From assembly GCF_013283195.1 (NCBI RefSeq), contig NZ_JABEKT010000001.1, forward strand, positions 656,795 to 720,794: a DNA stretch of 64,000 nucleotides, given 5' to 3'. Under the pieces are notes generated by a model, which saw only the letters and a program-made list of their open reading frames with translations, did no database searches and was not told where the DNA came from. The DNA is from Ensifer adhaerens (GTDB taxonomy: Bacteria > Pseudomonadota > Alphaproteobacteria > Rhizobiales > Rhizobiaceae). This document shows positions 1 to 64,000 of this stretch, piece by piece (the stretch's first letter is position 1; every line of letters begins with the position of its first letter). A program made the position numbers and the translations under genes.

Positions 1-144
1 CAGCGCGCACAAGAGCAGAAAGCCCTGTTCGCCGATCCCCGTCATCAGGTCGCGAAGGGTGATCGTGTTGCCGCGGATGGAGCCGATCATGCCGTTCAGC
101 GTGTCGCTGAGACTGCGTTGCGTGTCGCCAAACTCGATTGCCAT
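1..144 (-). CDS. exoD: ExoD family protein, N-terminal fragment (runs off the window)
   Basis: Only the first 48 codons lie in the window; the gene continues past position 1. The start is ATG at 144, preceded on the minus strand by a GAGG ribosome site. The N-terminus shows the ExoD pattern: 'LSDTLNGMIGSI', then a 'TLRDLMTGIGEQGF' segment leading into a hydrophobic stretch. ExoD proteins are inner-membrane proteins first linked to exopolysaccharide production and alkali tolerance in rhizobia; their biochemical role is unclear. The assignment rests on this short N-terminal pattern alone. Confidence 0.68.
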   Translation of the reverse strand, partial: MAIEFGDTQRSLSDTLNGMIGSIRGNTITLRDLMTGIGEQGFLLLCAL

Positions 145-349
145 CAGATCGTCCGCCTCGATTTTTCCAGAACGCCCTTGCTATCAACGGCGTGTGAAGG
201 ATCGGTTAGTGTCCGGCCGTTTCGTGACTTCGTTGCGGCCGATGCGCCATTTGTCGTCAAACCGTGGCATCAGTGGGACGCCTCTTCATCTTCCTGCCGC
301 AATCGCTAGTATGAAGCACTTTAGAGCACGAATAGGGACCATTGATTCT

Positions 350-1015
350 ATGATCAAGAAATGCGCCATATTGGCTGTTGCGGCCATCTATCTCTCGGGA
401 TGCACGACCACCGATCCCTATACGGGTGAGCAGAAGATGTCGAACACGGCCGGTGGCGCGCTGATCGGCGCGGGCCTCGGTGCGGCGACCGGCCTTCTCG
501 TTGGCGGCAGTGCTGCAGGGCGGCGCGATGCAGCGCTCGTCGGCGCCGGCATCGGCGCGCTCGGCGGCGGCCTCGTCGGCAACTACATGGACAGCCAGGA
601 ATCGGAACTGCGCGCCCAGCTGCAGGGTACCGGCGTTTCGGTCACCCGCGCCGGCGACCGCATCATCCTGAACATGCCGTCGAACATCACGTTTGCCACC
701 GACCGCGACCAGGTAATCCCGGCCTTCTACGACACGCTGAACTCCGTGGCGATCGTGCTGCGCAAGTTCAACAGAACCTTGATCGACGTCGACGGCCATG
801 CCGATTCCACCGGCAGCGCCTCGCACAACCAGGGCCTCTCCGAGCGCCGCGCCGCGTCCGTTGCCAACTATCTGGCAAGCCAGGGCGTCGACCAGCGCCG
901 CATGGCCACCATGGGCTTCGGCCCGCAACGGCCGGTCGCCTCCAACAGCACTGAAGCCGGCCGGGCGCAGAACCGCCGCGTCGAAATCTCGATCGCGCCG
1001 ATCAAGCAGGGCTGA
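350..1015 (+). CDS. OmpA-family lipoprotein with glycine-zipper domain
   Basis: This 221-residue outer-membrane lipoprotein probably links the outer membrane to peptidoglycan. The start at 350 gives a clean lipoprotein signal: basic N-terminus, hydrophobic core and lipobox LSGC with Cys18. An in-frame ATG at 311 and a longer frame from 59 would put extra residues before the signal and are rejected. Residues about 33-75 are Gly/Ala-rich with GxxxG spacing (glycine zipper). Residues about 105-215 form the OmpA C-terminal domain, with 'VDGHADSTGS', 'LSERRAASVANYL' and 'GRAQNRRVEI', which includes the residues that contact diaminopimelate. It resembles YiaD. It is followed by its own terminator and appears monocistronic. 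Confidence 0.9.
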   Translation: MIKKCAILAVAAIYLSGCTTTDPYTGEQKMSNTAGGALIGAGLGAATGLLVGGSAAGRRDAALVGAGIGALGGGLVGNYMDSQESELRAQLQGTGVSVTRAGDRIILNMPSNITFATDRDQVIPAFYDTLNSVAIVLRKFNRTLIDVDGHADSTGSASHNQGLSERRAASVANYLASQGVDQRRMATMGFGPQRPVASNSTEAGRAQNRRVEISIAPIKQG

Positions 1016-1040
1016 TCGGATCGCATCGATCGCTGATATC

Positions 1041-1080
1041 GAAGGGTTGCGCCGCAACCGGTGCGGCCCTTCTTCTTTTC
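1041..1080 (+). terminator. Rho-independent terminator of the OmpA-lipoprotein gene
   Basis: A stem of about 13 bp (GAAGGG pairing with CCCTTC, extended inward with a few G-U pairs to a GCAACC loop) is followed by TTCTTTTC. It lies 26 bases after the stop codon. Confidence 0.8.
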
Positions 1081-1102
1081 GGGTAACTCAGCGGCAGTGG
1101 CG

Positions 1103-1918
1103 TCAGAAGCGGTAGCGCAAGAGCCGCCCCATCCGGTGCAGGGTGGGAACCATGCTGAAGACGTGGACGGCGATGCGGGCGGCGGCCGACATCCTGTCGA
1201 TCTGGCCCGGATCGTAGGCCGTGACCTCTTCCAAAAGGCTGAGACCCGGCACCTGGCGCTCCAGCATGCGGGGATCGTCGATACCCCAGGAAAGCGCGGC
1301 ACCCGTGGCGCGGATGGCCGGATTGAAGCGCAGCAAATGCAGGCCGAGATGGCTGTATCCGTCGAAGACGATCTCGCCAGCGGGCAAATGATCGACAAGA
1401 CGCCGGAGCAGGCCGTAGACGTCGTCTGCCGCCAGATAGGGCAGGAGGCCTTCGGCGACGACGATCGCCGGCCTGTCGTCTGGTATGGTCGCAAGCCATC
1501 CAGCCTCCGTCACCGATGATCCGATCAATGTGGTGTTGGCGCGATCCGGATAGAGCCGGCGGCGCAAGCCAATCACATCAGGGAAATCGATGTCGAACCA
1601 CCGCACCTCGGGCGCCGGGTCGATGCGGAAAACTCGGCTGTCGAGGCCGCAGCCGAGATGGAGGACGGTGGCATCCGGGTGCCGGGTGATGAAGGATTGC
1701 GTCCATTGGTCGACCAGATAGGCGCGCATGGCGATGCCGATCGTCATGTCGTGGCTGACGTCGAGATGTGGTGCCGCCTGCCCGAGCCGCCGCATGGCAT
1801 CGGCGGCGAACCGGTCGCCGAGCAACGAATCGGGCAGCGCGCTTTCGGCGGCCTTTGCCTGCAGAGTGATCAGCAGCGTTTCCCGAGCACCGCTCAGGCC
1901 GATCCCGTCGGCATCCAT
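1103..1918 (-). CDS. Class I SAM-dependent methyltransferase, leucine carboxyl methyltransferase-like
   Basis: The product is 271 residues. The start ATG at 1918 has GGAGGAAAC just upstream, better than the in-frame start at 1981. Near residue 80 the SAM-binding motif 'VLHLGCGLDSR' is followed by 'RWFDIDFPDVIGLRR' and later 'VAEGLLPYL', the signature of the LCM/TcmP methyltransferase family. Members methylate carboxyl or hydroxyl groups, often in secondary metabolism; the substrate cannot be read from the sequence. The gene is isolated, convergent with the OmpA-type lipoprotein gene, and separated from the next gene by about 150 bp without obvious sites. Confidence 0.82.
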   Translation of the reverse strand: MDADGIGLSGARETLLITLQAKAAESALPDSLLGDRFAADAMRRLGQAAPHLDVSHDMTIGIAMRAYLVDQWTQSFITRHPDATVLHLGCGLDSRVFRIDPAPEVRWFDIDFPDVIGLRRRLYPDRANTTLIGSSVTEAGWLATIPDDRPAIVVAEGLLPYLAADDVYGLLRRLVDHLPAGEIVFDGYSHLGLHLLRFNPAIRATGAALSWGIDDPRMLERQVPGLSLLEEVTAYDPGQIDRMSAAARIAVHVFSMVPTLHRMGRLLRYRF

Positions 1919-2071
1919 CGTTTCCTCCACTAAAGTGCCGCGTGTCCGATAGGACCCGCAGAGGACGTCGCAGCGCTTCAAGCCTGCCGCATATTTTATC
2001 CCCGAATCCGCTTCGATTTAAGGGTTTATGCAGGACAGGCGGCCGAGGAGGCGACGGCGCAGATCTGCGTC

Positions 2072-3514
2072 TTACGCGTCAGCGGCTCTTGCCGCTCGCG
2101 CCCGTCGGACGCGCCTCGCCGTCAGCATCGCCAGCGCCGGTGCCAGCGCAAACAGCCAGAAGAGCCACTGCGTCGCGCGCGCGACGCCTTCGGCGCTGCT
2201 CGCCTCGATACCCGCCAGGTTGGCGGTCAGGCCGGCAAGCGCGGCGCCGAGGGCAGCGGCGAAAAGCTGCACGGTGGTGATCGAGCTCGATGCCTTCTCC
2301 TCTTCGCCCTTGGGCGCCAGCTCGTAGACGGCCGTGACGATATGCGGCCAGGCGAAGCCCATGCCGAAGCCGACCGCCATGATGCCGATGGACAGCGGTA
2401 TTGCGATGGTAGCGAAGCCGAAACCGGTCATCGGCATGAACACGGCGATCAGCGCCAGGCCGGCAAAGCCGAAGCCTGGTCCGGCGAAAATCGTGCGCTG
2501 CGCCCTGTCGCCATGCCAGTGCGCGCTCGTCATCGATCCGGTGGTCCAGCCGATCGACATCAGCGCGGCGATGTAGCCGGCTACAAGTGGCGACAGCCCA
2601 TGCAGTTCCTGCAGCAGATAAGGCACGTAGATCTCCGGCTGCATGCCGATCATCAGAAGCGTGATCGTCGCATAAAGGGCTGCCAGTGGGGCGGTTATGG
2701 TGAAGCTGCCGGTCGGCAGGAGCTTGCCGACGGCCCGGCGTTCGGCGAAGAGAAGCACGGCGAACATCACGACGGCCGCGCCGACCGAGGCGAGCTGTTC
2801 GCCCGAGGTGGGCAACGTGCTGGCGATCGACAGCGCAAGGACAATGCCGATGAGAAGCAGGAGCTGCAGCACCGGCAGCGGGCTGCGGCTGCCTTCGGAC
2901 GAGGCGTTGCGCGGCAATGTCCAGAAGGCCAGCGCCGCCAGAAGTGCGGTCAGCGGCAGCAGCGACCAGAAGGCCGCGCGCCAGGTGGCAAACTCCGCAA
3001 ACATGCCGCCGACGGCCGGGCCAATCAGCGTTGCCGTGCCCCAGGTCGCCGAGATCAGGCCGATGGCGCGGGTCCAGAGAACAGGAGCAAACACCAGGCG
3101 GATAACGCCATAGGCAAGCGCGTAGAGCAGGCCGCCGCCAAAGCCCTGGATTGCCCGGCCGCCGAGCAGCAACAGCATATCGGGGGCGGAGGCACAGAGC
3201 AGCGTGCCGAGCCCGAAGACAAGCGCGCCGATCGCATAGGCCGATCCGGCGCCGACGGCGGCAAGCAGCCGGGCCGAGAGCGCCGCGCCAAGGATGGAGG
3301 CAGCGACGAAGACTGTGGTGCTCCAGGCATAATATTCGAGCCCGCCGATCTCGCGCACGATCGACGGCATGATGGTGGTGACGACATAGATGTTGAGGGC
3401 ATGCAGCGCTACGCCGCCACTCAAAACGATGGAATGGATGGCGTTTTCGCCAGACAGCAGCGCGAGCCAGCCGCTCTCGGCCTTCTCGGTGGTTTCAGGT
3501 GCCTTGTCGAGCAT
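2072..3514 (-). CDS. MFS transporter (DHA2-like drug/H+ antiporter)
   Basis: A 480-residue inner-membrane protein with about 12-14 hydrophobic segments. The start at 3514 has AGGAAAGG about 8 bases upstream; the longer frame from 3586 lacks this. The N-terminal half carries 'GRAIQGFGGGLLYALAYGVI' and 'ISATWGTATLIGPAVGG', matching motif C and the neighbouring segments of MFS drug exporters. It ends in a basic RRVRRARAAR tail. It probably exports small hydrophobic compounds, but the substrate is unknown. It lies 195 bp downstream of, and in the same direction as, the ECF41 sigma gene; no ECF41-type promoter was seen in that gap, so co-regulation is unproven. Confidence 0.85.
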   Translation of the reverse strand: MLDKAPETTEKAESGWLALLSGENAIHSIVLSGGVALHALNIYVVTTIMPSIVREIGGLEYYAWSTTVFVAASILGAALSARLLAAVGAGSAYAIGALVFGLGTLLCASAPDMLLLLGGRAIQGFGGGLLYALAYGVIRLVFAPVLWTRAIGLISATWGTATLIGPAVGGMFAEFATWRAAFWSLLPLTALLAALAFWTLPRNASSEGSRSPLPVLQLLLLIGIVLALSIASTLPTSGEQLASVGAAVVMFAVLLFAERRAVGKLLPTGSFTITAPLAALYATITLLMIGMQPEIYVPYLLQELHGLSPLVAGYIAALMSIGWTTGSMTSAHWHGDRAQRTIFAGPGFGFAGLALIAVFMPMTGFGFATIAIPLSIGIMAVGFGMGFAWPHIVTAVYELAPKGEEEKASSSITTVQLFAAALGAALAGLTANLAGIEASSAEGVARATQWLFWLFALAPALAMLTARRVRRARAARAADA

Positions 3515-3709
3515 ATGTCTGCGCCTTTCCTGTGCGTCACGACGGTGCATGTCGACTGCGGCGCATCTGTCCGCGCCCGTCGACATGACCCTTCGGTCGC
3601 AAGAGAACGCTCCCGCCTTGAACAGGGCCGGGGAGCCGCTCTATCCGTTTGTTGCCACGCATGTCCCGGCGGAAGACCGCCTCGCGCTTTTCCCTGGAAA
3701 TGTTCTAAG

Positions 3710-4603
3710 TCAATGGACCGCAGCGTCACCGAGATGGGTGAGCTTGTCCGGATTGCGAACGATGAAGATATCGTTGACGTTTCCATCGCCGTCATAGCCG
3801 AAGGAAACGCTGGCGGCGATATCATTTTCGGTCTCGCCCCGGAGCACTATGCCGCGGCCGCCGTTGATCTCAGCGATTTCCCAGACGTAGTGCGCCCAGT
3901 ATTCGGTGAGCCGGTCAGCGATGAAGGCAACCACGGTCTCCTTGCCAGCGAGCACGCCGAGCACGGTCGCCACCTTGCCGCCGCCGTCGGCCGTCAGGCG
4001 CACGTCGGCGGAGAGCAGGCTCGAAAGGCTGGCAATGTTGCCGCCGTGGATCGCCGCGTGAAAAGCTGACAGCAATTCGTCCTGGCGTTCGCGCGGCGTC
4101 TGGTGACGGCTCTTTTCCACCCCGATATTGCTCTTGGCGCGCGACACCAGCTTGCGCGCTGCTGCCTCCTGCATGTCGAGCGTTTCGGCAACCTCCTCAT
4201 AGGGTTGCCCGAAGATCTCGTGCAGCAGATAGGCAGCTCGCTCCTTCGGCGTCAGCCGCTCCAGCATCAGGAGGAAAGCGGTGGTGAGCGACGAGGTGAG
4301 CGCCAGCTTTTCCTCGGCATTGTCTTCGCTTGCCGTGTGGATCGGCTCCGGCAGCCAGGCCCCGACATAATCGACGCGCTTGCGGTGCGCCGCCTTCAAA
4401 AGGTCGAGGCAGCGGCGGGTGCAGGCCGTCGTCAGCCAGGCGGCCGGCGTTTCGATCGCCTTTTGATCGGCTTCCTGCCACTTGACGAACGTGTCCTGCA
4501 CCGCGTCTTCCGCGTCCGCGCGCGACCCGAGGATGCGGTAGGCAAGGCCGAGAAGGCGCGGACGCGCCGCTTCAAAGATATCGATACTGTTCATGCCACC
4601 CAT
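3710..4603 (-). CDS. ECF41-group RNA polymerase sigma factor (SigJ-like)
   Basis: The 297-residue protein has an N-terminal sigma-70 region 2 ('FEAARPRLLGLAYRILGSR', 'DAEDAVQDTFVKW'), region 4 ('LTPKERAAYLLHEIFGQPYEEVAETL'), then a SnoaL-like C-terminal domain. The motifs that define ECF41 are all present: WLPEP in the linker, DGGGK and a terminal NPDKL. In this group the C-terminal domain acts as a built-in regulator in place of an anti-sigma factor. ECF41 genes usually sit beside a carboxymuconolactone decarboxylase-like or oxidoreductase gene; none is next to this one, the neighbour being an MFS exporter. The start may instead be ATG at 4594; 4603 has AAGG at a better distance. Confidence 0.88.
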   Translation of the reverse strand: MGGMNSIDIFEAARPRLLGLAYRILGSRADAEDAVQDTFVKWQEADQKAIETPAAWLTTACTRRCLDLLKAAHRKRVDYVGAWLPEPIHTASEDNAEEKLALTSSLTTAFLLMLERLTPKERAAYLLHEIFGQPYEEVAETLDMQEAAARKLVSRAKSNIGVEKSRHQTPRERQDELLSAFHAAIHGGNIASLSSLLSADVRLTADGGGKVATVLGVLAGKETVVAFIADRLTEYWAHYVWEIAEINGGRGIVLRGETENDIAASVSFGYDGDGNVNDIFIVRNPDKLTHLGDAAVH

Positions 4604-4663
4604 CTCAGCGCCTTGGTTACAGTTCAAACGGCCGATGGCCGCGATCGTTGCTCGTGACCATCT

Positions 4664-4690
4664 GACGATTGGCATTTCGCAGCTGTGACG
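4664..4690 (-). promoter_or_regulatory. Probable ECF41 autoregulatory promoter
   Basis: On the minus strand CGTCACA (4690-4684) is followed, after exactly 16 bases, by CGTC (4667-4664). The known ECF41 promoter pattern is TGTCACA, 16 bases, CGTC, so only one base differs. It lies about 60 bp upstream of the sigma factor start, suggesting that the sigma factor transcribes its own gene. Confidence 0.7.
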
Positions 4691-4706
4691 CGTCTTGAAA
4701 ATTTTC

Positions 4707-5759
4707 TCAGATCTTTGCCGGGTAGGTGTGCTCTTTGCCGCGGAAGTCCGTGACGGTGTAGCAGCCGCCGCCGTCCGCCGCGATCGACGCGGCGCTAATC
4801 ACTGCCTTGCCGTGGCCGCCGGGAATGTCGAGGATATAGGCCGGCTGGCAAAGGCCGGAGACCCGGCCGCGCAGCGACGCGACAAGGGCCTGGCCTTCCT
4901 CGATCGACAGCCGGAAGTGGCTGGTGCCGGGCGCAAGGTCCGGATGATGCAGATAATAGGGCTTGATCCGGGTTTCGACGAAGGCGCGCATCAGGCTGGC
5001 CAGCACGTCCGCATCGTCGTTGACGCCTTTCAGAAGCACCGACTGGCTGACCATGACGACGCCGGCATCGATCAGCCGGGCCGAGGCGTCGCGCGCTTCC
5101 CGCGTCAGTTCACGCGGATGGTTGGCATGCAGCGCCACATAGGTCGCCTTGCCACTCGCCTTCAGCGCCGCGACAAGATCGGCATTGATGCGCTCGGGCT
5201 CGACCACTGGCACGCGCGTATGAAAGCGGACGATCTTGACATGGTCGATCGGCTTCAGCCGTTCCATGATTTCGGCAAGACGGCGCGGCGACAGCACCAG
5301 CGGATCGCCGCCGGTGAGGATGACCTCCCAGATCTCCTCATGCTCAGTGATATAGGCGATCGCCGCGTCGAGTTCGGCCGGCGTCAGCGTGCCCAGTCCC
5401 TGCGGGCCGACCATTTCGCGGCGGAAGCAGAAGCGGCAATAGACCGGGCAGACATGCACCGCCTTCAAGAGCACGCGATCGGGATAGCGGTGGACGATGC
5501 CGGCAACGGGGCTATGCGGTTTGTCGCCGATCGGGTCCTCGCGCTCCTCGGGCAACAGCGTCAGCTCGGCGGCATCCGGCACGAACTGGCGGGCGATCGG
5601 GTCGTTCGGGTCGTTACGGTCGATGAGTTTTGCGATCGCCGGGCTGATGGCCACGGCATAGCGCTCGGCCACACGCGAAACGGCGCCGTGCTGCGACGGT
5701 TCGACAAGGCCGGCGTCGACGAGTTCTCCGGCCGTCTTGATCGGGCGGTGGACGTTCAT
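4707..5759 (-). CDS. epmB: EF-P beta-lysylation protein EpmB (lysine 2,3-aminomutase family)
   Basis: This 350-residue radical-SAM enzyme converts (S)-alpha-lysine to (R)-beta-lysine, which EpmA then attaches to EF-P. The radical-SAM cluster motif CPVYCRFC (CxxxCxxC) lies near residue 105, followed by 'LTGGDPLVLSPRRL' and the PLP/substrate region 'RVPVVEPERIN'. At 350 residues it matches EpmB rather than the longer catabolic KamA. Its ATG overlaps the stop of epmA by four bases (ATGA), so translation is coupled. The target gene efp is divergent 1.2 kb away, making the pathway assignment strong. Confidence 0.93.
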   Translation of the reverse strand: MNVHRPIKTAGELVDAGLVEPSQHGAVSRVAERYAVAISPAIAKLIDRNDPNDPIARQFVPDAAELTLLPEEREDPIGDKPHSPVAGIVHRYPDRVLLKAVHVCPVYCRFCFRREMVGPQGLGTLTPAELDAAIAYITEHEEIWEVILTGGDPLVLSPRRLAEIMERLKPIDHVKIVRFHTRVPVVEPERINADLVAALKASGKATYVALHANHPRELTREARDASARLIDAGVVMVSQSVLLKGVNDDADVLASLMRAFVETRIKPYYLHHPDLAPGTSHFRLSIEEGQALVASLRGRVSGLCQPAYILDIPGGHGKAVISAASIAADGGGCYTVTDFRGKEHTYPAKI

Positions 5760-6808
5760 GATGCCGTCTCCGCCACCGGCGCCCAGAGCACCTGGTCGAT
5801 GCGCGTCGCACCGGTCGCCAGCATGACCAGACGGTCGAAGCCGAGCGCGATGCCGCTGGCTTCGGGCATAATGGCGAGCGCTGCCAGAAAGTCCTCGTCG
5901 AGCGGGTAGGTTTCGCCATAAACGCGGCACTTTTCCGCCATTTCCATCTCGAAGCGCCGGCGCTGCTCGGAAGCATCGGTCAGTTCACCGAAGGCATTGG
6001 CGAGTTCGACACCGCAGGCATAGAGCTCGAAGCGTTCGGCGACGCGGCGGTCGCGCGCGGTCGGCCGGGCAAGGGCTGCTTCTGCAACGGGATATTCATC
6101 GAGGATCGTGGCGCGGCCAAAGCCAAGATGCGGTTCGACCTTTTCGACAAGCACGCGGCTGAAGAGATCCGCCCAGGTGTCGTCGGCGGCAACCCGCAGG
6201 CCCGCCGATCTCATGGCGGCGGCGAGCATCTCGCGGTCGGTTCCGCCATCGGGCGCGATCGAGGCGAGCAGGTCGATGCCAGCAAAACGCGCGAAGGCTT
6301 CGGCCACCGCCAGCCGTTCCGGCTCGGCGAAGGGGTCTGAGGTGCGGCCCTGGAAGGTGAACTGGTGCGTGCCCGTCGTCTCCGCCGCGAGCGCCAGGAT
6401 CTCGGCACAGTCACGCATCAGCGTCTCGTAGGTCTCGCCGGCCCGATACCATTCGAGCATGGTGAACTCAGGATGGTGCAACGGCCCGCGTTCGCGGTTG
6501 CGATAGACATGGGCAAAGCAGGCGATGCGTTTCTCGCCGGCGGCGACCAGCTTCTTGCAGGCAAACTCGGGCGAAGTGTGCAGATAGAGCGGATGGGCCG
6601 AGCCGTCATGGTTGAGCGCCTCGGTGGCAAAGGCGTGCAGGTGAGCCTCGTTGCCGGGTGAAATCTGCAGCGTCGCGGTGTCGACTTCGATGAAGTCGCG
6701 CGCGTCGAAGAACCGGCGCAAAGCCGACTGGATCCGGTTGCGCCCGAGAAGAAACGGACGCCGGTCGGCATGGACATCAGGCGTCCACCAGGGTGAGGCA
6801 TGCGACAT
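5756..6808 (-). CDS. epmA: EF-P lysyltransferase EpmA (GenX/PoxA/YjeA)
   Basis: A 350-residue class II aminoacyl-tRNA synthetase paralogue that activates beta-lysine and attaches it to Lys34 of EF-P. It has motif 2 ('FAHVYRNRERGPLHHPEFTM') and motif 3 ('GIALGFDRLVML') but lacks the N-terminal anticodon-binding domain of lysyl-tRNA synthetase, as expected for EpmA. Start ATG at 6808. It is the first gene of an epmA-epmB pair with a four-base overlap and is divergent from efp, sharing a 177-bp control region. Confidence 0.95.
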   Translation of the reverse strand: MSHASPWWTPDVHADRRPFLLGRNRIQSALRRFFDARDFIEVDTATLQISPGNEAHLHAFATEALNHDGSAHPLYLHTSPEFACKKLVAAGEKRIACFAHVYRNRERGPLHHPEFTMLEWYRAGETYETLMRDCAEILALAAETTGTHQFTFQGRTSDPFAEPERLAVAEAFARFAGIDLLASIAPDGGTDREMLAAAMRSAGLRVAADDTWADLFSRVLVEKVEPHLGFGRATILDEYPVAEAALARPTARDRRVAERFELYACGVELANAFGELTDASEQRRRFEMEMAEKCRVYGETYPLDEDFLAALAIMPEASGIALGFDRLVMLATGATRIDQVLWAPVAETAS

Positions 6809-6985
6809 GGTCGTTCGGTCCAGGCTTTCTTCGCGCCCCAGGGCTTTCTTCGCGCCAATGCCGGCGCAGGCTGGCTATTTGCACGAAATTAGGGTAGTGG
6901 CGGCGCGATATCATATTTTCGCGTCTTTCGGGGCCGGCTTTCCCGGCGCGCCGTGTCGCGCATACCTCTGTTACAAGGAAGACTA

Positions 6986-7555
6986 ATGGTCAAGGTCATC
7001 GCTTCATCTGTCCGCAAGGGCAACGTTCTCGACGTTGACGGCAAGCTCTATGTCGTTCTTACCGCGCAGAACTTCCATCCGGGGAAGGGCACGCCGGTCA
7101 CCCAGGTCGACATGCGCCGCATTTCCGACGGCGTGAAGGTCTCCGAGCGCTACCGCACGACCGAGCAGGTCGAGCGCGCCTTCGTCGAAGATCGCGAGCA
7201 CACCTTCCTTTATGAAGATGGTGAAGGCTTCCACTTCATGAACCCGGAAAGCTACGACCAGCTGGTCATGACCACCGACGACATCGGCGACCTCAAGGCC
7301 TACCTGCAGGAAGGCATGGCCTGCATTCTTTCGATCCACGAAGGCCTGGCGATCGCCATCGACCTGCCGCGTCACGTGACGCTCGAAATCACCGAGACCG
7401 AGCCGGTCGTCAAGGGCCAGACGGCATCGTCGTCCTACAAGCCGGCGGTTCTTTCGAACGGCGTCCGCACGCTCGTGCCGCCGCATATCCAGGCCGGCAC
7501 CCGCGTCGTCATCGCGACCGAAGACGGCTCCTATGTCGAGCGCGCCAAGGACTGA
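6986..7555 (+). CDS. efp: Elongation factor P
   Basis: The 189-residue factor binds between the P and E sites of the ribosome and relieves stalling at polyproline motifs. The modified loop reads HPGKG with lysine exactly at position 34, the residue that EpmA beta-lysylates, which agrees with epmA and epmB alongside. Three domains are evident, ending with '[18 protein letters not shown]'. The start at 6986 follows AAGGAAG at good spacing; an upstream in-frame start at 6953 would add 11 residues and is rejected. A strong terminator follows. Confidence 0.97.
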
Positions 7556-7594
7556 CACGGTCTGAAGACCGGCACGATCGAACGATCGCATGAA

Positions 7595-7637
7595 ACGGGG
7601 ACGGCAGGTAGAACCTGCCGTCCCCGTCGTCGTTTCT
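7595..7637 (+). terminator. Strong terminator after efp
   Basis: A perfect 15-bp stem (ACGGGGACGGCAGGT with its complement) and a three-base AGA loop are followed by a T-rich stretch (CGTCGTTTCTTCG). A smaller hairpin, CGGTCT/AGACCG, overlaps the efp stop at about 7559-7572. Confidence 0.85.
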
Positions 7638-7840
7638 TCGACAGACCTTTTCCTTGGTCGTTGACATCCCAGGGGGCAGAACCCTTTGCGCGGCCACGGC
7701 GTTCCGTGCGCGTCGGCGCGCGCCGTGACCTGCAGGCCGTGCCAAAGGCTCGATAAGCAACCACAAATTTAGGGGGAGCATTTCGAAAAACGGGTGCTAG
7801 GATGCCGGCGCACCGACGTTTCTGTCACGAGAGGGTCCGC

Positions 7841-9082
7841 ATGTTTCCATTGTCGCACATGATGAAGTCGTTCATTCGCAAGGGTCGCCTGACGGTGATC
7901 GACGCCGATGGCAAGAGGCACATTTTCTCCGGCGAGCCCGGACCTCACGTGACGATGCGGCTCACCGACAAGAAGCTCTATCGCAGCCTCGTCTTCAATG
8001 CGGAGCTGGCGGCCGGCGAGGCCTATATGGACGGCACCATGCGCTTCGAGGAAGGCTCGACGCTCAAGGATTTCCTGACGCTGTTTTCGATCAACCGGTT
8101 GTCGCTCGGCTCCTACCCGATCCAGAAGGTGCTGCGCGCGATCAAGATGCGCTTCCGCAAGCGCCAGCAGGCCAATCCCAAGGGCAAGGCACAGGAGAAC
8201 GTCGCCCATCACTATGACCTCGGTAACGACTTCTACAAGTTGTTCCTCGACGAGAACATGCTCTATTCCTGCGCCTATTTCCGCGAGCCGGACGAGAGCC
8301 TGGAAAAGGCCCAGCGCAACAAGCTGCGCCTGCTCGCTTCCAAGCTCTGCCTGGAGCCGGGCATGAAGGTGCTCGATATCGGTTCCGGCTGGGGCGATCT
8401 GGCCATGTACCTGGCCAAGCTCGAAAACGTCGAGGTGCTTGGCGTCACGCTTTCGAAGGAACAGCAGGCGCTGGCGACCCAAAGGGCAAAGGCCGCAGGG
8501 CTTGCCGACCGCGTTCGCTTCGAACTCAAGGACTACCGCGATGTTCAGGGGCCATTCGACCGTATTGTTTCCGTCGGCATGTTCGAGCATGTCGGCGTGC
8601 ATCACTACGACGAGTTCTTCAAGAAACTCAATGCCTTGATGCCGGATGACGGCGTGGCCGTGCTGCATTCGATCGGTCACATGAGCCCGCCGGGCATGGC
8701 GAGCGCGTGGCTGCGCAAGTACATCTTCCCCGGCGCCTATTCGCCGGCACTTTCCGAGGTCTTCGACGTTGTCGAGCGCAACAGCCTCTGGGTCTCCGAT
8801 CTCGAATTCCTGCGGGTGCATTACGCCACCACGCTGGCGCATTGGGGCGCGCGGTTCGAAGCCAACCGCGACAAGGTGATCGCGATGTATGACGAGCGCT
8901 TTGCCCGCATGTGGGAGTTCTATCTGATCAGCGCCGAGATGATGTTTCGCACCGGAAGCCAACTCGTCTTCCACATGCAGCTGTCGCGGTCGCGCGACGC
9001 GGCGCCGATCGTGCGCGATTACATCACCGACCGCCAGCGCGACTTCATAGAACGCGAGCAGGCGCTCGACCTCAACATCTGA
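7841..9082 (+). CDS. cfa: Cyclopropane-fatty-acyl-phospholipid synthase
   Basis: The 413-residue enzyme transfers a methylene group from SAM to the double bond of unsaturated phospholipid acyl chains, typically in stationary phase or under acid stress. It has 'ENVAHHYDLGNDFYKLFLD', the SAM-binding 'VLDIGSGWGDLAMYL', and 'SVGMFEHVGVHHYDEFF', all characteristic of CfaS. The start at 7841 is chosen for its GAGAGGG ribosome site rather than the ATG at 7802. It is convergent with the next gene, with only 16 bases between stop codons. Rhizobia often carry two cfa genes; which copy this is cannot be told. Confidence 0.93.
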   Translation: MFPLSHMMKSFIRKGRLTVIDADGKRHIFSGEPGPHVTMRLTDKKLYRSLVFNAELAAGEAYMDGTMRFEEGSTLKDFLTLFSINRLSLGSYPIQKVLRAIKMRFRKRQQANPKGKAQENVAHHYDLGNDFYKLFLDENMLYSCAYFREPDESLEKAQRNKLRLLASKLCLEPGMKVLDIGSGWGDLAMYLAKLENVEVLGVTLSKEQQALATQRAKAAGLADRVRFELKDYRDVQGPFDRIVSVGMFEHVGVHHYDEFFKKLNALMPDDGVAVLHSIGHMSPPGMASAWLRKYIFPGAYSPALSEVFDVVERNSLWVSDLEFLRVHYATTLAHWGARFEANRDKVIAMYDERFARMWEFYLISAEMMFRTGSQLVFHMQLSRSRDAAPIVRDYITDRQRDFIEREQALDLNI

Positions 9083-9100
9083 CCGGCTTTTCTGCCGGTC
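9081..9100. terminator. Short hairpin shared by two convergent genes
   Basis: A perfect 7-bp stem GACCGGC/GCCGGTC with loop TTTTCT spans the space between the cfa stop and the stop of the gene on the other strand. It has no T-tract on either side, so its efficiency is uncertain. Confidence 0.45.
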
Positions 9101-9908
9101 AGTCTCCGTTCCAGCGCAGTCGCTTGTAGTCGAAGCCGAATTCGAGGGTCGGCTTGACGATCGAGAAGAACGGCGAGAGGTCGAAGTCGCGCGGCGTGTA
9201 GAGCGAGTAATGGCGGATATGCAGGATTTCTTCGCGTGAATAGGTGGAGGTTGCCGATGCCCGCCCTGGTGCGCGCGTAACCTCCGGCAAGATCGGGTAT
9301 CGTATCTGCTCGAAGGCTTCGGCAATCAGCGTCGAGCAGATCGCCCGCGTCGGATCGCCGGAGCCGAGCGCCAGCAGGCGTCGTCGCCAGCGCACCGGCA
9401 CCGGCGGTGCCGGCATGAAATAGCGCAGCATGTCGAGAATGTTCTTCAGGTCGTACTTCATGCCGAGCCGGGAGATCATGAAGCCGACCAGCGCGGACCG
9501 GTCGTCGGGCGTCAGCGCCACCGGTCGGCAGATGCGGGTGTTGAACGACGCATATTTCTTCAATGGCACGGCGACACAGCCTTCCCCGATGTTCACTTCG
9601 ATCAGCTGTGGCCTTTCGATGATCGGCAGGGTTGCCTGGTCCAGCGTCAACGGCATCTGGTCGCCGGCAAAAAACGCCGCGTGCGACCAGGTCGACTGGG
9701 TCAGATACTTGATCGCAGCGGAAACCTTCTGGTTGCCCTCGATCAGCAGGACGTCGCCGGGGCGCAGCGTGCGTGCCAGCGTTTCCTGGTCGGATGGCGT
9801 GTAGGGTTCATAGCCAAGCGTCTGCGTCTGCAGCCTGGCGGCCATGCGGGTGCCAAGCCGGTCCAGAAACGTATCCTTGCTTTCGGAAAGCGGGTAGATG
9901 GTCTTCAT
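9099..9908 (-). CDS. YiiX/YebB-like NlpC/P60-type (permuted papain-like) cysteine hydrolase
   Basis: A 269-residue protein of the circularly permuted papain-fold group. The pattern 'RPGDVLLIEGNQKVSAAIKY' followed by 'TWSHAAFFAG' supplies the likely catalytic His, and 'RAICSTLIAEAF' the likely catalytic Cys, in the permuted order. Such proteins cleave amide or ester bonds in peptidoglycan or lipids, but no substrate is known. There is no signal peptide, suggesting a cytoplasmic or membrane-associated location. Start ATG at 9908, with GGAG 11 bases upstream. It is divergent from mbfA; their start codons are about 165 bp apart. Confidence 0.72.
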   Translation of the reverse strand: MKTIYPLSESKDTFLDRLGTRMAARLQTQTLGYEPYTPSDQETLARTLRPGDVLLIEGNQKVSAAIKYLTQSTWSHAAFFAGDQMPLTLDQATLPIIERPQLIEVNIGEGCVAVPLKKYASFNTRICRPVALTPDDRSALVGFMISRLGMKYDLKNILDMLRYFMPAPPVPVRWRRRLLALGSGDPTRAICSTLIAEAFEQIRYPILPEVTRAPGRASATSTYSREEILHIRHYSLYTPRDFDLSPFFSIVKPTLEFGFDYKRLRWNGD

Positions 9909-10014
9909 GGAGGCGATTGCTCCAGCGACGGGAGAGGGATTCGCATGCACGTATATGGTGGCCGAGCCGCGACACTCTGTCGAGTGATTGTCGCGTGATT
10001 GCATGGCTTTGGCC

Positions 10015-10043
10015 TTGACGCACATTCTCGGGGTTTCTATTTT
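10015..10043 (+). promoter_or_regulatory. mbfA promoter (-35 TTGACG, -10 TATTTT)
   Basis: TTGACG at 10015-10020 is followed by a 17-bp spacer and TATTTT at 10038-10043. The -10 element overlaps the first three bases of the Irr box. Confidence 0.65.
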
Positions 10044-10057
10044 AGAATAATTCTAAA
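10041..10057. promoter_or_regulatory. Irr box (iron control element) of mbfA
   Basis: TTTAGAATAATTCTAAA is a perfect 17-bp palindrome around a central A and matches the rhizobial iron control element TTTAGAANNNTTCTAAA exactly. It covers the -10 box and likely transcription start of mbfA, where bound Irr would block transcription. This fits the known repression of mbfA by Irr under iron limitation in related bacteria. Confidence 0.9.
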
Positions 10058-10072
10058 GAAGGTTTTTCGTCG

Positions 10073-11056
10073 ATGTTCTCCCGTCTCTTCTCCCGCTCCA
10101 AACGTCCGTTTCTCTCCCTCAACGAACAGGAAATCCTGGCGCTGGCGATTTCCTCCGAGGAGGATGATGGCCGCATCTATCTCGCCTACGCCGATGCGCT
10201 CAGAGAAAAATATCCGCACTCGGCAAAAGTGTTCGAGGAGATGGCCGAGGAAGAGAGCCATCATCGGCAATGGCTGATCGACATGCATGTGCAGCGTTTC
10301 GGCAACCGCATCCCGCTTATCCGCCGCGAGCATGTTCGCGACTTTCCCGATCGCAAGCCCGACTGGCTGATCGGAGAAATGCCGATCGAAAAGGCGCGCG
10401 CGGAAGCCGAGGCAATGGAGGAGACGGCGCACCGTTTCTATGTCGAAGCGGCAGCGCGCACCCAGGATGCGGCGACACGCAAGCTGCTGGGCGATCTCGC
10501 CATCGCGGAAAAATCGCATGAATCGCTTGCCCGAAGGCTGGGCGAAAAGCACACGCCGAACGATGTGCGCGAGGAGGAGGATCAGACCGCCCGCCGGCAG
10601 TTCATCCTGACTTACGTTCAGCCGGGGCTGGCGGGGCTGATGGACGGCTCGGTATCGACGCTGGCGCCGATCTTCGCGGCGGCTTTTGCCACTCAGGATA
10701 CCTGGCAGACCTTTCTCGTCGGCCTGTCCGCCTCCGTCGGTGCGGGGATTTCCATGGGCTTCACTGAAGCGGCCCATGACGATGGCAAGCTCTCCGGACG
10801 CGGTTCGCCGATCAAGCGCGGCCTTGCTTCGGGCATCATGACGGCGCTCGGTGGTCTCGGGCACGCGCTGCCCTACCTCATTCCGCATTTCTGGACGGCG
10901 ACCATCACGGCGGCAGTCGTTGTCTTCTTCGAGCTTTGGGCGATCGCGTTCATTCAGAACCGCTATATGGAAACGCCGTTTCTGCGCGCCGCATTCCAGG
11001 TTGTGCTGGGCGGCGGGCTGGTGCTGGCCGCGGGCATCCTGATCGGCAATGCCTGA
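10073..11056 (+). CDS. mbfA: Membrane-bound ferritin A (erythrin-VIT fusion), iron exporter
   Basis: The 327-residue protein joins an N-terminal ferritin-like di-iron domain (about 15-165, with 'EEMAEEESHHRQWL' and 'LAIAEKSHESLARRLG' supplying Glu/His ligands) to a C-terminal vacuolar-iron-transporter-like membrane domain (about 180-327, 'GLMDGSVSTLAPIFAAAF', 'SMGFTEAAHDDGK'). MbfA exports iron and protects against iron overload and peroxide stress. The start at 10073 follows AAGAAGG. An Irr operator covers its promoter and a terminator follows the gene, so it is an independently iron-regulated unit. Confidence 0.95.
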   Translation: MFSRLFSRSKRPFLSLNEQEILALAISSEEDDGRIYLAYADALREKYPHSAKVFEEMAEEESHHRQWLIDMHVQRFGNRIPLIRREHVRDFPDRKPDWLIGEMPIEKARAEAEAMEETAHRFYVEAAARTQDAATRKLLGDLAIAEKSHESLARRLGEKHTPNDVREEEDQTARRQFILTYVQPGLAGLMDGSVSTLAPIFAAAFATQDTWQTFLVGLSASVGAGISMGFTEAAHDDGKLSGRGSPIKRGLASGIMTALGGLGHALPYLIPHFWTATITAAVVVFFELWAIAFIQNRYMETPFLRAAFQVVLGGGLVLAAGILIGNA

Positions 11057-11079
11057 TCAGGCGTACGCTTGAAACGAAG

Positions 11080-11104
11080 AAGGGCCGGTTCGACCGGCCC
11101 TTTC
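11080..11104. terminator. Terminator after mbfA
   Basis: Perfect 10-bp stem AAGGGCCGGT/ACCGGCCCTT with loop TCG and a TTTC tail. It lies 24 bases after the mbfA stop and 23 bases before the end of the convergent gene, so it may work in both directions. Confidence 0.8.
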
Positions 11105-11126
11105 ATGAAACTCTATTGCTGCGCTA

Positions 11127-11747
11127 TCAGTTGCCGACCGAGCCGACGACCAGTTCCGCTCCGTTGTCGATGGTCACCCAGCGACCGCTGTTGAACGAAG
11201 CCTGGCGCTTGAGATAGCGGTAGGGCGTCTGGGTCCAGAGCTTCACGCCGTTTTCGAGATTGTCGAGCACGAAGTCGCCCTGGGCGGTGCGCACCGTCAG
11301 AACCGCGTGGCCTTCGCCGTCGGGTTTGCGAACGACGGTGATCAGCAGCTCGCCTGCGGAAAAGCCCTTGCGCATCAGGCGCTTGCGCTTTTCGAGGACA
11401 AAGTCCTCGCAATCGCCGGCGTCTTGCGGGTAAGCCCAGACTTCATCCCTGCCGAAGAGCTCCTGATCGGTGACCGGTGTGATCTCCCGGTTCACCTGGG
11501 CGTTGACCTGACGGATCGTCGCCCAGCCGCGTTCGGTGACGCGCGGTGCCACGGTCGCCTTCGACTTGACGTTGCATTCGCCCTTGTGCTTCTGGCAGAA
11601 CTCGTAATGTCCGATCGGCTGCGACGTAACCGAGCCAGTCTGCATCCAAGGAGTGGATCCCGCCTGTGCGGGAATTGCCGTGTTCGCTGAAATGAAAAGT
11701 GCGCAAAACGCCGCGATACTTCCCTTAACTCCAGTCCAAGACGCCAT
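11127..11747 (-). CDS. Transglutaminase-like cysteine proteinase (BTLCP, peptidase C93 family)
   Basis: A 206-residue exported protein: the N-terminus carries a signal peptide ending in AIPAQA. The mature part has the BTLCP catalytic triad: Cys in 'DAGDCEDFV', His in 'EGHAVLTV' and Asp in 'FVLDNLENG'. Another motif is 'AYPQDAGDCEDFVLEKRKRL'. Family members such as LapG cleave periplasmic substrates, but this copy is shorter and stands alone with no LapD-like neighbour, so the substrate is unknown. Start at 11747 with AGGGGA six bases upstream. The 286-bp region upstream shows only AT-rich promoter-like sequence. Confidence 0.87.
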   Translation of the reverse strand: MASWTGVKGSIAAFCALFISANTAIPAQAGSTPWMQTGSVTSQPIGHYEFCQKHKGECNVKSKATVAPRVTERGWATIRQVNAQVNREITPVTDQELFGRDEVWAYPQDAGDCEDFVLEKRKRLMRKGFSAGELLITVVRKPDGEGHAVLTVRTAQGDFVLDNLENGVKLWTQTPYRYLKRQASFNSGRWVTIDNGAELVVGSVGN

Positions 11748-12033
11748 TCATGTCCCCTGCGTAACGCGGTATGCCGAACTCTCATGTTCGGACGTATTCG
11801 CGCAATCCTGAGTTGCGGGCAGCTTGTTCAGGTCTTCCGCCTCACGCTGCTCTAATCGTTAATAAAGAGTTAATAGCGTTGGGGTCGGAGAGTCAATCTA
11901 CTGATTCGGGCATTGGACTTTATGGTTAAAGTCGTTGCCGGAAAGCAGCGCAAAGCCCTGCACCGCAGGGGATCTGCAGCGCATGGAGCCGAAAATCGGG
12001 GGGAGAAGGGGTGTCGCGCGCCGTCCTTGCGGC

Positions 12034-12843
12034 TTAAACCGAAGGCAGCATGTTGCCGATTGCCTGCTTCATTTTAGCAATGTCTTCCTCGCGCGAAAGA
12101 CGATGGTCGCCGTCGCGGATCAGCGTCATGACGACGTCGTCTGCGGGCAGATGCTCCATCAGTTTCAGCGCGTGCGTGTGGGGGACGTCGGGGTCGCGCA
12201 TGCCCTGGAGGATGTGAACCGGGCAGCCGGTGGTGATCGTGCCGACGAGCACGCGGTTGTCGCGGCCATCCTCGATCAGGGCGCGTGTATAGATGTTGGG
12301 CTCGGGGCTGTATTCGGACCGTTCCTCGAAATAGCCGCGCTCTTCAAGCGAGCGCTGCTCTGTCTCGGTCAGGTTCGGTTCGATGAGGTCGGCGGTAAAG
12401 TCGGGGGCGGGGGCGATCAGCACCAGCCCGGCGACGCGCTCGCCCATGCCACGCAGGCGCAGTTCCTGGATCAGCCTGAGGGCGATCCAGCCGCCCATCG
12501 ACGAGCCGATCAGGATCAGGCGTTGCTTGGGCGCCGCGTGTTCGACCACGGCAAGGCTCTCTTCCAGCCAACGCGAGATCGTTCCGTCCTTAAAGGCGCC
12601 GCCGGAGGCGCCATGGCCGGAATAGTCGAAGCGGATGCAGTCGGTTGCGCGGTCTCTCGCCAGGTGTTCGACCGCGACGGCCTTCGTGCCCGTCATGTCG
12701 GAGCGGTAACCGCCGAGCCACACGAGAGCCGGCCTTTCGGAAGGCTTTTGCGCACGCAGAATCCGCATGGCGATGCGGCGACGGGCGGCATCCTTGCCAA
12801 CCTCGATGAAGGTCGTTTCGGTTTCGGCTGTCGTCGTTTGCAT
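12034..12843 (-). CDS. Alpha/beta hydrolase (ABHD10-like serine hydrolase)
   Basis: A 269-residue protein with nucleophile elbow GSSMGGW (the Ser between Ser and Met), a preceding 'FDYSGHGASGGAF' oxyanion-region motif, a late Asp in 'MRDPDVPHTH' and His in 'RDGDHRLSRE'. This pattern is typical of ABHD10-type acyl thioesterases and carboxylesterases. There is no signal peptide, so it is probably cytoplasmic. The start at 12843 (ATG) has GGAGAG seven bases upstream; the longer frame to 12858 would use TTG and is less likely. It is divergent from infC. Confidence 0.83.
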   Translation of the reverse strand: MQTTTAETETTFIEVGKDAARRRIAMRILRAQKPSERPALVWLGGYRSDMTGTKAVAVEHLARDRATDCIRFDYSGHGASGGAFKDGTISRWLEESLAVVEHAAPKQRLILIGSSMGGWIALRLIQELRLRGMGERVAGLVLIAPAPDFTADLIEPNLTETEQRSLEERGYFEERSEYSPEPNIYTRALIEDGRDNRVLVGTITTGCPVHILQGMRDPDVPHTHALKLMEHLPADDVVMTLIRDGDHRLSREEDIAKMKQAIGNMLPSV

Positions 12844-13061
12844 CGCAATTCTCTCCAAATGCCCGGATTGGCGGCGAATTTCTTTCTAAAACAGATTCGT
12901 CTTGGCTTCGACAGGTGGTGATTTTCCCTGCAAGCCATGCTATTGACTCTCGCGTCGCAATTCACACATTGCCGTCGGCGGCAGATTGAAGCATTTCGGC
13001 CAAGGCCGCGCCGACTATTAATTGAACCGCATTTCGGAAACAGCTCGAGGAGAGTACGACC

Positions 13062-13598
13062 ATTCGCAGACCGTTCAAAACGGACGCCCCCGTCAAGGAG
13101 GGACCGCGCTCAAACAAGGAAATCCGGGTACCCCGGGTTCAGCTTATCGATGCCGAAGGCCAGAATATCGGTGCCGTCCCGATCGACCAGGCGCTCCGCA
13201 TGGCGGAAGAGGCCGGTCTTGATCTGGTTGAGATCGCACCGAACTCCGAACCGCCGGTGTGCAAGATCCTCGATCTCGGCAAGCTGAAATACGCCAACCA
13301 GAAGAAGGCGGCCGAAGCGCGCAAGAAGCAGAAGATCGTCGAGATCAAAGAGATCAAGATGCGTCCCAACATCGACACGCATGACTATGAAGTGAAGATG
13401 CGGGCGATGAATCGTTTCTTCGAAGAAGGCGACAAGGTCAAGGTGACCCTGAAGTTCCGCGGTCGCGAAATGGCGCACCAGGAACTCGGCATGAAGCTCC
13501 TGCTTCAGGTCAAGGACGACACCCAGACGATTGCCAAGGTCGAAGCCGAGCCGAAGCTCGAAGGCCGCCAGATGATGATGGTCCTCGCTCCGCGTTGA
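13062..13598 (+). CDS. infC: Translation initiation factor IF-3, with ATT start codon
   Basis: The 178-residue factor binds the 30S subunit and checks initiator tRNA and start-codon pairing. The reading frame can be followed upstream of the first in-frame ATG (13200) through '[19 protein letters not shown]' and '[19 protein letters not shown]', the conserved IF-3 N-terminal domain, so the true start must lie upstream. The only suitable codon is ATT at 13062, with GAGGAGAG at proper spacing. Rare AUU starts are a hallmark of infC and permit autoregulation, since IF-3 rejects non-standard starts. Unusually, rpmI and rplT do not follow directly. A terminator lies downstream. Confidence 0.95.
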
Positions 13599-13642
13599 CC
13601 GCCGCTGTCGGACGGATCGTCCGTGCACCGTATCAGGTAGGA

Positions 13643-13665
13643 AGCCGCCCTTGGGGCGGCTTTTT
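13643..13665 (+). terminator. Terminator after infC
   Basis: AGCCGCCC, TTG loop, GGGCGGCT and then a T-tract form a classic intrinsic terminator, so infC is transcribed separately from rpmI-rplT. Confidence 0.85.
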
Positions 13666-13724
13666 GCGTTTGAGCGCATCCCGATGTCCCAAACGATCTC
13701 CAGTGGCGTCATTCTCTTCGCCTC

Positions 13725-13765
13725 GCTGACAGAATGCTGACAACCGGCCTCAGCGAGCTGTCAGC
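13725..13765 (+). promoter_or_regulatory. GCTGACA direct repeats with 11-bp period, candidate response-regulator site
   Basis: GCTGACA occurs at 13725-13731 and again at 13736-13742, exactly 11 bp apart, with an inverted copy TGTCAGC at 13759-13765. Tandem heptamers with 11-bp period are typical OmpR/PhoB-family sites. It lies about 50-90 bp upstream of the first Asp-rich protein gene, near a response-regulator gene of that family. Confidence 0.5.
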
Positions 13766-13814
13766 GGCGGCATGGCAATCTGGCGTCATCGAATTCAGGA
13801 GAAGGACGAAAATC

Positions 13815-14399
13815 ATGTACGTCACGCTTCGAAAAGCTTTGCTTGTGTCCACCATGGGCGTTTGCGGCCTCGTCTCGGCGCCTGTCGGGTTCTCGCTGGT
13901 GGCCACCGGTCCGGCGCATCCATTTGCCATGTCCGCACTTGCCAGCGGCGACGACGACAACAGCGGTCGTGGCGGCAGTGATGATCGTGGCGGCGACGAC
14001 CGCAGCAGCGAAGATCGCAGCCACGACGATCGGGACGATCACGGCGGCAACAGCGGCCGCGGCAGCGATCATGATGACAACGACAACGACAACGATGATG
14101 ACAACGATCATCGCGGTCGCCACGGCCATGACAATGCCAATGACGATGATGCGGACGATGATCGCGACAATGACCGCAATGACCGTGACGAAGTCACACT
14201 CAGCGTTTCCGAGGACAGCCTGCGCGGACTGCGCGACGGCTCATTGGTTGCAGTCGACAATCTCGGCCGTGCGCTTGAGGTGGAAGTCGAGTTCGAACAC
14301 GGTCAGCGCGTGGTGACGGTCAAGCCGCATGGTGGCGATGCCCGCCGCAATCCGGGTCCCATTACCAGCGTTTCGATCGTGCCGGCTTCGGCTCGCTGA
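13815..14399 (+). CDS. Secreted Asp/Asn/Gly/His-rich low-complexity protein
   Basis: A 194-residue protein of unknown function. The start at 13815 follows AGGAGAAGGA. Residues 1-43 look like a signal peptide ending in AMSALA. Residues about 44-130 are almost entirely Asp, Gly, Ser, Asn, Arg and His, encoded by GAY/AAY-rich trinucleotide repeats; this strongly acidic tract could bind divalent cations. Residues about 130-194 form a compact, non-repetitive tail ('EVTLSVSEDSLRGLRDGSLV', later 'HGQRVVTVKPHGG'). The tract resembles that of the next gene's product (both contain DDDNSG-type runs), so the two are probably related or act together. Candidate OmpR-type repeats lie upstream. Confidence 0.72.
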   Translation: MYVTLRKALLVSTMGVCGLVSAPVGFSLVATGPAHPFAMSALASGDDDNSGRGGSDDRGGDDRSSEDRSHDDRDDHGGNSGRGSDHDDNDNDNDDDNDHRGRHGHDNANDDDADDDRDNDRNDRDEVTLSVSEDSLRGLRDGSLVAVDNLGRALEVEVEFEHGQRVVTVKPHGGDARRNPGPITSVSIVPASAR

Positions 14400-14496
14400 T
14401 CTGAACAACGAATGTCCGGTGCATCCGCCCCCGTAGTGCACCGGAATGATGGGCTCCTTCCGCTTAACGCCCGCCCAGCGGATTGGCCCAAGGAAC

Positions 14497-14543
14497 GCAT
14501 GACCCCCTGCGCCGGAACCGACGCAGGGGGTCATGCGCTTTTC
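14497..14543 (+). terminator. Very strong hairpin terminator between the two Asp-rich protein genes
   Basis: A perfect 15-bp inverted repeat (arms 14497-14511 and 14522-14536, GCATGACCCCCTGCG) with a 10-base loop is followed by GCTTTTCC. It separates the first Asp-rich gene from the downstream PepSY/two-component operon. Confidence 0.75.
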
Positions 14544-14560
14544 CATGTCTTGCCCACGCA

Positions 14561-14607
14561 TCTGGCCTCTTGCGCTCGGCAGCGCAGGGGATCAGTCTGA
14601 GGCCAGA
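14561..14607. repeat. Nested inverted repeat in the leader of the PepSY/two-component operon
   Basis: TCTGGCCTC (14561-14569) pairs with GAGGCCAGA (14599-14607), and inside it TGCGCT pairs with AGCGCA around a CGGC loop. With the terminator just upstream, this structure fills the middle of the 331-bp gap 14400-14730. It may be part of the leader RNA or a protein-binding site; no function is known. Confidence 0.5.
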
Positions 14608-14730
14608 CGAGCGAGGGGATTTTACAAGCGCATTGGGGGAATGCGCCTTCGGAATGCGGGCCGCCGGACGATGTCGCGAAGGACGCGGCGTTTTTCGCAA
14701 AGGTTTGAAAATGTGGAACTGGACGAAACC

Positions 14731-15258
14731 ATGCCGATGACGCGACGAAATCTGATTGCGATGGCCTGCTGCTCGTTGCTGCTGTCGCTTGCGCCGCAGG
14801 TGGCAGGCATTTCCGCCTTTGCCAAGGACGGTCGCGATGATGACGACAGCAGCGGCAGCGGCAGCAGTGGCAGCAGCGGCGGTAGCGGGTCGAGCGGGTC
14901 CAGCGGCCACGGCGGCGATGATTCCGACGACGACCGCAGCGGTCGCGGCGGCGGCGATGACGACGACAACAGCGGGCCTGGCGGCGGTCACGATGACGAT
15001 GACGATGACGACAACTCCGGCCGCGGCCGGCGCAGCGATCAGGAACGGGCTCGCGACGGCGTCGAGAAGGGGCGCATCCTGGCGTTGAAAGATGTGCTGC
15101 GGCTCGTCGACGAGGACAAATACGGCGCAGTCATCGCTGTGGATCTGAGAAACAATGGCGAAGTCTACCGGCTGCGCACGCGCGACCGGCAGGGCACCAT
15201 CCGAAATCTGCGTATCAATGCGCGCACGGGAAAATTCATGAACATATTCGGATTCTGA
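14731..15258 (+). CDS. Secreted Asp/Ser/Gly-rich protein with C-terminal PepSY domain
   Basis: The 175-residue protein has a signal peptide (residues 1-31, ending ISAFA), a Asp/Ser/Gly-rich tract (about 32-105) and a PepSY-type domain (about 112-175) running from 'GRILALKDVLRLVDEDKYGA' to 'YRLRTRDRQGTIRNLRINAR'. PepSY domains often occur in periplasmic inhibitors or modulators encoded next to two-component systems. It lies seven bases upstream of the response-regulator gene and is surely co-transcribed with it. By analogy (inference) it may bind a metal or polycation through the acidic tract and modulate the sensor kinase. The start at 14731 has only a weak ribosome site; ATG 14737 is possible. 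Confidence 0.82.
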   Translation: MPMTRRNLIAMACCSLLLSLAPQVAGISAFAKDGRDDDDSSGSGSSGSSGGSGSSGSSGHGGDDSDDDRSGRGGGDDDDNSGPGGGHDDDDDDDNSGRGRRSDQERARDGVEKGRILALKDVLRLVDEDKYGAVIAVDLRNNGEVYRLRTRDRQGTIRNLRINARTGKFMNIFGF

Positions 15259-15265
15259 GGACAGA

Positions 15266-15931
15266 ATGCGCATTCTTCTGGCGGAGGACGATCGCAACAT
15301 CGCCACCCATGTGGTGACGAAGCTGGAGGCCGAAGGTTACGGCGTCGATACGCTGGCCAATGGTCCCGACGTGTGGGAGCAGGGTGAAAACGGCACCTAT
15401 GCCGCGATCATTCTCGATCTGGGCCTGCCGGGCATGGACGGCCTGTCGATCCTCAAGCGCTGGCGCAAGGCAGGGCTGGAAACGCCGGTGCTGGTGCTGA
15501 CGGCGCGCGGCTCCTGGATGGAGCGGGTCGACGGTTTCGACGCCGGGGCCGACGACTACCTGCCGAAGCCGTTTCGGGCCGAAGAACTGGTCGCGAGGTT
15601 GCGCGCGCTGCTCAGACGCGCCGGTCCGCGACTGCAATCCGTGCGCTCCGCCGGACGCTTCACCCTTGATGAAACGACGCGCCGGGTCACGTTCGACGGT
15701 CAGGTTCTGGAGTTGAGCCCGCTCGAGTACCGCATGATCGCGCTGTTCATGGAGCGCAAGGGCCAGGTTTTGACGCAGCTCGAACTGGCAAGTCACGTGC
15801 AGGGTCGAGAGGACGACGCGGCCAAGAATGCTGTCGAGGCGATGATTGCGCGGCTGCGCAAGAAGACCGAGAGTTCGGCGATCGAGACCCGGCGGGGCTT
15901 CGGTTACCTGTTGCCGGACGACGGCAGATGA
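15266..15931 (+). CDS. OmpR/PhoP-family response regulator
   Basis: A 221-residue DNA-binding response regulator. The receiver domain (1-120) has the acidic pair 'LAEDD', phosphoacceptor Asp51 in 'ILDLGLPGMDG', the Thr switch in 'VLVLTARGSW', and KPF. The C-terminal winged helix (about 130-221) includes 'LSPLEYRMIALFMERKGQVL' and 'VEAMIARLRKK', as in PhoB/OmpR. It is the middle gene of the operon PepSY protein - regulator - kinase, with a four-base ATGA overlap with the kinase. The likely site is the GCTGACA repeat near 13725 (inference). It is not FeuP, which I recall with a clearly different N-terminus. Confidence 0.94.
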   Translation: MRILLAEDDRNIATHVVTKLEAEGYGVDTLANGPDVWEQGENGTYAAIILDLGLPGMDGLSILKRWRKAGLETPVLVLTARGSWMERVDGFDAGADDYLPKPFRAEELVARLRALLRRAGPRLQSVRSAGRFTLDETTRRVTFDGQVLELSPLEYRMIALFMERKGQVLTQLELASHVQGREDDAAKNAVEAMIARLRKKTESSAIETRRGFGYLLPDDGR

Positions 15932-17295
15932 TCCGTTCGCTTCGGCTGCGACTGGCGATCGGCGCGCTGATTGCCGTCGGCGTGGTGCTGCTGGTGGTCT
16001 GGTTCTCGCTTTCTCGCCTTTTTACCGATTATGTCGTCGGCCGCTATCGCGCGGAAATGATCACAACCGTCGATACGATTGCCGCCCAGGTGGTCGTCAG
16101 GGACGGCGAACTCGCTCTGCCGCGCGAGCCGGCGGATCCACGCTTTTCGCTGCCGGCCGGCGGTCGTTACTGGCAGCTCACGCCGAAAGCGGGCACGCCG
16201 ATCCGATCTCGTTCCCTTTGGGATACCGTCATCGATCCCAAGACCCCCTCCGCCGGTCATTACAAAGACTTTGTGGAACTCGAAGGTCCTGACGGCGCGC
16301 CGATGCTTGTTCATACCCAGACGCTGGCTCTCGGCGATGGCCCCGACGCCGAACGCTTTTCCGTTCAGGCCGGATTTGGTCGCCAGGAGCTCGACGATGC
16401 GCTCGAGTCATTTCACGGGCGGATGCGGCTGATGCTGCTTGCGACCGCCGCCGTGCTTGCCGGCGCGGCCTTCCTGCAGGGCGCACTCGGTCTGGCGCCG
16501 CTGCGAAAACTGCGTGAGCGGGCAGCGCTCGTGCGTGCCGGCGGTGAAAAGGACTTCGGTTCGGCCGGCCCCAGCGAGGTCGGACCCGTTGTCAACGAGA
16601 TCAACCTGCTGCTGGCCGAGCGCGAGCAGGCCGTCGAGCGCGCCCGCGCTCGCGCCAGCGATCTCGCCCATGGCCTGAAGACGCCGTTGACCGTGCTTGC
16701 CCAGCTTGCCGAAAGCCTGCCCGACAACGAACGCCGGCTGGCCTTGCAGCAGGTCGATCTGGTACGCCAGCGTGCCGACCGGCAACTGCAGGCCGCCCGC
16801 ATGGGCGTCGAGCGCATGGCGACCACATCGGTCGCCAGCATGGCGGGCAAGCTCGTCAGCGTGTTGCGGCCGGTCACCGCCGAGCGTGGCATCGCCTGGG
16901 ACGTGACGATCGATCCTGGCCTGTCTCTCGATATGGATCCGGCCGATCTGGCGGAATGCCTTGGCAACCTGCTCGACAATGCCGTCAAATGGGCGCGCTC
17001 GCGCATCCGCGTTTCTGCCGCGCGCAACGACGATCGATTGCACATCGTCGTCGGCGACGACGGACCGGGCATCGCCGACGGCGATCGCGAGAGGGTGATG
17101 CAGCGGGGCGGCCGCGTCTTGGATGGCGAGGCTGGCCAGGTGCCCGGCACCGGGCTCGGCCTTGCCATCAGCGCGGATATCGCCGATGCCTATGGCGCGA
17201 CGCTGACACTCGGGCAGTCGCCGCTCGGCGGGCTGGAGGCGGTCCTGACCTTTGAAACGGTGGGCCGGCGCAAGCGTCCGCGCGATCCGGTTTGA
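15928..17295 (+). CDS. Sensor histidine kinase (PhoQ-like)
   Basis: A 455-residue inner-membrane kinase. Transmembrane segments lie near residues 10-30 and 170-190, enclosing a periplasmic sensor domain of about 140 residues. The H-box 'DLAHGLKTPLTVLAQ' carries the phosphorylated His near residue 251, followed by the N-box 'NLLDNAVKWA' and G-boxes 'GDDGPGI' and 'GTGLGLAI'. Its layout resembles PhoQ, which senses divalent cations and cationic peptides. Placement beside secreted, strongly acidic proteins suggests a cation-related signal, but that is inference. The start overlaps the regulator stop (ATGA). Confidence 0.92.
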   Translation: MIRSLRLRLAIGALIAVGVVLLVVWFSLSRLFTDYVVGRYRAEMITTVDTIAAQVVVRDGELALPREPADPRFSLPAGGRYWQLTPKAGTPIRSRSLWDTVIDPKTPSAGHYKDFVELEGPDGAPMLVHTQTLALGDGPDAERFSVQAGFGRQELDDALESFHGRMRLMLLATAAVLAGAAFLQGALGLAPLRKLRERAALVRAGGEKDFGSAGPSEVGPVVNEINLLLAEREQAVERARARASDLAHGLKTPLTVLAQLAESLPDNERRLALQQVDLVRQRADRQLQAARMGVERMATTSVASMAGKLVSVLRPVTAERGIAWDVTIDPGLSLDMDPADLAECLGNLLDNAVKWARSRIRVSAARNDDRLHIVVGDDGPGIADGDRERVMQRGGRVLDGEAGQVPGTGLGLAISADIADAYGATLTLGQSPLGGLEAVLTFETVGRRKRPRDPV

Positions 17296-17335
17296 TGCGG
17301 CCTGTCGCTTCTGCAGCGCTTCTTCGATTCCGCAG

Positions 17336-17364
17336 TTGCGCTTTTGGGGATGTCCGGGTATAAG
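17336..17364 (+). promoter_or_regulatory. Promoter of rpmI-rplT
   Basis: TTGCGC at 17336-17341, a 17-bp spacer and TATAAG at 17359-17364 form a good sigma-70-type promoter about 100 bp upstream of rpmI. It gives the ribosomal genes a start of their own, independent of infC. Confidence 0.6.
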
Positions 17365-17466
17365 CCCCCGTCCGAACGGTCCGGCAGGGCATGCCGTGGC
17401 CGTTCTTAACGCTGGAAATGGACCTCGTCTGTCCGTTTCGAATTCTTAAGAAAATGGAGTAGCAAA

Positions 17467-17670
17467 ATGCCCAAGATGAAGACGAAATCGTCTGCCAAGA
17501 AGCGGTTCAAGATCACCGCTACCGGCAAGGTTCGTGCAGCTGCTGCTGGCAAGCGCCACGGCATGATCAAGCGTTCCAACAAGTTCATCCGCGACGCACG
17601 TGGAACCATGGTTCTCGCGGAGCCCGATGGCAAGAAGGTCATCAAGAACTACCTGCCCAACGGTCTCTAA
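17467..17670 (+). CDS. rpmI: 50S ribosomal protein L35
   Basis: A 67-residue basic ribosomal protein with the classic L35 N-terminus '[20 protein letters not shown]' and '[11 protein letters not shown]'. It sits 39 bases upstream of rplT, as in nearly all bacteria. ATGGAG at 17453-17458 gives the ribosome site. In most genomes infC directly precedes it; here it is 3.9 kb away. Confidence 0.98.
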
Positions 17671-17709
17671 GACTTTCAGGCATTTTGGACACGTTAAGGA
17701 GATCATGAC

Positions 17710-18114
17710 ATGGCACGTGTAAAACGCGGCGTAACCGCTCACGCCAAGCACAAGAAGACACTCAAGGCAGCCAAGGGCTTCTACGGCCGCCGCAAGAACA
17801 CCATCCGCGCTGCAAAGGCTGCGGTTGATCGTTCCAAGCAGTTCGCTTACCGCGACCGCAAGGTCAACAAGCGCAACTTCCGCGCTCTCTGGATCCAGCG
17901 CATCAACGCTGCCGTCCGCGAATTCGGCCTGACCTACGGCCGCTTCATCGACGGCCTGAACAAGGCTGGCATCGAAGTCGACCGCAAGGTTCTGTCCGAC
18001 ATGGCTATCCATGAGCCGGCAGCATTCGGCGCCCTCGTCGAAGCTTCCAAGAAGGCGCTTGCCTACCTCAAGGAAGCCGGTACGACCAACGAGTTTGAAA
18101 GCGCTGTTCGTTAA
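17710..18114 (+). CDS. rplT: 50S ribosomal protein L20
   Basis: The 134-residue protein is an early assembly factor of the 50S subunit and, in some bacteria, a translational repressor of its own operon. It begins '[20 protein letters not shown]' and has '[20 protein letters not shown]' and '[20 protein letters not shown]', typical of L20 across its full length. The ribosome site AAGGAG lies eight bases before ATG. A strong terminator follows. Confidence 0.98.
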
Positions 18115-18155
18115 GCCAGCGTTTTCCCAAAACCGTTCTTGAATTTTGTTGGGAA

Positions 18156-18187
18156 ACCCGCGCTGGCAGGGCTAGCGCGGGTTTTTC
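18156..18187 (+). terminator. Terminator after rplT
   Basis: ACCCGCGCT and AGCGCGGGT form a 9-bp GC-rich stem followed by a T-tract (TTTTCTTATTTT). Confidence 0.85.
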
Positions 18188-18205
18188 TTATTTTGCGAGA
18201 CGAAA

Positions 18206-19033
18206 GTGCACGACGATCGAAGAGGGCCGCTTGCGGTTCCGCAGCTTGACGACGACGACATGGCGGCTCTGCTGGCAGCACTTGCCGGCGGATCGTCCCG
18301 TGTCGAGCACTGCCAGCTCAAGAAACGTGCGGTCTGGATCAAGCGTTACCAGCGCCTCGGTGCCCGTATCGGCCAACGCCTGCAGTGGCTTGCCTCGCGT
18401 CTGACCGGCGTTACCATTCTTCGCCCGGCGCCCATTCTCGATCCGCAGGGCATGCTCGACCGCGAGGTCCGGCAGATCAACGCTTTCTCCGCCGCCGGCT
18501 TCAAGACGCCGCAAATCCTCTATCGCGGCACGACGGCGCTGGTGCTTTCTCATCTGGGCCTTCCAGTCAGCAAACAAATGGGCGCATTGCGCGACACGGA
18601 TGCCGACGGGCACGACGCGCTCCTGGTGCGCTGCGCCGCCGAGCTCGGCCGTCTGCATGCAGCAGGGCTTTGCCATGGCCGCCCGCATCCCCGCGATTTC
18701 ATCATCGACGACGGCGAGTTCTGCTTCCTCGATTTCGAGGAGGAGCCAGCGGCGGTCATGCCGCTTGCCACCGCTCAGGCGCGCGACGTCTGGCTGTTGT
18801 TCCTGCAGATCGCAAGCCGCGCGCTGAAGGCCGAAACGCCGGATCGGGCCTTTGCCGCCTGGAAACTTGCCGCTCCGGCCGAGACAGCCGTCGCTCTCTC
18901 GCAGATCATGCCATTTTTCACGCGACTGCTTCCGCTGGCGCGCTTCCTCCTGCGTATCCAGAACGGCCAGGATCTCGTGCGCTTTGTGGCGGCCACGGAC
19001 TACCTGGCAGGCGCGACGCAATCACAATCCTGA
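18206..19033 (+). CDS. Small protein-kinase-like protein (LPS kinase/InaA-BUD32 type)
   Basis: A 275-residue cytoplasmic protein with a minimal kinase fold. The catalytic loop is 'HGRPHPRDF' at 157-165 and the metal-binding Asp is D176 in 'FCFLDFEEEP', the arrangement found in WaaP/InaA-type lipopolysaccharide kinases and BUD32. Upstream, 'RAVWIKRYQRLGARIGQRLQ' could hold the ATP-binding Lys, and 'REVRQINAFSAAGFKTPQIL' matches the InaA-family pattern. The substrate is unknown; phosphorylation of lipid A core or a protein are the main options. The start is GTG at 18206 with a weak ribosome site; ATG 18260 is an alternative. It lies just after the rplT terminator. Confidence 0.72.
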   Translation: MHDDRRGPLAVPQLDDDDMAALLAALAGGSSRVEHCQLKKRAVWIKRYQRLGARIGQRLQWLASRLTGVTILRPAPILDPQGMLDREVRQINAFSAAGFKTPQILYRGTTALVLSHLGLPVSKQMGALRDTDADGHDALLVRCAAELGRLHAAGLCHGRPHPRDFIIDDGEFCFLDFEEEPAAVMPLATAQARDVWLLFLQIASRALKAETPDRAFAAWKLAAPAETAVALSQIMPFFTRLLPLARFLLRIQNGQDLVRFVAATDYLAGATQSQS

Positions 19034-19049
19034 AGACAACAACCGATTG

Positions 19050-19313
19050 ATACCAAGTCTCGATGATAGGAACCTATAGGATGGACCATGGTTGACCTCT
19101 GGCTAGGCGCGGTGCGCAGCGCGATGCTGACGCATCGGGCAAGCACCGCAACGACGCCGGAGGTCAACCATGGACCACCTTCGGCAGGCTTCTCGGGCTT
19201 TCTGGCGGCGTCAAGGTCCTTGACCGATGCATCAGCATCGCTCCGCGTACCTCTCCTGGCCAGAAAACCCGATCGAGCCTGTCCTATAGGTTTCTATCAT
19301 CGAGACTTGGTAT
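19050..19313. mobile_element. 264-bp palindromic element with 32-bp terminal inverted repeats (MITE/RIME-like)
   Basis: The left end 19050-19081 and right end 19282-19313 are inverted repeats matching at 31 of 32 bases, beginning ATACCAAGTCTCGATGATAG. Inside are further inverted pairs: 19082-19099 with 19161-19178 (one mismatch) and 19121-19138 with 19224-19241 (one mismatch). There is no open reading frame of note and no clear target-site duplication. It fills the gap upstream of pheS. The mosaic-of-palindromes build recalls Rhizobium-specific intergenic mosaic elements, but the family was not identified by comparison. Confidence 0.75.
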
Positions 19314-19350
19314 TAGAACCGAACCCATTCCCGCATCGAGGCAGGACAGA

Positions 19351-20433
19351 ATGAGCGAACTGGAAACACTGGAACGGACACTGCTGGCGGACATCGATGC
19401 CGCCGGCGACGAAGGATCGATCGAAGCGGTGCGCGTTGGCGCGCTCGGCAAGAAGGGCTCGATCTCCGAGCTCCTGAAGACGCTCGGGACGATGACGCCG
19501 GAAGAACGCCAGACCCGCGGCGCCCAGATCAATGCGCTGAAGACCACGGTTGCAGACGCGATCACCGCCCGCAAGTCGGCGCTGAAGGACCAGGCGATTG
19601 CCGAGCGCCTTGCCCGCGAAACCGTCGATATCAGCCTGCCGGTGCGCTCGTCGCCGGCCGAGCGTGGCCGTATCCATCCGATCAGCCAGATTGTCGACGA
19701 GATCACCGCGATCTTCGGCGACATGGGCTTCTCGATTGCCGAAGGTCCCGACATCGAGACCGACTACTACAACTTCACGGCGCTGAACTTCCCGGAAGGC
19801 CACCCGGCCCGCGAGATGCACGACACTTTCTTCTTCAATGAAGACGAGAAGGGCGAGCGCAAGGTGCTGCGCACGCACACGTCGCCGGTGCAGATCCGCA
19901 CGATGGAAGCGCAGGACCCACCGATCCGCATCATCATCCCCGGCAAGACCTATCGCCAGGATTCCGACGCCACCCACTCGCCGATGTTCCATCAGGTCGA
20001 AGGCCTTGTTGTCGACAAGTCGGCAAACGTCGCCAACATGCGCTGGGTGCTGGAAGAGTTCTGCAAGGCCTTCTTCGAGGTCGACCAGGTGACGATGCGC
20101 TTCCGCCCGTCGTTCTTCCCGTTCACCGAACCGTCGTTCGAAGTGGACATCCAGTGCGACCGCTCCGGCCCGATCGTCAAGTTCGGCGAGGGCACCGATT
20201 GGATGGAAATTCTCGGCTGCGGCATGGTGCACCCGAACGTGCTGCGCTCCGGCGGTCTCGATCCGGACGAGTATCAGGGGTTTGCCTGGGGCATGGGTCT
20301 CGATCGCATCGCCATGCTGAAATACGGCATGCCGGACCTGCGTGACTTCTTCAACGCCGACGTCCGCTGGATGAACCACTACGGCTTCCGCCCGCTTGAC
20401 ATGCCGACGCTGTTCGGCGGCCTTTCGGCCTGA
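19351..20433 (+). CDS. pheS: Phenylalanine--tRNA ligase alpha subunit
   Basis: The 360-residue catalytic subunit of the alpha2-beta2 enzyme. It has the N-terminal coiled-coil tRNA-binding part (about 1-100), then the class II core: motif 2 around '[13 protein letters not shown]' and '[20 protein letters not shown]', and motif 3 '[18 protein letters not shown]'. The ribosome site AGGCAGGAC precedes ATG 19351. The palindromic element ends 37 bases upstream of the start, so the pheST promoter must lie in or before it. pheT follows 29 bases downstream. Confidence 0.98.
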
Positions 20434-20462
20434 TCGCGCAAAATTAGGACACAGGTGAAATC

Positions 20463-22889
20463 ATGAAATTCACGCTTTCCTGGCTCAAGGACCACCTTGA
20501 AACCGAAGCTTCGCTGGAAGAGATCTGCGCGCGCCTGACGATGATCGGGCTCGAGGTCGAGGACGTCGACGACAAGGCCGCCTACAAGCCATTCGTCATC
20601 GCCAAGGTCGTTTCCGCCGAGCAGCATCCGAATGCCGACAAGCTGAGGGTGCTGAAGGTCGACACCGGAACAGGCGCGCCAGTTCAGGTCGTCTGCGGCG
20701 CGCCCAACGCGCGCGCCGGCCTCGTCGGCGCTTTTGCTGCTGCTGGCACCTATGTGCCCGGCATCGACGTCACGCTCTCCGTCGGCAACATTCGCGGTGT
20801 CGAAAGCCACGGCATGATGTGCTCGGAAAAGGAGCTTGAAATCTCCGACGACCACAACGGCATCATCGACCTCCCGGACGATGCGCCCGTCGGCACGAGC
20901 TATGCGACTTACGCCGGCCTCGACGATCCGATGATCGAGATCAACCTGACCCCGAACCGCCCGGATTGCACCAGCGTCTACGGCATCGCCCGCGACCTTG
21001 CAGCCTCCGGCCTCGGCACGCTGAAGGCCCGCCCGGCGCCGTCCTTTGCGGTCGAAGGCGAGACCCCGGTCAAATTGACGATCGATCTTGGCGACGACCG
21101 GCACCTTTGCCCCGGCTTCGGCTTGCGCCTGGTGCGCGGTGTCAAGAACGGCCCGTCGCCAAAGTGGATGCAGCAGCGGCTGCTGTCGATCGGTCTTCGC
21201 CCGATCAACGCGCTGGTCGACATCACCAACTACATGACCTTCGACCAGGGCCGGCCGATGCACGTCTTCGACGCGGCCAAGGTTGCAGGCAACCTGACTG
21301 TGCGCCGTGCCAAGGACGGCGAAACCGTGCTTGCGCTCGACCAGCGCGAATACAAGCTCGGCCCGAACAACGTCGTCATATCTGACGAAAATGGCATCGA
21401 GTCGATCGGCGGCATCATGGGCGGCGAACACTCCGGCTGTGACGAAAACACCACCGAAGTCCTGATCGAATCGGCGCTCTGGGATCCGATGAACATCGCC
21501 AAATCCGGCCGCACGCTCGGCATCATCACCGATGCGCGCTACCGCTTCGAGCGCGGCGTCGACCCGGAATACATGGTGCCAGGCCTCGAGCGCACAACCG
21601 AACTGGTCGTAGAACTCTGCGGCGGCAAGCCGGCCAAGGCCGAAGTCGTCGGCTATGCGGGCTACACCGCGAAGATTGTCGATTTTCCGATGTCCGAGGT
21701 CAAGCGCCTGACCGGCCTTGAAGTGTCGTCCGAGGAGAGCGTCGCGATCCTGACGAAGCTCGGCTTCGGCGTCGAGGGTTCGGGCGAGCGCGTCAAGGTT
21801 TCGGTGCCGTCCTGGCGCCCTGACGTCGACGGCAAGGCCGATCTCGTCGAAGAGGTGATGCGCATCCACGGCGTCGACAACATCGTCGCCGCACCCCTGC
21901 CAAGCCATGGCACCGTCAACGGCAAGATCCTGACGACGCTGCAGATCCGCACCCGCCTTGCCAAGCGCGCGCTTGCAAGCCGCGGCATGCTCGAGGCCGT
22001 CACCTGGTCGTTCATTTCGGAGGATCAGGCCAAGCTCTTCGGCGGCGGTTCGCCGGCGCTCAAGCTTGCCAACCCGATTGCTGCCGATATGTCCGACATG
22101 CGCCCGTCGCTGTTGCCGGGCCTGCTGTCGGCGGCTCAGCGCAACGCCGACAAGGGTTTTGGCGACGTCGCGCTCTTCGAAGTCTCCGGCACCTACGAGG
22201 GTGACGGCCCGGACCAGCAGCGCCGCGTTGCCGGCGGCGTGCGCCGCGGCACCGCATCGCTCACCGGCGCCGGTCGTCTCTGGTCGAATGCGGCCAAGGG
22301 TGGCGGCAAGCCGGTTGACGTCTTCGACGCCAAGGCTGACGCGATCGCGGTGCTCGAAGCCTGCGGCGTGCCGATGGGCAATGTCCAGTTCGAAGCCGGT
22401 GGTCCGGCCTGGTATCACCCCGGCCGCTCCGGCACGATCAAGCTCGGCCCGAAGATTGTGCTCGGCTCCTTCGGCGAATTCCATCCGAAGACGCTCGAGG
22501 CGCTCGACGTTTCCGGCGCGCTCTGCGGCTTCGAGATCTATGTCGACGCCATGCCGGAACCGAAGAAGAAGGCGACCCGCACCAAGCCGGCCCTCGATCT
22601 TTCTTCGCTGCAGGCCGTCAAGCGCGACTTCGCCTTCGTCGTCGACAAGGGCGTAGAGGCAGGCGCGATCCTGCGCGCGGCCTCCGGTGCCGACCGCAAG
22701 CTGGTGACCGGCGTCAGCGTCTTCGACGTGTTTGAGGGGGCATCGCTCGGCGAGGGCAAGAAGTCGATCGCCATCGAAGTGACGATCCAGCCGATCGAGC
22801 GCACGCTGACCGACGAGGATTTCGAAGCCTTGACGGCCAAGATCGTCGCCAACGTCACCAAGACGACCGGCGGCGTGTTGCGCGCCTGA
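20463..22889 (+). CDS. pheT: Phenylalanine--tRNA ligase beta subunit
   Basis: The 808-residue beta subunit carries the editing site and anticodon recognition. It has an N-terminal EMAP/tRNA-binding OB fold (about 40-150), B3/B4 editing domain (about 205-385), B5 domain (about 400-475), synthetase-like core and a C-terminal FDX-ACB domain ('[20 protein letters not shown]' to the end). It is full length. It forms an operon with pheS (29-bp gap, with AGGACACAGGTG before ATG) and ends before a bidirectional terminator. Confidence 0.98.
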
Positions 22890-22914
22890 AGGCCGTTCAA
22901 GTCATAGTCGCTAC

Positions 22915-22943
22915 AAAGGCCGCTGCTTGCAGCGGCCTTTTTG
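22915..22943. terminator. Bidirectional terminator after pheT
   Basis: AAAGGCCGCT, a GCTTGC loop and AGCGGCCTTTTT form a stem flanked by A's and T's, suited to terminating pheT and the convergent gene on the minus strand. Confidence 0.85.
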
Positions 22944-22997
22944 CATTCGGCGTCCGCACAGCATCGCATCGATGCCAGCCTCCGCTCGACCCGGTCA

Positions 22998-23357
22998 TCA
23001 GCCGTGAAGATGGTAGATCTTGTTGACGATGACCCAGCGTCCGTCGATCTTGACCAGCGACAGATAGTCGGAAAAGCGCTCGCCGGCAAAGCTGTCGATC
23101 ACCTTGACCGTCGCCGCGTCGCCGGCAATGTCGGTCATCTCCACATCCATTTCCGGCTGGGTCCCGGGCGGGGCGCCTCCCTGATCCAGAACCGCTTTGA
23201 TGAAGCCGTCGCGCGTCATCCATTCGAGCGCGCCTCTGTAGTTGCCGATGATCGCCGCATCAGGGTGAAACGCCTTGCGCAACGCACCCTCGTTGGCAAA
23301 GGCCATGCCGTCGACATAGAGATGCACCACCGCGCTGATCGCCTGCTCGTCGGACAT
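22998..23357 (-). CDS. Putative lumazine-binding/NTF2-like (SnoaL-type) protein
   Basis: A 119-residue protein of the NTF2-like fold. 'VVHLYVDGMAFANEGALRKA' followed by 'FHPDAAIIGNYRGALEWMTR' and the ending 'YLSLVKIDGRWVIVNKIYHL' is the pattern of the putative lumazine-binding family (Lumazine_bd_2), whose members bind small ligands or serve as enzymes of unknown role. The start at 23357 is chosen for GGAGGAG at good spacing, rejecting the longer frame to 23384. No functional link to its neighbours is visible. Confidence 0.78.
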   Translation of the reverse strand: MSDEQAISAVVHLYVDGMAFANEGALRKAFHPDAAIIGNYRGALEWMTRDGFIKAVLDQGGAPPGTQPEMDVEMTDIAGDAATVKVIDSFAGERFSDYLSLVKIDGRWVIVNKIYHLHG

Positions 23358-23428
23358 TCCCGCTCCTCCGCAATTGTTGGTCACGACGGAAGAGGTAGTG
23401 CGCCCGGCTCAAAATTCGATGGGGATAT

Positions 23429-23454
23429 GCCCCGCCTCGGCAAGGAGGCGGGGC
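23429..23454. terminator. GC-rich hairpin downstream of the aldo/keto reductase
   Basis: A perfect 10-bp stem GCCCCGCCTC/GAGGCGGGGC with loop GGCAAG lies just beyond the reductase stop. It lacks a T-tract on the minus strand, so termination is possible but not certain. Confidence 0.45.
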
Positions 23455-23462
23455 CTGGGCGT

Positions 23463-24458
<996 letters not shown>

Positions 24459-24615
24459 GTGGTGTCCTTTCGGGGTGGGGGCGGCCATGCAGGCGAGCTG
24501 AGGTGGCCCGCAAACGCATGGCATGGAACGCCCATCATTCGTCAGCGGCCTGCCAGCAGGATTTAAGCGGTGCTGCTTCTGCGTGCCGCGTGGCCGTGAC
24601 GACAGTGAAAGAGTA

Positions 24616-24660
24616 GGCCCGTGGCGTACGCGTGAAAATCCCTGTCAATTCTCACGGGCC
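24616..24660. promoter_or_regulatory. Inverted repeat between the aldo/keto reductase and LysR genes
   Basis: GGCCCGTG (24616-24623) and CACGGGCC (24653-24660) are perfect inverted repeats, with an inner CGTGA...TCACG pair. The spacing and position next to the lysR promoter make it a candidate LysR-type operator. Confidence 0.5.
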
Positions 24661-24664
24661 GTTC

Positions 24665-24670
24665 TATAAT
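24665..24670 (+). promoter_or_regulatory. -10 box TATAAT of the LysR gene (leaderless arrangement)
   Basis: A consensus TATAAT ends only eight bases before the ATG at 24679, and no ribosome site exists between them. Transcription should begin at or within two bases of the start codon, giving a leaderless mRNA. Confidence 0.6.
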
Positions 24671-24678
24671 TTAGATCA

Positions 24679-25569
24679 ATGAACAGAACCCAGCTTTCTC
24701 AACTAGCAGTCCTTGCCGCCGTTGCCGCCCATGGCAGCTTTCGCGGTGCCGCCCGCGAACTTGCGATAGCGCCTTCGGCGGTCAGTCATGCTGTTGGCAG
24801 TCTTGAGACAAGCCTTGGTGTTCGGCTTCTGGCGCGCACCACCCGCAGCGTCGCACCGACCGAGGAAGGGCGACGGCTCCTGGAGCGGCTCGCGCCGGCG
24901 CTCGACGAGATCGCCCACGCGCTGGAGGCCGTGGCCGATACGCGTGACCGGCCTGCCGGTAATCTGCGCATCACCGCGCCGCGGTTTGCCGCCGATCTCA
25001 TCCTGGCGCCTCGGCTCGGCGAATTCCTCGATCGCTACCCGGACATCGTGCTGGAAATCGCCAATGAAGACGGCTTCACCGATATCGTCGAGGAGGGATA
25101 CGACGCCGGCATTCGGCTGGGCGAAAGCCTCGAAGCCGATATGATCGCCGTCAAGGTCGGCCCGGAACTCGAAAGTGCTGTGGTCGCATCGCCCGATTAC
25201 TTCGCGCGTTTCGGCAGGCCCTCGCACCCGCGCGATCTCGCCGCCCATCGCTGCATCCGGCGACGCTTTTCCAACGGCACGCTCTATCGCTGGGAGTTCG
25301 AGAGAGAGGGCGAGGAGCTGACGGTCGCAGTGGAGGGGCCGTTGATCCTCGGTGAAGACAGGCCGATCATCAAGGCGGCGATCGGTGGGGCAGGGCTTGC
25401 CTATCTCTTCCTCGCGCGCGTGGAAACTGCGATCGCCGAAGAACGGCTGATCCGCGTGCTCGACGACTGGTGTGCGCCCTATGCCGGCCCGTTTCTCTAC
25501 TATCCCAGCCGGCGGCAGATGCGCCCGGCTCTTCGCGCCTTCATCGACTTCTTCAAGTATGCCGGATAG
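24679..25569 (+). CDS. LysR-family transcriptional regulator
   Basis: A 296-residue regulator: an N-terminal winged helix-turn-helix (about 1-65, 'LAVLAAVAAHGSFRGAAREL' and 'PSAVSHAVGSLETSLGVRLL') and a periplasmic-binding-protein-like effector domain (about 90-296). It is closest in pattern to the CrgA/PtrR-type LysR group ('NLRITAPRFAADLILAPRLG'). It is divergent from an aldo/keto reductase gene that it probably controls. The -10 box is almost at the start codon, so the mRNA is probably leaderless. The start has no ribosome site, consistent with that. Confidence 0.93.
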   Translation: MNRTQLSQLAVLAAVAAHGSFRGAARELAIAPSAVSHAVGSLETSLGVRLLARTTRSVAPTEEGRRLLERLAPALDEIAHALEAVADTRDRPAGNLRITAPRFAADLILAPRLGEFLDRYPDIVLEIANEDGFTDIVEEGYDAGIRLGESLEADMIAVKVGPELESAVVASPDYFARFGRPSHPRDLAAHRCIRRRFSNGTLYRWEFEREGEELTVAVEGPLILGEDRPIIKAAIGGAGLAYLFLARVETAIAEERLIRVLDDWCAPYAGPFLYYPSRRQMRPALRAFIDFFKYAG

Positions 25570-25575
25570 GGGGCG

Positions 25576-26031
25576 TCAGCCGAACGTGCCGAAATTCAGC
25601 TTGTAGCGCACGTGCTCGTCGGTTGCCGAATAGCGGTCATAGAGGCGGCGTGCCACCGCATTGTCCCGTTCCGTGTACCAGTAGAGCCGGTCCCAGTCCG
25701 ACGCCTGGCAGAGCACGATCAGATCGTCGATCATCGCGCGGGCGACGCCCTTTCCGCGTGCCGACGGATCGACATAGAGATCCTCGATGTAGCAGACAGG
25801 GCGCCGGAAGAAGGTTGCCAGCTGTTCCTGGCAGATGGCGAAGCCGACCGGTTCGTCATCGAGAATGGCCAGCCGGGCAAAAAGCGGCGCTGCGGGATCG
25901 ATCAGCCGGCTCCAGGTCAGGCCGATGATATCCTCGGCGAGTTCGGTGCCCGAGAAGGCGACATAGCCGGCCCACAGGCCGCGCCAGTGCGCTTCATCGC
26001 GGGCGGTCGCCGCCCGTACATTCAATGCCAT
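25576..26031 (-). CDS. GNAT-family N-acetyltransferase
   Basis: A 151-residue acetyl-CoA-dependent acyltransferase. The acetyl-CoA loop is 'VDPSARGKGVARAMIDDLI', and 'YIEDLYVDPSARGKG' is the beta4-alpha3 element. The C-terminal 'LYWYTERDNAVARRLYDRYS' is standard GNAT. The start is ATG at 26031, rejecting the frame to 26088. It follows the second aldo/keto reductase gene by 19 bp on the same strand, so they probably form a transcription unit. The substrate is unknown. Confidence 0.88.
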   Translation of the reverse strand: MALNVRAATARDEAHWRGLWAGYVAFSGTELAEDIIGLTWSRLIDPAAPLFARLAILDDEPVGFAICQEQLATFFRRPVCYIEDLYVDPSARGKGVARAMIDDLIVLCQASDWDRLYWYTERDNAVARRLYDRYSATDEHVRYKLNFGTFG

Positions 26032-26050
26032 GGCCTTCGTCTTGCCTCTG

Positions 26051-27001
26051 TTATTCGCTGACGTCGTTGAGCTTGCGCATGGCCTCATCGCTCAACGTCA
26101 GCTCCGCCGAGCGGATGAGGCTCGCCAGTTGGTCGAGATTGGTGGCGCTGGCGATGGGGGCGGTGATGCCCTTGCGATTTCGGACCCAGGCGAGTGCGAT
26201 CTCCGCCTGCGTCGCTCCGGTTTCCTCCGCAAGTTCGTCGAGAACGCCGAGAATGCGCATGCCGCGGCCATCGAGATATTTCTCGACGCCGGAGCCGCGC
26301 GCTGAGCCCTCCAGATCCTTATGGGTGCGGTACTTGCCCGAGAGGAACCCGCGCGCCAGACCGAAATAGCTGATGACGCCGATTTCTTCGCTGACGCACA
26401 GATCGCGCACGGGGCCGTCGAAACTGTCGCGGTCGTAGAGATTGTATTCCGGCTGCAGCACCGCATAACGCGGCAGGCCGCCACTGGCGGCGACATCCAG
26501 CGCTTCGCGCAGTTGCAGCGAGTTGAGGTTCGAAGCGCCGATCGCGCGCACCTTGCCGTCAGACAGCAGCTGGTCGTAGGCGGCAAGCGTTTCTTCGTAA
26601 GGGGTTTCGGGATCGGGCCAGTGCGACAGGTAAAGGTCGATGTAATCCGTCTGCAGCCGCTTCAGCGAATCTTCGACCGCCTGCAGGATCCAGCGGCGCG
26701 ACAACCCCTTGCGCTCAGGCCCAAGCTCGGAGCCGACCTTGGTGACGATGACGGCCTTGTCGCGGCTATGACCGGACTGTTTCAGCCATTTTCCGATGAT
26801 CGTCTCGGATTCGCCGCCCTGGTTTCCTGGCGCCCAGGAGGAGTAGACGTCGGCGGTGTCGATGGCATTGAGGCCGGCATCGAAGAAGGCATCGAGCAGG
26901 GCGAAGGACGTCTTTTCGTCCGCCGTCCAGCCGAAGACATTGCCGCCGAAGACGAGCGGCGCGATTGCGAGGTCGGTGCGGCCAAGTCTGCGTTTTTCCA
27001 T
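26051..27001 (-). CDS. Aldo/keto reductase (YajO/YccK-like)
   Basis: A 316-residue NAD(P)H-dependent reductase. Catalytic Asp and Tyr are in 'AIDTADVYSSW', Lys in 'VIVTKVGSELG' and His in 'DLYLSHWPDPETP'. It differs from the reductase at 23463-24458 (roughly a different subfamily; the N-terminus is 'KRRLGRTDLAIAPLVFGGNV'). ATG 27001 has GGAGCGAAACC upstream. It is the first gene of a pair with the GNAT protein. Its substrate is unknown; members reduce aldehydes and some sugar derivatives. Confidence 0.9.
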   Translation of the reverse strand: MEKRRLGRTDLAIAPLVFGGNVFGWTADEKTSFALLDAFFDAGLNAIDTADVYSSWAPGNQGGESETIIGKWLKQSGHSRDKAVIVTKVGSELGPERKGLSRRWILQAVEDSLKRLQTDYIDLYLSHWPDPETPYEETLAAYDQLLSDGKVRAIGASNLNSLQLREALDVAASGGLPRYAVLQPEYNLYDRDSFDGPVRDLCVSEEIGVISYFGLARGFLSGKYRTHKDLEGSARGSGVEKYLDGRGMRILGVLDELAEETGATQAEIALAWVRNRKGITAPIASATNLDQLASLIRSAELTLSDEAMRKLNDVSE

Positions 27002-27178
27002 GGTTTCGCTCCATTGGACTGGATGAAAGCAAGTGCGCGATCGGGAGGATTGCCGGCAGGAACATAAGGCAAGCGAACGAAGTTTGTCACCTGCCGCCGG
27101 TCTTTTTTATCGCGTGTCGCCGCTTGATAGGTACGTACCTCGCCGCTAATCTCCGGCGCTTAATCAGGGAGCCCCGCC

Positions 27179-28165
27179 ATGTTTCGTTTCGGAATTCTGT
27201 CTACGGCCAAGATCGGCCGCGATCTCGTCGTGCCCGCCATCCAGGACGCCGAGAACTGCGTCGTTTCGGCAGTTGCCAGTCGCGACCTTTCAAAGGCGCG
27301 CGCCATGGCCGACCGCTTTTCCGCGCCGCATGCCTTCGGCTCCTATGAGGAGATGCTCGCCTCCGACACGATCGATGCGGTCTATATCCCGCTGCCAACG
27401 TCGCAGCATGTGGACTGGACGATCAAGGCCGCCAATGCCGGCAAGCATGTGCTCTGCGAAAAGCCGATCGCACTTCGGGCGTCGGAGATCGATCAGCTGA
27501 TTGCCGCGCGTGACCGCAACAAGGTGCTGATCGCCGAGGCCTTCATGGTCACCTACAGCCCCGTCTGGCGCAAGGTCCGCTCGCTGCTCGAAGAAGGGGC
27601 GATCGGCCGGCTGCGGCATGTGCAGGGTGCCTTCACCTATTTCAACCGCGACCCCGGCAACATGCGCAACATCCCGGCGCTCGGCGGCGGCGGCCTGCCG
27701 GATATCGGCGTCTACCCGACGATCACCACCCGTTTCGTCACGGGCAAGGAGCCGGTGCGCGTGCAGGCGAGCACCGACCGCGATCCGGAATTCGGCACCG
27801 ACATCTATTCGAGCGTGCGCGCCGATTTCGGCGATTTCGAACTGAGCTTCTATATCTCCACCCAGCTTGCCGCCCGCCAGGTCATGGTCTTCCACGGCGA
27901 CAAGGGCTTCATCGAGGTGAAGTCGCCGTTCAATGCCGACCGCTACGGTCGTGAGGAAGTGGAACTGACCAATCAGAACCACGCCCAGTCCCAGCTCTTC
28001 CGCTTCCAGGATGCGCGCCAGTACAAGCTGCAGGCCGAAGCGTTTGCGCGCGCGGCCAAGGGGGAGCAGGAGGAAGTTGTGACGCTCGAAAACTCCAGGC
28101 TTAACCAGAAGCTCATCGATGCCATCTACCGCGCCAGCGACAAGGACGGCTGGGAGAAGATCTGA
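27179..28165 (+). CDS. Gfo/Idh/MocA-family NAD(P)-dependent oxidoreductase
   Basis: A 328-residue oxidoreductase with N-terminal Rossmann fold ('[20 protein letters not shown]') and the family signature 'CEKPIAL' (lysine of the EKP motif), then a C-terminal beta-sheet domain ('[20 protein letters not shown]' including the likely catalytic Asp/Tyr). Such enzymes oxidise or reduce sugars and cyclitols such as inositol or trans-diols; substrate unknown. It is divergent from the aldo/keto reductase at 26051 and monocistronic. SD-like GGGAGCCCCGCC precedes ATG. Confidence 0.92.
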
Positions 28166-28355
28166 TCAGGCAAAACGCGTTTTCAGGCGGACTGTGAGGC
28201 AGCTTTCTATCGGGACTTGTGTCAGAGCGAATAGAAGAGCGCTTTCGCAGCTCTTCCCGGGCTGTTGAGGTCCCCAGGGAGCTGCAATTGCCACCGGCTT
28301 GCGTCGGCGGCCTTGCAAGAATGACAATGTGATTGCGCCTTCCGACCTGTCTCCA

Positions 28356-28444
28356 GTCATCCTCGGGCTTGACCCGAGGATCCAGCCTTCCCCATGGTGT
28401 GCGGCTTGAGGGTACTGGATGCTCGGGTCAAGCCCGAGCATGAC
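28356..28444. repeat. Paired palindromic intergenic repeat
   Basis: Two 30-bp arms, 28356-28385 and 28415-28444, are inverted copies of each other with a few mismatches, and each arm is itself a palindrome around CTCGGG-CTTGA-CCCGAG. This short repeat form is widespread in intergenic DNA of alphaproteobacteria. It occupies the centre of the 350-bp gap 28166-28515; nothing else was recognised there. Confidence 0.75.
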
Positions 28445-28515
28445 GGAGAAGGTGATCTGCTTGCGATCTGTTTCACCCAGCGCGCATTTGTCAGCGGGCT
28501 TTTGTCCCCGCGGCT

Positions 28516-28923
28516 TCACGCAAGCGCTGCGCGCTCCCTCGAAAACCCTTTCAGCTTGAAGAACAGGAAGTCGGCGACCCCGATGATGCCGATGATCACG
28601 AGGCCGACGCCGATGGCGGTGAGTGAGTTGTAGGCGGTCGCCAGCAGCGCGAGGCTTGCGACCTGCCACAGGATGTCGCCGCCGATGCTGACACGGGCAG
28701 CAGTCGATACAGGCCCGCCGTTGCGGGCGGCGGCGAGATGGAAAATGCCCCAGGCAAACAGTCCGACGCCGAGCAGCTTCATCATCAAGGGTGTGGCGGC
28801 CGGGCTGATCAAGACGGCGAGCGGTGCCGCGTCGACGATTAGGATCGCGCCGACGAGGAGCGAAAATGCGCCGTCGGCGATGAAGGTCTTGTTGAGCAGG
28901 CTGCGGTTGGAAAGGGTCAACAT
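28516..28923 (-). CDS. Small membrane protein with four predicted helices
   Basis: A 135-residue integral membrane protein of unknown function. Four hydrophobic stretches are visible at about residues 16-33, 38-65, 75-100 and 103-122, ending in a basic 'KLKGFSRERAALA' tail. The start at 28923 is preceded by GGAG at six bases; an ATG four codons upstream has no ribosome site. It is divergent from an XRE-family regulator with two matching palindromes in between, so it is probably its target. Confidence 0.72.
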   Translation of the reverse strand: MLTLSNRSLLNKTFIADGAFSLLVGAILIVDAAPLAVLISPAATPLMMKLLGVGLFAWGIFHLAAARNGGPVSTAARVSIGGDILWQVASLALLATAYNSLTAIGVGLVIIGIIGVADFLFFKLKGFSRERAALA

Positions 28924-28980
28924 ATCAGGCTCCATTGGTTGTCGATGCCAGGAGTTTGCTGCCGCAGGATCATGAAACCA

Positions 28981-28997
28981 ATTACCTCAGGGGTAAT
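28981..28997. promoter_or_regulatory. Operator-like palindrome 1, ATTACC-N5-GGTAAT
   Basis: A perfect palindrome ATTACCTCAGGGGTAAT (arms of six bases, 5-bp spacer) between the XRE regulator and the small membrane protein. It shares the half site with palindrome 2. Confidence 0.65.
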
Positions 28998-29048
28998 GCG
29001 TTCCTTACGCCGGGTGTGTGCATGCATTGCCTCGGCATAATTGTTTCC

Positions 29049-29065
29049 ATTACCCAGGACGTAAT
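29049..29065. promoter_or_regulatory. Operator-like palindrome 2, ATTAC-N7-GTAAT
   Basis: ATTACCCAGGACGTAAT shares the half sites ATTAC/GTAAT with palindrome 1 and is centred 68 bp from it. Two copies between divergent genes make a binding site of the adjacent XRE regulator likely. Confidence 0.65.
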
Positions 29066-29118
29066 GGATTTTCCCTGGCGTCTGCGCCAATCTGCCGGCG
29101 CAACGGAGATCGGGATCG

Positions 29119-29898
29119 ATGGAATTCGGCAATCATCTGAAGGAATGGCGCGGGCATCGCCGCATGAGCCAGCTCGACCTCGCGGTCGCCGCCGGCATCT
29201 CGACGCGACACCTCTCCTTCCTCGAGACCGGCCGCTCGAAGCCGTCGGAAGGCATGATCCTGCGGCTGGCCTCGGTGCTCGACATTCCCGCGCGCGACCA
29301 GGGCACACTGTTTTCCGCTGCCGGCTTCCGTCCGCGCATGACGACCCGTCCTGCTTCGGGCCTCGATGCCATGCCGCCGGCCGTTGCCAATGCCATCCGG
29401 CTGATCCTGGCGCGCCACGATCCCTATCCGGGCCTGGTGCTCGATCACGAATACACGCTGCTGATCGTCAACCCGGCGTTGGCGGCGCTCGCCGTTTCGG
29501 CCGATGTCCCGTTCAACCCCGGCCAGAACTTTCTCGATGCCTTTCTTTCCTCGGAGAATGTCCGCTCCCTCGTCGTCAATTGGGAGGCGGCCGCGGCCGA
29601 CCTGGTCCAGCGCGTGCGCACCGAAGCCTGGCTACAGGGGCCAAGGAGCCGTCTTGGCAAGCGGCTCGAGAGGCTTGCGGCCGATCCCGCCGTCAAGCGT
29701 GCGGTCGAAAACTATCCGGATACCGACCGTCTGCCGGTCTTGCCAGTCGAGTTGCGGGTCGGGCCGGTGACCTTGAGCTTCATCACCACGCTCCAGACCT
29801 TCGGCTCGACGCAGGACGCCCTGGTGGAAGGTGTGCTGATCGAATCCTTCTTTCCCGCTGACGAGGAAACGAAAAACTTCTTCGAAAGAAAGGGCTGA
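29119..29898 (+). CDS. XRE-family regulator with MmyB-like ligand-binding domain
   Basis: A 259-residue regulator. The N-terminal helix-turn-helix (about 5-60) contains 'LKEWRGHRRMSQLDLAVAAG', 'STRHLSFLETGRSKPS'; the C-terminal part (about 85-255) is an MmyB-type PAS-like domain ('YTLLIVNPALAAL'), typical of actinobacterial/proteobacterial regulators that sense fatty acids or other small molecules. ATG 29119 has GGAGATCGGG upstream. It is divergent from a small membrane protein with two ATTAC-N7-GTAAT palindromes in the shared region, which are probably its operators. Confidence 0.88.
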   Translation: MEFGNHLKEWRGHRRMSQLDLAVAAGISTRHLSFLETGRSKPSEGMILRLASVLDIPARDQGTLFSAAGFRPRMTTRPASGLDAMPPAVANAIRLILARHDPYPGLVLDHEYTLLIVNPALAALAVSADVPFNPGQNFLDAFLSSENVRSLVVNWEAAAADLVQRVRTEAWLQGPRSRLGKRLERLAADPAVKRAVENYPDTDRLPVLPVELRVGPVTLSFITTLQTFGSTQDALVEGVLIESFFPADEETKNFFERKG

Positions 29899-29904
29899 AC
29901 GGGC

Positions 29905-30132
29905 CTAGCGGTCGTGTGACAATCCGACGGCGATGGCGCCGCACAATGCGAGCGCGACACCCATGTTGTAGCCGCCAATCGCCGCCGCAATCTCCAGCCA
30001 ATTGTCGGTTCCGGCGATCGAGCCGGACAGTGCGCCCGCAGCAGCCAACGCCACGGCAATGAGCACGCAGACCGGCGCCGACCGCAGGCAGCAGGTGGCA
30101 ATGCCAAGAACGAAGGCGGCTATGACGATCAT
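29905..30132 (-). CDS. Small membrane protein, 75 residues
   Basis: A 75-residue protein made of two hydrophobic segments (about 3-35 and 45-70) with few charged residues and three cysteines. The start is ATG at 30132 with GGAATTCC upstream. It ends six bases before the stop of the XRE regulator gene on the other strand. There is no recognisable family; length, hydrophobicity and codon use argue for a real gene but do not prove it. Confidence 0.5.
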   Translation of the reverse strand: MIVIAAFVLGIATCCLRSAPVCVLIAVALAAAGALSGSIAGTDNWLEIAAAIGGYNMGVALALCGAIAVGLSHDR

Positions 30133-30308
30133 GGAATTCCGTTTCTGGAAGGATGCCGATCATCCTGCCGCAACGGCGCTAAATTTCGTTTAACCGACGC
30201 GGCCAACTCTAGCCATGTCCGCTTCAAGCGCGCTTGAAATGGCAAAAGGTCTGTTGAGCGTGGCGCCAAAGGCTGGCCTTCGGCAGGCGCTGGCGGCAAA
30301 CTGGTGCC

Positions 30309-31907
30309 ATGAGCTCCATCTTCGACAACGATTCTCCGAGCAATCTCGCCGAATACTCGGTCTCCGAGCTTTCCGGCTCGATCAAGCGCACGGTCGAGCA
30401 GGCCTTCGATCAGGTCCGCGTGCGCGGCGAAATCTCGGGCTATCGCGGTCCGCACTCCTCGGGGCACGCCTATTTCGCGCTCAAGGACGACCGGGCACGC
30501 ATCGATGCGGTGATCTGGAAGGGCACGTTCTCGCGCCTTCGTTTCCGCCCGGAAGAGGGCATGGAAGTGATCGCCACCGGCAAGGTCACGACCTTCCCCG
30601 GGTCGTCGAAATACCAGATCGTCATCGAGACGCTGGAGCCGGCAGGCGCCGGCGCGCTGATGGCACTGCTCGAAGAGCGCAAGCGCAAACTGGGCGCCGA
30701 AGGCCTGTTCGACGCGGCGCGCAAACGACCGCTGCCCTATATGCCCAGGGTGATCGGCGTGGTGACCTCGCCGACCGGCGCCGTCATTCGCGATATCCTC
30801 CACCGCATCGCCGACCGCTTCCCTGTGCACGTGGTCGTGTGGCCCGTCAGGGTTCAGGGCGAAGGATCTGGAGACGAAGTGGCGGCGGCCATTCGCGGCT
30901 TCAACGAATGCGAACCCGGCGGGCCGATCGCCCGGCCGGACGTCCTGATCGTCGCGCGCGGCGGCGGCAGTCTCGAAGACCTCTGGGGGTTCAACGACGA
31001 GGCGGTCGTGCGGGCGGCAGCCGCGTCCGTCATCCCCTTGATCTCGGCCGTCGGCCACGAGACCGACTGGACGCTGATCGACTATGCCGCCGACCAGCGG
31101 GCACCGACCCCGACCGGGGCAGCGGAAATGGCCGTTCCGGTCAAGGCCGATCTTGAAGCTGAGGTTTCCGGCCTTTCGGCGCGGTTGAAAGCCGGCATGG
31201 TCAGGCAGATGGAAAACCGCCGTCAGGCGGTGCGATCGCTTGCCCGGGCGCTGCCGTCGCTCGACCAACTGCTGGCACTGCCGCGCCGCCGTTTCGACGA
31301 GGCCGCTCTCGGCCTCGGGCGCGGCCTGATGATGAACACCGTAAACAAGCGCCGGCTGTTCGAGCGCGCTTCCGCCGAACTCAGGCCGGATCTGCTCAAG
31401 GCAAGGCTCGGCGATCGCCGGCAGCGGATCAACGATGCGATGAGCCGTGCGGACCGGGTCGTCGAACGGCAGGTGCACCGGGGGCAGTCGCGCGTGTCGG
31501 CGGCGGATGCCGCGCTGCGCGGACTACCCTCGCGCCTGCTCGCCCAGATCCATCGTTCGACCGATCTTGTCGCCGGTCTTGCAGCCCGCTCCGACGCAGC
31601 AATCCGCACGGATATCCGCCGGTTGACGGGCGTCATCGCCGCGCAGGACCGCATCCTGCAGTCGCTGTCCTATCGCAATGTCCTGCAACGCGGTTTTGCG
31701 CTGGTGCGCGACGGGGAGGGTGGTCCGGTTCGCCAGGCTGCCGCCATCGCGCCTGGCATGGCGCTGTCGCTGGAATTTGCCGACGGCAGCGTTTCGGCGA
31801 TCGCCGGTGAAGGCGGTGAGCCACCGGCGCAGGCGGCCACCAGGAAGAAGCAGCCGAAACCCGGTAATCCCGGCGGCGATCCGCCGAAACAGGGCAACCT
31901 GTTCTAG
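30309..31907 (+). CDS. xseA: Exodeoxyribonuclease VII large subunit
   Basis: The 532-residue catalytic subunit of ExoVII, which degrades single-stranded DNA with XseB. It has the N-terminal OB fold ('[20 protein letters not shown]') and catalytic region '[17 protein letters not shown]', '[19 protein letters not shown]', '[20 protein letters not shown]', followed by long helices. It is longer than the E. coli enzyme, mostly in the coiled-coil and a C-terminal basic tail, as is common in rhizobia. xseB is not in the window. There is no clear ribosome site before ATG 30309. Confidence 0.96.
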
Positions 31908-32042
31908 CGGAGCGTAACGCCATACGGTCGCAAATGCGGTCCGTTGCGCGCCGATCCGCTTGGGTGTGCCTGCCTTCATCCGCCTGTTGCGGGAACGGCA
32001 TACCCCGACCGACAGCGGCATTCAGCGGAACGGACATCAGAC

Positions 32043-32627
32043 ATGGTCGAACGAGCCAGGATCATCTTCATTCACGGCGCTTCCAGCAGCGGAAAATCCA
32101 CGCTGGCGCGTGCGGTCCAGGCGCAGCTCAACGAACCGTTCTGGCATGTTTCGATCGATCATCTTCGTGACTCGGGCATGGTGCCGATGGAACGGTTCAG
32201 GCGCGGCGACTTTCGCTGGAAGGAATACCGGGCCCGTTTCTTCGATGGGTTCCACCGCTCTCTGGTCGCCTATGCCTCGGCCGGCAACAATCTCCTGCTG
32301 GAGCATATTCTCGAGGAGCCCGGCTTGGCGTCTGACCTGGCGTTGATGCTCGAGCCTTTCGATGTCTTCTTCGTCGGGCTTCACTGCGAGCTCGAGGAGC
32401 TCGTCCGGCGGGAAACGCTGCGCGCGGACAGGCCGATCGGCAGTGCCGCAGACGATTTTCATCGGATCCACGAGGGGCAGCGCTACGACCTTGAGCTTTC
32501 TTCGGGACGGCCCGTTGAAGAGAACGTCGCGCAACTGATGTCTGCCTGGGTGTCGCGACGTTCGCCAACCGTTTTCGAGGCGCTTGCGCTGGAAGCACGG
32601 GCGTCACGCACCGACCGGTCTGCCTGA
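32043..32627 (+). CDS. Chloramphenicol phosphotransferase-like P-loop kinase
   Basis: A 194-residue P-loop NTPase with Walker A GASSSGKST (12-20) and 'FWHVSIDHLRDSG' following, the pattern of the CPT family. Later, 'VFFVGLHCELEELVRRETLR' matches the family lid region. CPT phosphorylates chloramphenicol in a Streptomyces producer, but many members with other roles exist; antibiotic resistance is not implied. ATG 32043 is used because the longer frame to 31944 lacks family sequence. It lies 135 bp after xseA and could be monocistronic. Confidence 0.75.
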   Translation: MVERARIIFIHGASSSGKSTLARAVQAQLNEPFWHVSIDHLRDSGMVPMERFRRGDFRWKEYRARFFDGFHRSLVAYASAGNNLLLEHILEEPGLASDLALMLEPFDVFFVGLHCELEELVRRETLRADRPIGSAADDFHRIHEGQRYDLELSSGRPVEENVAQLMSAWVSRRSPTVFEALALEARASRTDRSA

Positions 32628-32811
32628 CTGGGCGGATTTTCCCGGATCCGCAGACGCCCGGAAAGCCGTTGCCTTGCTGGCGTCGGGTTTCCTGTCCTGG
32701 AGAAGCACAGTTCTTTGCAAGTGGAGCGAATATGGTTGCAACGAGCTGATTTTTCACAGCATTTGTTCTGCGATCATTTTGATGCCAGCTCTATGCCATG
32801 GGAAATAATGG

Positions 32812-33402
32812 ATGCGCATTCTGCTCGTGCTTGCCCACCCGCTCGAAGACAGCTTTGCCGCAAGCGTTGCCCGGCAAGCGCATGAGGTGCTTGTCGGCGG
32901 TGGCCATTCCGTCGATCTGCTCGATCTTTATCGCGAGGATTTCGATCCGAGGCTGAGCAAGGCGGAGCGCGACAGCTATTTCACTGAGAACTACGACGCC
33001 AGCCTGACGGCCGGGCTGATCGCGCGGCTACAGGCAGCCGATGGGATCGTTCTGGTCTTTCCGCAATGGTGGTTCAATTTCCCGGCGATCCTGAAAGGCT
33101 TCTTCGATCGCGTCTTCGTGCCGGGCGTCGCTTTCGACAACGATCCGGCCGGCGGCCGCATCATCCCGCGGCTTAAGAACATCAAGCTATTCTGGGCGTT
33201 GACGACGACCGGATCGCCCTGGTGGGTGGTGCATCTCTATATGGGCAATCCCGTGCGGCGGCTGTTGAAGCGCGGCATCGCCGCCTTCTGCGCCAAGGGT
33301 CTCGATTTCCGCATGCTCAGCCTGCACGACATGGACCGGGCAACCGACGAGAAGCGCAAGGCGCATCTGGCGCGCGTGCGCCGACTGGCGGCAAGGATCT
33401 GA
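32812..33402 (+). CDS. NAD(P)H-dependent flavin oxidoreductase (quinone reductase, flavodoxin-like fold)
   Basis: A 196-residue flavodoxin-like protein of the NQO1/KefF/MdaB group. The FMN/FAD site is visible in 'LLVLAHPLEDSFAASVARQA' and 'VFPQWWFNFPAILKGFFDRV', and 'TTTGSPWW' is the isoalloxazine loop. It reduces quinones or nitro-compounds by two electrons. The start is preceded by GGGAAATA. It is convergent with a MarR regulator at 33434; regulation by it is possible but unproven. Confidence 0.88.
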   Translation: MRILLVLAHPLEDSFAASVARQAHEVLVGGGHSVDLLDLYREDFDPRLSKAERDSYFTENYDASLTAGLIARLQAADGIVLVFPQWWFNFPAILKGFFDRVFVPGVAFDNDPAGGRIIPRLKNIKLFWALTTTGSPWWVVHLYMGNPVRRLLKRGIAAFCAKGLDFRMLSLHDMDRATDEKRKAHLARVRRLAARI

Positions 33403-33433
33403 GCCGGTCTGTTCGCCCGGTCTATTCGCCCCG

Positions 33434-33916
33434 TTATTCGAAAGCCGCGAGATACTTGCGCAGCAGCGCGTCCAGGTTCGCCCGCTCCTCGGGCGACAGC
33501 TCGGCAACGACCCGGTGCTGGTTGGACACATGGGCGGTCGCGGCCTCGTCGACGCGTTTCAGCCCTTCCTCGGTCAAGGCGATGATCACGCCGCGCCGGT
33601 CATCGGGATTGTCGAGCCGCTCTACCAGGCCTGCTTTCTCCAGCTGGTCGATACGATTGGTCATCGTGCCGGAGCTGACCATGGTGGTCGCCAGGAGGTC
33701 GCCGGGGGAAAGCCTGAAGGGTGGGCCGGAGCGGCGCAGCGTCGCGAGCACGTCGAAGCTCGACGAGGAGAGACCGCGTTCGGAAAAGGTCTTCTCGATC
33801 TCCCGGCCGATATGGGTCGACAATCGTCCGAGGCGGCCGAGAAGCCCCATGGCAGACACGTCGAGATCAGGCCGTTCCCGGTGCCATTGCGCCAATATCC
33901 TGTCGACACGATCCAT
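33434..33916 (-). CDS. MarR-family regulator of the neighbouring EamA transporter
   Basis: A 160-residue winged-helix repressor: 'FDVLATLRRSGPPFRLSPGD', 'LLATTMVSSGTMTNRIDQLE', and wing 'GLVERLDNPDDRRGVIIALT' are classic MarR. ATG 33916 is preceded by GGAGGC. It is divergent from an EamA-type exporter, and the shared region holds two near-identical 16-bp sites plus a third weaker one, so it probably represses the exporter and itself until a small molecule binds. Confidence 0.92.
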   Translation of the reverse strand: MDRVDRILAQWHRERPDLDVSAMGLLGRLGRLSTHIGREIEKTFSERGLSSSSFDVLATLRRSGPPFRLSPGDLLATTMVSSGTMTNRIDQLEKAGLVERLDNPDDRRGVIIALTEEGLKRVDEAATAHVSNQHRVVAELSPEERANLDALLRKYLAAFE

Positions 33917-33952
33917 AACAAAGCCTCCGCTACTTCCGTGCCAGCTATAGAG

Positions 33953-33968
33953 TATCTTGACGTAGAGA
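33953..33968. promoter_or_regulatory. MarR operator site 1
   Basis: TATCTTGACGTAGAGA; it overlaps a -35 like TTGACG at 33957-33962 (-10 like TATCGT at 33979-33984, 16-bp spacer). It matches site 2 at 14 of 16 bases. Confidence 0.6.
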
Positions 33969-33989
33969 GAAACTCTGTTATCGTCAATT

Positions 33990-34005
33990 TATCTTGATAT
34001 AGAGA
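33990..34005. promoter_or_regulatory. MarR operator site 2
   Basis: TATCTTGATATAGAGA, 37 bp downstream of site 1 in the same orientation, near the predicted transcription start of the EamA gene. A third, weaker copy (34005-34020, 11-12 of 16 bases) overlaps the ribosome site. Confidence 0.6.
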
Positions 34006-34021
34006 TTCTTGAGGTAAAGAT

Positions 34022-34900
34022 ATGAGCGCGACCCGCAACCTCGACCTCGCTTTGACCGCGCTGGCACCCGCCATCTGGGGCAGCACCTATCTGGTTACGA
34101 CCGAATTGCTGCCGCCGGGCTACCCTTTGACAGTCGCAATGTTGCGTGCCTTGCCGGCGGGGCTGTTGCTCCTCCTCATCGTTCGCCGGCTGCCCTCAGG
34201 CATCTGGTGGCCGCGCACATTCCTGCTCGGAGCGCTCAATTTCTCGTTCTTCTGGGCGATGCTGTTCGTGTCCGCCTATCGGTTGCCGGGTGGAGTGGCC
34301 GCGACCGTCGGCGCGATCCAGCCGCTGATCGTTATTCTCCTGTCGCGCGTCTTTCTGGGGTCGCCGATCCGGATGCTCAGCATCGTCGCCGGCCTTGCCG
34401 GCATTGTCGGCGTCGGCCTGCTGGTGCTGACGCCCGGAGCCACGCTCGATCCGCTTGGCGTGCTGGCCGGTCTTGCCGGCGCCGTGTCCATGGCCTTCGG
34501 CACGGTGTTGAGCCGCCACTGGGCGCCACCGGTGCCGCCGTTGACCTTCACCGCCTGGCAACTCGCCGCCGGAGGACTGTTGCTGGTCCCGGTCGCCCTG
34601 TTCTTCGAACCGGCCTTGCCGAGCCTGACAGCCGCAAACGTTGCCGGCCTTGCCTATCTCGGCCTTGTTGGCGCCGCCTTCACTTACCTTCTCTGGTTCC
34701 GGGGGCTGTCGCGCCTCGAGCCCTCGGCCGTCGCGCCGCTCGGCTTCCTTAGCCCTGTTGTCGCCATCCTGCTCGGCTGGGGCGTTCTCGATGAGCGGCT
34801 GACCCCGGTCCAGGCGCTTGGCATTCTGGTCGTGCTCATCAGCGTCTGGCTGAGCCAGCGAGCGCAATTGGCGCCCCGGGTTCGGCCTGCCCGTGCATGA
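34022..34900 (+). CDS. EamA/DMT-family exporter
   Basis: A 292-residue membrane protein with ten predicted helices in two EamA repeats. Motifs include 'PAIWGSTYLVTTELLPPGYP' near the N-terminus and 'PLGFLSPVVAILLGWGVLDE' in helix 9/10, as in the YdcZ/RhtA-like exporters of amino acids or metabolites. The start follows GAGGTAAAGAT. It is divergent from, and probably repressed by, the MarR regulator. The exported compound is unknown; nothing in the sequence points to a specific one. Confidence 0.9.
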   Translation: MSATRNLDLALTALAPAIWGSTYLVTTELLPPGYPLTVAMLRALPAGLLLLLIVRRLPSGIWWPRTFLLGALNFSFFWAMLFVSAYRLPGGVAATVGAIQPLIVILLSRVFLGSPIRMLSIVAGLAGIVGVGLLVLTPGATLDPLGVLAGLAGAVSMAFGTVLSRHWAPPVPPLTFTAWQLAAGGLLLVPVALFFEPALPSLTAANVAGLAYLGLVGAAFTYLLWFRGLSRLEPSAVAPLGFLSPVVAILLGWGVLDERLTPVQALGILVVLISVWLSQRAQLAPRVRPARA

Positions 34901-34993
34901 AAGGCCGAGCCTGCCACGGGGCGGGCTCGTTCGGAAAGTCGAGAAGTATGCGGCCGCAACGCAGAGCGAGCGCTTCAGAAAACGACGGCCGAC

Positions 34994-35794
34994 CTATTGC
35001 CTTCGCGTGCCGGCCGCCGCCTTCGCCGCGGCGGCCGTCAGGCCGCGTGCGATCGGCGTGCGGATATCGGCCGCGGCCATGGCCTCAAGCCCGGCGGCAG
35101 TCGTACCGGCGTAGTCGAGGAACGTTTGTACGATTTCGGCGGGCGTCTGCTCGCTGCCAGCCATCAGCGCGCTGCTGCCAAGGAAAAGCTGGCGCACGGC
35201 GCACAAGGCGATATCCCTCCCGATGCCACTGATTACGGCGTCGGAGATCATGGCATCGGCAAAGGCGGCGAGAAACGCCGGGCCGGAGCCGGTCAGCGCC
35301 GTAAAGTAGTCGAGCTCCGCTTCCGTCGTGATCCTCTGCGCTTGACCGGATGCATTGAAGAACCGATCGGCAAATGCGCAATCCGCATCCGTCACATCGG
35401 GGCTGGCAAGCCAAGGCGTGAAGGAGAGCCGCTTTTCGGCGGCAGCGTTCGGCATTGCCCGGATGATGCGGCGAGCCTTGAAACGGGTGGCAAGGTCGTC
35501 AAGCGAAACCATCGCCATCACCGAGATGACCAGCTTGCCGGAGAGGTCGATCGCGATGGCGTCAAGATCCTGCGGGCGCACGGACAGCACTACCACATCT
35601 GCATCGGCTGCAAGTTCAGGATTGCTGTTCGTCTGGCGGACACCCGGCCAGGGATCGAACCCTGCCACAGAGCCGCTGCGCGAGGAGACGGTCAACGCCT
35701 CCCCGGCAATCACCCCATCGGCAAGGGCGGCCAGCAACAGGGCCTTGCCCAGCCAGCCGCCGCCACCGATGACGCCTAGTCGCGTCAAGCCCAC
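34994..35794 (-). CDS. Pyrroline-5-carboxylate reductase-like protein
   Basis: The 266-residue protein has the NAD(P) motif 'GVIGGGGWLGKALLLAAL' and the ProC C-terminal signature 'LTGSGPAFLAAFADAMIS', with the conserved 'PAEIVQTFLDYAGTTAAGLE'. ProC catalyses the last step of proline synthesis (pyrroline-5-carboxylate to proline), but the protein looks somewhat divergent, and a second proC elsewhere in the genome is common in rhizobia. It overlaps the aminopeptidase stop by ten bases and is co-transcribed with it, so a role in peptide or proline salvage is reasonable. Confidence 0.82.
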   Translation of the reverse strand: MGLTRLGVIGGGGWLGKALLLAALADGVIAGEALTVSSRSGSVAGFDPWPGVRQTNSNPELAADADVVVLSVRPQDLDAIAIDLSGKLVISVMAMVSLDDLATRFKARRIIRAMPNAAAEKRLSFTPWLASPDVTDADCAFADRFFNASGQAQRITTEAELDYFTALTGSGPAFLAAFADAMISDAVISGIGRDIALCAVRQLFLGSSALMAGSEQTPAEIVQTFLDYAGTTAAGLEAMAAADIRTPIARGLTAAAAKAAAGTRRQ

Positions 35795-37038
35795 TCGCCC
35801 TGGCGCATGACGGGGACGCGGCTGCCGTCGGCGCGCACGCCGTCAATATCCACCTGGCCCGAACCGATCATCCAGTCGATATGGATCAGGCTCGAATTGC
35901 CGCCCTGGGCGCGGATCTGCTCCGGGGTCAGGCTGGTATCGTCGACGAAGCAGCCGGAGTAGCACTGCCCGAGCGCGATGTGACACGAGGCATTTTCATC
36001 GAACAGCGTGTTGTAGAACAGTATGCCGCTTGCCGAGATTGGCGAGGAATGCGGCACCAGCGCCACTTCGCCGAGCCGGCGCGCGCCCTCGTCAGTATCG
36101 AGCACCTTGTTCAGCACTTCCTCGCCGCGCGAGGCCTTCGCCTCGACGATGCGTCCGCCTTCGAAGCGGACCTGGATGTTGTCGATCAGCGTGCCTTGGT
36201 GTGACAGCGGCTTGGTCGAGGAGACATGGCCTTCGACGCGCAGCGCATGCGGCGTGGTGAAGACCTCTTCGGTCGGAATATTCGGGTTGCAGATGACGCC
36301 GTTTTTCGCTTCCGAGGCGCCACCACACCACAGGTGGCCATCGGCCAGCCCGACGACCAGATCGGTGCCGGGTCCGGTGAAATGCAGCGAGGCAAAGCGT
36401 TCGCCGTTGAGCCAGGCGGAGCGGCGCGCCAGGTTGGCGTTGTGCGCATTCCAGGCGGCGACGGGATCGTCGAGATCGACGCGCGAGGCCGCGAAGATGG
36501 CGTTTGCGAGCTTCTCCACCGCGATCGGCTCCGGGTCGTTCGGGAACACCAGCCGCGCCCAGGAGGGGTTGGGATAGGAGACGATGTTCCAGTTGATGTC
36601 GAAGTTCGAGATCTTTTCCAGCGCCGGTTTGTAGGCAATGGAATTGGCCTTGTTGGCGCGCGCGACTTTGCTCGGGTCCTGGGCGGACAGCATCATCGGG
36701 TTGTCGCCGGAAATGGCGAGGCGCGCCGCACCGCCGGCAAAGGCCTTGGCCATGCCCTCGTAGAGCCAGGCGCTCGCCCGGTCGAAGCTTTCGTCGGGCG
36801 CATGTTCGTAACGCGCCAGCGTCGTCTCCTCGTCGGAGTAGAAGGTCGTCACCAGCCCGGCGCCGGCCTTGTAGGCGTGCTTGGTGATGTCGCGCACCAG
36901 CGGCATGGCGGCGATCGGCGCCGTCATCACCAGGTCCTGGCCCTTCTGCAACTGCAGGCCGACCTTGATGGCGACTTCCGCGAGCTTGTCGAGTTTGACC
37001 GGATCGATCGGGGTGGGGGTGTTGGCGGGATAGGTCAT
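35785..37038 (-). CDS. M29-family (thermophilic-type) aminopeptidase
   Basis: A 417-residue metallopeptidase. The M29 features are 'MTAPIAAMPLVRDITKHAYKAG' in the N-terminal part, glutamate ligands in the central domain, and the C-terminal 'HIDWMIGSGQVDIDGV' with His and Asp ligands. M29 enzymes release N-terminal residues, some preferring Arg or Leu. The start ATG at 37038 has AGGCAG upstream. Its stop overlaps the start of the proC-like gene by ten bases, so the two are translated together; peptide breakdown linked to proline synthesis is the simplest reading. Confidence 0.92.
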   Translation of the reverse strand: MTYPANTPTPIDPVKLDKLAEVAIKVGLQLQKGQDLVMTAPIAAMPLVRDITKHAYKAGAGLVTTFYSDEETTLARYEHAPDESFDRASAWLYEGMAKAFAGGAARLAISGDNPMMLSAQDPSKVARANKANSIAYKPALEKISNFDINWNIVSYPNPSWARLVFPNDPEPIAVEKLANAIFAASRVDLDDPVAAWNAHNANLARRSAWLNGERFASLHFTGPGTDLVVGLADGHLWCGGASEAKNGVICNPNIPTEEVFTTPHALRVEGHVSSTKPLSHQGTLIDNIQVRFEGGRIVEAKASRGEEVLNKVLDTDEGARRLGEVALVPHSSPISASGILFYNTLFDENASCHIALGQCYSGCFVDDTSLTPEQIRAQGGNSSLIHIDWMIGSGQVDIDGVRADGSRVPVMRQGEWA

Positions 37039-37118
37039 GATCTGCCTGTCGTTATGAAATCGGACGCACAAGACTTAGTGCTGTTTGCGGCGAAAATGAA
37101 GGCTGACGGTTGCAAACC

Positions 37119-38006
37119 TCAGTTGGCCTTGGCTGCGGCTCGCATTCTGGCGACATTGCTGTCGTGGACGTCTTCATAGGGCGCGAGATAGAGGATCGAA
37201 CCGGCAGCGATCTCGTCGGCGACAAAGTCCTTGAGCGAGCCGATCTGCGCTCCCTCCGCTGCCGCCTTCTCCAAGCGTTCAAGGTAGCTTCGGTTCGCAT
37301 CGATCAGCGTGCCGTCGTAACCGCCGGCCGAGATGCGGTCGCGGTCGCCATGGCTCGGCAGGATGTGGGCGATCGGCAAGCGACGCAGGCGCTTCAGCTC
37401 GGCGATATGGGTGGCGACATGCTCGGCTTCGGCGATGAAGGTGGCGCAGTCTTCGACCGTGTCGCCGGCCAGCAGCAGCTTTTCCTCAGGCAGCCAGAGC
37501 ACATTGCCGTCGGCGCTGTGAATGGCGAAGTGGTGCAGTTCCACCGTCCGCTGCCCGACTTTCAGGTCGAGCCTTCCTTCGAACAGGCGGGTGGGCATGA
37601 CGAGGGGGTGGATCGGCGGCGTCGCCGTTTCGATTTTTTCGCGGTTCTCGGCAAGCCGTTCTGCCGTCAACGTCAGTGCGATGATCTCGCAATCGGCAAA
37701 GACGGCGTTTCCGGCTACGTGGTCCTTGTGCCAATGGCTGAGAACCACCCGGATCGAGGTGACGCCGAGGCTTTCGAGATGGGTCCGGATCGCTTCGGCG
37801 TGTGGCAGCGAGATGTGGGTGTCGTAGACGAGCGCTTCGCCGCCATCGACGATGGCATAGGACGCGACGCCGAGCGCATAGGCGCCGTCGTCCAGCCAGT
37901 TCGGTCCCTCCGAGTGCAGCCGGGTCCCGGCGATCCGGCCGTCGTAATAGGCGAAGATGCCGGGATAGGGCTGCAGTATCGTCAGGGTTGACGTCATATC
38001 AGGCAT
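37119..38006 (-). CDS. MBL-fold metallo-hydrolase
   Basis: A 295-residue metallo-beta-lactamase-fold protein with the zinc motif 'SHWHKDHVAG' (HxHxDH) and a late His in 'LPSHGDRDR'. No signal peptide is seen, arguing against a secreted beta-lactamase; members include glyoxalases, lactonases and many of unknown role. The start at 38006 has AAGGAG upstream and rejects the frame to 38042. It lies downstream of the GST gene on the same strand (78 bp gap), so it may share its promoter. Confidence 0.85.
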   Translation of the reverse strand: MPDMTSTLTILQPYPGIFAYYDGRIAGTRLHSEGPNWLDDGAYALGVASYAIVDGGEALVYDTHISLPHAEAIRTHLESLGVTSIRVVLSHWHKDHVAGNAVFADCEIIALTLTAERLAENREKIETATPPIHPLVMPTRLFEGRLDLKVGQRTVELHHFAIHSADGNVLWLPEEKLLLAGDTVEDCATFIAEAEHVATHIAELKRLRRLPIAHILPSHGDRDRISAGGYDGTLIDANRSYLERLEKAAAEGAQIGSLKDFVADEIAAGSILYLAPYEDVHDSNVARMRAAAKAN

Positions 38007-38084
38007 GGCCGGCTTCTCCTTCGCCAGGTTTGCATCCGTCATAGGACGGCGCGTAGCGAAAAAGAAGTGCGAGCACGCGCTCTG

Positions 38085-38756
38085 TTACGCGCGCAGCAGA
38101 TAGGCGTCGTGCTGTTTCAGGAACGTCATCAACCGCTCGCCGTAGTCCGATGCCACGGCAGCCTTGACGCTCGGACGCTCCGCCAGGGTCCGCCGCCAGG
38201 CGGACACACGGGTAAGGCCGTCGAAAATCCTGTGCTCGACCAGAGTGTCAAAAAGGTCGAAGTAACGGAAGATCGGTGCAAAGACCGCATCGACCAGCGA
38301 GAAGCCATGGCCGGCGAAATAGGGGCCGTCGCCGAGCACGGCTTCGACTGTCGCGAATTTTGCCGCGACCGCCTGTCGCTTCTGCTCGAAGATGTCGGCA
38401 TCCCCGGTGGTCTCGAAGCCCCAGAGGTCCGAGAGGATCGACGAGCCGTATTCCATCCAGCCGCGGTGGCGCGCCCGTTCGAGCGCGTCAGTCGGATGCA
38501 GCGGGACACCGGTCTGCGTTTCCTCGAGATATTCGCAGATCACCGAGCTTTCAAACAGCACGGCTTCGCCCGACGTCTGCGGGATCTGCAGCAGCGGCAC
38601 CTTGCCGAGCGGCGAGATGTTCAGGAACCAGTCGGGCTTGGCCGCGAGATCGATATTGACGCGATCGAAGGCGACGTTCTTTTCCGCAAGCGCGATTGCA
38701 GCCCGCTGGACATAGGGGCAGAGATGATGGCTGACCAAGGTGAGGGTGCTTGTCAC
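38085..38756 (-). CDS. Glutathione S-transferase, MarR-regulated
   Basis: A 223-residue GST with thioredoxin-like N-terminal domain ('SHHLCPYVQRAAIALAEKNV'; the CPYV motif suggests an omega/lambda-like type with catalytic Cys) and 'PLLQIPQTSGEAVLFESSVI', then the helical C-terminal domain. The start is GTG at 38756 with GGAG seven bases upstream. It is divergent from a MarR gene; two ATGYAATTGCAT palindromes lie between them. This pairing suggests induction by an electrophilic or aromatic compound, which is inference. Confidence 0.9.
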   Translation of the reverse strand: MTSTLTLVSHHLCPYVQRAAIALAEKNVAFDRVNIDLAAKPDWFLNISPLGKVPLLQIPQTSGEAVLFESSVICEYLEETQTGVPLHPTDALERARHRGWMEYGSSILSDLWGFETTGDADIFEQKRQAVAAKFATVEAVLGDGPYFAGHGFSLVDAVFAPIFRYFDLFDTLVEHRIFDGLTRVSAWRRTLAERPSVKAAVASDYGERLMTFLKQHDAYLLRA

Positions 38757-38785
38757 AGGCGATCTCCAGGGTTGGATCTATATAT

Positions 38786-38797
38786 ATGCAATTGCAT
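38786..38797. promoter_or_regulatory. Palindrome ATGCAATTGCAT, MarR operator 1 (GST side)
   Basis: A perfect 12-bp palindrome about 30 bp upstream of the GST start codon, flanked by alternating TA sequence. It matches the second site at 11 of 12 bases. Confidence 0.65.
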
Positions 38798-38807
38798 GTA
38801 TGTAGGC

Positions 38808-38835
38808 TTGCCAGCGATTTCAAGTTCGATGTAAT
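38808..38835 (+). promoter_or_regulatory. Promoter of the MarR gene, overlapping operator 2
   Basis: TTGCCA (38808-38813), a 16-bp spacer and TGTAAT (38830-38835). The -10 box ends seven bases before ATG 38843, with no ribosome site, so the transcript should be leaderless. Confidence 0.5.
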
Positions 38836-38840
38836 TGCAT
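38829..38840. promoter_or_regulatory. Palindrome ATGTAATTGCAT, MarR operator 2 (self)
   Basis: It overlaps the -10 box of the MarR gene and lies 43 bp from operator 1, about four helical turns, on the same face of the DNA. Confidence 0.65.
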
Positions 38841-38842
38841 CT

Positions 38843-39298
38843 ATGAACGATTTTTCGGAAAATACGGAGCCGCATCCGACACAGGCTGTCACCCAGGCCT
38901 GGATCGGCCTTATGCGCGCACAGCGGCGCGTGCTCCAGGCGATCGAAGTCGATTTCAAGAAGGCTGGCCTACCGCCGCTTGGCTGGTACGACGTGCTGTG
39001 GGAACTGGTACAGGCGGACGGCGGCAAGCTGCGCCCCTTCGAAATCGAGTCCCGCACCCTGCTTGCCCAATATAACCTCTCGCGCCTGATCGATCGGCTT
39101 GAGCGGGGAGGGCTTGTCCGTCGCGAGACTTTTGATGCTGACGGCCGCGGGCTCTGGGTGGTCGTCACAGACGAGGGGCGCGCCATGCGCAAGCGCATGT
39201 GGCAGGTCTATTCCGGCTCGATCGAGACCCACCTGGGCGCGAAACTGAGCGCAGATGAAGCGCAAGAACTGGCGCGGCTGCTCGGTAAATTGCGCTGA
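38843..39298 (+). CDS. MarR-family regulator of the GST gene
   Basis: A 151-residue winged-helix regulator with 'WYDVLWELVQADGGKLRPFE', 'LAQYNLSRLIDRLERGGLV', and wing 'RETFDADGRGLWVVVTDEGR'. ATG 38843 is the first codon that yields MarR sequence; the longer frame to 38750 runs through the operators. No ribosome site precedes it. It is divergent from the GST gene and likely represses both genes through the two 12-bp palindromes. Confidence 0.92.
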   Translation: MNDFSENTEPHPTQAVTQAWIGLMRAQRRVLQAIEVDFKKAGLPPLGWYDVLWELVQADGGKLRPFEIESRTLLAQYNLSRLIDRLERGGLVRRETFDADGRGLWVVVTDEGRAMRKRMWQVYSGSIETHLGAKLSADEAQELARLLGKLR

Positions 39299-39302
39299 AA
39301 CG

Positions 39303-39887
39303 CTAGCTGTCGAGCCCGAAGGATTTCTCCAGCGCTTCCCAGGTCTCGTCCATGGCGAAGGTCGGGGAAAAGTAGGGCAGGGCCACATGGCCGTAGATCG
39401 GCGACAGCTGCCATTCAGCCGTCTCTTCATCGACGCCGGCAATCTGTTGCAGGTAGATCGTCGACACCAGGCCGGTCCGGTCGGCGCCGGCCTTGCAATG
39501 GATCAGGAGCGGCTTCGGCGCATCGCGCAGGATCGCCATTAGCGCTTCTGTTTGCTTCAGGCTGATGGCCGATGACGAGGACATCGGGAAATTGATGAGA
39601 CGGATGCCGTTGCGCTGGGCGGCTGCCGCTTCGTCGCGGTACCAGCGGGCATCACTCTCGCCGCGCAGGTTGAGAATGGTGCGGATGCCGTAGGCCTTGG
39701 AATAGGCGGCAATCGAACGCGAACTCGGCTGGGCCGATCGGTAGACCTCGCCCGCAACCAGGGTGTGGAAGTTGCCCGTCCATTGCAGTGCCATGAGATA
39801 AAGCACGCTGACTGCGGCGGCGACCGCCACCGCAAGGATGAGGCGACGGGCAAAGCGCTTCGGGCGCCGGATCAATCCTGATAACAT
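39303..39887 (-). CDS. Membrane-anchored dual-specificity/tyrosine phosphatase
   Basis: A 194-residue protein with the CX5R motif 'HCKAGADRTG' near residue 131 and a general-acid region before it ('LRGESDARWYRDE'). The N-terminus is a basic stretch followed by one transmembrane helix (about 15-34), so the phosphatase domain is anchored to the membrane, probably on the periplasmic side. Members dephosphorylate phosphotyrosine proteins or phosphoinositides, and such genes often act on phosphatidylglycerol-phosphate-like lipids; here the substrate is unknown. It is convergent with the MarR gene, with only four bases between stop codons. Confidence 0.85.
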   Translation of the reverse strand: MLSGLIRRPKRFARRLILAVAVAAAVSVLYLMALQWTGNFHTLVAGEVYRSAQPSSRSIAAYSKAYGIRTILNLRGESDARWYRDEAAAAQRNGIRLINFPMSSSSAISLKQTEALMAILRDAPKPLLIHCKAGADRTGLVSTIYLQQIAGVDEETAEWQLSPIYGHVALPYFSPTFAMDETWEALEKSFGLDS

Positions 39888-39955
39888 GGACGGGCTTTCA
39901 AAAACCTCGAGGATTTGAGATGTAGCCAGCATCCGTGATGTTTTGATGGCGTGTT

Positions 39956-40429
39956 TCAGGCAATCAGCGGCACTGCCGCTGCCTTCAGGACATCCCGCGC
40001 GTCGGCAGGCGCAAGCCGCACCTGCAGCCCGCGCTGGCCGCCATTGATATAGACCTGCGTTTCGGAAAGGGCGGCCTCTTCGATCGCTGTCGGCACCAGC
40101 TTTTTCTGCCCGAACGGGCTGATGCCGCCGACATGATATCCGGTCAGCCGTTCGGCATCGGCCGGCTTCATCATCGCCGCCGACTTGCCACCGAAGGCTG
40201 CGGCCAGCCTCTTCATGCTGACCTCACGATCGGACGGCACGACGCAGCAGACCGGCTTGCCGTCGACCTCGGCCATCAGCGTCTTCAGCACCCGGCTCGG
40301 ATCCTCGCCCAATGCTTCCGCCGCCTGCAGGCCGACGCGCTCGGCATTCGGGTCGTAGTCGTAGGTGTGGACGCTGAAGGCAACACCGGCCTTGGCCAGC
40401 ATCTGCGTCGCGCGGGTGGTCTTGGACAT
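39956..40429 (-). CDS. ybaK: Cys-tRNA(Pro) deacylase YbaK
   Basis: A 157-residue protein of the YbaK/ProX editing family, which hydrolyses Cys-tRNA(Pro) mischarged by ProRS. 'KTLMAEVDGKPVCCVVPSDR' holds the catalytic Lys region, followed by 'RLTGYHVGGISPFGQKKLVP' typical of YbaK. Full length. It precedes or follows an ArsC-like gene in the same direction, 16 bp apart, forming a likely unit. Confidence 0.93.
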   Translation of the reverse strand: MSKTTRATQMLAKAGVAFSVHTYDYDPNAERVGLQAAEALGEDPSRVLKTLMAEVDGKPVCCVVPSDREVSMKRLAAAFGGKSAAMMKPADAERLTGYHVGGISPFGQKKLVPTAIEEAALSETQVYINGGQRGLQVRLAPADARDVLKAAAVPLIA

Positions 40430-40445
40430 CGTGCGGCTCCGGGCG

Positions 40446-40811
40446 TCAGGCGTTCGCCTTGTCGAACAGGGCTTCGTAGAGGTCGGGCTTGAAGCCGATC
40501 ATCAGGTTGCCGTTGGCCTCAAGCGCCGGGCGCTTGATCATCGACGGCTGGGCCAGCATCAGCGCGATGGCCTTGTCGGCATCGAGGTTCTGCTTGTCGG
40601 CGTCCGGCAGGTTGCGGAAGGTGGTGCCGGCGCGGTTGAGCACGATTTCCCAGCCAGCCTGCTCGCACCAGCGATCGAGATGGTCGCGGTCGATGCCCTC
40701 GGCCTTGTAGTCGTGGAAGCGATAGGCGATGCCCTGCCCGTCGAGCCAGGTGCGTGCCTTCTTCATCGTGTCGCAGTTCTTGATGCCGTAGATCGTGACC
40801 GTCATTCCCAT
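40446..40811 (-). CDS. ArsC-family reductase (YffB/Spx-like)
   Basis: A 121-residue thioredoxin-fold protein: 'YGIKNCDTMKKARTWLDGQG' with single active-site Cys (CDT, as in YffB) and 'RAGTTFRNLPDAD'. It lacks the full arsenate-binding set, so it is probably a YffB-like GSH-dependent reductase and not an arsenate reductase. The start is ATG at 40811, next to AGGAAAGG; ATG 40805 is possible. It is followed 16 bp downstream by ybaK. Confidence 0.88.
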   Translation of the reverse strand: MGMTVTIYGIKNCDTMKKARTWLDGQGIAYRFHDYKAEGIDRDHLDRWCEQAGWEIVLNRAGTTFRNLPDADKQNLDADKAIALMLAQPSMIKRPALEANGNLMIGFKPDLYEALFDKANA

Positions 40812-40883
40812 GCCTTTCCTGCCTTGCGGGCAATTCGTGCCGGGAGTGATAGCCTCCCTCGTTCACAGAGGGAAGACGTTGTC

Positions 40884-41519
40884 TCAGGTCACGCCGGCAT
40901 AGCGACCCGGCTTGTGGTTGATGGCAAGGGTCATGTTGACGACGGCAGCACCCACCACGGACAGAACGAGGTTCGCTGGTGGCAGTATGAAGAAGGCCGC
41001 AGCCAGGATCGCGAGGTCCACGGCCAGCTGGAAATAGCCGGCGCGGATGCCGAACTTCTCCTGCAGATAGATCGCCAGAATGTTGATGCCGCCGAGCCCG
41101 GTGCGATGGCGAAAGAGGATCAGCAGCCCGGTTCCCATCAGCCCGCCACCGACGACGGTCGCGTAGATCGGGTCGAGCCTGGCGAACTCCACCCATCCCG
41201 CCGTCAATTTCGAAAACAGCGCCACAAGGGTGACGGCAAGAAAAGTGCGCAGCGCAAACATCCAGCCGAGCCGTTTGATCGCCAGCACGTAGAACGGCAG
41301 GTTGATCAGCGAGAACACCAGCCAGAACTGTGCGCCCGTCGCATACTGCAACAAAAGCGCGAGGCCGGAGGTGCTGCCGGTCAAGAGCATCGCTTTGCTG
41401 TAGATGATGACGCCGAGCGACATGATCAGCGTGCCCGTCAGGATCGCCAGCGCGTCTTCATAAAGGCGGTGGCGTTCCGTGGGGACTTCGGTTGTATCGA
41501 TCATGCGCTCGGTCTTCAT
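40884..41519 (-). CDS. YitT-family membrane protein
   Basis: A 211-residue integral membrane protein with five predicted helices, matching the YitT (DUF161) type of the bacterial BCR/YitT family. 'GVIIYSKAMLLTGSTSGLAL' and 'GTGLLILFRHRTGLGGINIL' (the GGxxI/GGIN repeat motif) identify it; it lacks the C-terminal DUF2179 cytoplasmic domain. Function unknown. Its start is 15 bp downstream of the aromatic aminotransferase stop, so it may be in the same unit. Confidence 0.87.
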   Translation of the reverse strand: MKTERMIDTTEVPTERHRLYEDALAILTGTLIMSLGVIIYSKAMLLTGSTSGLALLLQYATGAQFWLVFSLINLPFYVLAIKRLGWMFALRTFLAVTLVALFSKLTAGWVEFARLDPIYATVVGGGLMGTGLLILFRHRTGLGGINILAIYLQEKFGIRAGYFQLAVDLAILAAAFFILPPANLVLSVVGAAVVNMTLAINHKPGRYAGVT

Positions 41520-41534
41520 CCTGGCTGCCGGTCC

Positions 41535-42704
41535 TTAGAGGTTCTTGAGCTTGCCGATGACGTCACCGACTTCGGCGGTCTTCAGTCCGGCAATGTTGAT
41601 GCGGCCGGAGCCCGGCATGTAGATGCCGTGTTCGTTGCGGAGCCGCATGACATCCGCCTCAGCCAGCGGCAACAGCGAGAACATGCCCTCTTGGGCCGCG
41701 ATGGCGCCAAGTGCCTGCCAGCGGTCGCGCAGGCCCTCCGCCAGCGACTGCCGGATGCCGGATATGCGCAGGCGCATGGTTTCGAGCTCTTCTTTCCAGT
41801 CGCGCGCCAGGTCCGCGTCCGACAGGATGGTGCGCACGATCGCGGCACCGTGGTCCGGCGGCATCGAATAGCTGGTGCGGGCGAGACCGGCGAGGTTGGA
41901 GCGAACCGTGTCGGCCGACGAGGATGAGGTTGTGACGGCAAAGATTGCGCCGGTGCGTTCGCGGTAGAGGCCGAACGACTTCGAGCAGGAGACGGCAATC
42001 AGCGTTTCCGGAACGATGCCGATGAGATGGCGAAGACCGACGACATCTTCCTCGAGGCCGCGGCCAAAACCCTGATAGGCAAGGTCGACCAGCGGCAGCA
42101 GGCCGCGCTCGGCGACGACGGCCGCGATCTCCAGCCATTGCGCCTCGGTGATGACGCCGCCGGTCGGGTTGTGGCAGCCGGCATGCAGCAGTACCGCGTC
42201 GCCGGCCGAAGCACCCTGCAGCGCGCTCATCATGGTGTCGAAGAGAACGGTCTGGGAGGGCACGTCGAAGAATGGATAGCCGGCTGTCTCAAGGCCCGCA
42301 GCCTTGAAGATGCTGGCATGGTTCATCCAGCTCGGCAGGCCGATCCAGATGCGCTTGCCGCCCATCTGGCGGACCAGGTCGGCGGCAAGTCTGAGTGCGC
42401 CGGAGCCGCCGGGCGTCTGCACGCCGGCAAGATGGCTGCGATTGATCGTGTCGCCGCCAACTAGCGTCCAGAGATGATCGACGAAAACGAGATCGCCCTC
42501 GGGGCCGACATAGGCCTTGCTGTCCTGTGTTTCGTGCAGGCGCTTCTCCGCTTCCTTGACCGCGCGGAAGATCGGCGTGTGGCCTGTCTCGTCGCGGTAG
42601 ACGCCGACGCCGAGATCGACCTTTCCGGGGCGCTCGTCCTTGCGGTAGAGCCCGATCAGGGCCAGCAACGGATCGTCGGGTTGGCGGGTCAGAGCGTCGA
42701 ACAT
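41535..42704 (-). CDS. Aromatic/branched amino acid aminotransferase (TyrB/TatA type)
   Basis: A 389-residue PLP enzyme of fold type I. The cofactor Lys is in 'SCSKSFGLYRERTGAI', with 'GCHNPTGGVITEAQWLEIAA' as the N-PTG motif and 'DLAYQGFGRGL' as the PLP-Asp region. Length and pattern match the tyrosine/aspartate aminotransferase family Ia. The start at 42704 is chosen for AGGGGGAA eight bases upstream. It is divergent from an Lrp/AsnC regulator, which probably controls it in response to an amino acid. Confidence 0.92.
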   Translation of the reverse strand: MFDALTRQPDDPLLALIGLYRKDERPGKVDLGVGVYRDETGHTPIFRAVKEAEKRLHETQDSKAYVGPEGDLVFVDHLWTLVGGDTINRSHLAGVQTPGGSGALRLAADLVRQMGGKRIWIGLPSWMNHASIFKAAGLETAGYPFFDVPSQTVLFDTMMSALQGASAGDAVLLHAGCHNPTGGVITEAQWLEIAAVVAERGLLPLVDLAYQGFGRGLEEDVVGLRHLIGIVPETLIAVSCSKSFGLYRERTGAIFAVTTSSSSADTVRSNLAGLARTSYSMPPDHGAAIVRTILSDADLARDWKEELETMRLRISGIRQSLAEGLRDRWQALGAIAAQEGMFSLLPLAEADVMRLRNEHGIYMPGSGRINIAGLKTAEVGDVIGKLKNL

Positions 42705-42853
42705 GCCGGAATTCCCCCTTGGCAGTGACAGAGTAGCGATGAGCGGTCGAGAAAGGTCGTGCCGGTGGCCGCCCTCCGGCCGCCCGACTGGCCTCTTCAT
42801 TAAGGCAACCACCGCGCAAAATCGACGACGTATTTGCCACAGGGACAATATTC

Positions 42854-42878
42854 GCATAGATCGAATTGCGTAGATCGA
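42854..42878. promoter_or_regulatory. Direct repeat GCRTAGATCGA, candidate Lrp operator
   Basis: GCATAGATCGA at 42854-42864 and GCGTAGATCGA at 42868-42878 lie 14 bp apart in the region between the aminotransferase and Lrp genes. The repeat resembles tandem Lrp-type sites but is short. Confidence 0.4.
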
Positions 42879-42934
42879 TGCATTTCTTTTGCCGATTTGC
42901 GCGGATCGCGGAAAATGCAGGAGAGGGTTGTCTG

Positions 42935-43408
42935 ATGGCGGAGCGCGGAGCCACCGAACTCGATGCGATCGACAGACGGATCATCCGGCTGCTTGTCGAG
43001 GATGCATCGCGAAGCAACAACGAGCTTGCCGCGCGGGTCGGGCTGTCGCCGGCGCCGCTTTCACGCCGTCTGGCGCGGCTCTATTCGGCAGGCGTTATCC
43101 GGCAAACTGTCGTGGTCGATCCGAAGGCAGCGGGCGTCGGCTTCCAGGCCTTTCTCGAGGTGACGCTGGAGCGGACGGCCAGCAAGGTCGGGCAGCGTTT
43201 CATCGAGCTGGTATCGCGCATGCCCGAGGTGGTGGAGTGCCACACGGTGGCCGGCGATTTCGACTTCCTCTTGAAGATCGCGGTGCGCGATGTCGCCGAC
43301 TACAAGCGCCTGCTTTGGAGCGAGTTCGAGCAGATCGGCGAGATCAAGACGCTGCGCTCGACAATCCTGCTCGATAGCCCGAAGATGTCTGCGACGATGG
43401 CACCCTGA
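42935..43408 (+). CDS. Lrp/AsnC-family regulator
   Basis: A 157-residue regulator: N-terminal helix-turn-helix ('LDAIDRRIIRLLVEDASRSN', 'NELAARVGLSPAPLSRRLAR') and C-terminal RAM ligand domain ('VVECHTVAGDFDFLLKIAVR'). The start at 42935 follows AGGAGAGG. It is divergent from the aromatic aminotransferase, the usual target of such local Lrp proteins (for example, in rhizobial tatA or BkdR). A hairpin terminator follows. Confidence 0.93.
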   Translation: MAERGATELDAIDRRIIRLLVEDASRSNNELAARVGLSPAPLSRRLARLYSAGVIRQTVVVDPKAAGVGFQAFLEVTLERTASKVGQRFIELVSRMPEVVECHTVAGDFDFLLKIAVRDVADYKRLLWSEFEQIGEIKTLRSTILLDSPKMSATMAP

Positions 43409-43410
43409 AA

Positions 43411-43437
43411 TCCGGAACGCCTTGAGGGCGTTCCGGA
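43411..43437. terminator. Terminator between the Lrp gene and the aspartoacylase-like gene
   Basis: A perfect 11-bp stem TCCGGAACGCC/GGCGTTCCGGA with loop TTGAG in the 44-bp space between convergent genes. It lacks a T-tract. Confidence 0.65.
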
Positions 43438-43452
43438 CCAAAGACACGGGGG

Positions 43453-44511
43453 TCAGGCTTCCAGCGGTCCTGGCTTGCGTGCGGCGCTGGAAGCTGTTGC
43501 GCAGGCGATCTTCATCAGGTCCGAGCGGCGGCGGGCGTGGCGTGTCGATACCCGGGTAACGATCAGTCCGTCCTGCGGCGCGCGGACTTCGATGGCGCCG
43601 TCTGGCTGGCCGGGGCGATTGAGGATCGTCACCAGCAGATCGCCGGCCTTTACCTTGTCGCCGATGTCGCGGTGGAAGAGAATGGCGCCCGATTCCGGTG
43701 CGCGGATCATCTCGATATTGTCGAGCGGCGCAACCATGCCGCCGAAGGCGGGAAGTGCAGCCTGGTCGCCCGCGACCACGCCGCGCGCGACGAGGAAGCG
43801 CAAAAGACCTTCGGCGTCCTTGCGTGCCACATCGGGATAGACATCGCGCGTGCCGCGAAGCTCCACCGTGACCGAAAGCCGTCCGGGCAGGCTGGTCTTC
43901 TTCTGACCCGTCTCGTATTTCCAGGCGTAGGCCACGGCCTCTTCGAAGGCCGAGCTTTCGCCGTCGGAAAGAAACACCGCTTCCATGTCGAGCGCTGCCG
44001 CGAGGTCGGCTGCTTCCGGCCAGAAGGCGTCGTCGATATAGGCGTATTGCAGCGCTTCGTCGTCGCAGTGCAGATCGAGCATCAGTTCGGCGCCGAGCGC
44101 CATGTGCAGCAATTGCCGCTTCAGGCGGTCCGTCGCCGAATGGCGATCAAGGTCGGACAGAAGGCTGTCACGCTCGCCAAGTGCGATCAGCGGAAAATCG
44201 CGGTTGAAATTGGTGCGCGAGCCGAGATCGAACCGGCCCTGCAGCTCGCCGAAATGCGATTGCGCCGTGCCGATGGGGTTTGCCTGCGGCACCACGGTGA
44301 TATCCCCGAGAATGGCGCCGTTCTTCTCGGCCTCGGCGAGCATCTGCAGGAGGAAATGCGCGGCCGCCGTTCCGGGCAGTTCGTTGGCGTGCAGTGCCGC
44401 CTGGATATAGGTCTTCGGTGCGTCCGGGCTCTTGCCCTTGAAGCGGAAGACCGGCAGGCGCCATTCGATGCCTGCGGTGTCGCCGGTGATGATGATTTCC
44501 GAGATGTCCAT
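43453..44511 (-). CDS. Succinylglutamate desuccinylase/aspartoacylase-family protein
   Basis: A 352-residue M14-type zinc hydrolase. The first zinc ligands are in 'QAALHANELPG' (H..E) and the third in 'LMLDLHCDD'. 'PTxNFNRDFP'-type region 'SRTNFNRDFPLIALGER' matches the family. The C-terminal domain ('GGMVAPLDNIEMIRAPESGA') is beta-rich. Members deacylate N-acyl amino acids or carry out ectoine degradation (DoeB). Ectoine-linked genes are not seen nearby, so the substrate is unknown. Start ATG 44511, no strong ribosome site. Confidence 0.85.
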   Translation of the reverse strand: MDISEIIITGDTAGIEWRLPVFRFKGKSPDAPKTYIQAALHANELPGTAAAHFLLQMLAEAEKNGAILGDITVVPQANPIGTAQSHFGELQGRFDLGSRTNFNRDFPLIALGERDSLLSDLDRHSATDRLKRQLLHMALGAELMLDLHCDDEALQYAYIDDAFWPEAADLAAALDMEAVFLSDGESSAFEEAVAYAWKYETGQKKTSLPGRLSVTVELRGTRDVYPDVARKDAEGLLRFLVARGVVAGDQAALPAFGGMVAPLDNIEMIRAPESGAILFHRDIGDKVKAGDLLVTILNRPGQPDGAIEVRAPQDGLIVTRVSTRHARRRSDLMKIACATASSAARKPGPLEA

Positions 44512-44677
44512 GGTCTCCCCCCGCTTGTCTCGTGTCGATGGCTTATCGGCATTCCCGATACGGTTCGCAAGTGGCTAGAAACGGGGAGCACACAGCGCCA
44601 GCGGGCGGAGCGAGGCTTTGACTTTTGCCGTGCGACGGGTGTCTTCTGGTCTCGTTCGCACAAGAGGGAGTTCGCAG

Positions 44678-45304
44678 ATGATCCTGATCGGCCAATACGA
44701 CTCCCCCTTCGTTCGCCGCGTCGGCATCGCGCTCACGCTTTACGGCATGGAATTCGAGCATCGCCCCTGGTCCTCCTTCGGTGATGCGGACAGGCTGCGC
44801 GCCTACAACCCGCTGACGCGCGTGCCGACCCTGGTGCTGGACGACGGAACCGCGCTGGTCGACAGCCACATCATCATCGACTATCTCGACGGCCTTGTTC
44901 CCGTTGGCCACGTGATGTTTCCAAGGTCCGAGCCATCACGCCATCGGGCGCTAAGGATCGCGGCGTTCGCCAGCGGGGTCGGCGACAAGGCCGTCAGCCT
45001 GTTCTATGAGAAACGCCTGCACAGCGAAGTCTCCGCTCTCTGGGTCGATCGCTGCCGCCGCCAGATCGAAGCGACGCTTGCCGTCCTGGAGGCGGGGCGT
45101 GCGGAGGGAACTCAGGAATTCTGGTTCGGGGAGCATATCGGTCACGCGGATATCGCCGTGGCGGTGGTCCTGCGTTTCCTGTGCGAGGTCCACCCTGAGC
45201 TGATCGCGATTTCCAACTATCCTGCCCTGCGAGCGCATGCCGAAAAGTTGGAGGCACTCCCCGTGTTCCAGGCGATCAGTCAGCCTTTCGTTGCACCAAC
45301 GTAA
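44678..45304 (+). CDS. Glutathione S-transferase-like protein
   Basis: A 208-residue GST-fold protein: 'LIGQYDSPFVRRVGIALTLY' N-terminal thioredoxin domain with the Ser of the catalytic position, 'RVPTLVLDDGTALVDSHIII' with the cis-Pro and Glu/Asp-Ser motif, and an all-helical C-terminal domain. It belongs to the same family as, but is distinct from, the 38085 GST. The start is ATG at 44678 with GGGAG upstream. It is monocistronic; a long hairpin follows. Confidence 0.88.
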   Translation: MILIGQYDSPFVRRVGIALTLYGMEFEHRPWSSFGDADRLRAYNPLTRVPTLVLDDGTALVDSHIIIDYLDGLVPVGHVMFPRSEPSRHRALRIAAFASGVGDKAVSLFYEKRLHSEVSALWVDRCRRQIEATLAVLEAGRAEGTQEFWFGEHIGHADIAVAVVLRFLCEVHPELIAISNYPALRAHAEKLEALPVFQAISQPFVAPT

Positions 45305-45320
45305 GGCCGTACCGAGCGGA

Positions 45321-45375
45321 TCGACATTGGCGTGGGCCGGCACAAAGCTCTTGCGCCGACCCACGCCAATGTCGA
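45321..45375. terminator. 16-bp perfect hairpin between convergent genes
   Basis: TCGACATTGGCGTGGG (45321-45336) pairs exactly with its complement at 45360-45375, with a 23-bp loop in which further GC pairs exist. It ends 19 bp before the stop of the hydrolase on the minus strand. There is no T-tract, so it is either a terminator of an atypical kind or a small palindromic repeat. Confidence 0.55.
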
Positions 45376-45394
45376 GCTCACATAAGGTGCCCGA

Positions 45395-46306
45395 TCATTC
45401 TGTGTCGAGAAAGCTGCGGATCGCCTTCACCGTCGCCTCGGGTTGTTCCTCCATCAGCCAATGGCCGGATGCGGGGATGACCACCTCGGTAACATTATCT
45501 GCGGCCGCGCGGGCAACGACCGCCATGGTCGGGCCGAAGGATTTCTCGCCACCGATCGCCAGCACCGGCATGCCGAGCTTGCCCATTTTCAGGAAGCCCT
45601 GGTTGTCGATGACGTCCTGGTCGAAGGCGGCGAACTGGGCAAAACCAGCCCGCATTGCGCCCGGCTGGGCATAGAGCTTGGCATAGTGCTCACGCGATGC
45701 CTCGTTCCACTTTTTCGGGTCTGCGGAGAATTCGTTCCAGAAACGATCGAGGTAGATGCGCTCGCGGCCGGCAACGAGGCGTTCCATGTCGGGCCCGCCG
45801 AAACGGAAATGCCAGAGCAGCGGGCTTTTCAGGATTTCGTCCCAGGGGCCGACGCCGGGCAGCGGCGCGTCCATCAGTACCAGCCTCGTCGTTCGCCCGG
45901 GATACTGTGCGGCAAAGGCGTAGCCGACCATGTTGCCGATGTCGTGCGCCACCACATCGGCCTTGTCGACCTTCAATGCGTCGAGCACGCCGGCAATATC
46001 CTGCGCTTCTGTTTTCTTGTCATAGCCGGTGGCCGGCTTTTGCGAGAGCCCCATGCCCCTGAGGTCGGGCACGATGACGCGGTGATCGCGGGCAAGCTCG
46101 GCGGCAAGCGGAACCCACATGTCGCCAGTCTCGCCATAGCCATGCAAGAGCACGACCGTCGGGCCCGAGCCGCCGACACGCACGTGAAGGGTCGTGCCGT
46201 TGGTGGCGATGTCCTCCGTCGTAAAGGTCGGGGGATAGGGCTTGATGTCCGCCAGTGCCGGGACGGCAAAGGCGATAGTGGCAGCGGTGACGAAGGAACG
46301 AAGCAT
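45395..46306 (-). CDS. Exported alpha/beta hydrolase (epoxide hydrolase/haloalkane dehalogenase-like)
   Basis: A 303-residue protein with a signal peptide (residues 1-19, ending VPALA). The nucleophile is Asp in 'VAHDIGNMVGY', with 'LLHGYGETGDMW' as the HG-oxyanion motif and catalytic His in 'PASGHWLMEEQPEA'. Asp as nucleophile places it with epoxide hydrolases and haloalkane dehalogenases, here periplasmic. The start at 46306 has AGGAGAGA upstream; the longer frame to 46360 lacks the signal. Substrate unknown. Confidence 0.87.
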   Translation of the reverse strand: MLRSFVTAATIAFAVPALADIKPYPPTFTTEDIATNGTTLHVRVGGSGPTVVLLHGYGETGDMWVPLAAELARDHRVIVPDLRGMGLSQKPATGYDKKTEAQDIAGVLDALKVDKADVVAHDIGNMVGYAFAAQYPGRTTRLVLMDAPLPGVGPWDEILKSPLLWHFRFGGPDMERLVAGRERIYLDRFWNEFSADPKKWNEASREHYAKLYAQPGAMRAGFAQFAAFDQDVIDNQGFLKMGKLGMPVLAIGGEKSFGPTMAVVARAAADNVTEVVIPASGHWLMEEQPEATVKAIRSFLDTE

Positions 46307-46468
46307 GGGTCTCTCCTGTTTGTCGGCGTCTGCCGAATGGCTTTTCGATGGAGAGAACATGACAGTCGCGCGCTGTTCGAACTAGCCGCCAGAAGGCGTA
46401 CTTACTGTTCGGAAGCTCCGAACGCTGAACAGCGCGCTGGTTGAGATCCGCCGTGATGGCGGACACCG

Positions 46469-46882
46469 CTACCTCGGCGGCATGGTGTCGAACTTCGGCA
46501 GCGCCGGGTCGAGGTGATCCCAGGGATAGCCGCGTGATCCGTAGGTGACCGCGTCGGGCTTGTAGCGGCTCGGATCGTCGAGGCTCGCTGCGCGCACGGT
46601 GAAGACGTCGGGCATCGCGGCAAAGGTCATGTAGACCGGCGAACCGCAGGTGGGACAAAAGGCCCGCGTCTTCACGTTGCCACTATCGGCGACCATGTCC
46701 CAGTGCGCTGCCTCGCCTTCGAGCTTCACGCCGTCCCGCCTGAAGCTCAGGTGCGATCCGTGCCCGGTGCCGCTCTCCTGCTGGCAGTCGCGACACTGGC
46801 AGTCGTTCGAGAAAATCGGTTCTCCGGAGATTTCGTAGCGGATCGCGCCGCAGGCACATCCACCGATATAGGTCTTGCTCAT
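46469..46882 (-). CDS. GFA-family (glutathione-dependent formaldehyde-activating-like) protein
   Basis: A 137-residue zinc protein with the GFA cysteine pattern: 'GGCACGAIRYEISG' (CxC), 'NDCQCRDCQQESG' (CxCxxC) and 'AFCPTCGSPVY' (CxxC). The founding member Gfa was thought to speed formaldehyde-glutathione addition, but most members of the family have no assigned role. Start ATG 46882; the longer frame to 47002 lacks family sequence. It is isolated, in the same direction as the hydrolase, about 160 bp away. Confidence 0.88.
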   Translation of the reverse strand: MSKTYIGGCACGAIRYEISGEPIFSNDCQCRDCQQESGTGHGSHLSFRRDGVKLEGEAAHWDMVADSGNVKTRAFCPTCGSPVYMTFAAMPDVFTVRAASLDDPSRYKPDAVTYGSRGYPWDHLDPALPKFDTMPPR

Positions 46883-47088
46883 CTCATTCCTCCTGGGTCG
46901 GGTGCGTAAAGCCAAGGCGTGCTGCAGCGATCGGCGACGCCGGCCGTTCTCTTCCACTGCTTCAGAATGTTTGGGGCAGGCCCGGCCCCGATATCGGTCC
47001 ACGCGCGGGATAGCCGCCGCTCGGTGCGTGCGACGATCCGACGTCCTGCTGGTCCGCCTGCAAACGGCGCGCAGTCTGCGCGACGCGA

Positions 47089-47553
47089 TCAGCTCTGTTC
47101 GTCGGTGACGGCGCCGATCTTCGAAAGAACTTTCGTCCAGCCCTGGCTCATGTTCTTGAAAGCCGTGTCGTTGCGTGGCGTCACGAAGCCGGAATGGACG
47201 AGCCTGAGGCGAGTGCCGCCGTCGACCTTCGAAAGCGTCCAGGTGACGACCGTTTCGAGGCGGGAGCCATAGCCGATGTTGCCCTCGTGTCCGCCTTTCC
47301 AGGCGTAAACGAAGCGCTCATTGGGTCGGACCTCCAACACCTTGCAGTGGATGACGCCATCCCATTCGCCGGCCGCTGTCGTCTGGAAGGTGAAACGGTT
47401 GCCTTCGACCGCTTCGAAACCTGTCGGCACCATCATCCAGCGGCTCATCAAGGCGCCGCTCGTCAGCGTCTTCCAGATCGTCTCCGGGCTGTGAGGGAAG
47501 ACCTCGTCGACCACGATGTCCTGCGTTTCGGGCTGCAACGCGATTTCGTTCAT
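47089..47553 (-). CDS. SRPBCC-domain (AHSA1-like) protein
   Basis: A 154-residue START/SRPBCC-fold protein: 'FPHSPETIWKTLTSGALMSR', 'GEWDGVIHCKVLEVRPNERF' and 'TRLRLVHSGF' are typical of the activator-of-Hsp90-ATPase-homologue family. It overlaps the ArsR gene stop (ATGA), the very common ArsR-AHSA1 arrangement. The role is likely in binding or detoxifying a small hydrophobic ligand; nothing more specific can be read. Confidence 0.9.
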   Translation of the reverse strand: MNEIALQPETQDIVVDEVFPHSPETIWKTLTSGALMSRWMMVPTGFEAVEGNRFTFQTTAAGEWDGVIHCKVLEVRPNERFVYAWKGGHEGNIGYGSRLETVVTWTLSKVDGGTRLRLVHSGFVTPRNDTAFKNMSQGWTKVLSKIGAVTDEQS

Positions 47554-47879
47554 GGATCGATCTCCTTCAAGAGAGTGCGCAGATTTGCAAACCGTTCGCG
47601 CCAGAAGACGCCGTAATGGCTCATCCAGTCGACCAGCGGCTCGAGGCCCTCCGGCTGGGCGCGATAGTAGACGTTGCGGCCCTCGGGGCGCTCGGTGACG
47701 AGGCCCGCCTGCTTCAACGATTTGAGGTGCTGCGAAATGGCGCCTTGCGTCACGCCGCTGCCGCGCGTCAACTCGACCACGGTGATCTCGTCGGCATCGG
47801 CGATGCGCTCGAATACGGCGCGCCGGGTGGGATCGGCAAGGGCGCGCATGATGGCGGTAACGGGTGCAGCTTCAATCAT
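47550..47879 (-). CDS. ArsR-family transcriptional regulator
   Basis: A 109-residue winged-helix regulator: 'IMRALADPTRRAVFERIADA', 'VTQGAISQHLKSLKQAGLV', wing 'ERPEGRNVYYRAQPEGLEPL'. It lacks the metal-binding CxC motif of metal-sensing ArsR proteins, so it probably responds to another signal. The start ATG at 47879 follows a -10 box by only seven bases and has no ribosome site, so it should be leaderless. It is translated together with the SRPBCC gene by a four-base overlap. Confidence 0.92.
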   Translation of the reverse strand: MIEAAPVTAIMRALADPTRRAVFERIADADEITVVELTRGSGVTQGAISQHLKSLKQAGLVTERPEGRNVYYRAQPEGLEPLVDWMSHYGVFWRERFANLRTLLKEIDP

Positions 47880-47886
47880 GATAGAA

Positions 47887-47915
47887 TCATTAGTGCACGC
47901 TGATTGATTAGTCAA
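47887..47915 (-). promoter_or_regulatory. Promoter of the ArsR-SRPBCC operon (leaderless)
   Basis: On the minus strand TTGACT (47915-47910), a 17-bp spacer and TAATGA (47892-47887); the ATG follows seven bases after the -10. Both elements are good matches. Confidence 0.6.
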
Positions 47916-47916
47916 T
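47903..47916. promoter_or_regulatory. Palindrome ATTGA-N4-TCAAT, candidate ArsR operator
   Basis: ATTGATTAGTCAAT is a near-perfect 14-bp palindrome that covers the -35 element of the ArsR promoter, a standard position for an autorepressor. Confidence 0.6.
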
Positions 47917-48065
47917 ACTATTGTTTTGAGGTGTTGTCGTCGCGGCGGCCCCGACGTGGCGGGCGGATCTCGGCGACGAAAAAAGGAGCAGGCCTCGGCC
48001 GGTCCCTTCTATGCGTTCTTCGATGATCGCTCCGCAAACGGACAAGGCGCTTGCCGCGCTGAACG

Positions 48066-48470
48066 CTAGCGGATTGCGGTTGCCTGCGACCACACGACCA
48101 TCCACCTGCCGTCACGATATTCGTATGCATCGGTGTGCCAGTAGTCGCTGCGTGGGACGGTGTGCCCGTCAAACACGACTTCGAGCTGGGCGCGATAGCG
48201 GATGACTGCAGACTGTTCATAGAGGCGTACGGCCATCTCGGCCGGCTGCCACGAGAGGTATTTGATCCGGCCGGCCGCAATTGCTCCCAGATACGCGTCT
48301 TTCGAAAGCGATAGGCCGATCGGCGTTATCAATTGGAAGTCGTCAGCGTGAAACTGGCGCGCCCGCGCGACATCGGCGCTGACCAGGGCGCGCAGCCGGG
48401 CCTGCTCCGTCTCCCGCAGGGTCTCGGCGTCATGCGCCTGTCGTGTGATGTCGGCTTCTGCTTGCGTCAT
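48066..48470 (-). CDS. NTF2-like (DUF4440) protein
   Basis: A 134-residue protein with the DUF4440 pattern: 'TEQARLRALVSADVARARQF', 'HADDFQLITPIGLSLSKDAY', and end 'YEYRDGRWMVVWSQATAIR'. NTF2-like folds serve as enzymes or ligand binders. The start at 48470 has GGAGACGACC upstream and rejects the frame to 48503. No link to neighbours is evident. Confidence 0.85.
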   Translation of the reverse strand: MTQAEADITRQAHDAETLRETEQARLRALVSADVARARQFHADDFQLITPIGLSLSKDAYLGAIAAGRIKYLSWQPAEMAVRLYEQSAVIRYRAQLEVVFDGHTVPRSDYWHTDAYEYRDGRWMVVWSQATAIR

Positions 48471-48545
48471 GGGTCGTCTCCGTCTCAAGGGATGGGAGAT
48501 CACTGATCACCCCGATATCGTCAATCTTGCCGCCAAGGGGCGATC

Positions 48546-49601
48546 CTATGCGCCGATCGAAACGGCGGGCACCAGCCCCAGGGCGATGAGGCTTTGCGCG
48601 CTGGCGCAGATGCATTCCTCCTCCGGGCGTGAGCGCCAGTTCAGTATGCGCCTGGCCTTCGACGCATCGACGCTGAGGTCGCGGTTAAGCTCGTGAACGA
48701 TCGTGCGGGCGTTGGGATCGGTCGCAGCCATCGCGCGAATGATCTCGTCGGGAACTTCGCCGACCGGCAGCCGTGCGGCATGCCCGGGAAAGGCGCGCGC
48801 CAGCAGGGCGACCAGTTCCTTCAGCCAGAAAAACCGGCCGCCGACAATGAAGCGCTGGCCGCCCGCGGCAGGGTTGGTCATCGCCGCGATATGAGCGTCG
48901 GCAACATCGCTTGCGTCCACGACCGAAAAGCCGAAGCGGGGGATACCTTCGAAATGGCCCGTCATCAGATGATGGATCAATCCGACGGAGGTCCCGAAAT
49001 CGCGCCCGAGCAGCGGACCGAGGATCACGCTCGGATTGATGACGGCGAGATCGAGACTGGTCTCGTGCGCGAATGTCCAGGCGGCGCGCTCGGTCAGGGT
49101 TTTTGACTTGTAGTAGGGTGTCGCCCGCGGGCTATCCGGATCGGTCCAGTTGTCTTCGGTAAAGGGCGCATGCCCGTCGCCGTGATTGGTGGCGGCCACG
49201 GACGATGTCAGAACGACCCGCTCGACACGGGCCCGGTGTGCGGCGGCGAGGACACGTAGCGCGCCTTCGCGCGCCGTCTCGATCAGCGCCTGCTCATTTT
49301 CAGGAAAGCCCGGCGGAAACGGCGATGCCGTGTGAATGACATAGCGGCACCCTTCGACGGCCTCACGCCAACCCTCTTCTGAATCCAGATCGGCTTGGAC
49401 GAAGCCAAGCTGCTGCACTTCGCCCGGCGCATGCGCGCCAAGCTGGTTTCGGATGGCCTCGCACTTTCCCATGTTCCGCAGGCTGCCTCGAACCCGATAG
49501 CCGCGCTTGAGCAATTGCAGGGCCACATGGCCCGCGAGAAATCCGCCGATGCCCGTGACCAGCACGGTGTCCTCTCGGCCTTCTGTTTCGGCAATGCGCA
49601 T
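48546..49601 (-). CDS. NAD(P)-dependent dihydroflavonol-reductase-like epimerase/dehydratase
   Basis: A 351-residue extended short-chain dehydrogenase. The nucleotide motif is 'LVTGIGGFLAGHVALQLLKR' (GxxGxxG) and the catalytic YxxxK is in 'TPYYKSKTLTERAAW'. The pattern 'RYVIHTASPFPPGFPENEQA' is that of the DFR/cinnamoyl-CoA/vestitone reductase subgroup. The start ATG 49601 has AAGGAG. It is divergent from a TetR regulator with two dyads between them, so it probably is regulated by it. The substrate is probably an aldehyde or ketone. Confidence 0.9.
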   Translation of the reverse strand: MRIAETEGREDTVLVTGIGGFLAGHVALQLLKRGYRVRGSLRNMGKCEAIRNQLGAHAPGEVQQLGFVQADLDSEEGWREAVEGCRYVIHTASPFPPGFPENEQALIETAREGALRVLAAAHRARVERVVLTSSVAATNHGDGHAPFTEDNWTDPDSPRATPYYKSKTLTERAAWTFAHETSLDLAVINPSVILGPLLGRDFGTSVGLIHHLMTGHFEGIPRFGFSVVDASDVADAHIAAMTNPAAGGQRFIVGGRFFWLKELVALLARAFPGHAARLPVGEVPDEIIRAMAATDPNARTIVHELNRDLSVDASKARRILNWRSRPEEECICASAQSLIALGLVPAVSIGA

Positions 49602-49643
49602 CGAGGCTCCTTCTGACCATGCCGGAATGGCGGCCTTCTTGAA

Positions 49644-49670
49644 TTAGACAAATGGACTAAATCTGTCTAA
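49644..49670. promoter_or_regulatory. Dyad TTAGACA-N13-TGTCTAA, candidate TetR operator
   Basis: Seven-base arms at 49644-49650 and 49664-49670 are exact inverted repeats, lying between the divergent TetR and reductase genes. Confidence 0.55.
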
Positions 49671-49678
49671 TTGTCTCT

Positions 49679-49706
49679 TTGACACCTTGGACCCAAAGTG
49701 TCAATG
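49679..49706 (+). promoter_or_regulatory. TetR promoter within a TTGACAC-N12-GTGTCAA dyad
   Basis: The perfect dyad spans 49679-49704. Its left arm is the -35 TTGACA (49679-49684), and after a 16-bp spacer the weak -10 TCAATG (49701-49706) overlaps the right arm. ATG 49714 follows after seven bases, again suggesting a leaderless transcript. Confidence 0.5.
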
Positions 49707-49713
49707 TGTCTCA

Positions 49714-50310
49714 ATGATATCGACCGATCCAAAAACGATGCTGATCCTCGATGCCGCATTGCCGGTGTTCGTACGCTATGGCTTTCGCAAGACGACGATG
49801 GCCGACATCGCGCGCGCTGCCGGGATTTCGCGGGCCTCGCTCTATCTCAGCTTCAGCAGCAAGGAGGACGTGTTTCGGGCCGGTTCCGCCCGCGCGCACA
49901 GGCAAACGATGACCGAGGTCGAGGTGGCGTTGAAAGCGCAGGTCAGCGTTTTCGACCGCATCGAAGCGGCGGTCACGACTTTTCAAAGGGGGCTGATCGT
50001 TCCTCTCGGCGCCAGTGCGGATGCAAGGGAACTGTTCGAGATCAATATGGCGCTGGCTGCCGATATTACGCTGGAGACGCGGCAACGCTTCCTCGACCTG
50101 ATATCGCTGGCTTTGCGCGAAGCTGCGGACAAGGGGGAAATCAACCTGGGCGCGGTTGATACCGAGCCCGCCAATCTTGCCGGCATAATTCTCGCGGCGA
50201 TGAGCGGCATCAAGGAAATGCGCGGCGCGGAGCCCGGCCTTGGAGACGACACCAGGCTGCTCATGCGGCTCCTGCGCGCGGCGCTGTCGCCACGCCCGAT
50301 CTCTGGTTAG
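49714..50310 (+). CDS. TetR-family transcriptional regulator
   Basis: A 198-residue regulator. The N-terminal helix-turn-helix is 'ALPVFVRYGFRKTTMADIAR' and 'AAGISRASLYLSFSSKEDVF'. The C-terminal domain binds a ligand, as usual. The start used is ATG 49714; the longer frame opens with TTG at 49687 and lacks family sequence. There is no ribosome site. It is divergent from the NAD(P)-dependent reductase, its probable target. Confidence 0.92.
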   Translation: MISTDPKTMLILDAALPVFVRYGFRKTTMADIARAAGISRASLYLSFSSKEDVFRAGSARAHRQTMTEVEVALKAQVSVFDRIEAAVTTFQRGLIVPLGASADARELFEINMALAADITLETRQRFLDLISLALREAADKGEINLGAVDTEPANLAGIILAAMSGIKEMRGAEPGLGDDTRLLMRLLRAALSPRPISG

Positions 50311-50402
50311 CCGGTCCGGCGCGCCACGGAGGGGCGCACCCACGCAAATGCTGACCCAGATGGGACTTGGCTGACGCTGACGGGCGTTGTGGAAGGGTTC
50401 GG

Positions 50403-51149
50403 CTAGCGCCGGCGACCGATGGGAATGATCTCCGGTGTCGTTGCCTCGAACGGCCTGCCATCCCATCCGCCGAGCCATTGCTCGACGACGAGGCCTGCCT
50501 CATTCATCATCGAGACGAGGTCTTCGTGTGATGGGAAGGCGATCTTCGACTGCGCCGCGAAGGTGCGCCCGCCAGCGGCGATCCGATAAAACGTATCGTA
50601 TTCCACCAAACCGGTGTCGGGGTCGTGCCGGACATCGTTCCAGGCGAGCACGTCGCCCAATTCCGGATGGACGATCACGCGCTCGGACAAGGCCGGCGTC
50701 CATTCCTTCCATTCCTCGACGCGTGGATTTCGACTGTCGAAGATGAAATGTCCTTGCGGGGAGAGATGTGCGGCTATGGTCTTCAGAGCTGCAAGCTGAT
50801 CGTCTCGGGTGAGAAAGACCTGGAAAGCGTGGCCGCTGAGCAGCACCAGGTCGAAGGCCCCTCCAAGGCGGACGGTTCGCCCGTCGCCTTCAACCCAACG
50901 CACGCGGTCGCCGCCGGGCCGCTGCCTTGCGATATCAAGCATCGCGGCGGCCGGGTCGACGCCGACGACCCGTTTGCTGCCCTCTCGGGCGATTGCTGCT
51001 GCCAAAAGACCGGTGCCGCACCCGAGATCGAGGATCGAGGTGCGGCTAGCGGCCATAGTCTTGAGGTATTCGCTGTCGGCGGTCCAACCGTTCTCGATGT
51101 CGTAGAACTCGACAAGCTCCGGATTGTTATAGAGTTTGTCCGACGTCAT
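50403..51149 (-). CDS. Class I SAM-dependent methyltransferase
   Basis: A 248-residue methyltransferase with 'SILDLGCGTGLLAAAIAREG' (motif I) and 'VVGVDPAAAMLDIARQR' (motif II). The pattern 'NNPELVEFYDIENGWTADSE' at the N-terminus is common to small-molecule methyltransferases of unknown substrate. The start at 51149 is chosen because the frame to 51227 would overlap guaA; the ribosome site is weak. It lies 13 bp downstream of the guaA stop in the same direction. Confidence 0.85.
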   Translation of the reverse strand: MTSDKLYNNPELVEFYDIENGWTADSEYLKTMAASRTSILDLGCGTGLLAAAIAREGSKRVVGVDPAAAMLDIARQRPGGDRVRWVEGDGRTVRLGGAFDLVLLSGHAFQVFLTRDDQLAALKTIAAHLSPQGHFIFDSRNPRVEEWKEWTPALSERVIVHPELGDVLAWNDVRHDPDTGLVEYDTFYRIAAGGRTFAAQSKIAFPSHEDLVSMMNEAGLVVEQWLGGWDGRPFEATTPEIIPIGRRR

Positions 51150-51162
51150 CGAGAGGATCGGA

Positions 51163-52725
51163 TCATTCCCACTCGATCGTGCCGGGCGGCTTCGACGTGA
51201 CGTCGTAAACCACGCGGTTGATGCCACGGACCTCGTTGATGATGCGCGTTGCGGCGCGACCGAGGAATTCCATGTCGTAGTGGTAGAAGTCGGCGGTCAT
51301 GCCGTCGACAGAGGTGACGGCGCGAAGGGCACAGACGAACTCGTAGGTGCGGCCGTCGCCCATGACACCGACGGTCTGGACTGGAAGCAGGACTGCGAAG
51401 GCCTGCCAGATGGCGTCGTAGAGACCCGCCTTGCGGATTTCGTCGAGATAGATCGCATCGGCTTCGCGCAGGATCTCGAGCTTCTCGCGGCTGATGCCAC
51501 CCGGGCAACGGATGGCAAGGCCCGGACCCGGGAAGGGGTGGCGGCCGATGAAGCTGTCGGGCAGGCCGAGCTCGCGGCCGAGCACGCGGACTTCGTCCTT
51601 GAACAGTTCGCGCAGCGGTTCGACCAGCTGCATGTTCATGCGTTCCGGCAGGCCGCCGACATTGTGGTGCGACTTGATCGTCACCGACGGGCCGCCGGTG
51701 AAGGAGACGCTTTCGATGACGTCGGGATAGAGCGTGCCCTGGGCAAGGAAGTCCGCGCCGCCGAGCTTCTTTGCCTCTTCCTCGAACACCTCGATGAACA
51801 GGCGGCCGATGATCTTGCGCTTGGTTTCCGGATCGCTCTGGCCTTCGAGTTCGCCGATGAAGCGGTCGGAAGCGTCGACGTGCAGGAGGTGCAGGTTATA
51901 GTGCTCCTCGAACATGGCGACGACGTTCTTCGCCTCGTCCTTGCGCATCAGGCCGTGGTCGACGAGGATGCAGGTCAGCTGGTCGCCGACCGCCTCGTGG
52001 ATCAGCAGAGCCGCGACCGAACTGTCGACGCCGCCCGAAAGCGCGCAGATGACCTTCTTGTCGCCGACCTGCTTGCGGATCGCGTCCACCGCCTTGGCGC
52101 GGTAGGCCGACATCGACCAGTCGCCCTTGATGCCGGCGATCTTGTGCACGAAGTTGGCAATCAGCTTGGCGCCATCAGGCGTGTGCACCACTTCCGGATG
52201 GAATTGTACGGCGTAGTACTTGCGCTTCTCGTCGGCGATGAAGGCGAACGGGGCGTTCGCCGAGGTGGCGACGACTTCGAATCCTTCGGGGATCGCGGTG
52301 ACGCGGTCGCCATGCGACATCCACACCTGGTGGCGCGAGCCGAGCGACCAGACGCCGTCGAACAGCGCACAGTCCTTTTCGACTTCGAGGAAGGCGCGGC
52401 CGAACTCGCGGTGATGGCCGCTCTCGACCTTGCCGCCGAGCTGGGCGCAGATCGTCTGCTGGCCGTAGCAGATGCCGAACACCGGCAGGCCGGAATCGAA
52501 GATCACCTGCGGCGCGCGCGGCGAGCCGATGTCGAGGGTGGAGGCCGGGCTGCCGGAGAGAATGACGGCCTTCGGCTTCAGCCGCTGAAAACCTTCTTCC
52601 GCCGACTGGAACGGCACGATTTCGCAGTAAACACCGGATTCGCGTACGCGCCTGGCGATGAGCTGTGTCACCTGGCTGCCGAAGTCGACGATAAGAACGG
52701 TGTCGGGATGGGCTGTCTGGGTCAT
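51163..52725 (-). CDS. guaA: GMP synthase (glutamine-hydrolysing)
   Basis: The 520-residue enzyme converts XMP to GMP. The N-terminal glutamine amidotransferase has the catalytic Cys in '[16 protein letters not shown]' with His/Glu in '[14 protein letters not shown]'. The ATP-pyrophosphatase domain has the P-loop '[20 protein letters not shown]', and the C-terminus ends '[18 protein letters not shown]', the conserved GMP synthase dimer end. It is full length, with start ATG 52725. Confidence 0.98.
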
Positions 52726-52819
52726 GTCGGGCCTTCAAACAAGCTTGATCATGGCGAGCCTTTAATCAAAGCCCGTCTTCTGCGCAACGATTAGATTGCA
52801 CCCGGACAATCCCGGCCTT

Positions 52820-53458
52820 TCAGAGCCGGATCTGTCCGGTGCCGATCGCAGTCTCGAGCCTGTCGATGACGTCGGCAAGCTTCTCGTCGATGACATGGAG
52901 ATATTCGGTCCAGTCGCTGACGTGCTTGAGCTCGGCCTTGCCGTCGGAAATGCCGCGAAGGGCAATGAGCGGGACCTGGAAAGACTGGCAGGCGCGCAAG
53001 ACCGCATAGGTCTCCATCTCCACCATGTCGGCGTCGATGCCGTCATAGGCGACACCGGAGACGATGTTGGCGCCGGTCGAAAGCCTCGCCTCCTTGACGC
53101 CGGGGATGCGCAGCGGCAGCGACACGATGGCCGGAAGATCGAGAAACGGCGTCGCCCCCTTTTCGAAGCCGAGTGCCGACGCGTCCATGTCGCGATAGCC
53201 GACCGATACCGCCTGATAGACTTCGGTCTGCTCGAGCCTGGCCGCACCCGCCGAACCGAGCGAGACGACAAGATCCGGGAGGCTGCCTTTGGCGGCAAGG
53301 CCGGCCAGCGTCTTCGTCAGGGTTACGGCGGCCTCGACCGGGCCGACGCCGGTCATCAGCGGTGCGATCCGCGCCTTCAGGTGCGGGCCATACTCGGCAT
53401 CGACAGCCATGACATAGAGAACCTTGCGGCCGGCGACGTCCTTCAGTGCAAAACTCAT
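52820..53458 (-). CDS. mtnN: 5'-methylthioadenosine/S-adenosylhomocysteine nucleosidase
   Basis: A 212-residue nucleosidase of the PNP/UDP family that cleaves MTA and SAH, recycling methylthio and SAM by-products. 'VVSLGSAGAARLEQTEVYQA' and 'DMVEMETYAVLRACQSFQVP' (VEMETYA with the catalytic Glu) are characteristic, as is 'ALRGISDGKAELKHVSDWTE' with the catalytic Asp. It overlaps the thioesterase gene by four bases (ATGA). Confidence 0.9.
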   Translation of the reverse strand: MSFALKDVAGRKVLYVMAVDAEYGPHLKARIAPLMTGVGPVEAAVTLTKTLAGLAAKGSLPDLVVSLGSAGAARLEQTEVYQAVSVGYRDMDASALGFEKGATPFLDLPAIVSLPLRIPGVKEARLSTGANIVSGVAYDGIDADMVEMETYAVLRACQSFQVPLIALRGISDGKAELKHVSDWTEYLHVIDEKLADVIDRLETAIGTGQIRL

Positions 53459-53907
53459 CCTTCGATATCCTCGCGTCCGCGGATCACCATCATCGTGCCG
53501 GTCATCGAGGCGATCAGCTTGGCAGGCCCGTCCGAGCGGATCGCGTAGCCGCGTCCGTCGGAGACGATGATCGTCGTGCCCGGCTTGGTGACTTCGCCGC
53601 GAAACAGGAAGCGCTCGCCGCGCCCTGGCGACAGGAGGTTGACCTTGAATTCGATCGTCAGGATCGAGGCATCCGGGTCGATGACCGAATAGGCGGCGTA
53701 GGTTCCAGCCGAATCGAGTGCCGCAGAAATCACCCCTGCATGCAGGAAGCCATGCTGCTGCGTCAGCTTTTCGTCGAAGGGAAGTTCGATCTCGACCGTG
53801 CCCTGCTCGACCAGCGTCAGTTCCGCGCCGATTGTTTTCATGGCGGCCTGTCTCGCGAAGCTTTCCCTTATGCGTCTACGGAAATCTGGGGGATCGCTGT
53901 CGTCCAT
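53455..53907 (-). CDS. PaaI-like hot-dog thioesterase
   Basis: A 150-residue hot-dog-fold protein with 'QHGFLHAGVISAALDSAGTY', the PaaI/YbaW signature with its catalytic Asp, and 'ILTIEFKVNLLSPGRGERFL'. It probably hydrolyses an acyl-CoA, maybe hydroxyphenylacetyl-CoA. Its stop overlaps the MTA/SAH nucleosidase start by four bases, so the two genes are translated together, though no metabolic link is obvious. Confidence 0.88.
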   Translation of the reverse strand: MDDSDPPDFRRRIRESFARQAAMKTIGAELTLVEQGTVEIELPFDEKLTQQHGFLHAGVISAALDSAGTYAAYSVIDPDASILTIEFKVNLLSPGRGERFLFRGEVTKPGTTIIVSDGRGYAIRSDGPAKLIASMTGTMMVIRGREDIEG

Positions 53908-53992
53908 CAGTCACCACGGCCCTGGTTGTAACGGAAGGCCCGTTGCCTTCCATATCGACGGACAGTGGCATGGCCGCACCGGTGCGACAAGC

Positions 53993-54445
53993 TCAATTCA
54001 TGAGGAAAATCGAGCCGTTGAGCACTGTCGCAAACGCCACCCAGGCGAGGTAGGGCAGGAACAGCAGCGCCGAAACGCGATCCCTGTTCCAGCTTGCGAC
54101 GATGACGCCGGCAACCGCGATCAACAGTGCGATGATGACGATCAGCGCCGAGGAGACGTCCTGCATGCCGAAGAACAGCGGTGACCAGAGAAAGTTGAGG
54201 AGCATCTGCGCCAGCCACAGGCGCATGGCCGCCGTGCGGCGATGGTCGAGAAACAACCGCGCGCCGACAAAGCCGATGATCACGTAGAGGATCGACCAGA
54301 CCGGGGCGAAGATCCAGTTGGGCGGATTGAAGGCAGGCTTTGCCAGAGCCTGATACCATTCGCCGGGAATGTTGTTGTAGCCGATGAGGAGCCCGAGACC
54401 GAGGACGGCCGCGATGAAGACTGCGTAGACGAGGGTTCTGTTCAT
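53993..54445 (-). CDS. tspO: TspO/MBR-family tryptophan-rich sensory protein
   Basis: A 150-residue membrane protein with five helices and the TspO Trp-rich motifs: 'WYQALAKPAFNPPNWIFAPV' and 'WSILYVIIGFVGARLF'. TspO binds tetrapyrroles and in rhizobia affects stress and nutrient responses. The start ATG 54445 is preceded by no strong ribosome site. It lies 85 bp upstream of the PaaI-like gene in the opposite-reading order; they are in the same direction. Confidence 0.93.
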   Translation of the reverse strand: MNRTLVYAVFIAAVLGLGLLIGYNNIPGEWYQALAKPAFNPPNWIFAPVWSILYVIIGFVGARLFLDHRRTAAMRLWLAQMLLNFLWSPLFFGMQDVSSALIVIIALLIAVAGVIVASWNRDRVSALLFLPYLAWVAFATVLNGSIFLMN

Positions 54446-54528
54446 GCGTCGACAGATAGAGCGCCTATCGGCGCTTTCCAGCATCGACTGCCGTTTCGAA
54501 GCGGCGAGGCGCTCCCTATATCTCTGCC

Positions 54529-55083
54529 ATGAAAAGCTTCCGCCGCATCGACATCCGTCCGGCCGGACCAGACGACGTCATGATGATCGCCTCCGTCATC
54601 GTCGAAACCTGGCGATCGACCTTTCGTGGGCTGATTTCCGACGCCTTCCTCGACGCCATGAGCATCGAGGAACAGGCGCTGCGTCATGCACGGCGCATGC
54701 GCGTTGCCGACGTCTTCCATCTGGCTGCGGTCGACATGAGCACCAACAGTGTGATCGGCTTTGCCAACTACGGCAAGGCCCGCTCGATGCCGCCGCGGTT
54801 CGATCGCGAACTCTATGCGCTTTATGTCTTGAAGGAGTTTCAACAGGCGGGCATAGGCTCGGCACTGGTGCGCAGTGTTGCAGCCCACTGCCGGGAGATG
54901 CGCGCGGCGTCGCTGTTTGCCTGGGTGCTTTCGAGCAACCCGAACCGGGCATTCTATGAGCACCTGGGTGCCGTCGCTGTCGGCCAGGGCCAGGTGAGCC
55001 TCGGCGGCGAGAACCACGACCAGACCGCCTATCGATGGGACAATCTGGCGAAGCTCGCCGGTGAAGACCGCTTTTCGGCCTGA
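54529..55083 (+). CDS. GNAT-family N-acetyltransferase
   Basis: A 184-residue acetyltransferase: 'ALYVLKEFQQAGIGSALVRS' is the acetyl-CoA-binding loop (QxxGIG), 'FAWVLSSNPNRAFYEHLGAV' is the C-terminal motif. The pattern resembles peptidoglycan- or ribosomal-protein-type acetyltransferases, but no substrate can be proposed. It starts at ATG 54529 and is divergent from TspO. Confidence 0.88.
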   Translation: MKSFRRIDIRPAGPDDVMMIASVIVETWRSTFRGLISDAFLDAMSIEEQALRHARRMRVADVFHLAAVDMSTNSVIGFANYGKARSMPPRFDRELYALYVLKEFQQAGIGSALVRSVAAHCREMRAASLFAWVLSSNPNRAFYEHLGAVAVGQGQVSLGGENHDQTAYRWDNLAKLAGEDRFSA

Positions 55084-55092
55084 CGCCTGCGG

Positions 55093-56184
55093 TCAGGACC
55101 GAGCGAGCCGGACGATATGCTGGTCCCAGGCGACGGGGTTTTCATGGTCCCTGAAGCGGCCGTCATAGGACGAAACGGCAAAACCGTGATCGGCGGCGGC
55201 GACACCAGCGGCGTCGGTCACGCGCTGTTGCTTCAGCACCGTGCCGGTGCGCGCGTCGAGCGTCACGGCAATGCCGCCCTTGGGCGAGGTGAGGCCGATC
55301 AAGCCCTCGTTCCGGTTCACGGCGATGGCGCCGACATAGTTGGCAAGCGCCGCGGTTGTGCTTTCGGGCAGCGACACGAAGGCAAGATCTTCGCCGTGGG
55401 AGAAATGGCCGACAAGCGGCGGCAGGTCATCGCGCGCGCCCTCATACTGGCAGGCAAACCAGATCTCGCCGTTCGGGCCGATATCGACATGGCGGGTGGA
55501 AAGCCGGCTGAGATCGGCAGGCAGTGTGTGCTTCTGGATCAGGGCGCCGGTCGCGGTGTCGACCAAGGTCAGGCTCGGTTCCATATGGTCGAGATTGAGC
55601 TTGGTCCGGCCGAAATCCGGATGGGTCTCGATGCCGCCATTGGCGATGGCGAGCAGCCGACCATCGGCGGAAAGCGTCATGTCGTGCGGGCCGATGCCAT
55701 AGGTCGGGAATTCACCGATGCGGGCAAAGGCACGGGTGCCGTCGTAGATGCCGATCATGCCGCGGTTGGCGGCAAAGTCGTTTTCGGTGGCGTAGAGCAG
55801 CCGGCCATCGGCGGAAAAGCAGCCATGGCCAAAGAAGTGCCGGCTTTCAGCGGCGGCAATGACCACCGGTTCGGCTTGGCCGTCGGTCGAAAGGATCATG
55901 GCATAGGTGCCGGGCCGGCGCGCGAAGGCCACCATCCGCTTGCTGGCGGCCGAATGGGCCATGCCGTGGGCACGTGCCGGAAGCACCGTGCGCTCTATGA
56001 TCGCGCCGGCCTCGGTCAGCGTGGCAACGCCGTAGCGTCCATCCGGGGCCATGAAGGCGGAAGCGAAGATGGCGTCGGTGCGCTCAAGGGCAAAGGCGCC
56101 GCGAGCCCCAAGCGTCGCTACCCAGGCGGCGCCGGCCATCTTGATGAAGTTGCGTCGGTCGATCAGACCCGTGGTGGCGCCCAT
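55093..56184 (-). CDS. DUF1513 protein with Tat signal, part of the periplasmic iron cluster
   Basis: A 363-residue protein with a twin-arginine signal (DRRNFIKMAG near residues 9-18) and a beta-propeller-like repeat structure ('FGHGCFSADGRLLYATENDF', 'GPHDMTLSADGRLLAIANGG'). DUF1513 proteins are regularly encoded with imelysins and di-heme oxidoreductases in iron-regulated clusters. ATG 56184 is chosen because GGCGGGA lies upstream and gives the shortest good Tat signal; 56202 is possible. It is separated from the rest of the cluster by corA. Confidence 0.85.
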   Translation of the reverse strand: MGATTGLIDRRNFIKMAGAAWVATLGARGAFALERTDAIFASAFMAPDGRYGVATLTEAGAIIERTVLPARAHGMAHSAASKRMVAFARRPGTYAMILSTDGQAEPVVIAAAESRHFFGHGCFSADGRLLYATENDFAANRGMIGIYDGTRAFARIGEFPTYGIGPHDMTLSADGRLLAIANGGIETHPDFGRTKLNLDHMEPSLTLVDTATGALIQKHTLPADLSRLSTRHVDIGPNGEIWFACQYEGARDDLPPLVGHFSHGEDLAFVSLPESTTAALANYVGAIAVNRNEGLIGLTSPKGGIAVTLDARTGTVLKQQRVTDAAGVAAADHGFAVSSYDGRFRDHENPVAWDQHIVRLARS

Positions 56185-56208
56185 GCCATTCCCGCCTGCC
56201 ATTTTACC

Positions 56209-56238
56209 GGACCGGCAGCGCAATTCCGCCGCCGGTCC
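56209..56238. terminator. Hairpin between corA and the DUF1513 gene
   Basis: GGACCGGC and GCCGGTCC form an 8-bp stem around a 14-base loop, with no T-tract. It may end corA transcription or simply reduce reading into the next gene. Confidence 0.4.
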
Positions 56239-56267
56239 TTATCGCTACGATGTAGCAGATTACGCGT

Positions 56268-57257
56268 TCAGAGCCAGCCCCGCCGCTTGAAGTAGAGGAA
56301 GGGCACGATCGCCGAAAGCACCATCAGCGCCAGGGCGTAAGGGTATCCGAACCGCCATTGCAGCTCGGGCATGATCTCGAAGTTCATGCCGTAAATCGAG
56401 GCAACCAGCGTCGGCGGCAGGAACACGACCGCGGCAACCGAAAAGATCTTGATGATCTGGTTCTGCTCCAGATTGATCAGGCCGAGGGTCGCGTCGAGCA
56501 GGAAGTTGATCTTGTTCGACAGGAACAGCGCGTGGTCGCCGAGCGATGTCGCATCGCGCTGAATCAGCTTGATCCGCTGCCGGCTTTCCTTTGCCGCCTT
56601 GCGCGGACCGATGCCTTCAAGCGCGACGTGATAGGCAACCAGGCGACCGATGCTGACGAGGCTTTCGCGCACGATCGTCAACAGGTCGCCCTTCTGGCCG
56701 ATCTGCTCGATCAGCGACTGCAGGTCGCGCGTTTTCTTGGTGGCGCTGGCATTGGTCTTGCGGAACACGTCACGCGAAATGCCGTCAACCTCGCTGCCGG
56801 CCCGCTCTAGCGCGTCGGCGGTACGGTCGATCATCGCTTCGAGAAGGCCCAGCATCACCAGTTCGCCCGACTCGCAAGCCTGGCCGTTGGCTTTCTGCAA
56901 CCGGTTGGCATAGGTCTGGAACGGCTTCGGATCGGCGTGGCGCACGGTCACGAGCGTCGCGCCCTTGACGATGAAGGTCACGGGAACCTTGACCGGATAA
57001 TCGCTGTCGAGCTTGGCGACCGCCGTCATGGTCATGAACTGGGCGCCGTCTTCCTGGTAGAGCCGGTCGGACAGCTCGATTTCCTGCATTTCGTCACGGG
57101 TCGGGATCTCGATACCGAGCTGGCCCTGGACCAGCCGGGTCTCTTCCACGGACGGGTTGAGCAGATCGTACCAGATGACCTGAGACGGCGAGGCGAGGCC
57201 GTCGAGCATATCGACGAGCACGAGGTGGCTGTTCTGGCTTTTGTAAATGCGCAGCAT
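56268..57257 (-). CDS. CorA-family magnesium/divalent cation transporter
   Basis: A 329-residue protein with a large cytoplasmic N-terminal domain (about 1-260) and two C-terminal membrane helices joined by the CorA filter motif 'YGMNFE'. The GMN tripeptide is the selectivity filter for hydrated Mg2+ or Co2+. The start at 57257 has GGAG six bases upstream; the longer frame to 57281 has none. It stands inside the imelysin/DUF1513 cluster, with 310 bp of non-coding DNA upstream. Confidence 0.95.
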   Translation of the reverse strand: MLRIYKSQNSHLVLVDMLDGLASPSQVIWYDLLNPSVEETRLVQGQLGIEIPTRDEMQEIELSDRLYQEDGAQFMTMTAVAKLDSDYPVKVPVTFIVKGATLVTVRHADPKPFQTYANRLQKANGQACESGELVMLGLLEAMIDRTADALERAGSEVDGISRDVFRKTNASATKKTRDLQSLIEQIGQKGDLLTIVRESLVSIGRLVAYHVALEGIGPRKAAKESRQRIKLIQRDATSLGDHALFLSNKINFLLDATLGLINLEQNQIIKIFSVAAVVFLPPTLVASIYGMNFEIMPELQWRFGYPYALALMVLSAIVPFLYFKRRGWL

Positions 57258-57567
57258 ATTGGGCTCCATAGGGCGAGTCATCCGACCGCCATGAAGCCCT
57301 GATCAATCAGGACCGAACGGTCGTGAGCATGAAGGCTCGACTTCGACTGTCGGGGTTCATTGCAAGTTGATCCTTGTGGTGAAACGTGCCCGCGAGAGCG
57401 GACACGGGGAGCGCTTTGCGCCCAAACGGGGGTATTGTCAACACCTCCAGAGCCGTGCGTCTTTTCAGGCGCGGAACGGACGCTGCGGCACGTTGAATCG
57501 CCGCATCTTTTTGGCCTTGGGTCGAAGACGATTTAAGCGAACATGCAGTCGGTCCAACGCTGCCTTC
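57258..57567. other. 310-bp gap upstream of corA
   Basis: No open reading frame, no T-tracted terminator and no recognised riboswitch was seen. On the minus strand TTGACA (57441-57436) is a candidate corA -35 box with no good -10. The Mg2+-responsive M-box was considered and not supported. Confidence 0.5.
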
Positions 57568-58692
57568 TCAGTCGCCGTCGGCAAAGGAGAAGCCGGCGCC
57601 AAGGCCGATGGCGCCGCCGAAATCCCTGTTCAGCCGGCCGAGCAGATCGGCGGTGTTGAGGGTCAGAAAATCGAGCTTGGCGCGGCTCTTGTCGTCGGCA
57701 ATCGCATCAGCGATCGGACCGTCGATGGTCTGCGAGATGCCGATCACCGACTTGAAGACGAAGTCCGCCGACCCGGCGACAGAACGACTGTCCTCGGGCA
57801 GCAGGCTTTCCATGTCGGCCACGTCGAACAGGGTCTTGAGGCCGGCGAAGTTGGCGGCGATCGAGGGCATGGTGTTTTGCGACCGCCAGTAGATCGCCGA
57901 CTTCGGATGACCCTTGTCCGGCGCGCCGTCGACCGTTCCGGCATAAAACGGCTTCAGCCGCTGGTCTTTCACCATCTCTACGCCGTGCACGAAAATGCCG
58001 AGCAGCTCGGTTGCCGCTTCCTTGCTGTCGCGAAACTCAGGGTTTCCTGGGCCGGGCTTCTTCCAGGCCGCCTGGATGCCGTCGGGCTTTTGCCATTCCG
58101 CCAGGAACTCGTTGGCAATCATGTTGAGGTTCTGCGCGATCGCCACGCCGTAACGGCAGCGGAAGTCGCCTTCCTTGCTTGCCAAGACCTCGGAGCCGTT
58201 GCCGTAGAGCACATATTCCAGTGCGCCCAGCCCTTGCGCCGCGACGCTCTTGCCCTTGAGCGATGCAACGTCGGTCGCCGTCTCGTCCTTCTTGGCAAGA
58301 ATGGCCTGAACCTGCTTCAGGCCCGTACTCTTGCGGTCGGGGTAGAACAGAAAGCGCTCGAAACGGTTCTGCTCGAGTGCCGGGCCAAGGCGGATGATTT
58401 CGACCGTGGACCAGGCCTCTACCAGTTCGGAAAATGCGGCTTTCGCATTCTCCCTCGACGCCATCGACGGCGTTTCACAAAGGGCTGCCGATGCCTTCGT
58501 CAGCGCCGCGGTCTTGTCCGACAGGTTGCGGTAGCCGGGAATGATGAAGTCGTCGACCGCCTTCGCCATCACGGCCGGCACGGCAGCCTCGTTGACGACG
58601 CGCGGCGACAGCGCACTTCCTTCCTGCGCCATGGCGGGCAGGGATAGGGCGGTCAGCGCAAGGCCGAAGGCAAGCGAGGGCATGGGGGACAT
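57568..58692 (-). CDS. Imelysin-family iron-related protein lacking the motif histidine
   Basis: A 374-residue exported protein with a signal peptide ending PAMA (residues 1-22). It belongs to the imelysin (peptidase M75) superfamily but in place of the conserved GxHxxE motif it has GLGALE (154-159), so the His is Gly156. Imelysins bind iron in the periplasm. The start ATG 58692 overlaps the DHOR stop by one base (TGATG), so it is co-translated with it. Loss of the His suggests that it does not bind metal in the usual way. Confidence 0.88.
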   Translation of the reverse strand: MSPMPSLAFGLALTALSLPAMAQEGSALSPRVVNEAAVPAVMAKAVDDFIIPGYRNLSDKTAALTKASAALCETPSMASRENAKAAFSELVEAWSTVEIIRLGPALEQNRFERFLFYPDRKSTGLKQVQAILAKKDETATDVASLKGKSVAAQGLGALEYVLYGNGSEVLASKEGDFRCRYGVAIAQNLNMIANEFLAEWQKPDGIQAAWKKPGPGNPEFRDSKEAATELLGIFVHGVEMVKDQRLKPFYAGTVDGAPDKGHPKSAIYWRSQNTMPSIAANFAGLKTLFDVADMESLLPEDSRSVAGSADFVFKSVIGISQTIDGPIADAIADDKSRAKLDFLTLNTADLLGRLNRDFGGAIGLGAGFSFADGD

Positions 58693-60233
58693 CAAAGGGA
58701 CTCCAGGAATGCGATGAGGTCACGGCGGTCGCGCGTGGGTAGGCGGGCGAAGGCGTCGCGGGCAGCCTGCCCTTCGCCGCCGTGCCAGAGGATGGCTTCC
58801 GTAAAATTACGGGCGCGCCCGTCGTGAAGCAGATAAGTATGACTGCTGACAGTTTTCGTCAGGCCGACGCCCCAGAGCGGCGGCGTGCGCCACTCGCTGC
58901 CGCTTGCGCTGCCCACGGCCTGGCCATCGGCAAGGCCTTCGCCCATGTCGTGCAACAGGAAATCGGAATAGGGCCAGATCAGTTGAAACGCCTGGGCCTT
59001 GTGACCGGCATCTCGGCGCGTCACGAATTTCGGCGTATGGCAGGCGGTGCAGCCGATGTCGTAGAAAACCTGCTTGCCGCGCAAAGTCTTGGGAAAGCTC
59101 GCCTGGCGGCGAGCAGGAACGGCGAGGTTGGCGGTGTAGAAAGTCACGAGACCAAGCACCGGATCAGGCGCCTCGACCGTGCCAAGGCGTGCTTGCACGC
59201 CAGTGGGCATGGCAAGGCAGGCGGTCTGCGCCTGGGTGCAGTCACCGTGGCTACGGTCGGCGTCCGGCGTCGACAGGCCGATGTCGGACGCGAAGGCATC
59301 CGCTGTCTGCTGCCGTATCGTCGGGTTTTGCGCCTTCCAGCCGAAACGGCCGAGCATGATGTTGCCGGTGTCGCCGTCGCGGGCAAGCGCCGCACGTCCG
59401 CTGATGCCGTCGCCGTCACGATCGTCGGGATCGGCGCCCGCCAGGATGTCGGCCTCGTGAATGGCTTCGATCAGCCCGAGACCGATCATCTGTGGTGCCA
59501 CGCGAGGAGAGAGCGTCGTTGTCGGGTCGAGATCGCCATAACCGAGCTCAGTCACCGTGTAGGTTGGCTTGCGCAGGAAGACGAGTTCGCCGTCGGCCAA
59601 TGTCACCGGCAGCTCCGAGTAGGTCATTTTCATCTGACCTTCCGCAGCAAGCCCCGGAACCGCGCTATCCTGCAGCTGGCCACCATAGACGGGATCGGGA
59701 AAGTTCGGCAGATCGTAGTTGGCCACCATCTCGCGCTCGCGCTCATTGCTTGGCGCGCGCGCCAGACGGTAGAGCATCGATGTGCCGTCAGGCGAGCCCT
59801 CCGGCGGACGGCCACGCCCATCGCGCGGATGACAGCTTTCACAGGCCCGGGCGTTGTAGAGCGGCCCCAATCCATCCGACGCCTGGGTCGAGGAGGGCGA
59901 TGACACCCAGAGTTTCTCGAAGAGCGCATCGCCGAGCTTGAAGGCTTCCTCGTCCGAGAAGGGAAGATTGGCGGAAAACAGCGTGAAGCTGTCCTGGTCG
60001 ACGGGGGCGATCGAGGTGCCGGCGCCACCGGACATTGCTTCGTATCGTTCGGCTTTGGAGAAGTCGGTCGTTGGCCGGACGATGGTTTCGACACGGCTGC
60101 GGTCGGATTCGGAAAGGTCGTCGCGCGTCCGTGGCAGGTTGGAGGCGTCGTCGGACGCTGCAACGGATGTTGCAAGCAGGCAGAGCAGCGCTGCGAGCTG
60201 TCGCGACAGGAATTGGACAGTCCGTGCATTCAT
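58692..60233 (-). CDS. Di-heme oxidoreductase (DHOR) family protein
   Basis: A 513-residue periplasmic c-type cytochrome with a signal peptide (residues 1-26, ending SVAA). Two heme-binding motifs are clear: CESCH at 131-135 and CTACH near residue 400. The DHOR (putative di-heme peroxidase/thiol oxidoreductase) family is encoded with imelysins in many proteobacteria; the electron donor is unknown, and a role in iron oxidation or reduction is inferred from this context. It is followed by the second imelysin with a one-base overlap. Confidence 0.93.
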   Translation of the reverse strand: MNARTVQFLSRQLAALLCLLATSVAASDDASNLPRTRDDLSESDRSRVETIVRPTTDFSKAERYEAMSGGAGTSIAPVDQDSFTLFSANLPFSDEEAFKLGDALFEKLWVSSPSSTQASDGLGPLYNARACESCHPRDGRGRPPEGSPDGTSMLYRLARAPSNEREREMVANYDLPNFPDPVYGGQLQDSAVPGLAAEGQMKMTYSELPVTLADGELVFLRKPTYTVTELGYGDLDPTTTLSPRVAPQMIGLGLIEAIHEADILAGADPDDRDGDGISGRAALARDGDTGNIMLGRFGWKAQNPTIRQQTADAFASDIGLSTPDADRSHGDCTQAQTACLAMPTGVQARLGTVEAPDPVLGLVTFYTANLAVPARRQASFPKTLRGKQVFYDIGCTACHTPKFVTRRDAGHKAQAFQLIWPYSDFLLHDMGEGLADGQAVGSASGSEWRTPPLWGVGLTKTVSSHTYLLHDGRARNFTEAILWHGGEGQAARDAFARLPTRDRRDLIAFLESL

Positions 60234-60245
60234 CGACTGAGGATC

Positions 60246-60270
60246 GGGCCGCGTTGTTGCGACGCGGCCC
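60246..60270. terminator. Hairpin between the first imelysin and DHOR genes
   Basis: GGGCCGCGT/ACGCGGCCC forms a perfect 9-bp stem in the 48-bp gap inside the operon. It lacks a T-tract on the minus strand. It may stabilise the upstream transcript or reduce read-through, giving more imelysin than downstream products. Confidence 0.5.
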
Positions 60271-60281
60271 GCCTTTTCAAC

Positions 60282-61562
60282 TCATTGGAACACAGCGTTA
60301 GGATTATCCAAGCTGTCGGAACCTTCAAGCTCAATTGTTCCAAGATCGAGCGAAGCGATGACGCGCTGCACAGTCTTGGCCTGGGCGATGAGACCGTCGA
60401 TCGCAGCCTGGACGGTGGCATTACCCTCGGTATTGCCTTCGCCGATCATCTGGTCGTAGGCCTCGACGGTTTCGGCGCGCTTGGCCATCGCCTGCATCTT
60501 CTCGACGGTGTTGGCCAGATCCTTGGTCATTTCCTTGTCGAGAGCCGCATCCTTGGCGGCAACCAGTTCGGAAAGCGAGGCGCCGGTCAGCTTGGTGCCG
60601 TCGACGCGGGTATAGTCGCCGGTATAGGCCGACTGTATGCCGATCGCGTCATGCAGGTGCGAGTTGTGGGTGTTGTCGGAGAAGCAGTCGTGCTCTTCTT
60701 CCGGATCGTGCAAGAGCAGGCCGAGCTTCATGCGTTCACCGGCAAGCTCGCCATAGGAGAGCGATCCCATGCCGGTCAGGATGGCGGTAAGCCCAGCCTT
60801 CGGGTCGGCTTCGACGGCCTTGGTCGCAGCTCCATCCGGCGTCCAGTTGGCGACCATTTCCTTGAGGTCGGCGACGAGCAGCTCGGAGGCGGCCTTCAGA
60901 TAGGCGGCACGGCGATCGCAATTGCCGCCGGTGCAGGCCTTGGTGTCGTAATCGGTGTAGGGGCGGTTGCCGGCGCCAGCCTTGGTGCCGTTCGTGTCCT
61001 GACCCCAGAGCAGGAATTCGATCGCATGATAGCCCGTGGCGACGTTCGCCTCGATGCCGCCGGCTTCCTGGAGGGTGCCTGCCAGCAATTCCGGCGTGAT
61101 GTTGGTGGCATCGACGTCCTTGCCATCGATCTTGATCGTCTTGTTGGCGATCACGTTGGCGGTGAACAGGCCGTTCTCGTCGCTTTCGCTGCCGTAGCTC
61201 GGATCGACGTAGTCGATCAGGCCTTCGTCCAGCGGCCAGGCGTTGACCTTGCCTTCCCACTCGTCAACGATGGCGTTGCCGAAGCGGTAGACTTCCGTTT
61301 CCTGGTAGGGGTTGCGGGCCTTGAGCCAGGCTTCGCGCGCCGCCTTCAGCGTCGCTTCGCTCGGGGTCGCGATCAGCGCGTCGATCGCCTTGTCGAGCGC
61401 CTCAGCCGTGATCAGCGCATCTTCGAACTTGGCATGCGCAACGACGGTGTAGTGCTTGACGACGGCGGCGGCATCGGTGGCGGCCTGTGCCGGCTGCAGG
61501 GCCAGCGTCGACGTTGCCGTCATGAGCGCCAGCGCCGCGGCGCGGATGAAATTCTTGGTCAT
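60282..61562 (-). CDS. Imelysin-family protein with intact GxHxxE motif
   Basis: A 426-residue periplasmic protein with a signal peptide (residues 1-28, ending PAQA). The imelysin motif GYHAIE (177-182, His179, Glu182) is intact, followed by 'FLLWGQD'. Family members bind iron and take part in its uptake, often in iron-starvation regulons. The start at 61562 has AGGAGAGGG. It is the first gene of the operon imelysin - DHOR - imelysin. An ICE-like sequence lies about 150 bp upstream. Confidence 0.93.
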   Translation of the reverse strand: MTKNFIRAAALALMTATSTLALQPAQAATDAAAVVKHYTVVAHAKFEDALITAEALDKAIDALIATPSEATLKAAREAWLKARNPYQETEVYRFGNAIVDEWEGKVNAWPLDEGLIDYVDPSYGSESDENGLFTANVIANKTIKIDGKDVDATNITPELLAGTLQEAGGIEANVATGYHAIEFLLWGQDTNGTKAGAGNRPYTDYDTKACTGGNCDRRAAYLKAASELLVADLKEMVANWTPDGAATKAVEADPKAGLTAILTGMGSLSYGELAGERMKLGLLLHDPEEEHDCFSDNTHNSHLHDAIGIQSAYTGDYTRVDGTKLTGASLSELVAAKDAALDKEMTKDLANTVEKMQAMAKRAETVEAYDQMIGEGNTEGNATVQAAIDGLIAQAKTVQRVIASLDLGTIELEGSDSLDNPNAVFQ

Positions 61563-61709
61563 GACCCTCTCCTGTTCTTTTCCCGGCGGGACCGGAACGG
61601 ACACCGCGGGACGGCGTCATCGCTCGGCAAGGGTCGTCAGAAATCCCCCGCCGACCCGCCGGAGCCCGATTGTCATGAACCAAAAGTAAACTGGTGTCAA
61701 AGTGTATAG

Positions 61710-61726
61710 TTTAGAACGTTTTCAAT
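61710..61726. promoter_or_regulatory. ICE-like site upstream of the imelysin operon
   Basis: TTTAGAACGTTTTCAAT has a perfect left half of the Irr box (TTTAGAA) and a degenerate right half (11 of 14 defined positions match). It lies just upstream of a TTGACA -35 element on the minus strand. It is much weaker than the mbfA box. Confidence 0.35.
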
Positions 61727-61738
61727 CTGATGTGCGTG

Positions 61739-61756
61739 TTTTGACTGTTGTCAAAA
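61739..61756. promoter_or_regulatory. Palindrome TTTTGAC-N4-GTCAAAA
   Basis: A perfect 18-bp dyad five bases past the stop of the rRNA methyltransferase gene and about 180 bp upstream of the imelysin start. It might be an operator or a weak terminator; it does not match the RirA pattern TGA-N9-TCA. Confidence 0.45.
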
Positions 61757-61760
61757 GTCA

Positions 61761-63050
61761 TCAACCCTTGCGCTGCATCAGGCAGAAGAAGAAGCCGTCG
61801 GTGCCGGTCGAGGCCGGCGTCAGCGTCACCGTCTTCATGTCGGCAGACCACGGCTGCGGCTTGTCAGTGCCGAAAAGCCCGGCCCAGATGTCGGCGGCCG
61901 ACAGGATCTCGAATTCCGGATTGTCCTCGCAGAAACCGTAGACCTGCGCCTCGTTCTCTTCGGGAAGGACCGAGCAGGTGACGTAGATCAGGTGTCCGCC
62001 TGGCCGCACGAACTGCGCCGCACTTGCCAGCGCCTCTTCCTGCTGGGCGATGCGCTCTTCGAGGTTCTTCTGGTTGAGCCGCCACTTGGTGTCGGGGCGA
62101 CGGCGCCAGGTGCCGGTGCCGGTGCAGGGCGCATCGACGAGAACCCGGTCGAAGCGGCCGGCAAGCGGCGCCAGGCTCTCGGTGGATTCGTGCACCTGAA
62201 CATTGCGCGTTCCCGCACGCTTCAGCCGTTCGATGATCGGCGCGAGACGCTTGCGGTCGGTGTCGTAGGCGTGCACCTGGCCCTTGTTGTTCATGGCTGC
62301 CGACATGGCGAGCGTCTTGCCGCCGCCGCCGGCGCAATAGTCGAGCACCTGTTCGCCTTCCTGTGGGAAGGCAAGGTCGGCAACGATCTGCGATCCCTCG
62401 TCCTGGACTTCGAACCAGCCCTTCTGGAAGGAAAGCTCGGCGGTGACGTTTGGCAGGCGCGAGGCGCCTTCGCCGGCAGGAATGCGGATGCCGTTGCGCG
62501 CGATCGTCGCGGCTTCAGCGCCGCTGCGTTCCAGCGCCTTCAGTACCTTGGCGCGCGTCGCCTTCAGCGTATTGGCGCGCAGGTCGAGCGTCGGGCGGCC
62601 GGCAAGCGCCTTGGCTTCGTCGAGCCAGTCGTCGGAAAAATTTTCCTCGAAGGAGGCCTGCACCCATTCGGGAATGTCGCCCTGGATGTGAGGCGCAGCG
62701 TCCTCGAGACGACGGGTGGCGAAAGCCTGCGCCATGTCGGCAGACGGCATCTCGGGCGCGAACTTGTCGCCGTCGAGTTCGGCGGCCAGCTTCTCGGGCG
62801 AAAAGCCCCATTGGCGATACATCACCGCATGGCCGAGAGCCGCAGCGCTGTCGCTGTCCATCAGATAGGCGTGGGAGAGCTTCATACGAAGCGCGTCATA
62901 GACGATGTTGCCGATCGCAGATCGATCGCCGGAGCCGGCGAACCGATGGGAAAGGCCCCAGTCCTTGAGTGCGTCGGCGACCGGGCGCTTCCGCTTTTCG
63001 ATATCCTCAAGAACCTCAATGGCTCCAGCGAGCCTGCCGCCCAATCGCAT
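61761..63050 (-). CDS. RsmB/NOP2-family rRNA (cytosine-5) methyltransferase
   Basis: A 429-residue protein: N-terminal NusB-like/RsmB part (about 1-140), then the SAM domain with 'VLDYCAGGGGKTLAMSAAM' (motif I), 'LVDAPCTGTGTWRRRPD' (motif IV with Cys) and 'YVTCSVLPEENEAQV' (motif VI with the catalytic Cys). This places it in the m5C RNA methyltransferase family, most likely acting on 16S rRNA. The start at 63050 is followed by RsmB-type sequence; 63092 is possible. It is in the same direction as the imelysin operon. Confidence 0.92.
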   Translation of the reverse strand: MRLGGRLAGAIEVLEDIEKRKRPVADALKDWGLSHRFAGSGDRSAIGNIVYDALRMKLSHAYLMDSDSAAALGHAVMYRQWGFSPEKLAAELDGDKFAPEMPSADMAQAFATRRLEDAAPHIQGDIPEWVQASFEENFSDDWLDEAKALAGRPTLDLRANTLKATRAKVLKALERSGAEAATIARNGIRIPAGEGASRLPNVTAELSFQKGWFEVQDEGSQIVADLAFPQEGEQVLDYCAGGGGKTLAMSAAMNNKGQVHAYDTDRKRLAPIIERLKRAGTRNVQVHESTESLAPLAGRFDRVLVDAPCTGTGTWRRRPDTKWRLNQKNLEERIAQQEEALASAAQFVRPGGHLIYVTCSVLPEENEAQVYGFCEDNPEFEILSAADIWAGLFGTDKPQPWSADMKTVTLTPASTGTDGFFFCLMQRKG

Positions 63051-63208
63051 CTTCGATCTACTCCTTTTTCGCCGTGGTAGCGGCGATGGCATCGAAGAGC
63101 AAGACGCTGGCCGGGATTAATATCAGTGCTGGTTGTTATAAGCGCGGGGAACAGTACTTATCAAAGCAGAACCGCCCGGATCGGATGTCGGACGGAAGTA
63201 TTCCGTGA

Positions 63209-63583
63209 TCAGGAATTGACGACGCGGTAACAGATGCTGGCGTGGCCGGAGCTGATCATGCCGATCTGCGAGGCGGCTGCCTTGGAAAGATCGATCACAC
63301 GGCCACGGATGAACGGCCCACGATCGTTGATGCGAACGATGACACTCTTGCCGTTGCGCTTGTTGGTGACCTGCACCTTGGTGCCGAATTTCAGACTGCG
63401 ATGGGCGGCGGTGAGGCGGGCGGCGTTCATGCGTTCGCCGGAAGCCGTCTTGGAGGTCAGCGCATACCATGAGGCGCCACCGCAGCCGGCGCCTGCTGCC
63501 TGGCTGTCGGAAACGGAAACGAGGCCGATCCCGGCGGTGAACAGCGCTGCCGCGGCAACAGTCTTGATTTTCGCTGGCGTCAA
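63209..63583 (-). CDS. RlpA-like septal ring lytic transglycosylase-family protein
   Basis: A 124-residue exported protein with signal peptide (residues 1-29, ending SQAA) and a double-psi beta-barrel ('[20 protein letters not shown]', '[20 protein letters not shown]', '[20 protein letters not shown]') with the acid residues of RlpA. RlpA cuts naked glycan strands at the septum; this copy has no SPOR domain, so it is a minimal form. The start codon is TTG at 63583 with AAGGG upstream. Confidence 0.88.
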
Positions 63584-64000
63584 ACTGGCGACCCTTGGTT
63601 AGAGCCCTTGGGCAGAGGCTCTTGGTTAATTCTTTCAAGGATCGGTAATTGGGGCGAAAAATGGCGAAAACGTGCTTCAACCATTTACGTTCTATTAGGA
63701 TTTATTGAAAAAGGACGAAAATTAAAAATCGAAGATTGTTTGAAATAGTTTAAATGATGCCCGGAAGTTCTTTGGAATCAGCGGTTGAACATCATTGCCG
63801 GCACGCACGTGCGCCGAGATCTCGGCCTCGCGATAAAAATCATTAAAAATTTCGATTTGAACGATTCGCCGGGAATCCGAATGGTTCAAAACGCGCTACT
63901 ATCGCTCAGGTTGTGCATAATTCACAAAGTATAGAATGAATATCTCACGGGGGTCACAATTGAGCCCGCCGTGAGATTGCCATTACTAAGTTCGTGCAAT
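63584..64000. other. AT-rich non-coding end of the window
   Basis: These 417 bp contain no credible coding frame and are clearly richer in A and T than the rest of the window. Two dyads stand out: TTGTG-N7-CACAA at 63911-63927 and a 15-bp imperfect palindrome at 63942-63977 centred on CAATTG. They probably belong to the control region of a gene beyond the window. Confidence 0.6.

Follow-up and report, generated by a model that had tools for sequence, protein, structure and literature searches.

A candidate self-regulated DbfQRS-like operon in the infC-rpmI interval of Ensifer adhaerens and other Rhizobiaceae whose first gene encodes an acidic exported protein

How a PepSY protein can control a two-component system was described for Vibrio cholerae in a report of December 2025 (PMC12714742). 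According to that report, DbfQRS is a PepSY-regulator-kinase system that is positively autoregulated and in which DbfQ binds DbfS with a Kd of 30 nM, shifting DbfS to the phosphatase state (PMC12714742). The same report places two PepSY proteins of Pseudomonas aeruginosa, PA2658 and PA2659, beside the regulator and kinase of BqsRS/CarSR (PMC12714742). For FeuNPQ of Sinorhizobium meliloti, two reports give a negative modulator for which cotranscription with the genes of a regulator and a kinase is predicted (PMC3616915, PMC5929573).

We analyzed a stretch of 64,000 nucleotides (the window; all coordinates below are window positions) from Ensifer adhaerens (assembly GCF_013283195.1, contig NZ_JABEKT010000001.1, positions 656,795-720,794). 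Read from the sequence, the plus strand carries, in this order, infC, asp1, pep2, a regulator gene, a kinase gene, rpmI and rplT, the last starting at position 17710 (Table 1). This anatomy confirms the preliminary description of the locus, namely, that infC and rpmI flank genes for two acidic, low-complexity exported proteins, a regulator of the OmpR family and a membrane-bound kinase. The interval of about 3.9 kb (3868 bases from the infC stop to the rpmI start), the seven bases between the end of pep2 and the regulator start, and the four-base overlap of the regulator and kinase frames are likewise borne out by the sequence. For the infC terminator and rpmI promoter proposed at the same time, a terminator-like hairpin and a promoter-like element are visible by eye, but a scan lists neither. 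A GC hairpin with a T run resembling the one after infC is visible in most of 16 aligned loci, and the promoter-like element of rpmI is also seen in a locus that lacks the module (L054). No Rfam element reached the gathering score between positions 12800 and 18300. The upstream neighbor, infC, has a single match in each of the 16 genus genomes.

Table 1. Features of the infC-rpmI region, in window positions
Feature	Positions	Strand	Description
infC (translation initiation factor IF-3)	13062-13598	+	ATT start; upstream neighbor, outside the module; from sequence
Terminator-like hairpin 3' of infC	13642-13663	+	AAGCCGCCC-TTG-GGGCGGCTT, then T run; by eye
Operator	13726-13765	+	Four half-sites with an 11-base period (CTGACA, CTGACA, CTCAGC, TGTCAG); predicted regulator binding site
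Likely extended -10 element, TGg-CAATCT	13773-13781	+	Hexamer begins 11 bases past the last half-site
asp1	13815-14399	+	Exported protein, 194 aa; Asp/Gly/Arg/Asn/Ser tract, then conserved C-terminal beta-rich domain of ~70 aa
Stem-loop between asp1 and pep2	14495-14538	+	-37.8 kcal/mol, followed by TTTT
pep2	14731-15258	+	175-aa exported protein with an Asp/Gly/Ser linker ahead of its PepSY domain; predicted to modulate the kinase
OmpR-family response regulator	15266-15931	+	Response_reg and Trans_reg_C, both above the Pfam cut-off
Membrane sensor histidine kinase	15928-17295	+	Periplasmic sensor region of ~130 aa (limits by eye), HisKA, HATPase_c
Promoter-like element 5' of rpmI	17336-17364	+	TTGCGC-N17-TATAAG; by eye
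rpmI (ribosomal protein L35)	17467-17670	+	Downstream neighbor; from sequence

The module in the window resembles DbfQRS in that the gene for an exported PepSY protein lies directly 5' of a response regulator gene and the gene for a membrane-bound kinase, and its operator suggests autoregulation as well (PMC12714742). It differs by an additional first gene, which encodes an acidic exported protein, by a stem-loop and by the length of the low-complexity linker that its PepSY protein carries. With BqsRS/CarSR it shares the placement of PepSY genes beside a regulator and a kinase (PMC12714742), and with FeuNPQ the bacterial group and an 11-base repeat, the candidate FeuP site being TTCA-N7-TTCA (PMC3616915, PMC5929573).

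The core of the module is a small exported PepSY protein encoded beside a regulator and a kinase. The N-terminus of pep2 looks like a signal peptide by eye. The PepSY assignment made previously is weak by Pfam for the window's own copy, the full-length protein having no Pfam match at E <= 0.1 and the C-terminus alone matching PepSY at E 0.035, below the cut-off, but it holds among the relatives: 26 of 31 homologous C-termini match PepSY at E <= 0.1, and a profile of such C-termini retrieves a solved PepSY chain at E 1.4e-17. An AF2 model of pep2 (pLDDT 79.7) contains helices and four strands. It is this domain that is the conserved portion of pep2. A PepSY-like gene adjoins the regulator gene in all 17 loci examined as L034-L050 and in 11 of the 12 family loci L067-L078; in the remaining one, L075, a regulator and a kinase are present and no PepSY gene was found. 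The earlier suggestion that this protein tunes the kinase gains from its conservation beside the regulator within and outside the genus and from the similarly ordered DbfQRS, where the PepSY protein binds the sensor domain of the kinase (PMC12714742); pep2 probably restrains the membrane sensor kinase.

In the kinase, HATPase_c scores above the Pfam cut-off and HisKA below it, and H248 lies in a block, HGLKTP, that is kept in at least 90% of 30 orthologs. A search for solved relatives of the sensor region found none. The label 'PhoQ-like' is apt only insofar as PhoQ is the nearest NCBIfam equivalog model, at 130.1 bits against a cut-off of 497; the PhoP model gives 139.5 of 336 bits, and both scores are thus below the curated cut-offs for PhoPQ. 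The ferrous-iron sensor BqsS/CarS carries an RExxE iron motif in its sensor region; RExxE is absent from residues 33-165 of the window kinase. Nor does the kinase appear to be a FeuQ ortholog: the genome has a separate locus, L002, which we take to be feuNPQ-like, and in our tree the kinase of L002, marked there as a long branch, is not part of the clade of 30 members that contains the window kinase.

The first gene, asp1, has the highest Asp fraction (16.3%, against a median of 6.5%) among 58 frames of at least 150 aa, picked longest-first without overlap, a procedure in which the pep2 frame is displaced by a longer antisense frame; thus, the claimed Asp richness is indeed exceptional for this protein, whose tract holds 31 Asp in 80 residues. 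The C-terminal domain is conserved in the alignment of 16 loci, and the AF2 model of asp1 has a mean pLDDT of 79.9. No Pfam family scores above cut-off for asp1, and the search for solved relatives of its C-terminal domain gave no credible match (best E 0.4). The S. fredii group has, in first place, a repeat protein that is rich in Gly, Thr and Ser and lacks this domain. Masked bases affect L043, L045 and L050, and the L043 frame beyond the mask is unsure.

Upstream of asp1 lies a conserved operator. In 26 of 27 loci, 21-27 of its 27 fixed positions are matched within 190 bases 5' of the first gene, with first-gene start codons partly set by hand for this comparison; the remaining locus, L071, is shifted by one base and for this reason scores 14 of 27. 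The pair CTGACA-N5-CTGACA is exact in all 16 aligned loci, also in L045, where the module is located away from infC, and stands at the expected place in all 14 module-bearing genus genomes. In the downstream hexamer element, T, G, C and A are conserved at footprint columns 47, 48, 50 and 51, and this is likely an extended -10 element, with a predicted promoter role. The conserved operator followed 11 bases on by a likely -10 hexamer would fit activation of the operon.

A search pattern built from window-type operators and allowed up to 3 mismatches has 59 matches, spread over 50 of the 247 family genomes, and the reversed pattern has none. An adjoining pair of PepSY and regulator genes is present at 50 of these 59 places, compared with 0 of 22 control loci, which are one-mismatch half-pattern sites from a single genome with 1.5-kb flanks and not matched random loci; because the pattern and the PepSY-regulator genes share ancestry, this co-occurrence is not independent proof of binding. 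Elsewhere, the PepSY gene lies 131 bases from the regulator gene (L181), or only a kinase remnant is present (L138), and near seven places (L153, L158, L159, L175, L179, L182 and L187) no PepSY or regulator gene was found.

The module is an old resident of the infC-rpmI site in Rhizobiaceae that was lost from some genomes. The kinase is present in 14 of 16 genus genomes, and one module-less genome, G014, retains the 3' end of the kinase gene. On the genome contigs, 14 of 17 loci have the module between infC and rpmI, and the site is used in six further genera of the family; among 12 loci from outside the genus, seven lie between both genes, two have one flank and three have neither within the fetched stretch. 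A recent insertion or mobile element, as the word 'inserted' in the preliminary description implied, is rejected because of this shared place and the remnant in G014. Comparison of the interval across Rhizobiaceae, as proposed there, finds that the closeness of infC and rpmI is not fixed: 43 of 83 collinear infC-rplT pairs are spaced by 335-608 bases. A long gap is no marker of the module either, given that those of G132, G106 and G118 (4.1-4.7 kb) and of G063 (2.6 kb) hold other genes.

The gene order, its conservation, an operator that tracks PepSY-regulator genes, the stem-loop and the PepSY sequence family lead us to favor, with fair confidence, a DbfQRS-like operon that senses the envelope and regulates itself, extended by an additional first gene. 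In this model, for which we infer all binding, the signal, the direction of regulation, the transcript shares and the role of asp1, the exported PepSY protein would bind the periplasmic sensor of the kinase and hold it in the phosphatase state until an envelope signal lifts the restraint. The phosphorylated regulator would then bind the four half-sites 5' of asp1 and activate transcription from the extended -10 promoter. Many transcripts would stop or be trimmed at the stem-loop after asp1, making the acidic exported protein the main product, and a smaller share would continue into pep2, the regulator and the kinase, yielding more PepSY protein and resetting the system.

The stem-loop itself is a constant feature: the best hairpin between asp1 and pep2 has -26 to -42 kcal/mol in all 15 loci, and of 40 dinucleotide shuffles per locus, none reaches it in 14 loci and one does in L049. 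It is likely a partial terminator or an RNA stabilizer. Together with the TTTT that follows it and the 331-base gap between the two genes, it would also suit an arrangement of separate transcription, with a promoter and a terminator for asp1 alone, apart from pep2, regulator and kinase. We regard this as possible but doubtful, since no operator-like conserved block was seen 5' of pep2 in 14 loci (an alignment that is poor across groups) and asp1 still adjoins pep2 in the relocated copy L045.

A different reading, compatible with our best explanation for asp1 but in itself rather unlikely, makes the acidic tracts the working part, which would store divalent cations or absorb cationic peptides and so set the kinase signal. 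In 23 of the 24 loci computed (of 27; L076, L077 and L078 were left out), the first protein carries a net negative charge in its mature form, and the linkers of asp1 and pep2 have net charges of -21 over 80 and -16 over 74 residues. UipA, likewise an exported PepSY protein of acidic character, binds uranyl via a negatively charged face, but it has tandem PepSY domains and a membrane anchor, and its negative face belongs to the folded domain rather than to a low-complexity tract (PMC8963506). Genome G200 has, besides its window-type module (L067), two more operator-like sites, one without mismatch and the other with three, which lie 97 and about 99 bases 5' of genes that encode RTX calcium-binding repeats (PF00353, E 2.8e-19 and 6.3e-23); this link, from a single genome, keeps cation binding alive as a reading. 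Against it, charge density varies widely, the S. fredii group has Gly/Thr/Glu repeats instead of Asp, asp1 and pep2 contain no DxDxDG calcium loops, and the conserved part of pep2 is the PepSY domain. Among 39 loci, 32 pep2 linkers are net negative, 3 neutral and 4 positive (two of them Arg-rich), that is, 7 neutral or basic, with automatic linker limits that are wrong for a few rows (e.g., L027, L029, L031 and L032). Thus, of the Asp-rich proteins beside the two-component system, the PepSY protein is kept, whereas its acidic tract is variable and the first protein differs in the S. fredii group; as Asp tracts are swapped for other linkers in some relatives, the proposed holding of cations is a possible role.

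It is improbable that PhoB or another OmpR-family regulator, instead of the local one, acts at the operator. The reverse strand, TTGTCAGCATTCTGTCAG, does resemble what we take to be a Pho box, with TGTCA repeated every 11 bases, and a similar pair is found at another promoter: the genome has only two exact CTGACA-N5-CTGACA sites, the second preceding a TctC-like gene, so the exact pair is not unique to asp1. Sequence like this second pair occurs in all 16 genus genomes, with the spacer TTWAG in 15 and TCAAG in G005 (its genomic context was examined for the own-genome copy), and because it is kept in two module-less genomes, it must serve another regulator. Yet two exact sites are few for a Pho regulon, and the four-half-site form stands at PepSY-regulator genes in 50 of 59 places.

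The module had not been recognized as described; no description of the four-gene operon was found in the literature searched, whereas its three-gene core belongs to a known type, that of DbfQRS. The shared DNA switch and the acidic output look new. We know of no published target site for PepSY two-component modules in Rhizobiaceae. As a tentative conjecture, one operator code of four CTGACA-type half-sites at 11 bases may mark PepSY-regulator-kinase modules across the family, closed loops feeding mainly their own promoters, and the output in the lineage of the window may be an acidic exported protein (asp1, and in G200 also RTX calcium-binding repeat proteins, as additional targets). This protein would act with the PepSY brake to buffer the envelope against a charged stressor, for instance calcium or a different metal ion, or cationic peptides. 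A shared operator that is legible in the DNA makes the regulons of these modules directly searchable in nitrogen-fixing and in plant-associated bacteria, and the acidic first gene offers a concrete output, with a promoter that might be used as a reporter for finding the signal.

The reading frames and spacing that a preliminary description had given for the infC-rpmI gap were confirmed from the sequence: the gap of 3868 bases holds asp1, encoding an acidic exported protein, pep2, encoding an exported PepSY-type protein, and the genes for an OmpR-family regulator and a kinase. The asp1 frame has the top Asp fraction among the 58 long frames of the window, and among named organisms Ensifer oleiphilus has the kinase gene most like that of the window (95%), the window genome belonging to Ensifer/Sinorhizobium. 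A Pfam scan of full-length pep2 gave no family at E ≤ 0.1; the C-terminus by itself reached PepSY at no better than E 0.035. We nevertheless accepted the earlier PepSY label because, among 31 aligned homologous C-termini, 26 match PepSY (and 3 PepSY_2) at E ≤ 0.1, a profile of pep2-type C-termini retrieves the solved PepSY-type chains 9vy3 (E 1.4e-17), 4exr (4e-6), and 2gu3 (5.5e-4), and the predicted model consists of helices and four strands (mean pLDDT 79.7).

Reading frames of the module and a neighboring frame (window positions)
Feature	Position	Remarks
asp1	13815-14399	
pep2	14731-15258	
Regulator	15266-15931	Response_reg and Trans_reg_C over Pfam cut-offs
Kinase	15928-17295	HATPase_c over Pfam cut-off, HisKA below cut-off
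Kdo/WaaP-like frame	18206-19033	Borderline lipopolysaccharide kinase match (21.4 bits vs cut-off 21.3); between rplT and pheS; absent or shortened in some relatives

The module is not feuNPQ, a locus of Sinorhizobium meliloti with a negative modulator predicted to share a transcript with its regulator-kinase pair, because the same genome carries a separate locus (L002) that we take to be feuNPQ-like. The window kinase falls below the NCBIfam cut-off for PhoQ and, by that criterion, is not PhoQ. The pep2-regulator-kinase core belongs to an already known type of system. In Vibrio cholerae, the exported PepSY protein DbfQ, whose gene lies upstream of dbfRS, binds the sensor domain of DbfS with a Kd of 30 nM and shifts the kinase to phosphatase; the dbfQRS operon shows positive autoregulation, and modules of this type are reported to be widespread (PMC12714742). 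The initial impression that the module had not been described thus appears to hold for the four-gene form in rhizobia, on which full-text searches of open-licence papers gave nothing among the titles inspected, but not for the core. New relative to the known systems are the acidic first gene, a stem-loop, and a shared operator, which make the module a variant of the known core.

The stem-loop lies in the asp1-pep2 interval in 15 of 15 loci (-26 to -42 kcal/mol), with sequences that differ between distant loci; of 40 dinucleotide shuffles per locus, none was as stable in 14 loci and one was in L049. No conserved operator-like block before pep2 is evident in the upstream alignment. Together, these features suggest a single operon in which asp1 would be produced in excess over the signaling genes.

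Upstream of asp1, a single block stands out in a 16-locus alignment, CTGACA-N5-CTGACA-N6-CTCAGC-N3-CTGTCAG, a predicted operator of four half-sites with a period of ~11 bases; in 22 of 27 loci, it begins 87-94 bases 5' of the start codon. The exact first pair, CTGACA-N5-CTGACA, is kept in all 16 aligned loci, including L045, which lies away from infC, and occurs at the position expected for asp1 in all 14 module-bearing genomes of the genus. In the window's own genome, this pair has two sites, the second (L080, contig C12:1063826) preceding a gene named TctC-like by eye. Sequence resembling this second site is present in 16 of 16 genus genomes, the module-less ones included, which argues that it serves another regulator. 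A conserved TG.CA block places a likely -10 hexamer 11 bases past the last half-site, a position that fits activation from a putative promoter.

The preliminary description had the module inserted between infC and rpmI, which the comparison of genomes does not bear out. All 16 genus genomes have infC and rplT, and 14 have the kinase (E ≤ 1e-100); in the kinase-less G008 and G014, the infC-rplT distance is 563 and 633 bases, respectively. In G008, the match to the window resumes at 17312, past the kinase stop. In G014 (L054, from ~1379), the sequence immediately after the infC terminator corresponds to the window from position 17160 onward and retains about the last 45 kinase codons (protein match from residue 377, 63%); given this 3' remnant, the site reads as a natural deletion scar, not an original empty site. 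Across the family, the kinase (E ≤ 1e-80) was found in 16 of 247 genomes, from 9 of 109 genera. At 12 family loci outside the genus, the module is flanked by both infC and rpmI in 7 (six genera), by just one of these genes in 2, and by neither in 3. Both flanks are present in 14 of the 17 genome_contigs loci L034-L050 (drawn in part from the G-numbered genomes); the L045 module is sited elsewhere, the 4-kb contig L047 lacks both flanks, and L048, which ends upstream, has rpmI alone. The distribution of these flanks, with the G014 scar, points to an old site from which the module was lost repeatedly, or else to exchange at the same site. At L138 (G096, 1500-2016), far from that genome's infC, a C-terminal kinase remnant comes immediately after the operator, the mark of an apparent second loss that removed all from asp1 to the sensor region. 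L035 carries a 461-aa frame, transposase-like by eye, between infC and asp1 (~1342-2727). In a midpoint-rooted tree of 48 kinases, with several long branches flagged, including L002, the window kinase falls within a clade of 30 Rhizobiaceae sequences (support 100/97).

In 83 of 99 family genomes with infC, rplT shares its contig and strand, with gaps of 335-608 bases in 43, 1.0-1.5 kb in 19, 1.7-2.6 kb in 11, 4.0-4.7 kb in 5, and longer in 3; in 2, the order differs. Thus infC and rpmI-rplT are no fixed unit in Rhizobiaceae.

As to the Asp-rich proteins beside the two-component system, the PepSY protein is kept but tract composition varies among loci. All 17 loci L034-L050 have a PepSY-like C-terminus ending beside the regulator, as do 11 of the 12 loci L067-L078 (none was found there in L075), and a PepSY-like gene adjoins the regulator in order-level relatives as well (for example, L023, L028, L030, and L033). 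Of 39 PepSY-protein linkers, one per locus, 32 carry a net negative charge, 3 are neutral, and 4 are basic; for the mature first protein, 23 of the 24 loci computed give a net acidic charge. The asp1 C-terminal domain is alignable in 16 loci, with weak TOBE-like matches in 4; a search for solved relatives gave none, and its moderately confident model is beta-rich. In the S. fredii/americanum group (five loci, three with masked bases), the first gene encodes a signal peptide and Gly/Thr/Ser/Ala repeats, with no match to this domain. Further PepSY-regulator modules (L189-L191) have Asp/Ser-rich linkers, and L190 and L191 have a divergent, exported-looking Asp/Ser-rich protein, which suggests that acidic outputs recur across such modules.

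A longer pattern made from window-type operators, searched with up to 3 mismatches, has 59 distinct matches spread over 50 of the 247 family genomes, and its reversal matches nowhere in the set. All 59 places were inspected (PepSY genes called at profile E < 1e-10). A PepSY gene adjoins a regulator gene at 50 (24 among the first 30 loci, 24 among the remaining 29, and, on longer stretches, the window and G191), compared with none of 22 control loci (one-mismatch half-pattern sites of one genome, 1.5-kb flanks); in L181, 131 bases separate the two genes, L138 has the kinase remnant described above, and neither gene is present at 7 places (L153, L158, L159, L175, L179, L182, and L187). In many other modules (among L136-L163; L181), the site separates the PepSY-regulator-kinase genes from a small, divergently oriented PepSY_2 gene (both products examined are PF13670), followed in some loci by a frame that is presumably cytochrome b561-like. 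On another contig (C3), the genus genomes G001 and G007 carry a second PepSY-regulator-kinase module (L029 and L031) whose operator-like site is weaker, having 4 mismatches. L179 and L182 both belong to G200, which also has a window-type module; in this genome the sites, one without mismatch and one with three, lie 97 and ~99 bases before RTX calcium-binding nonapeptide repeat genes (PF00353, E 2.8e-19 and 6.3e-23), a spacing close to that of asp1. On the simplest reading of these sequences, the site would serve PepSY-regulator-kinase modules across Rhizobiaceae as their common operator, driving asp1 in the window lineage, and could also reach other acidic exported proteins.
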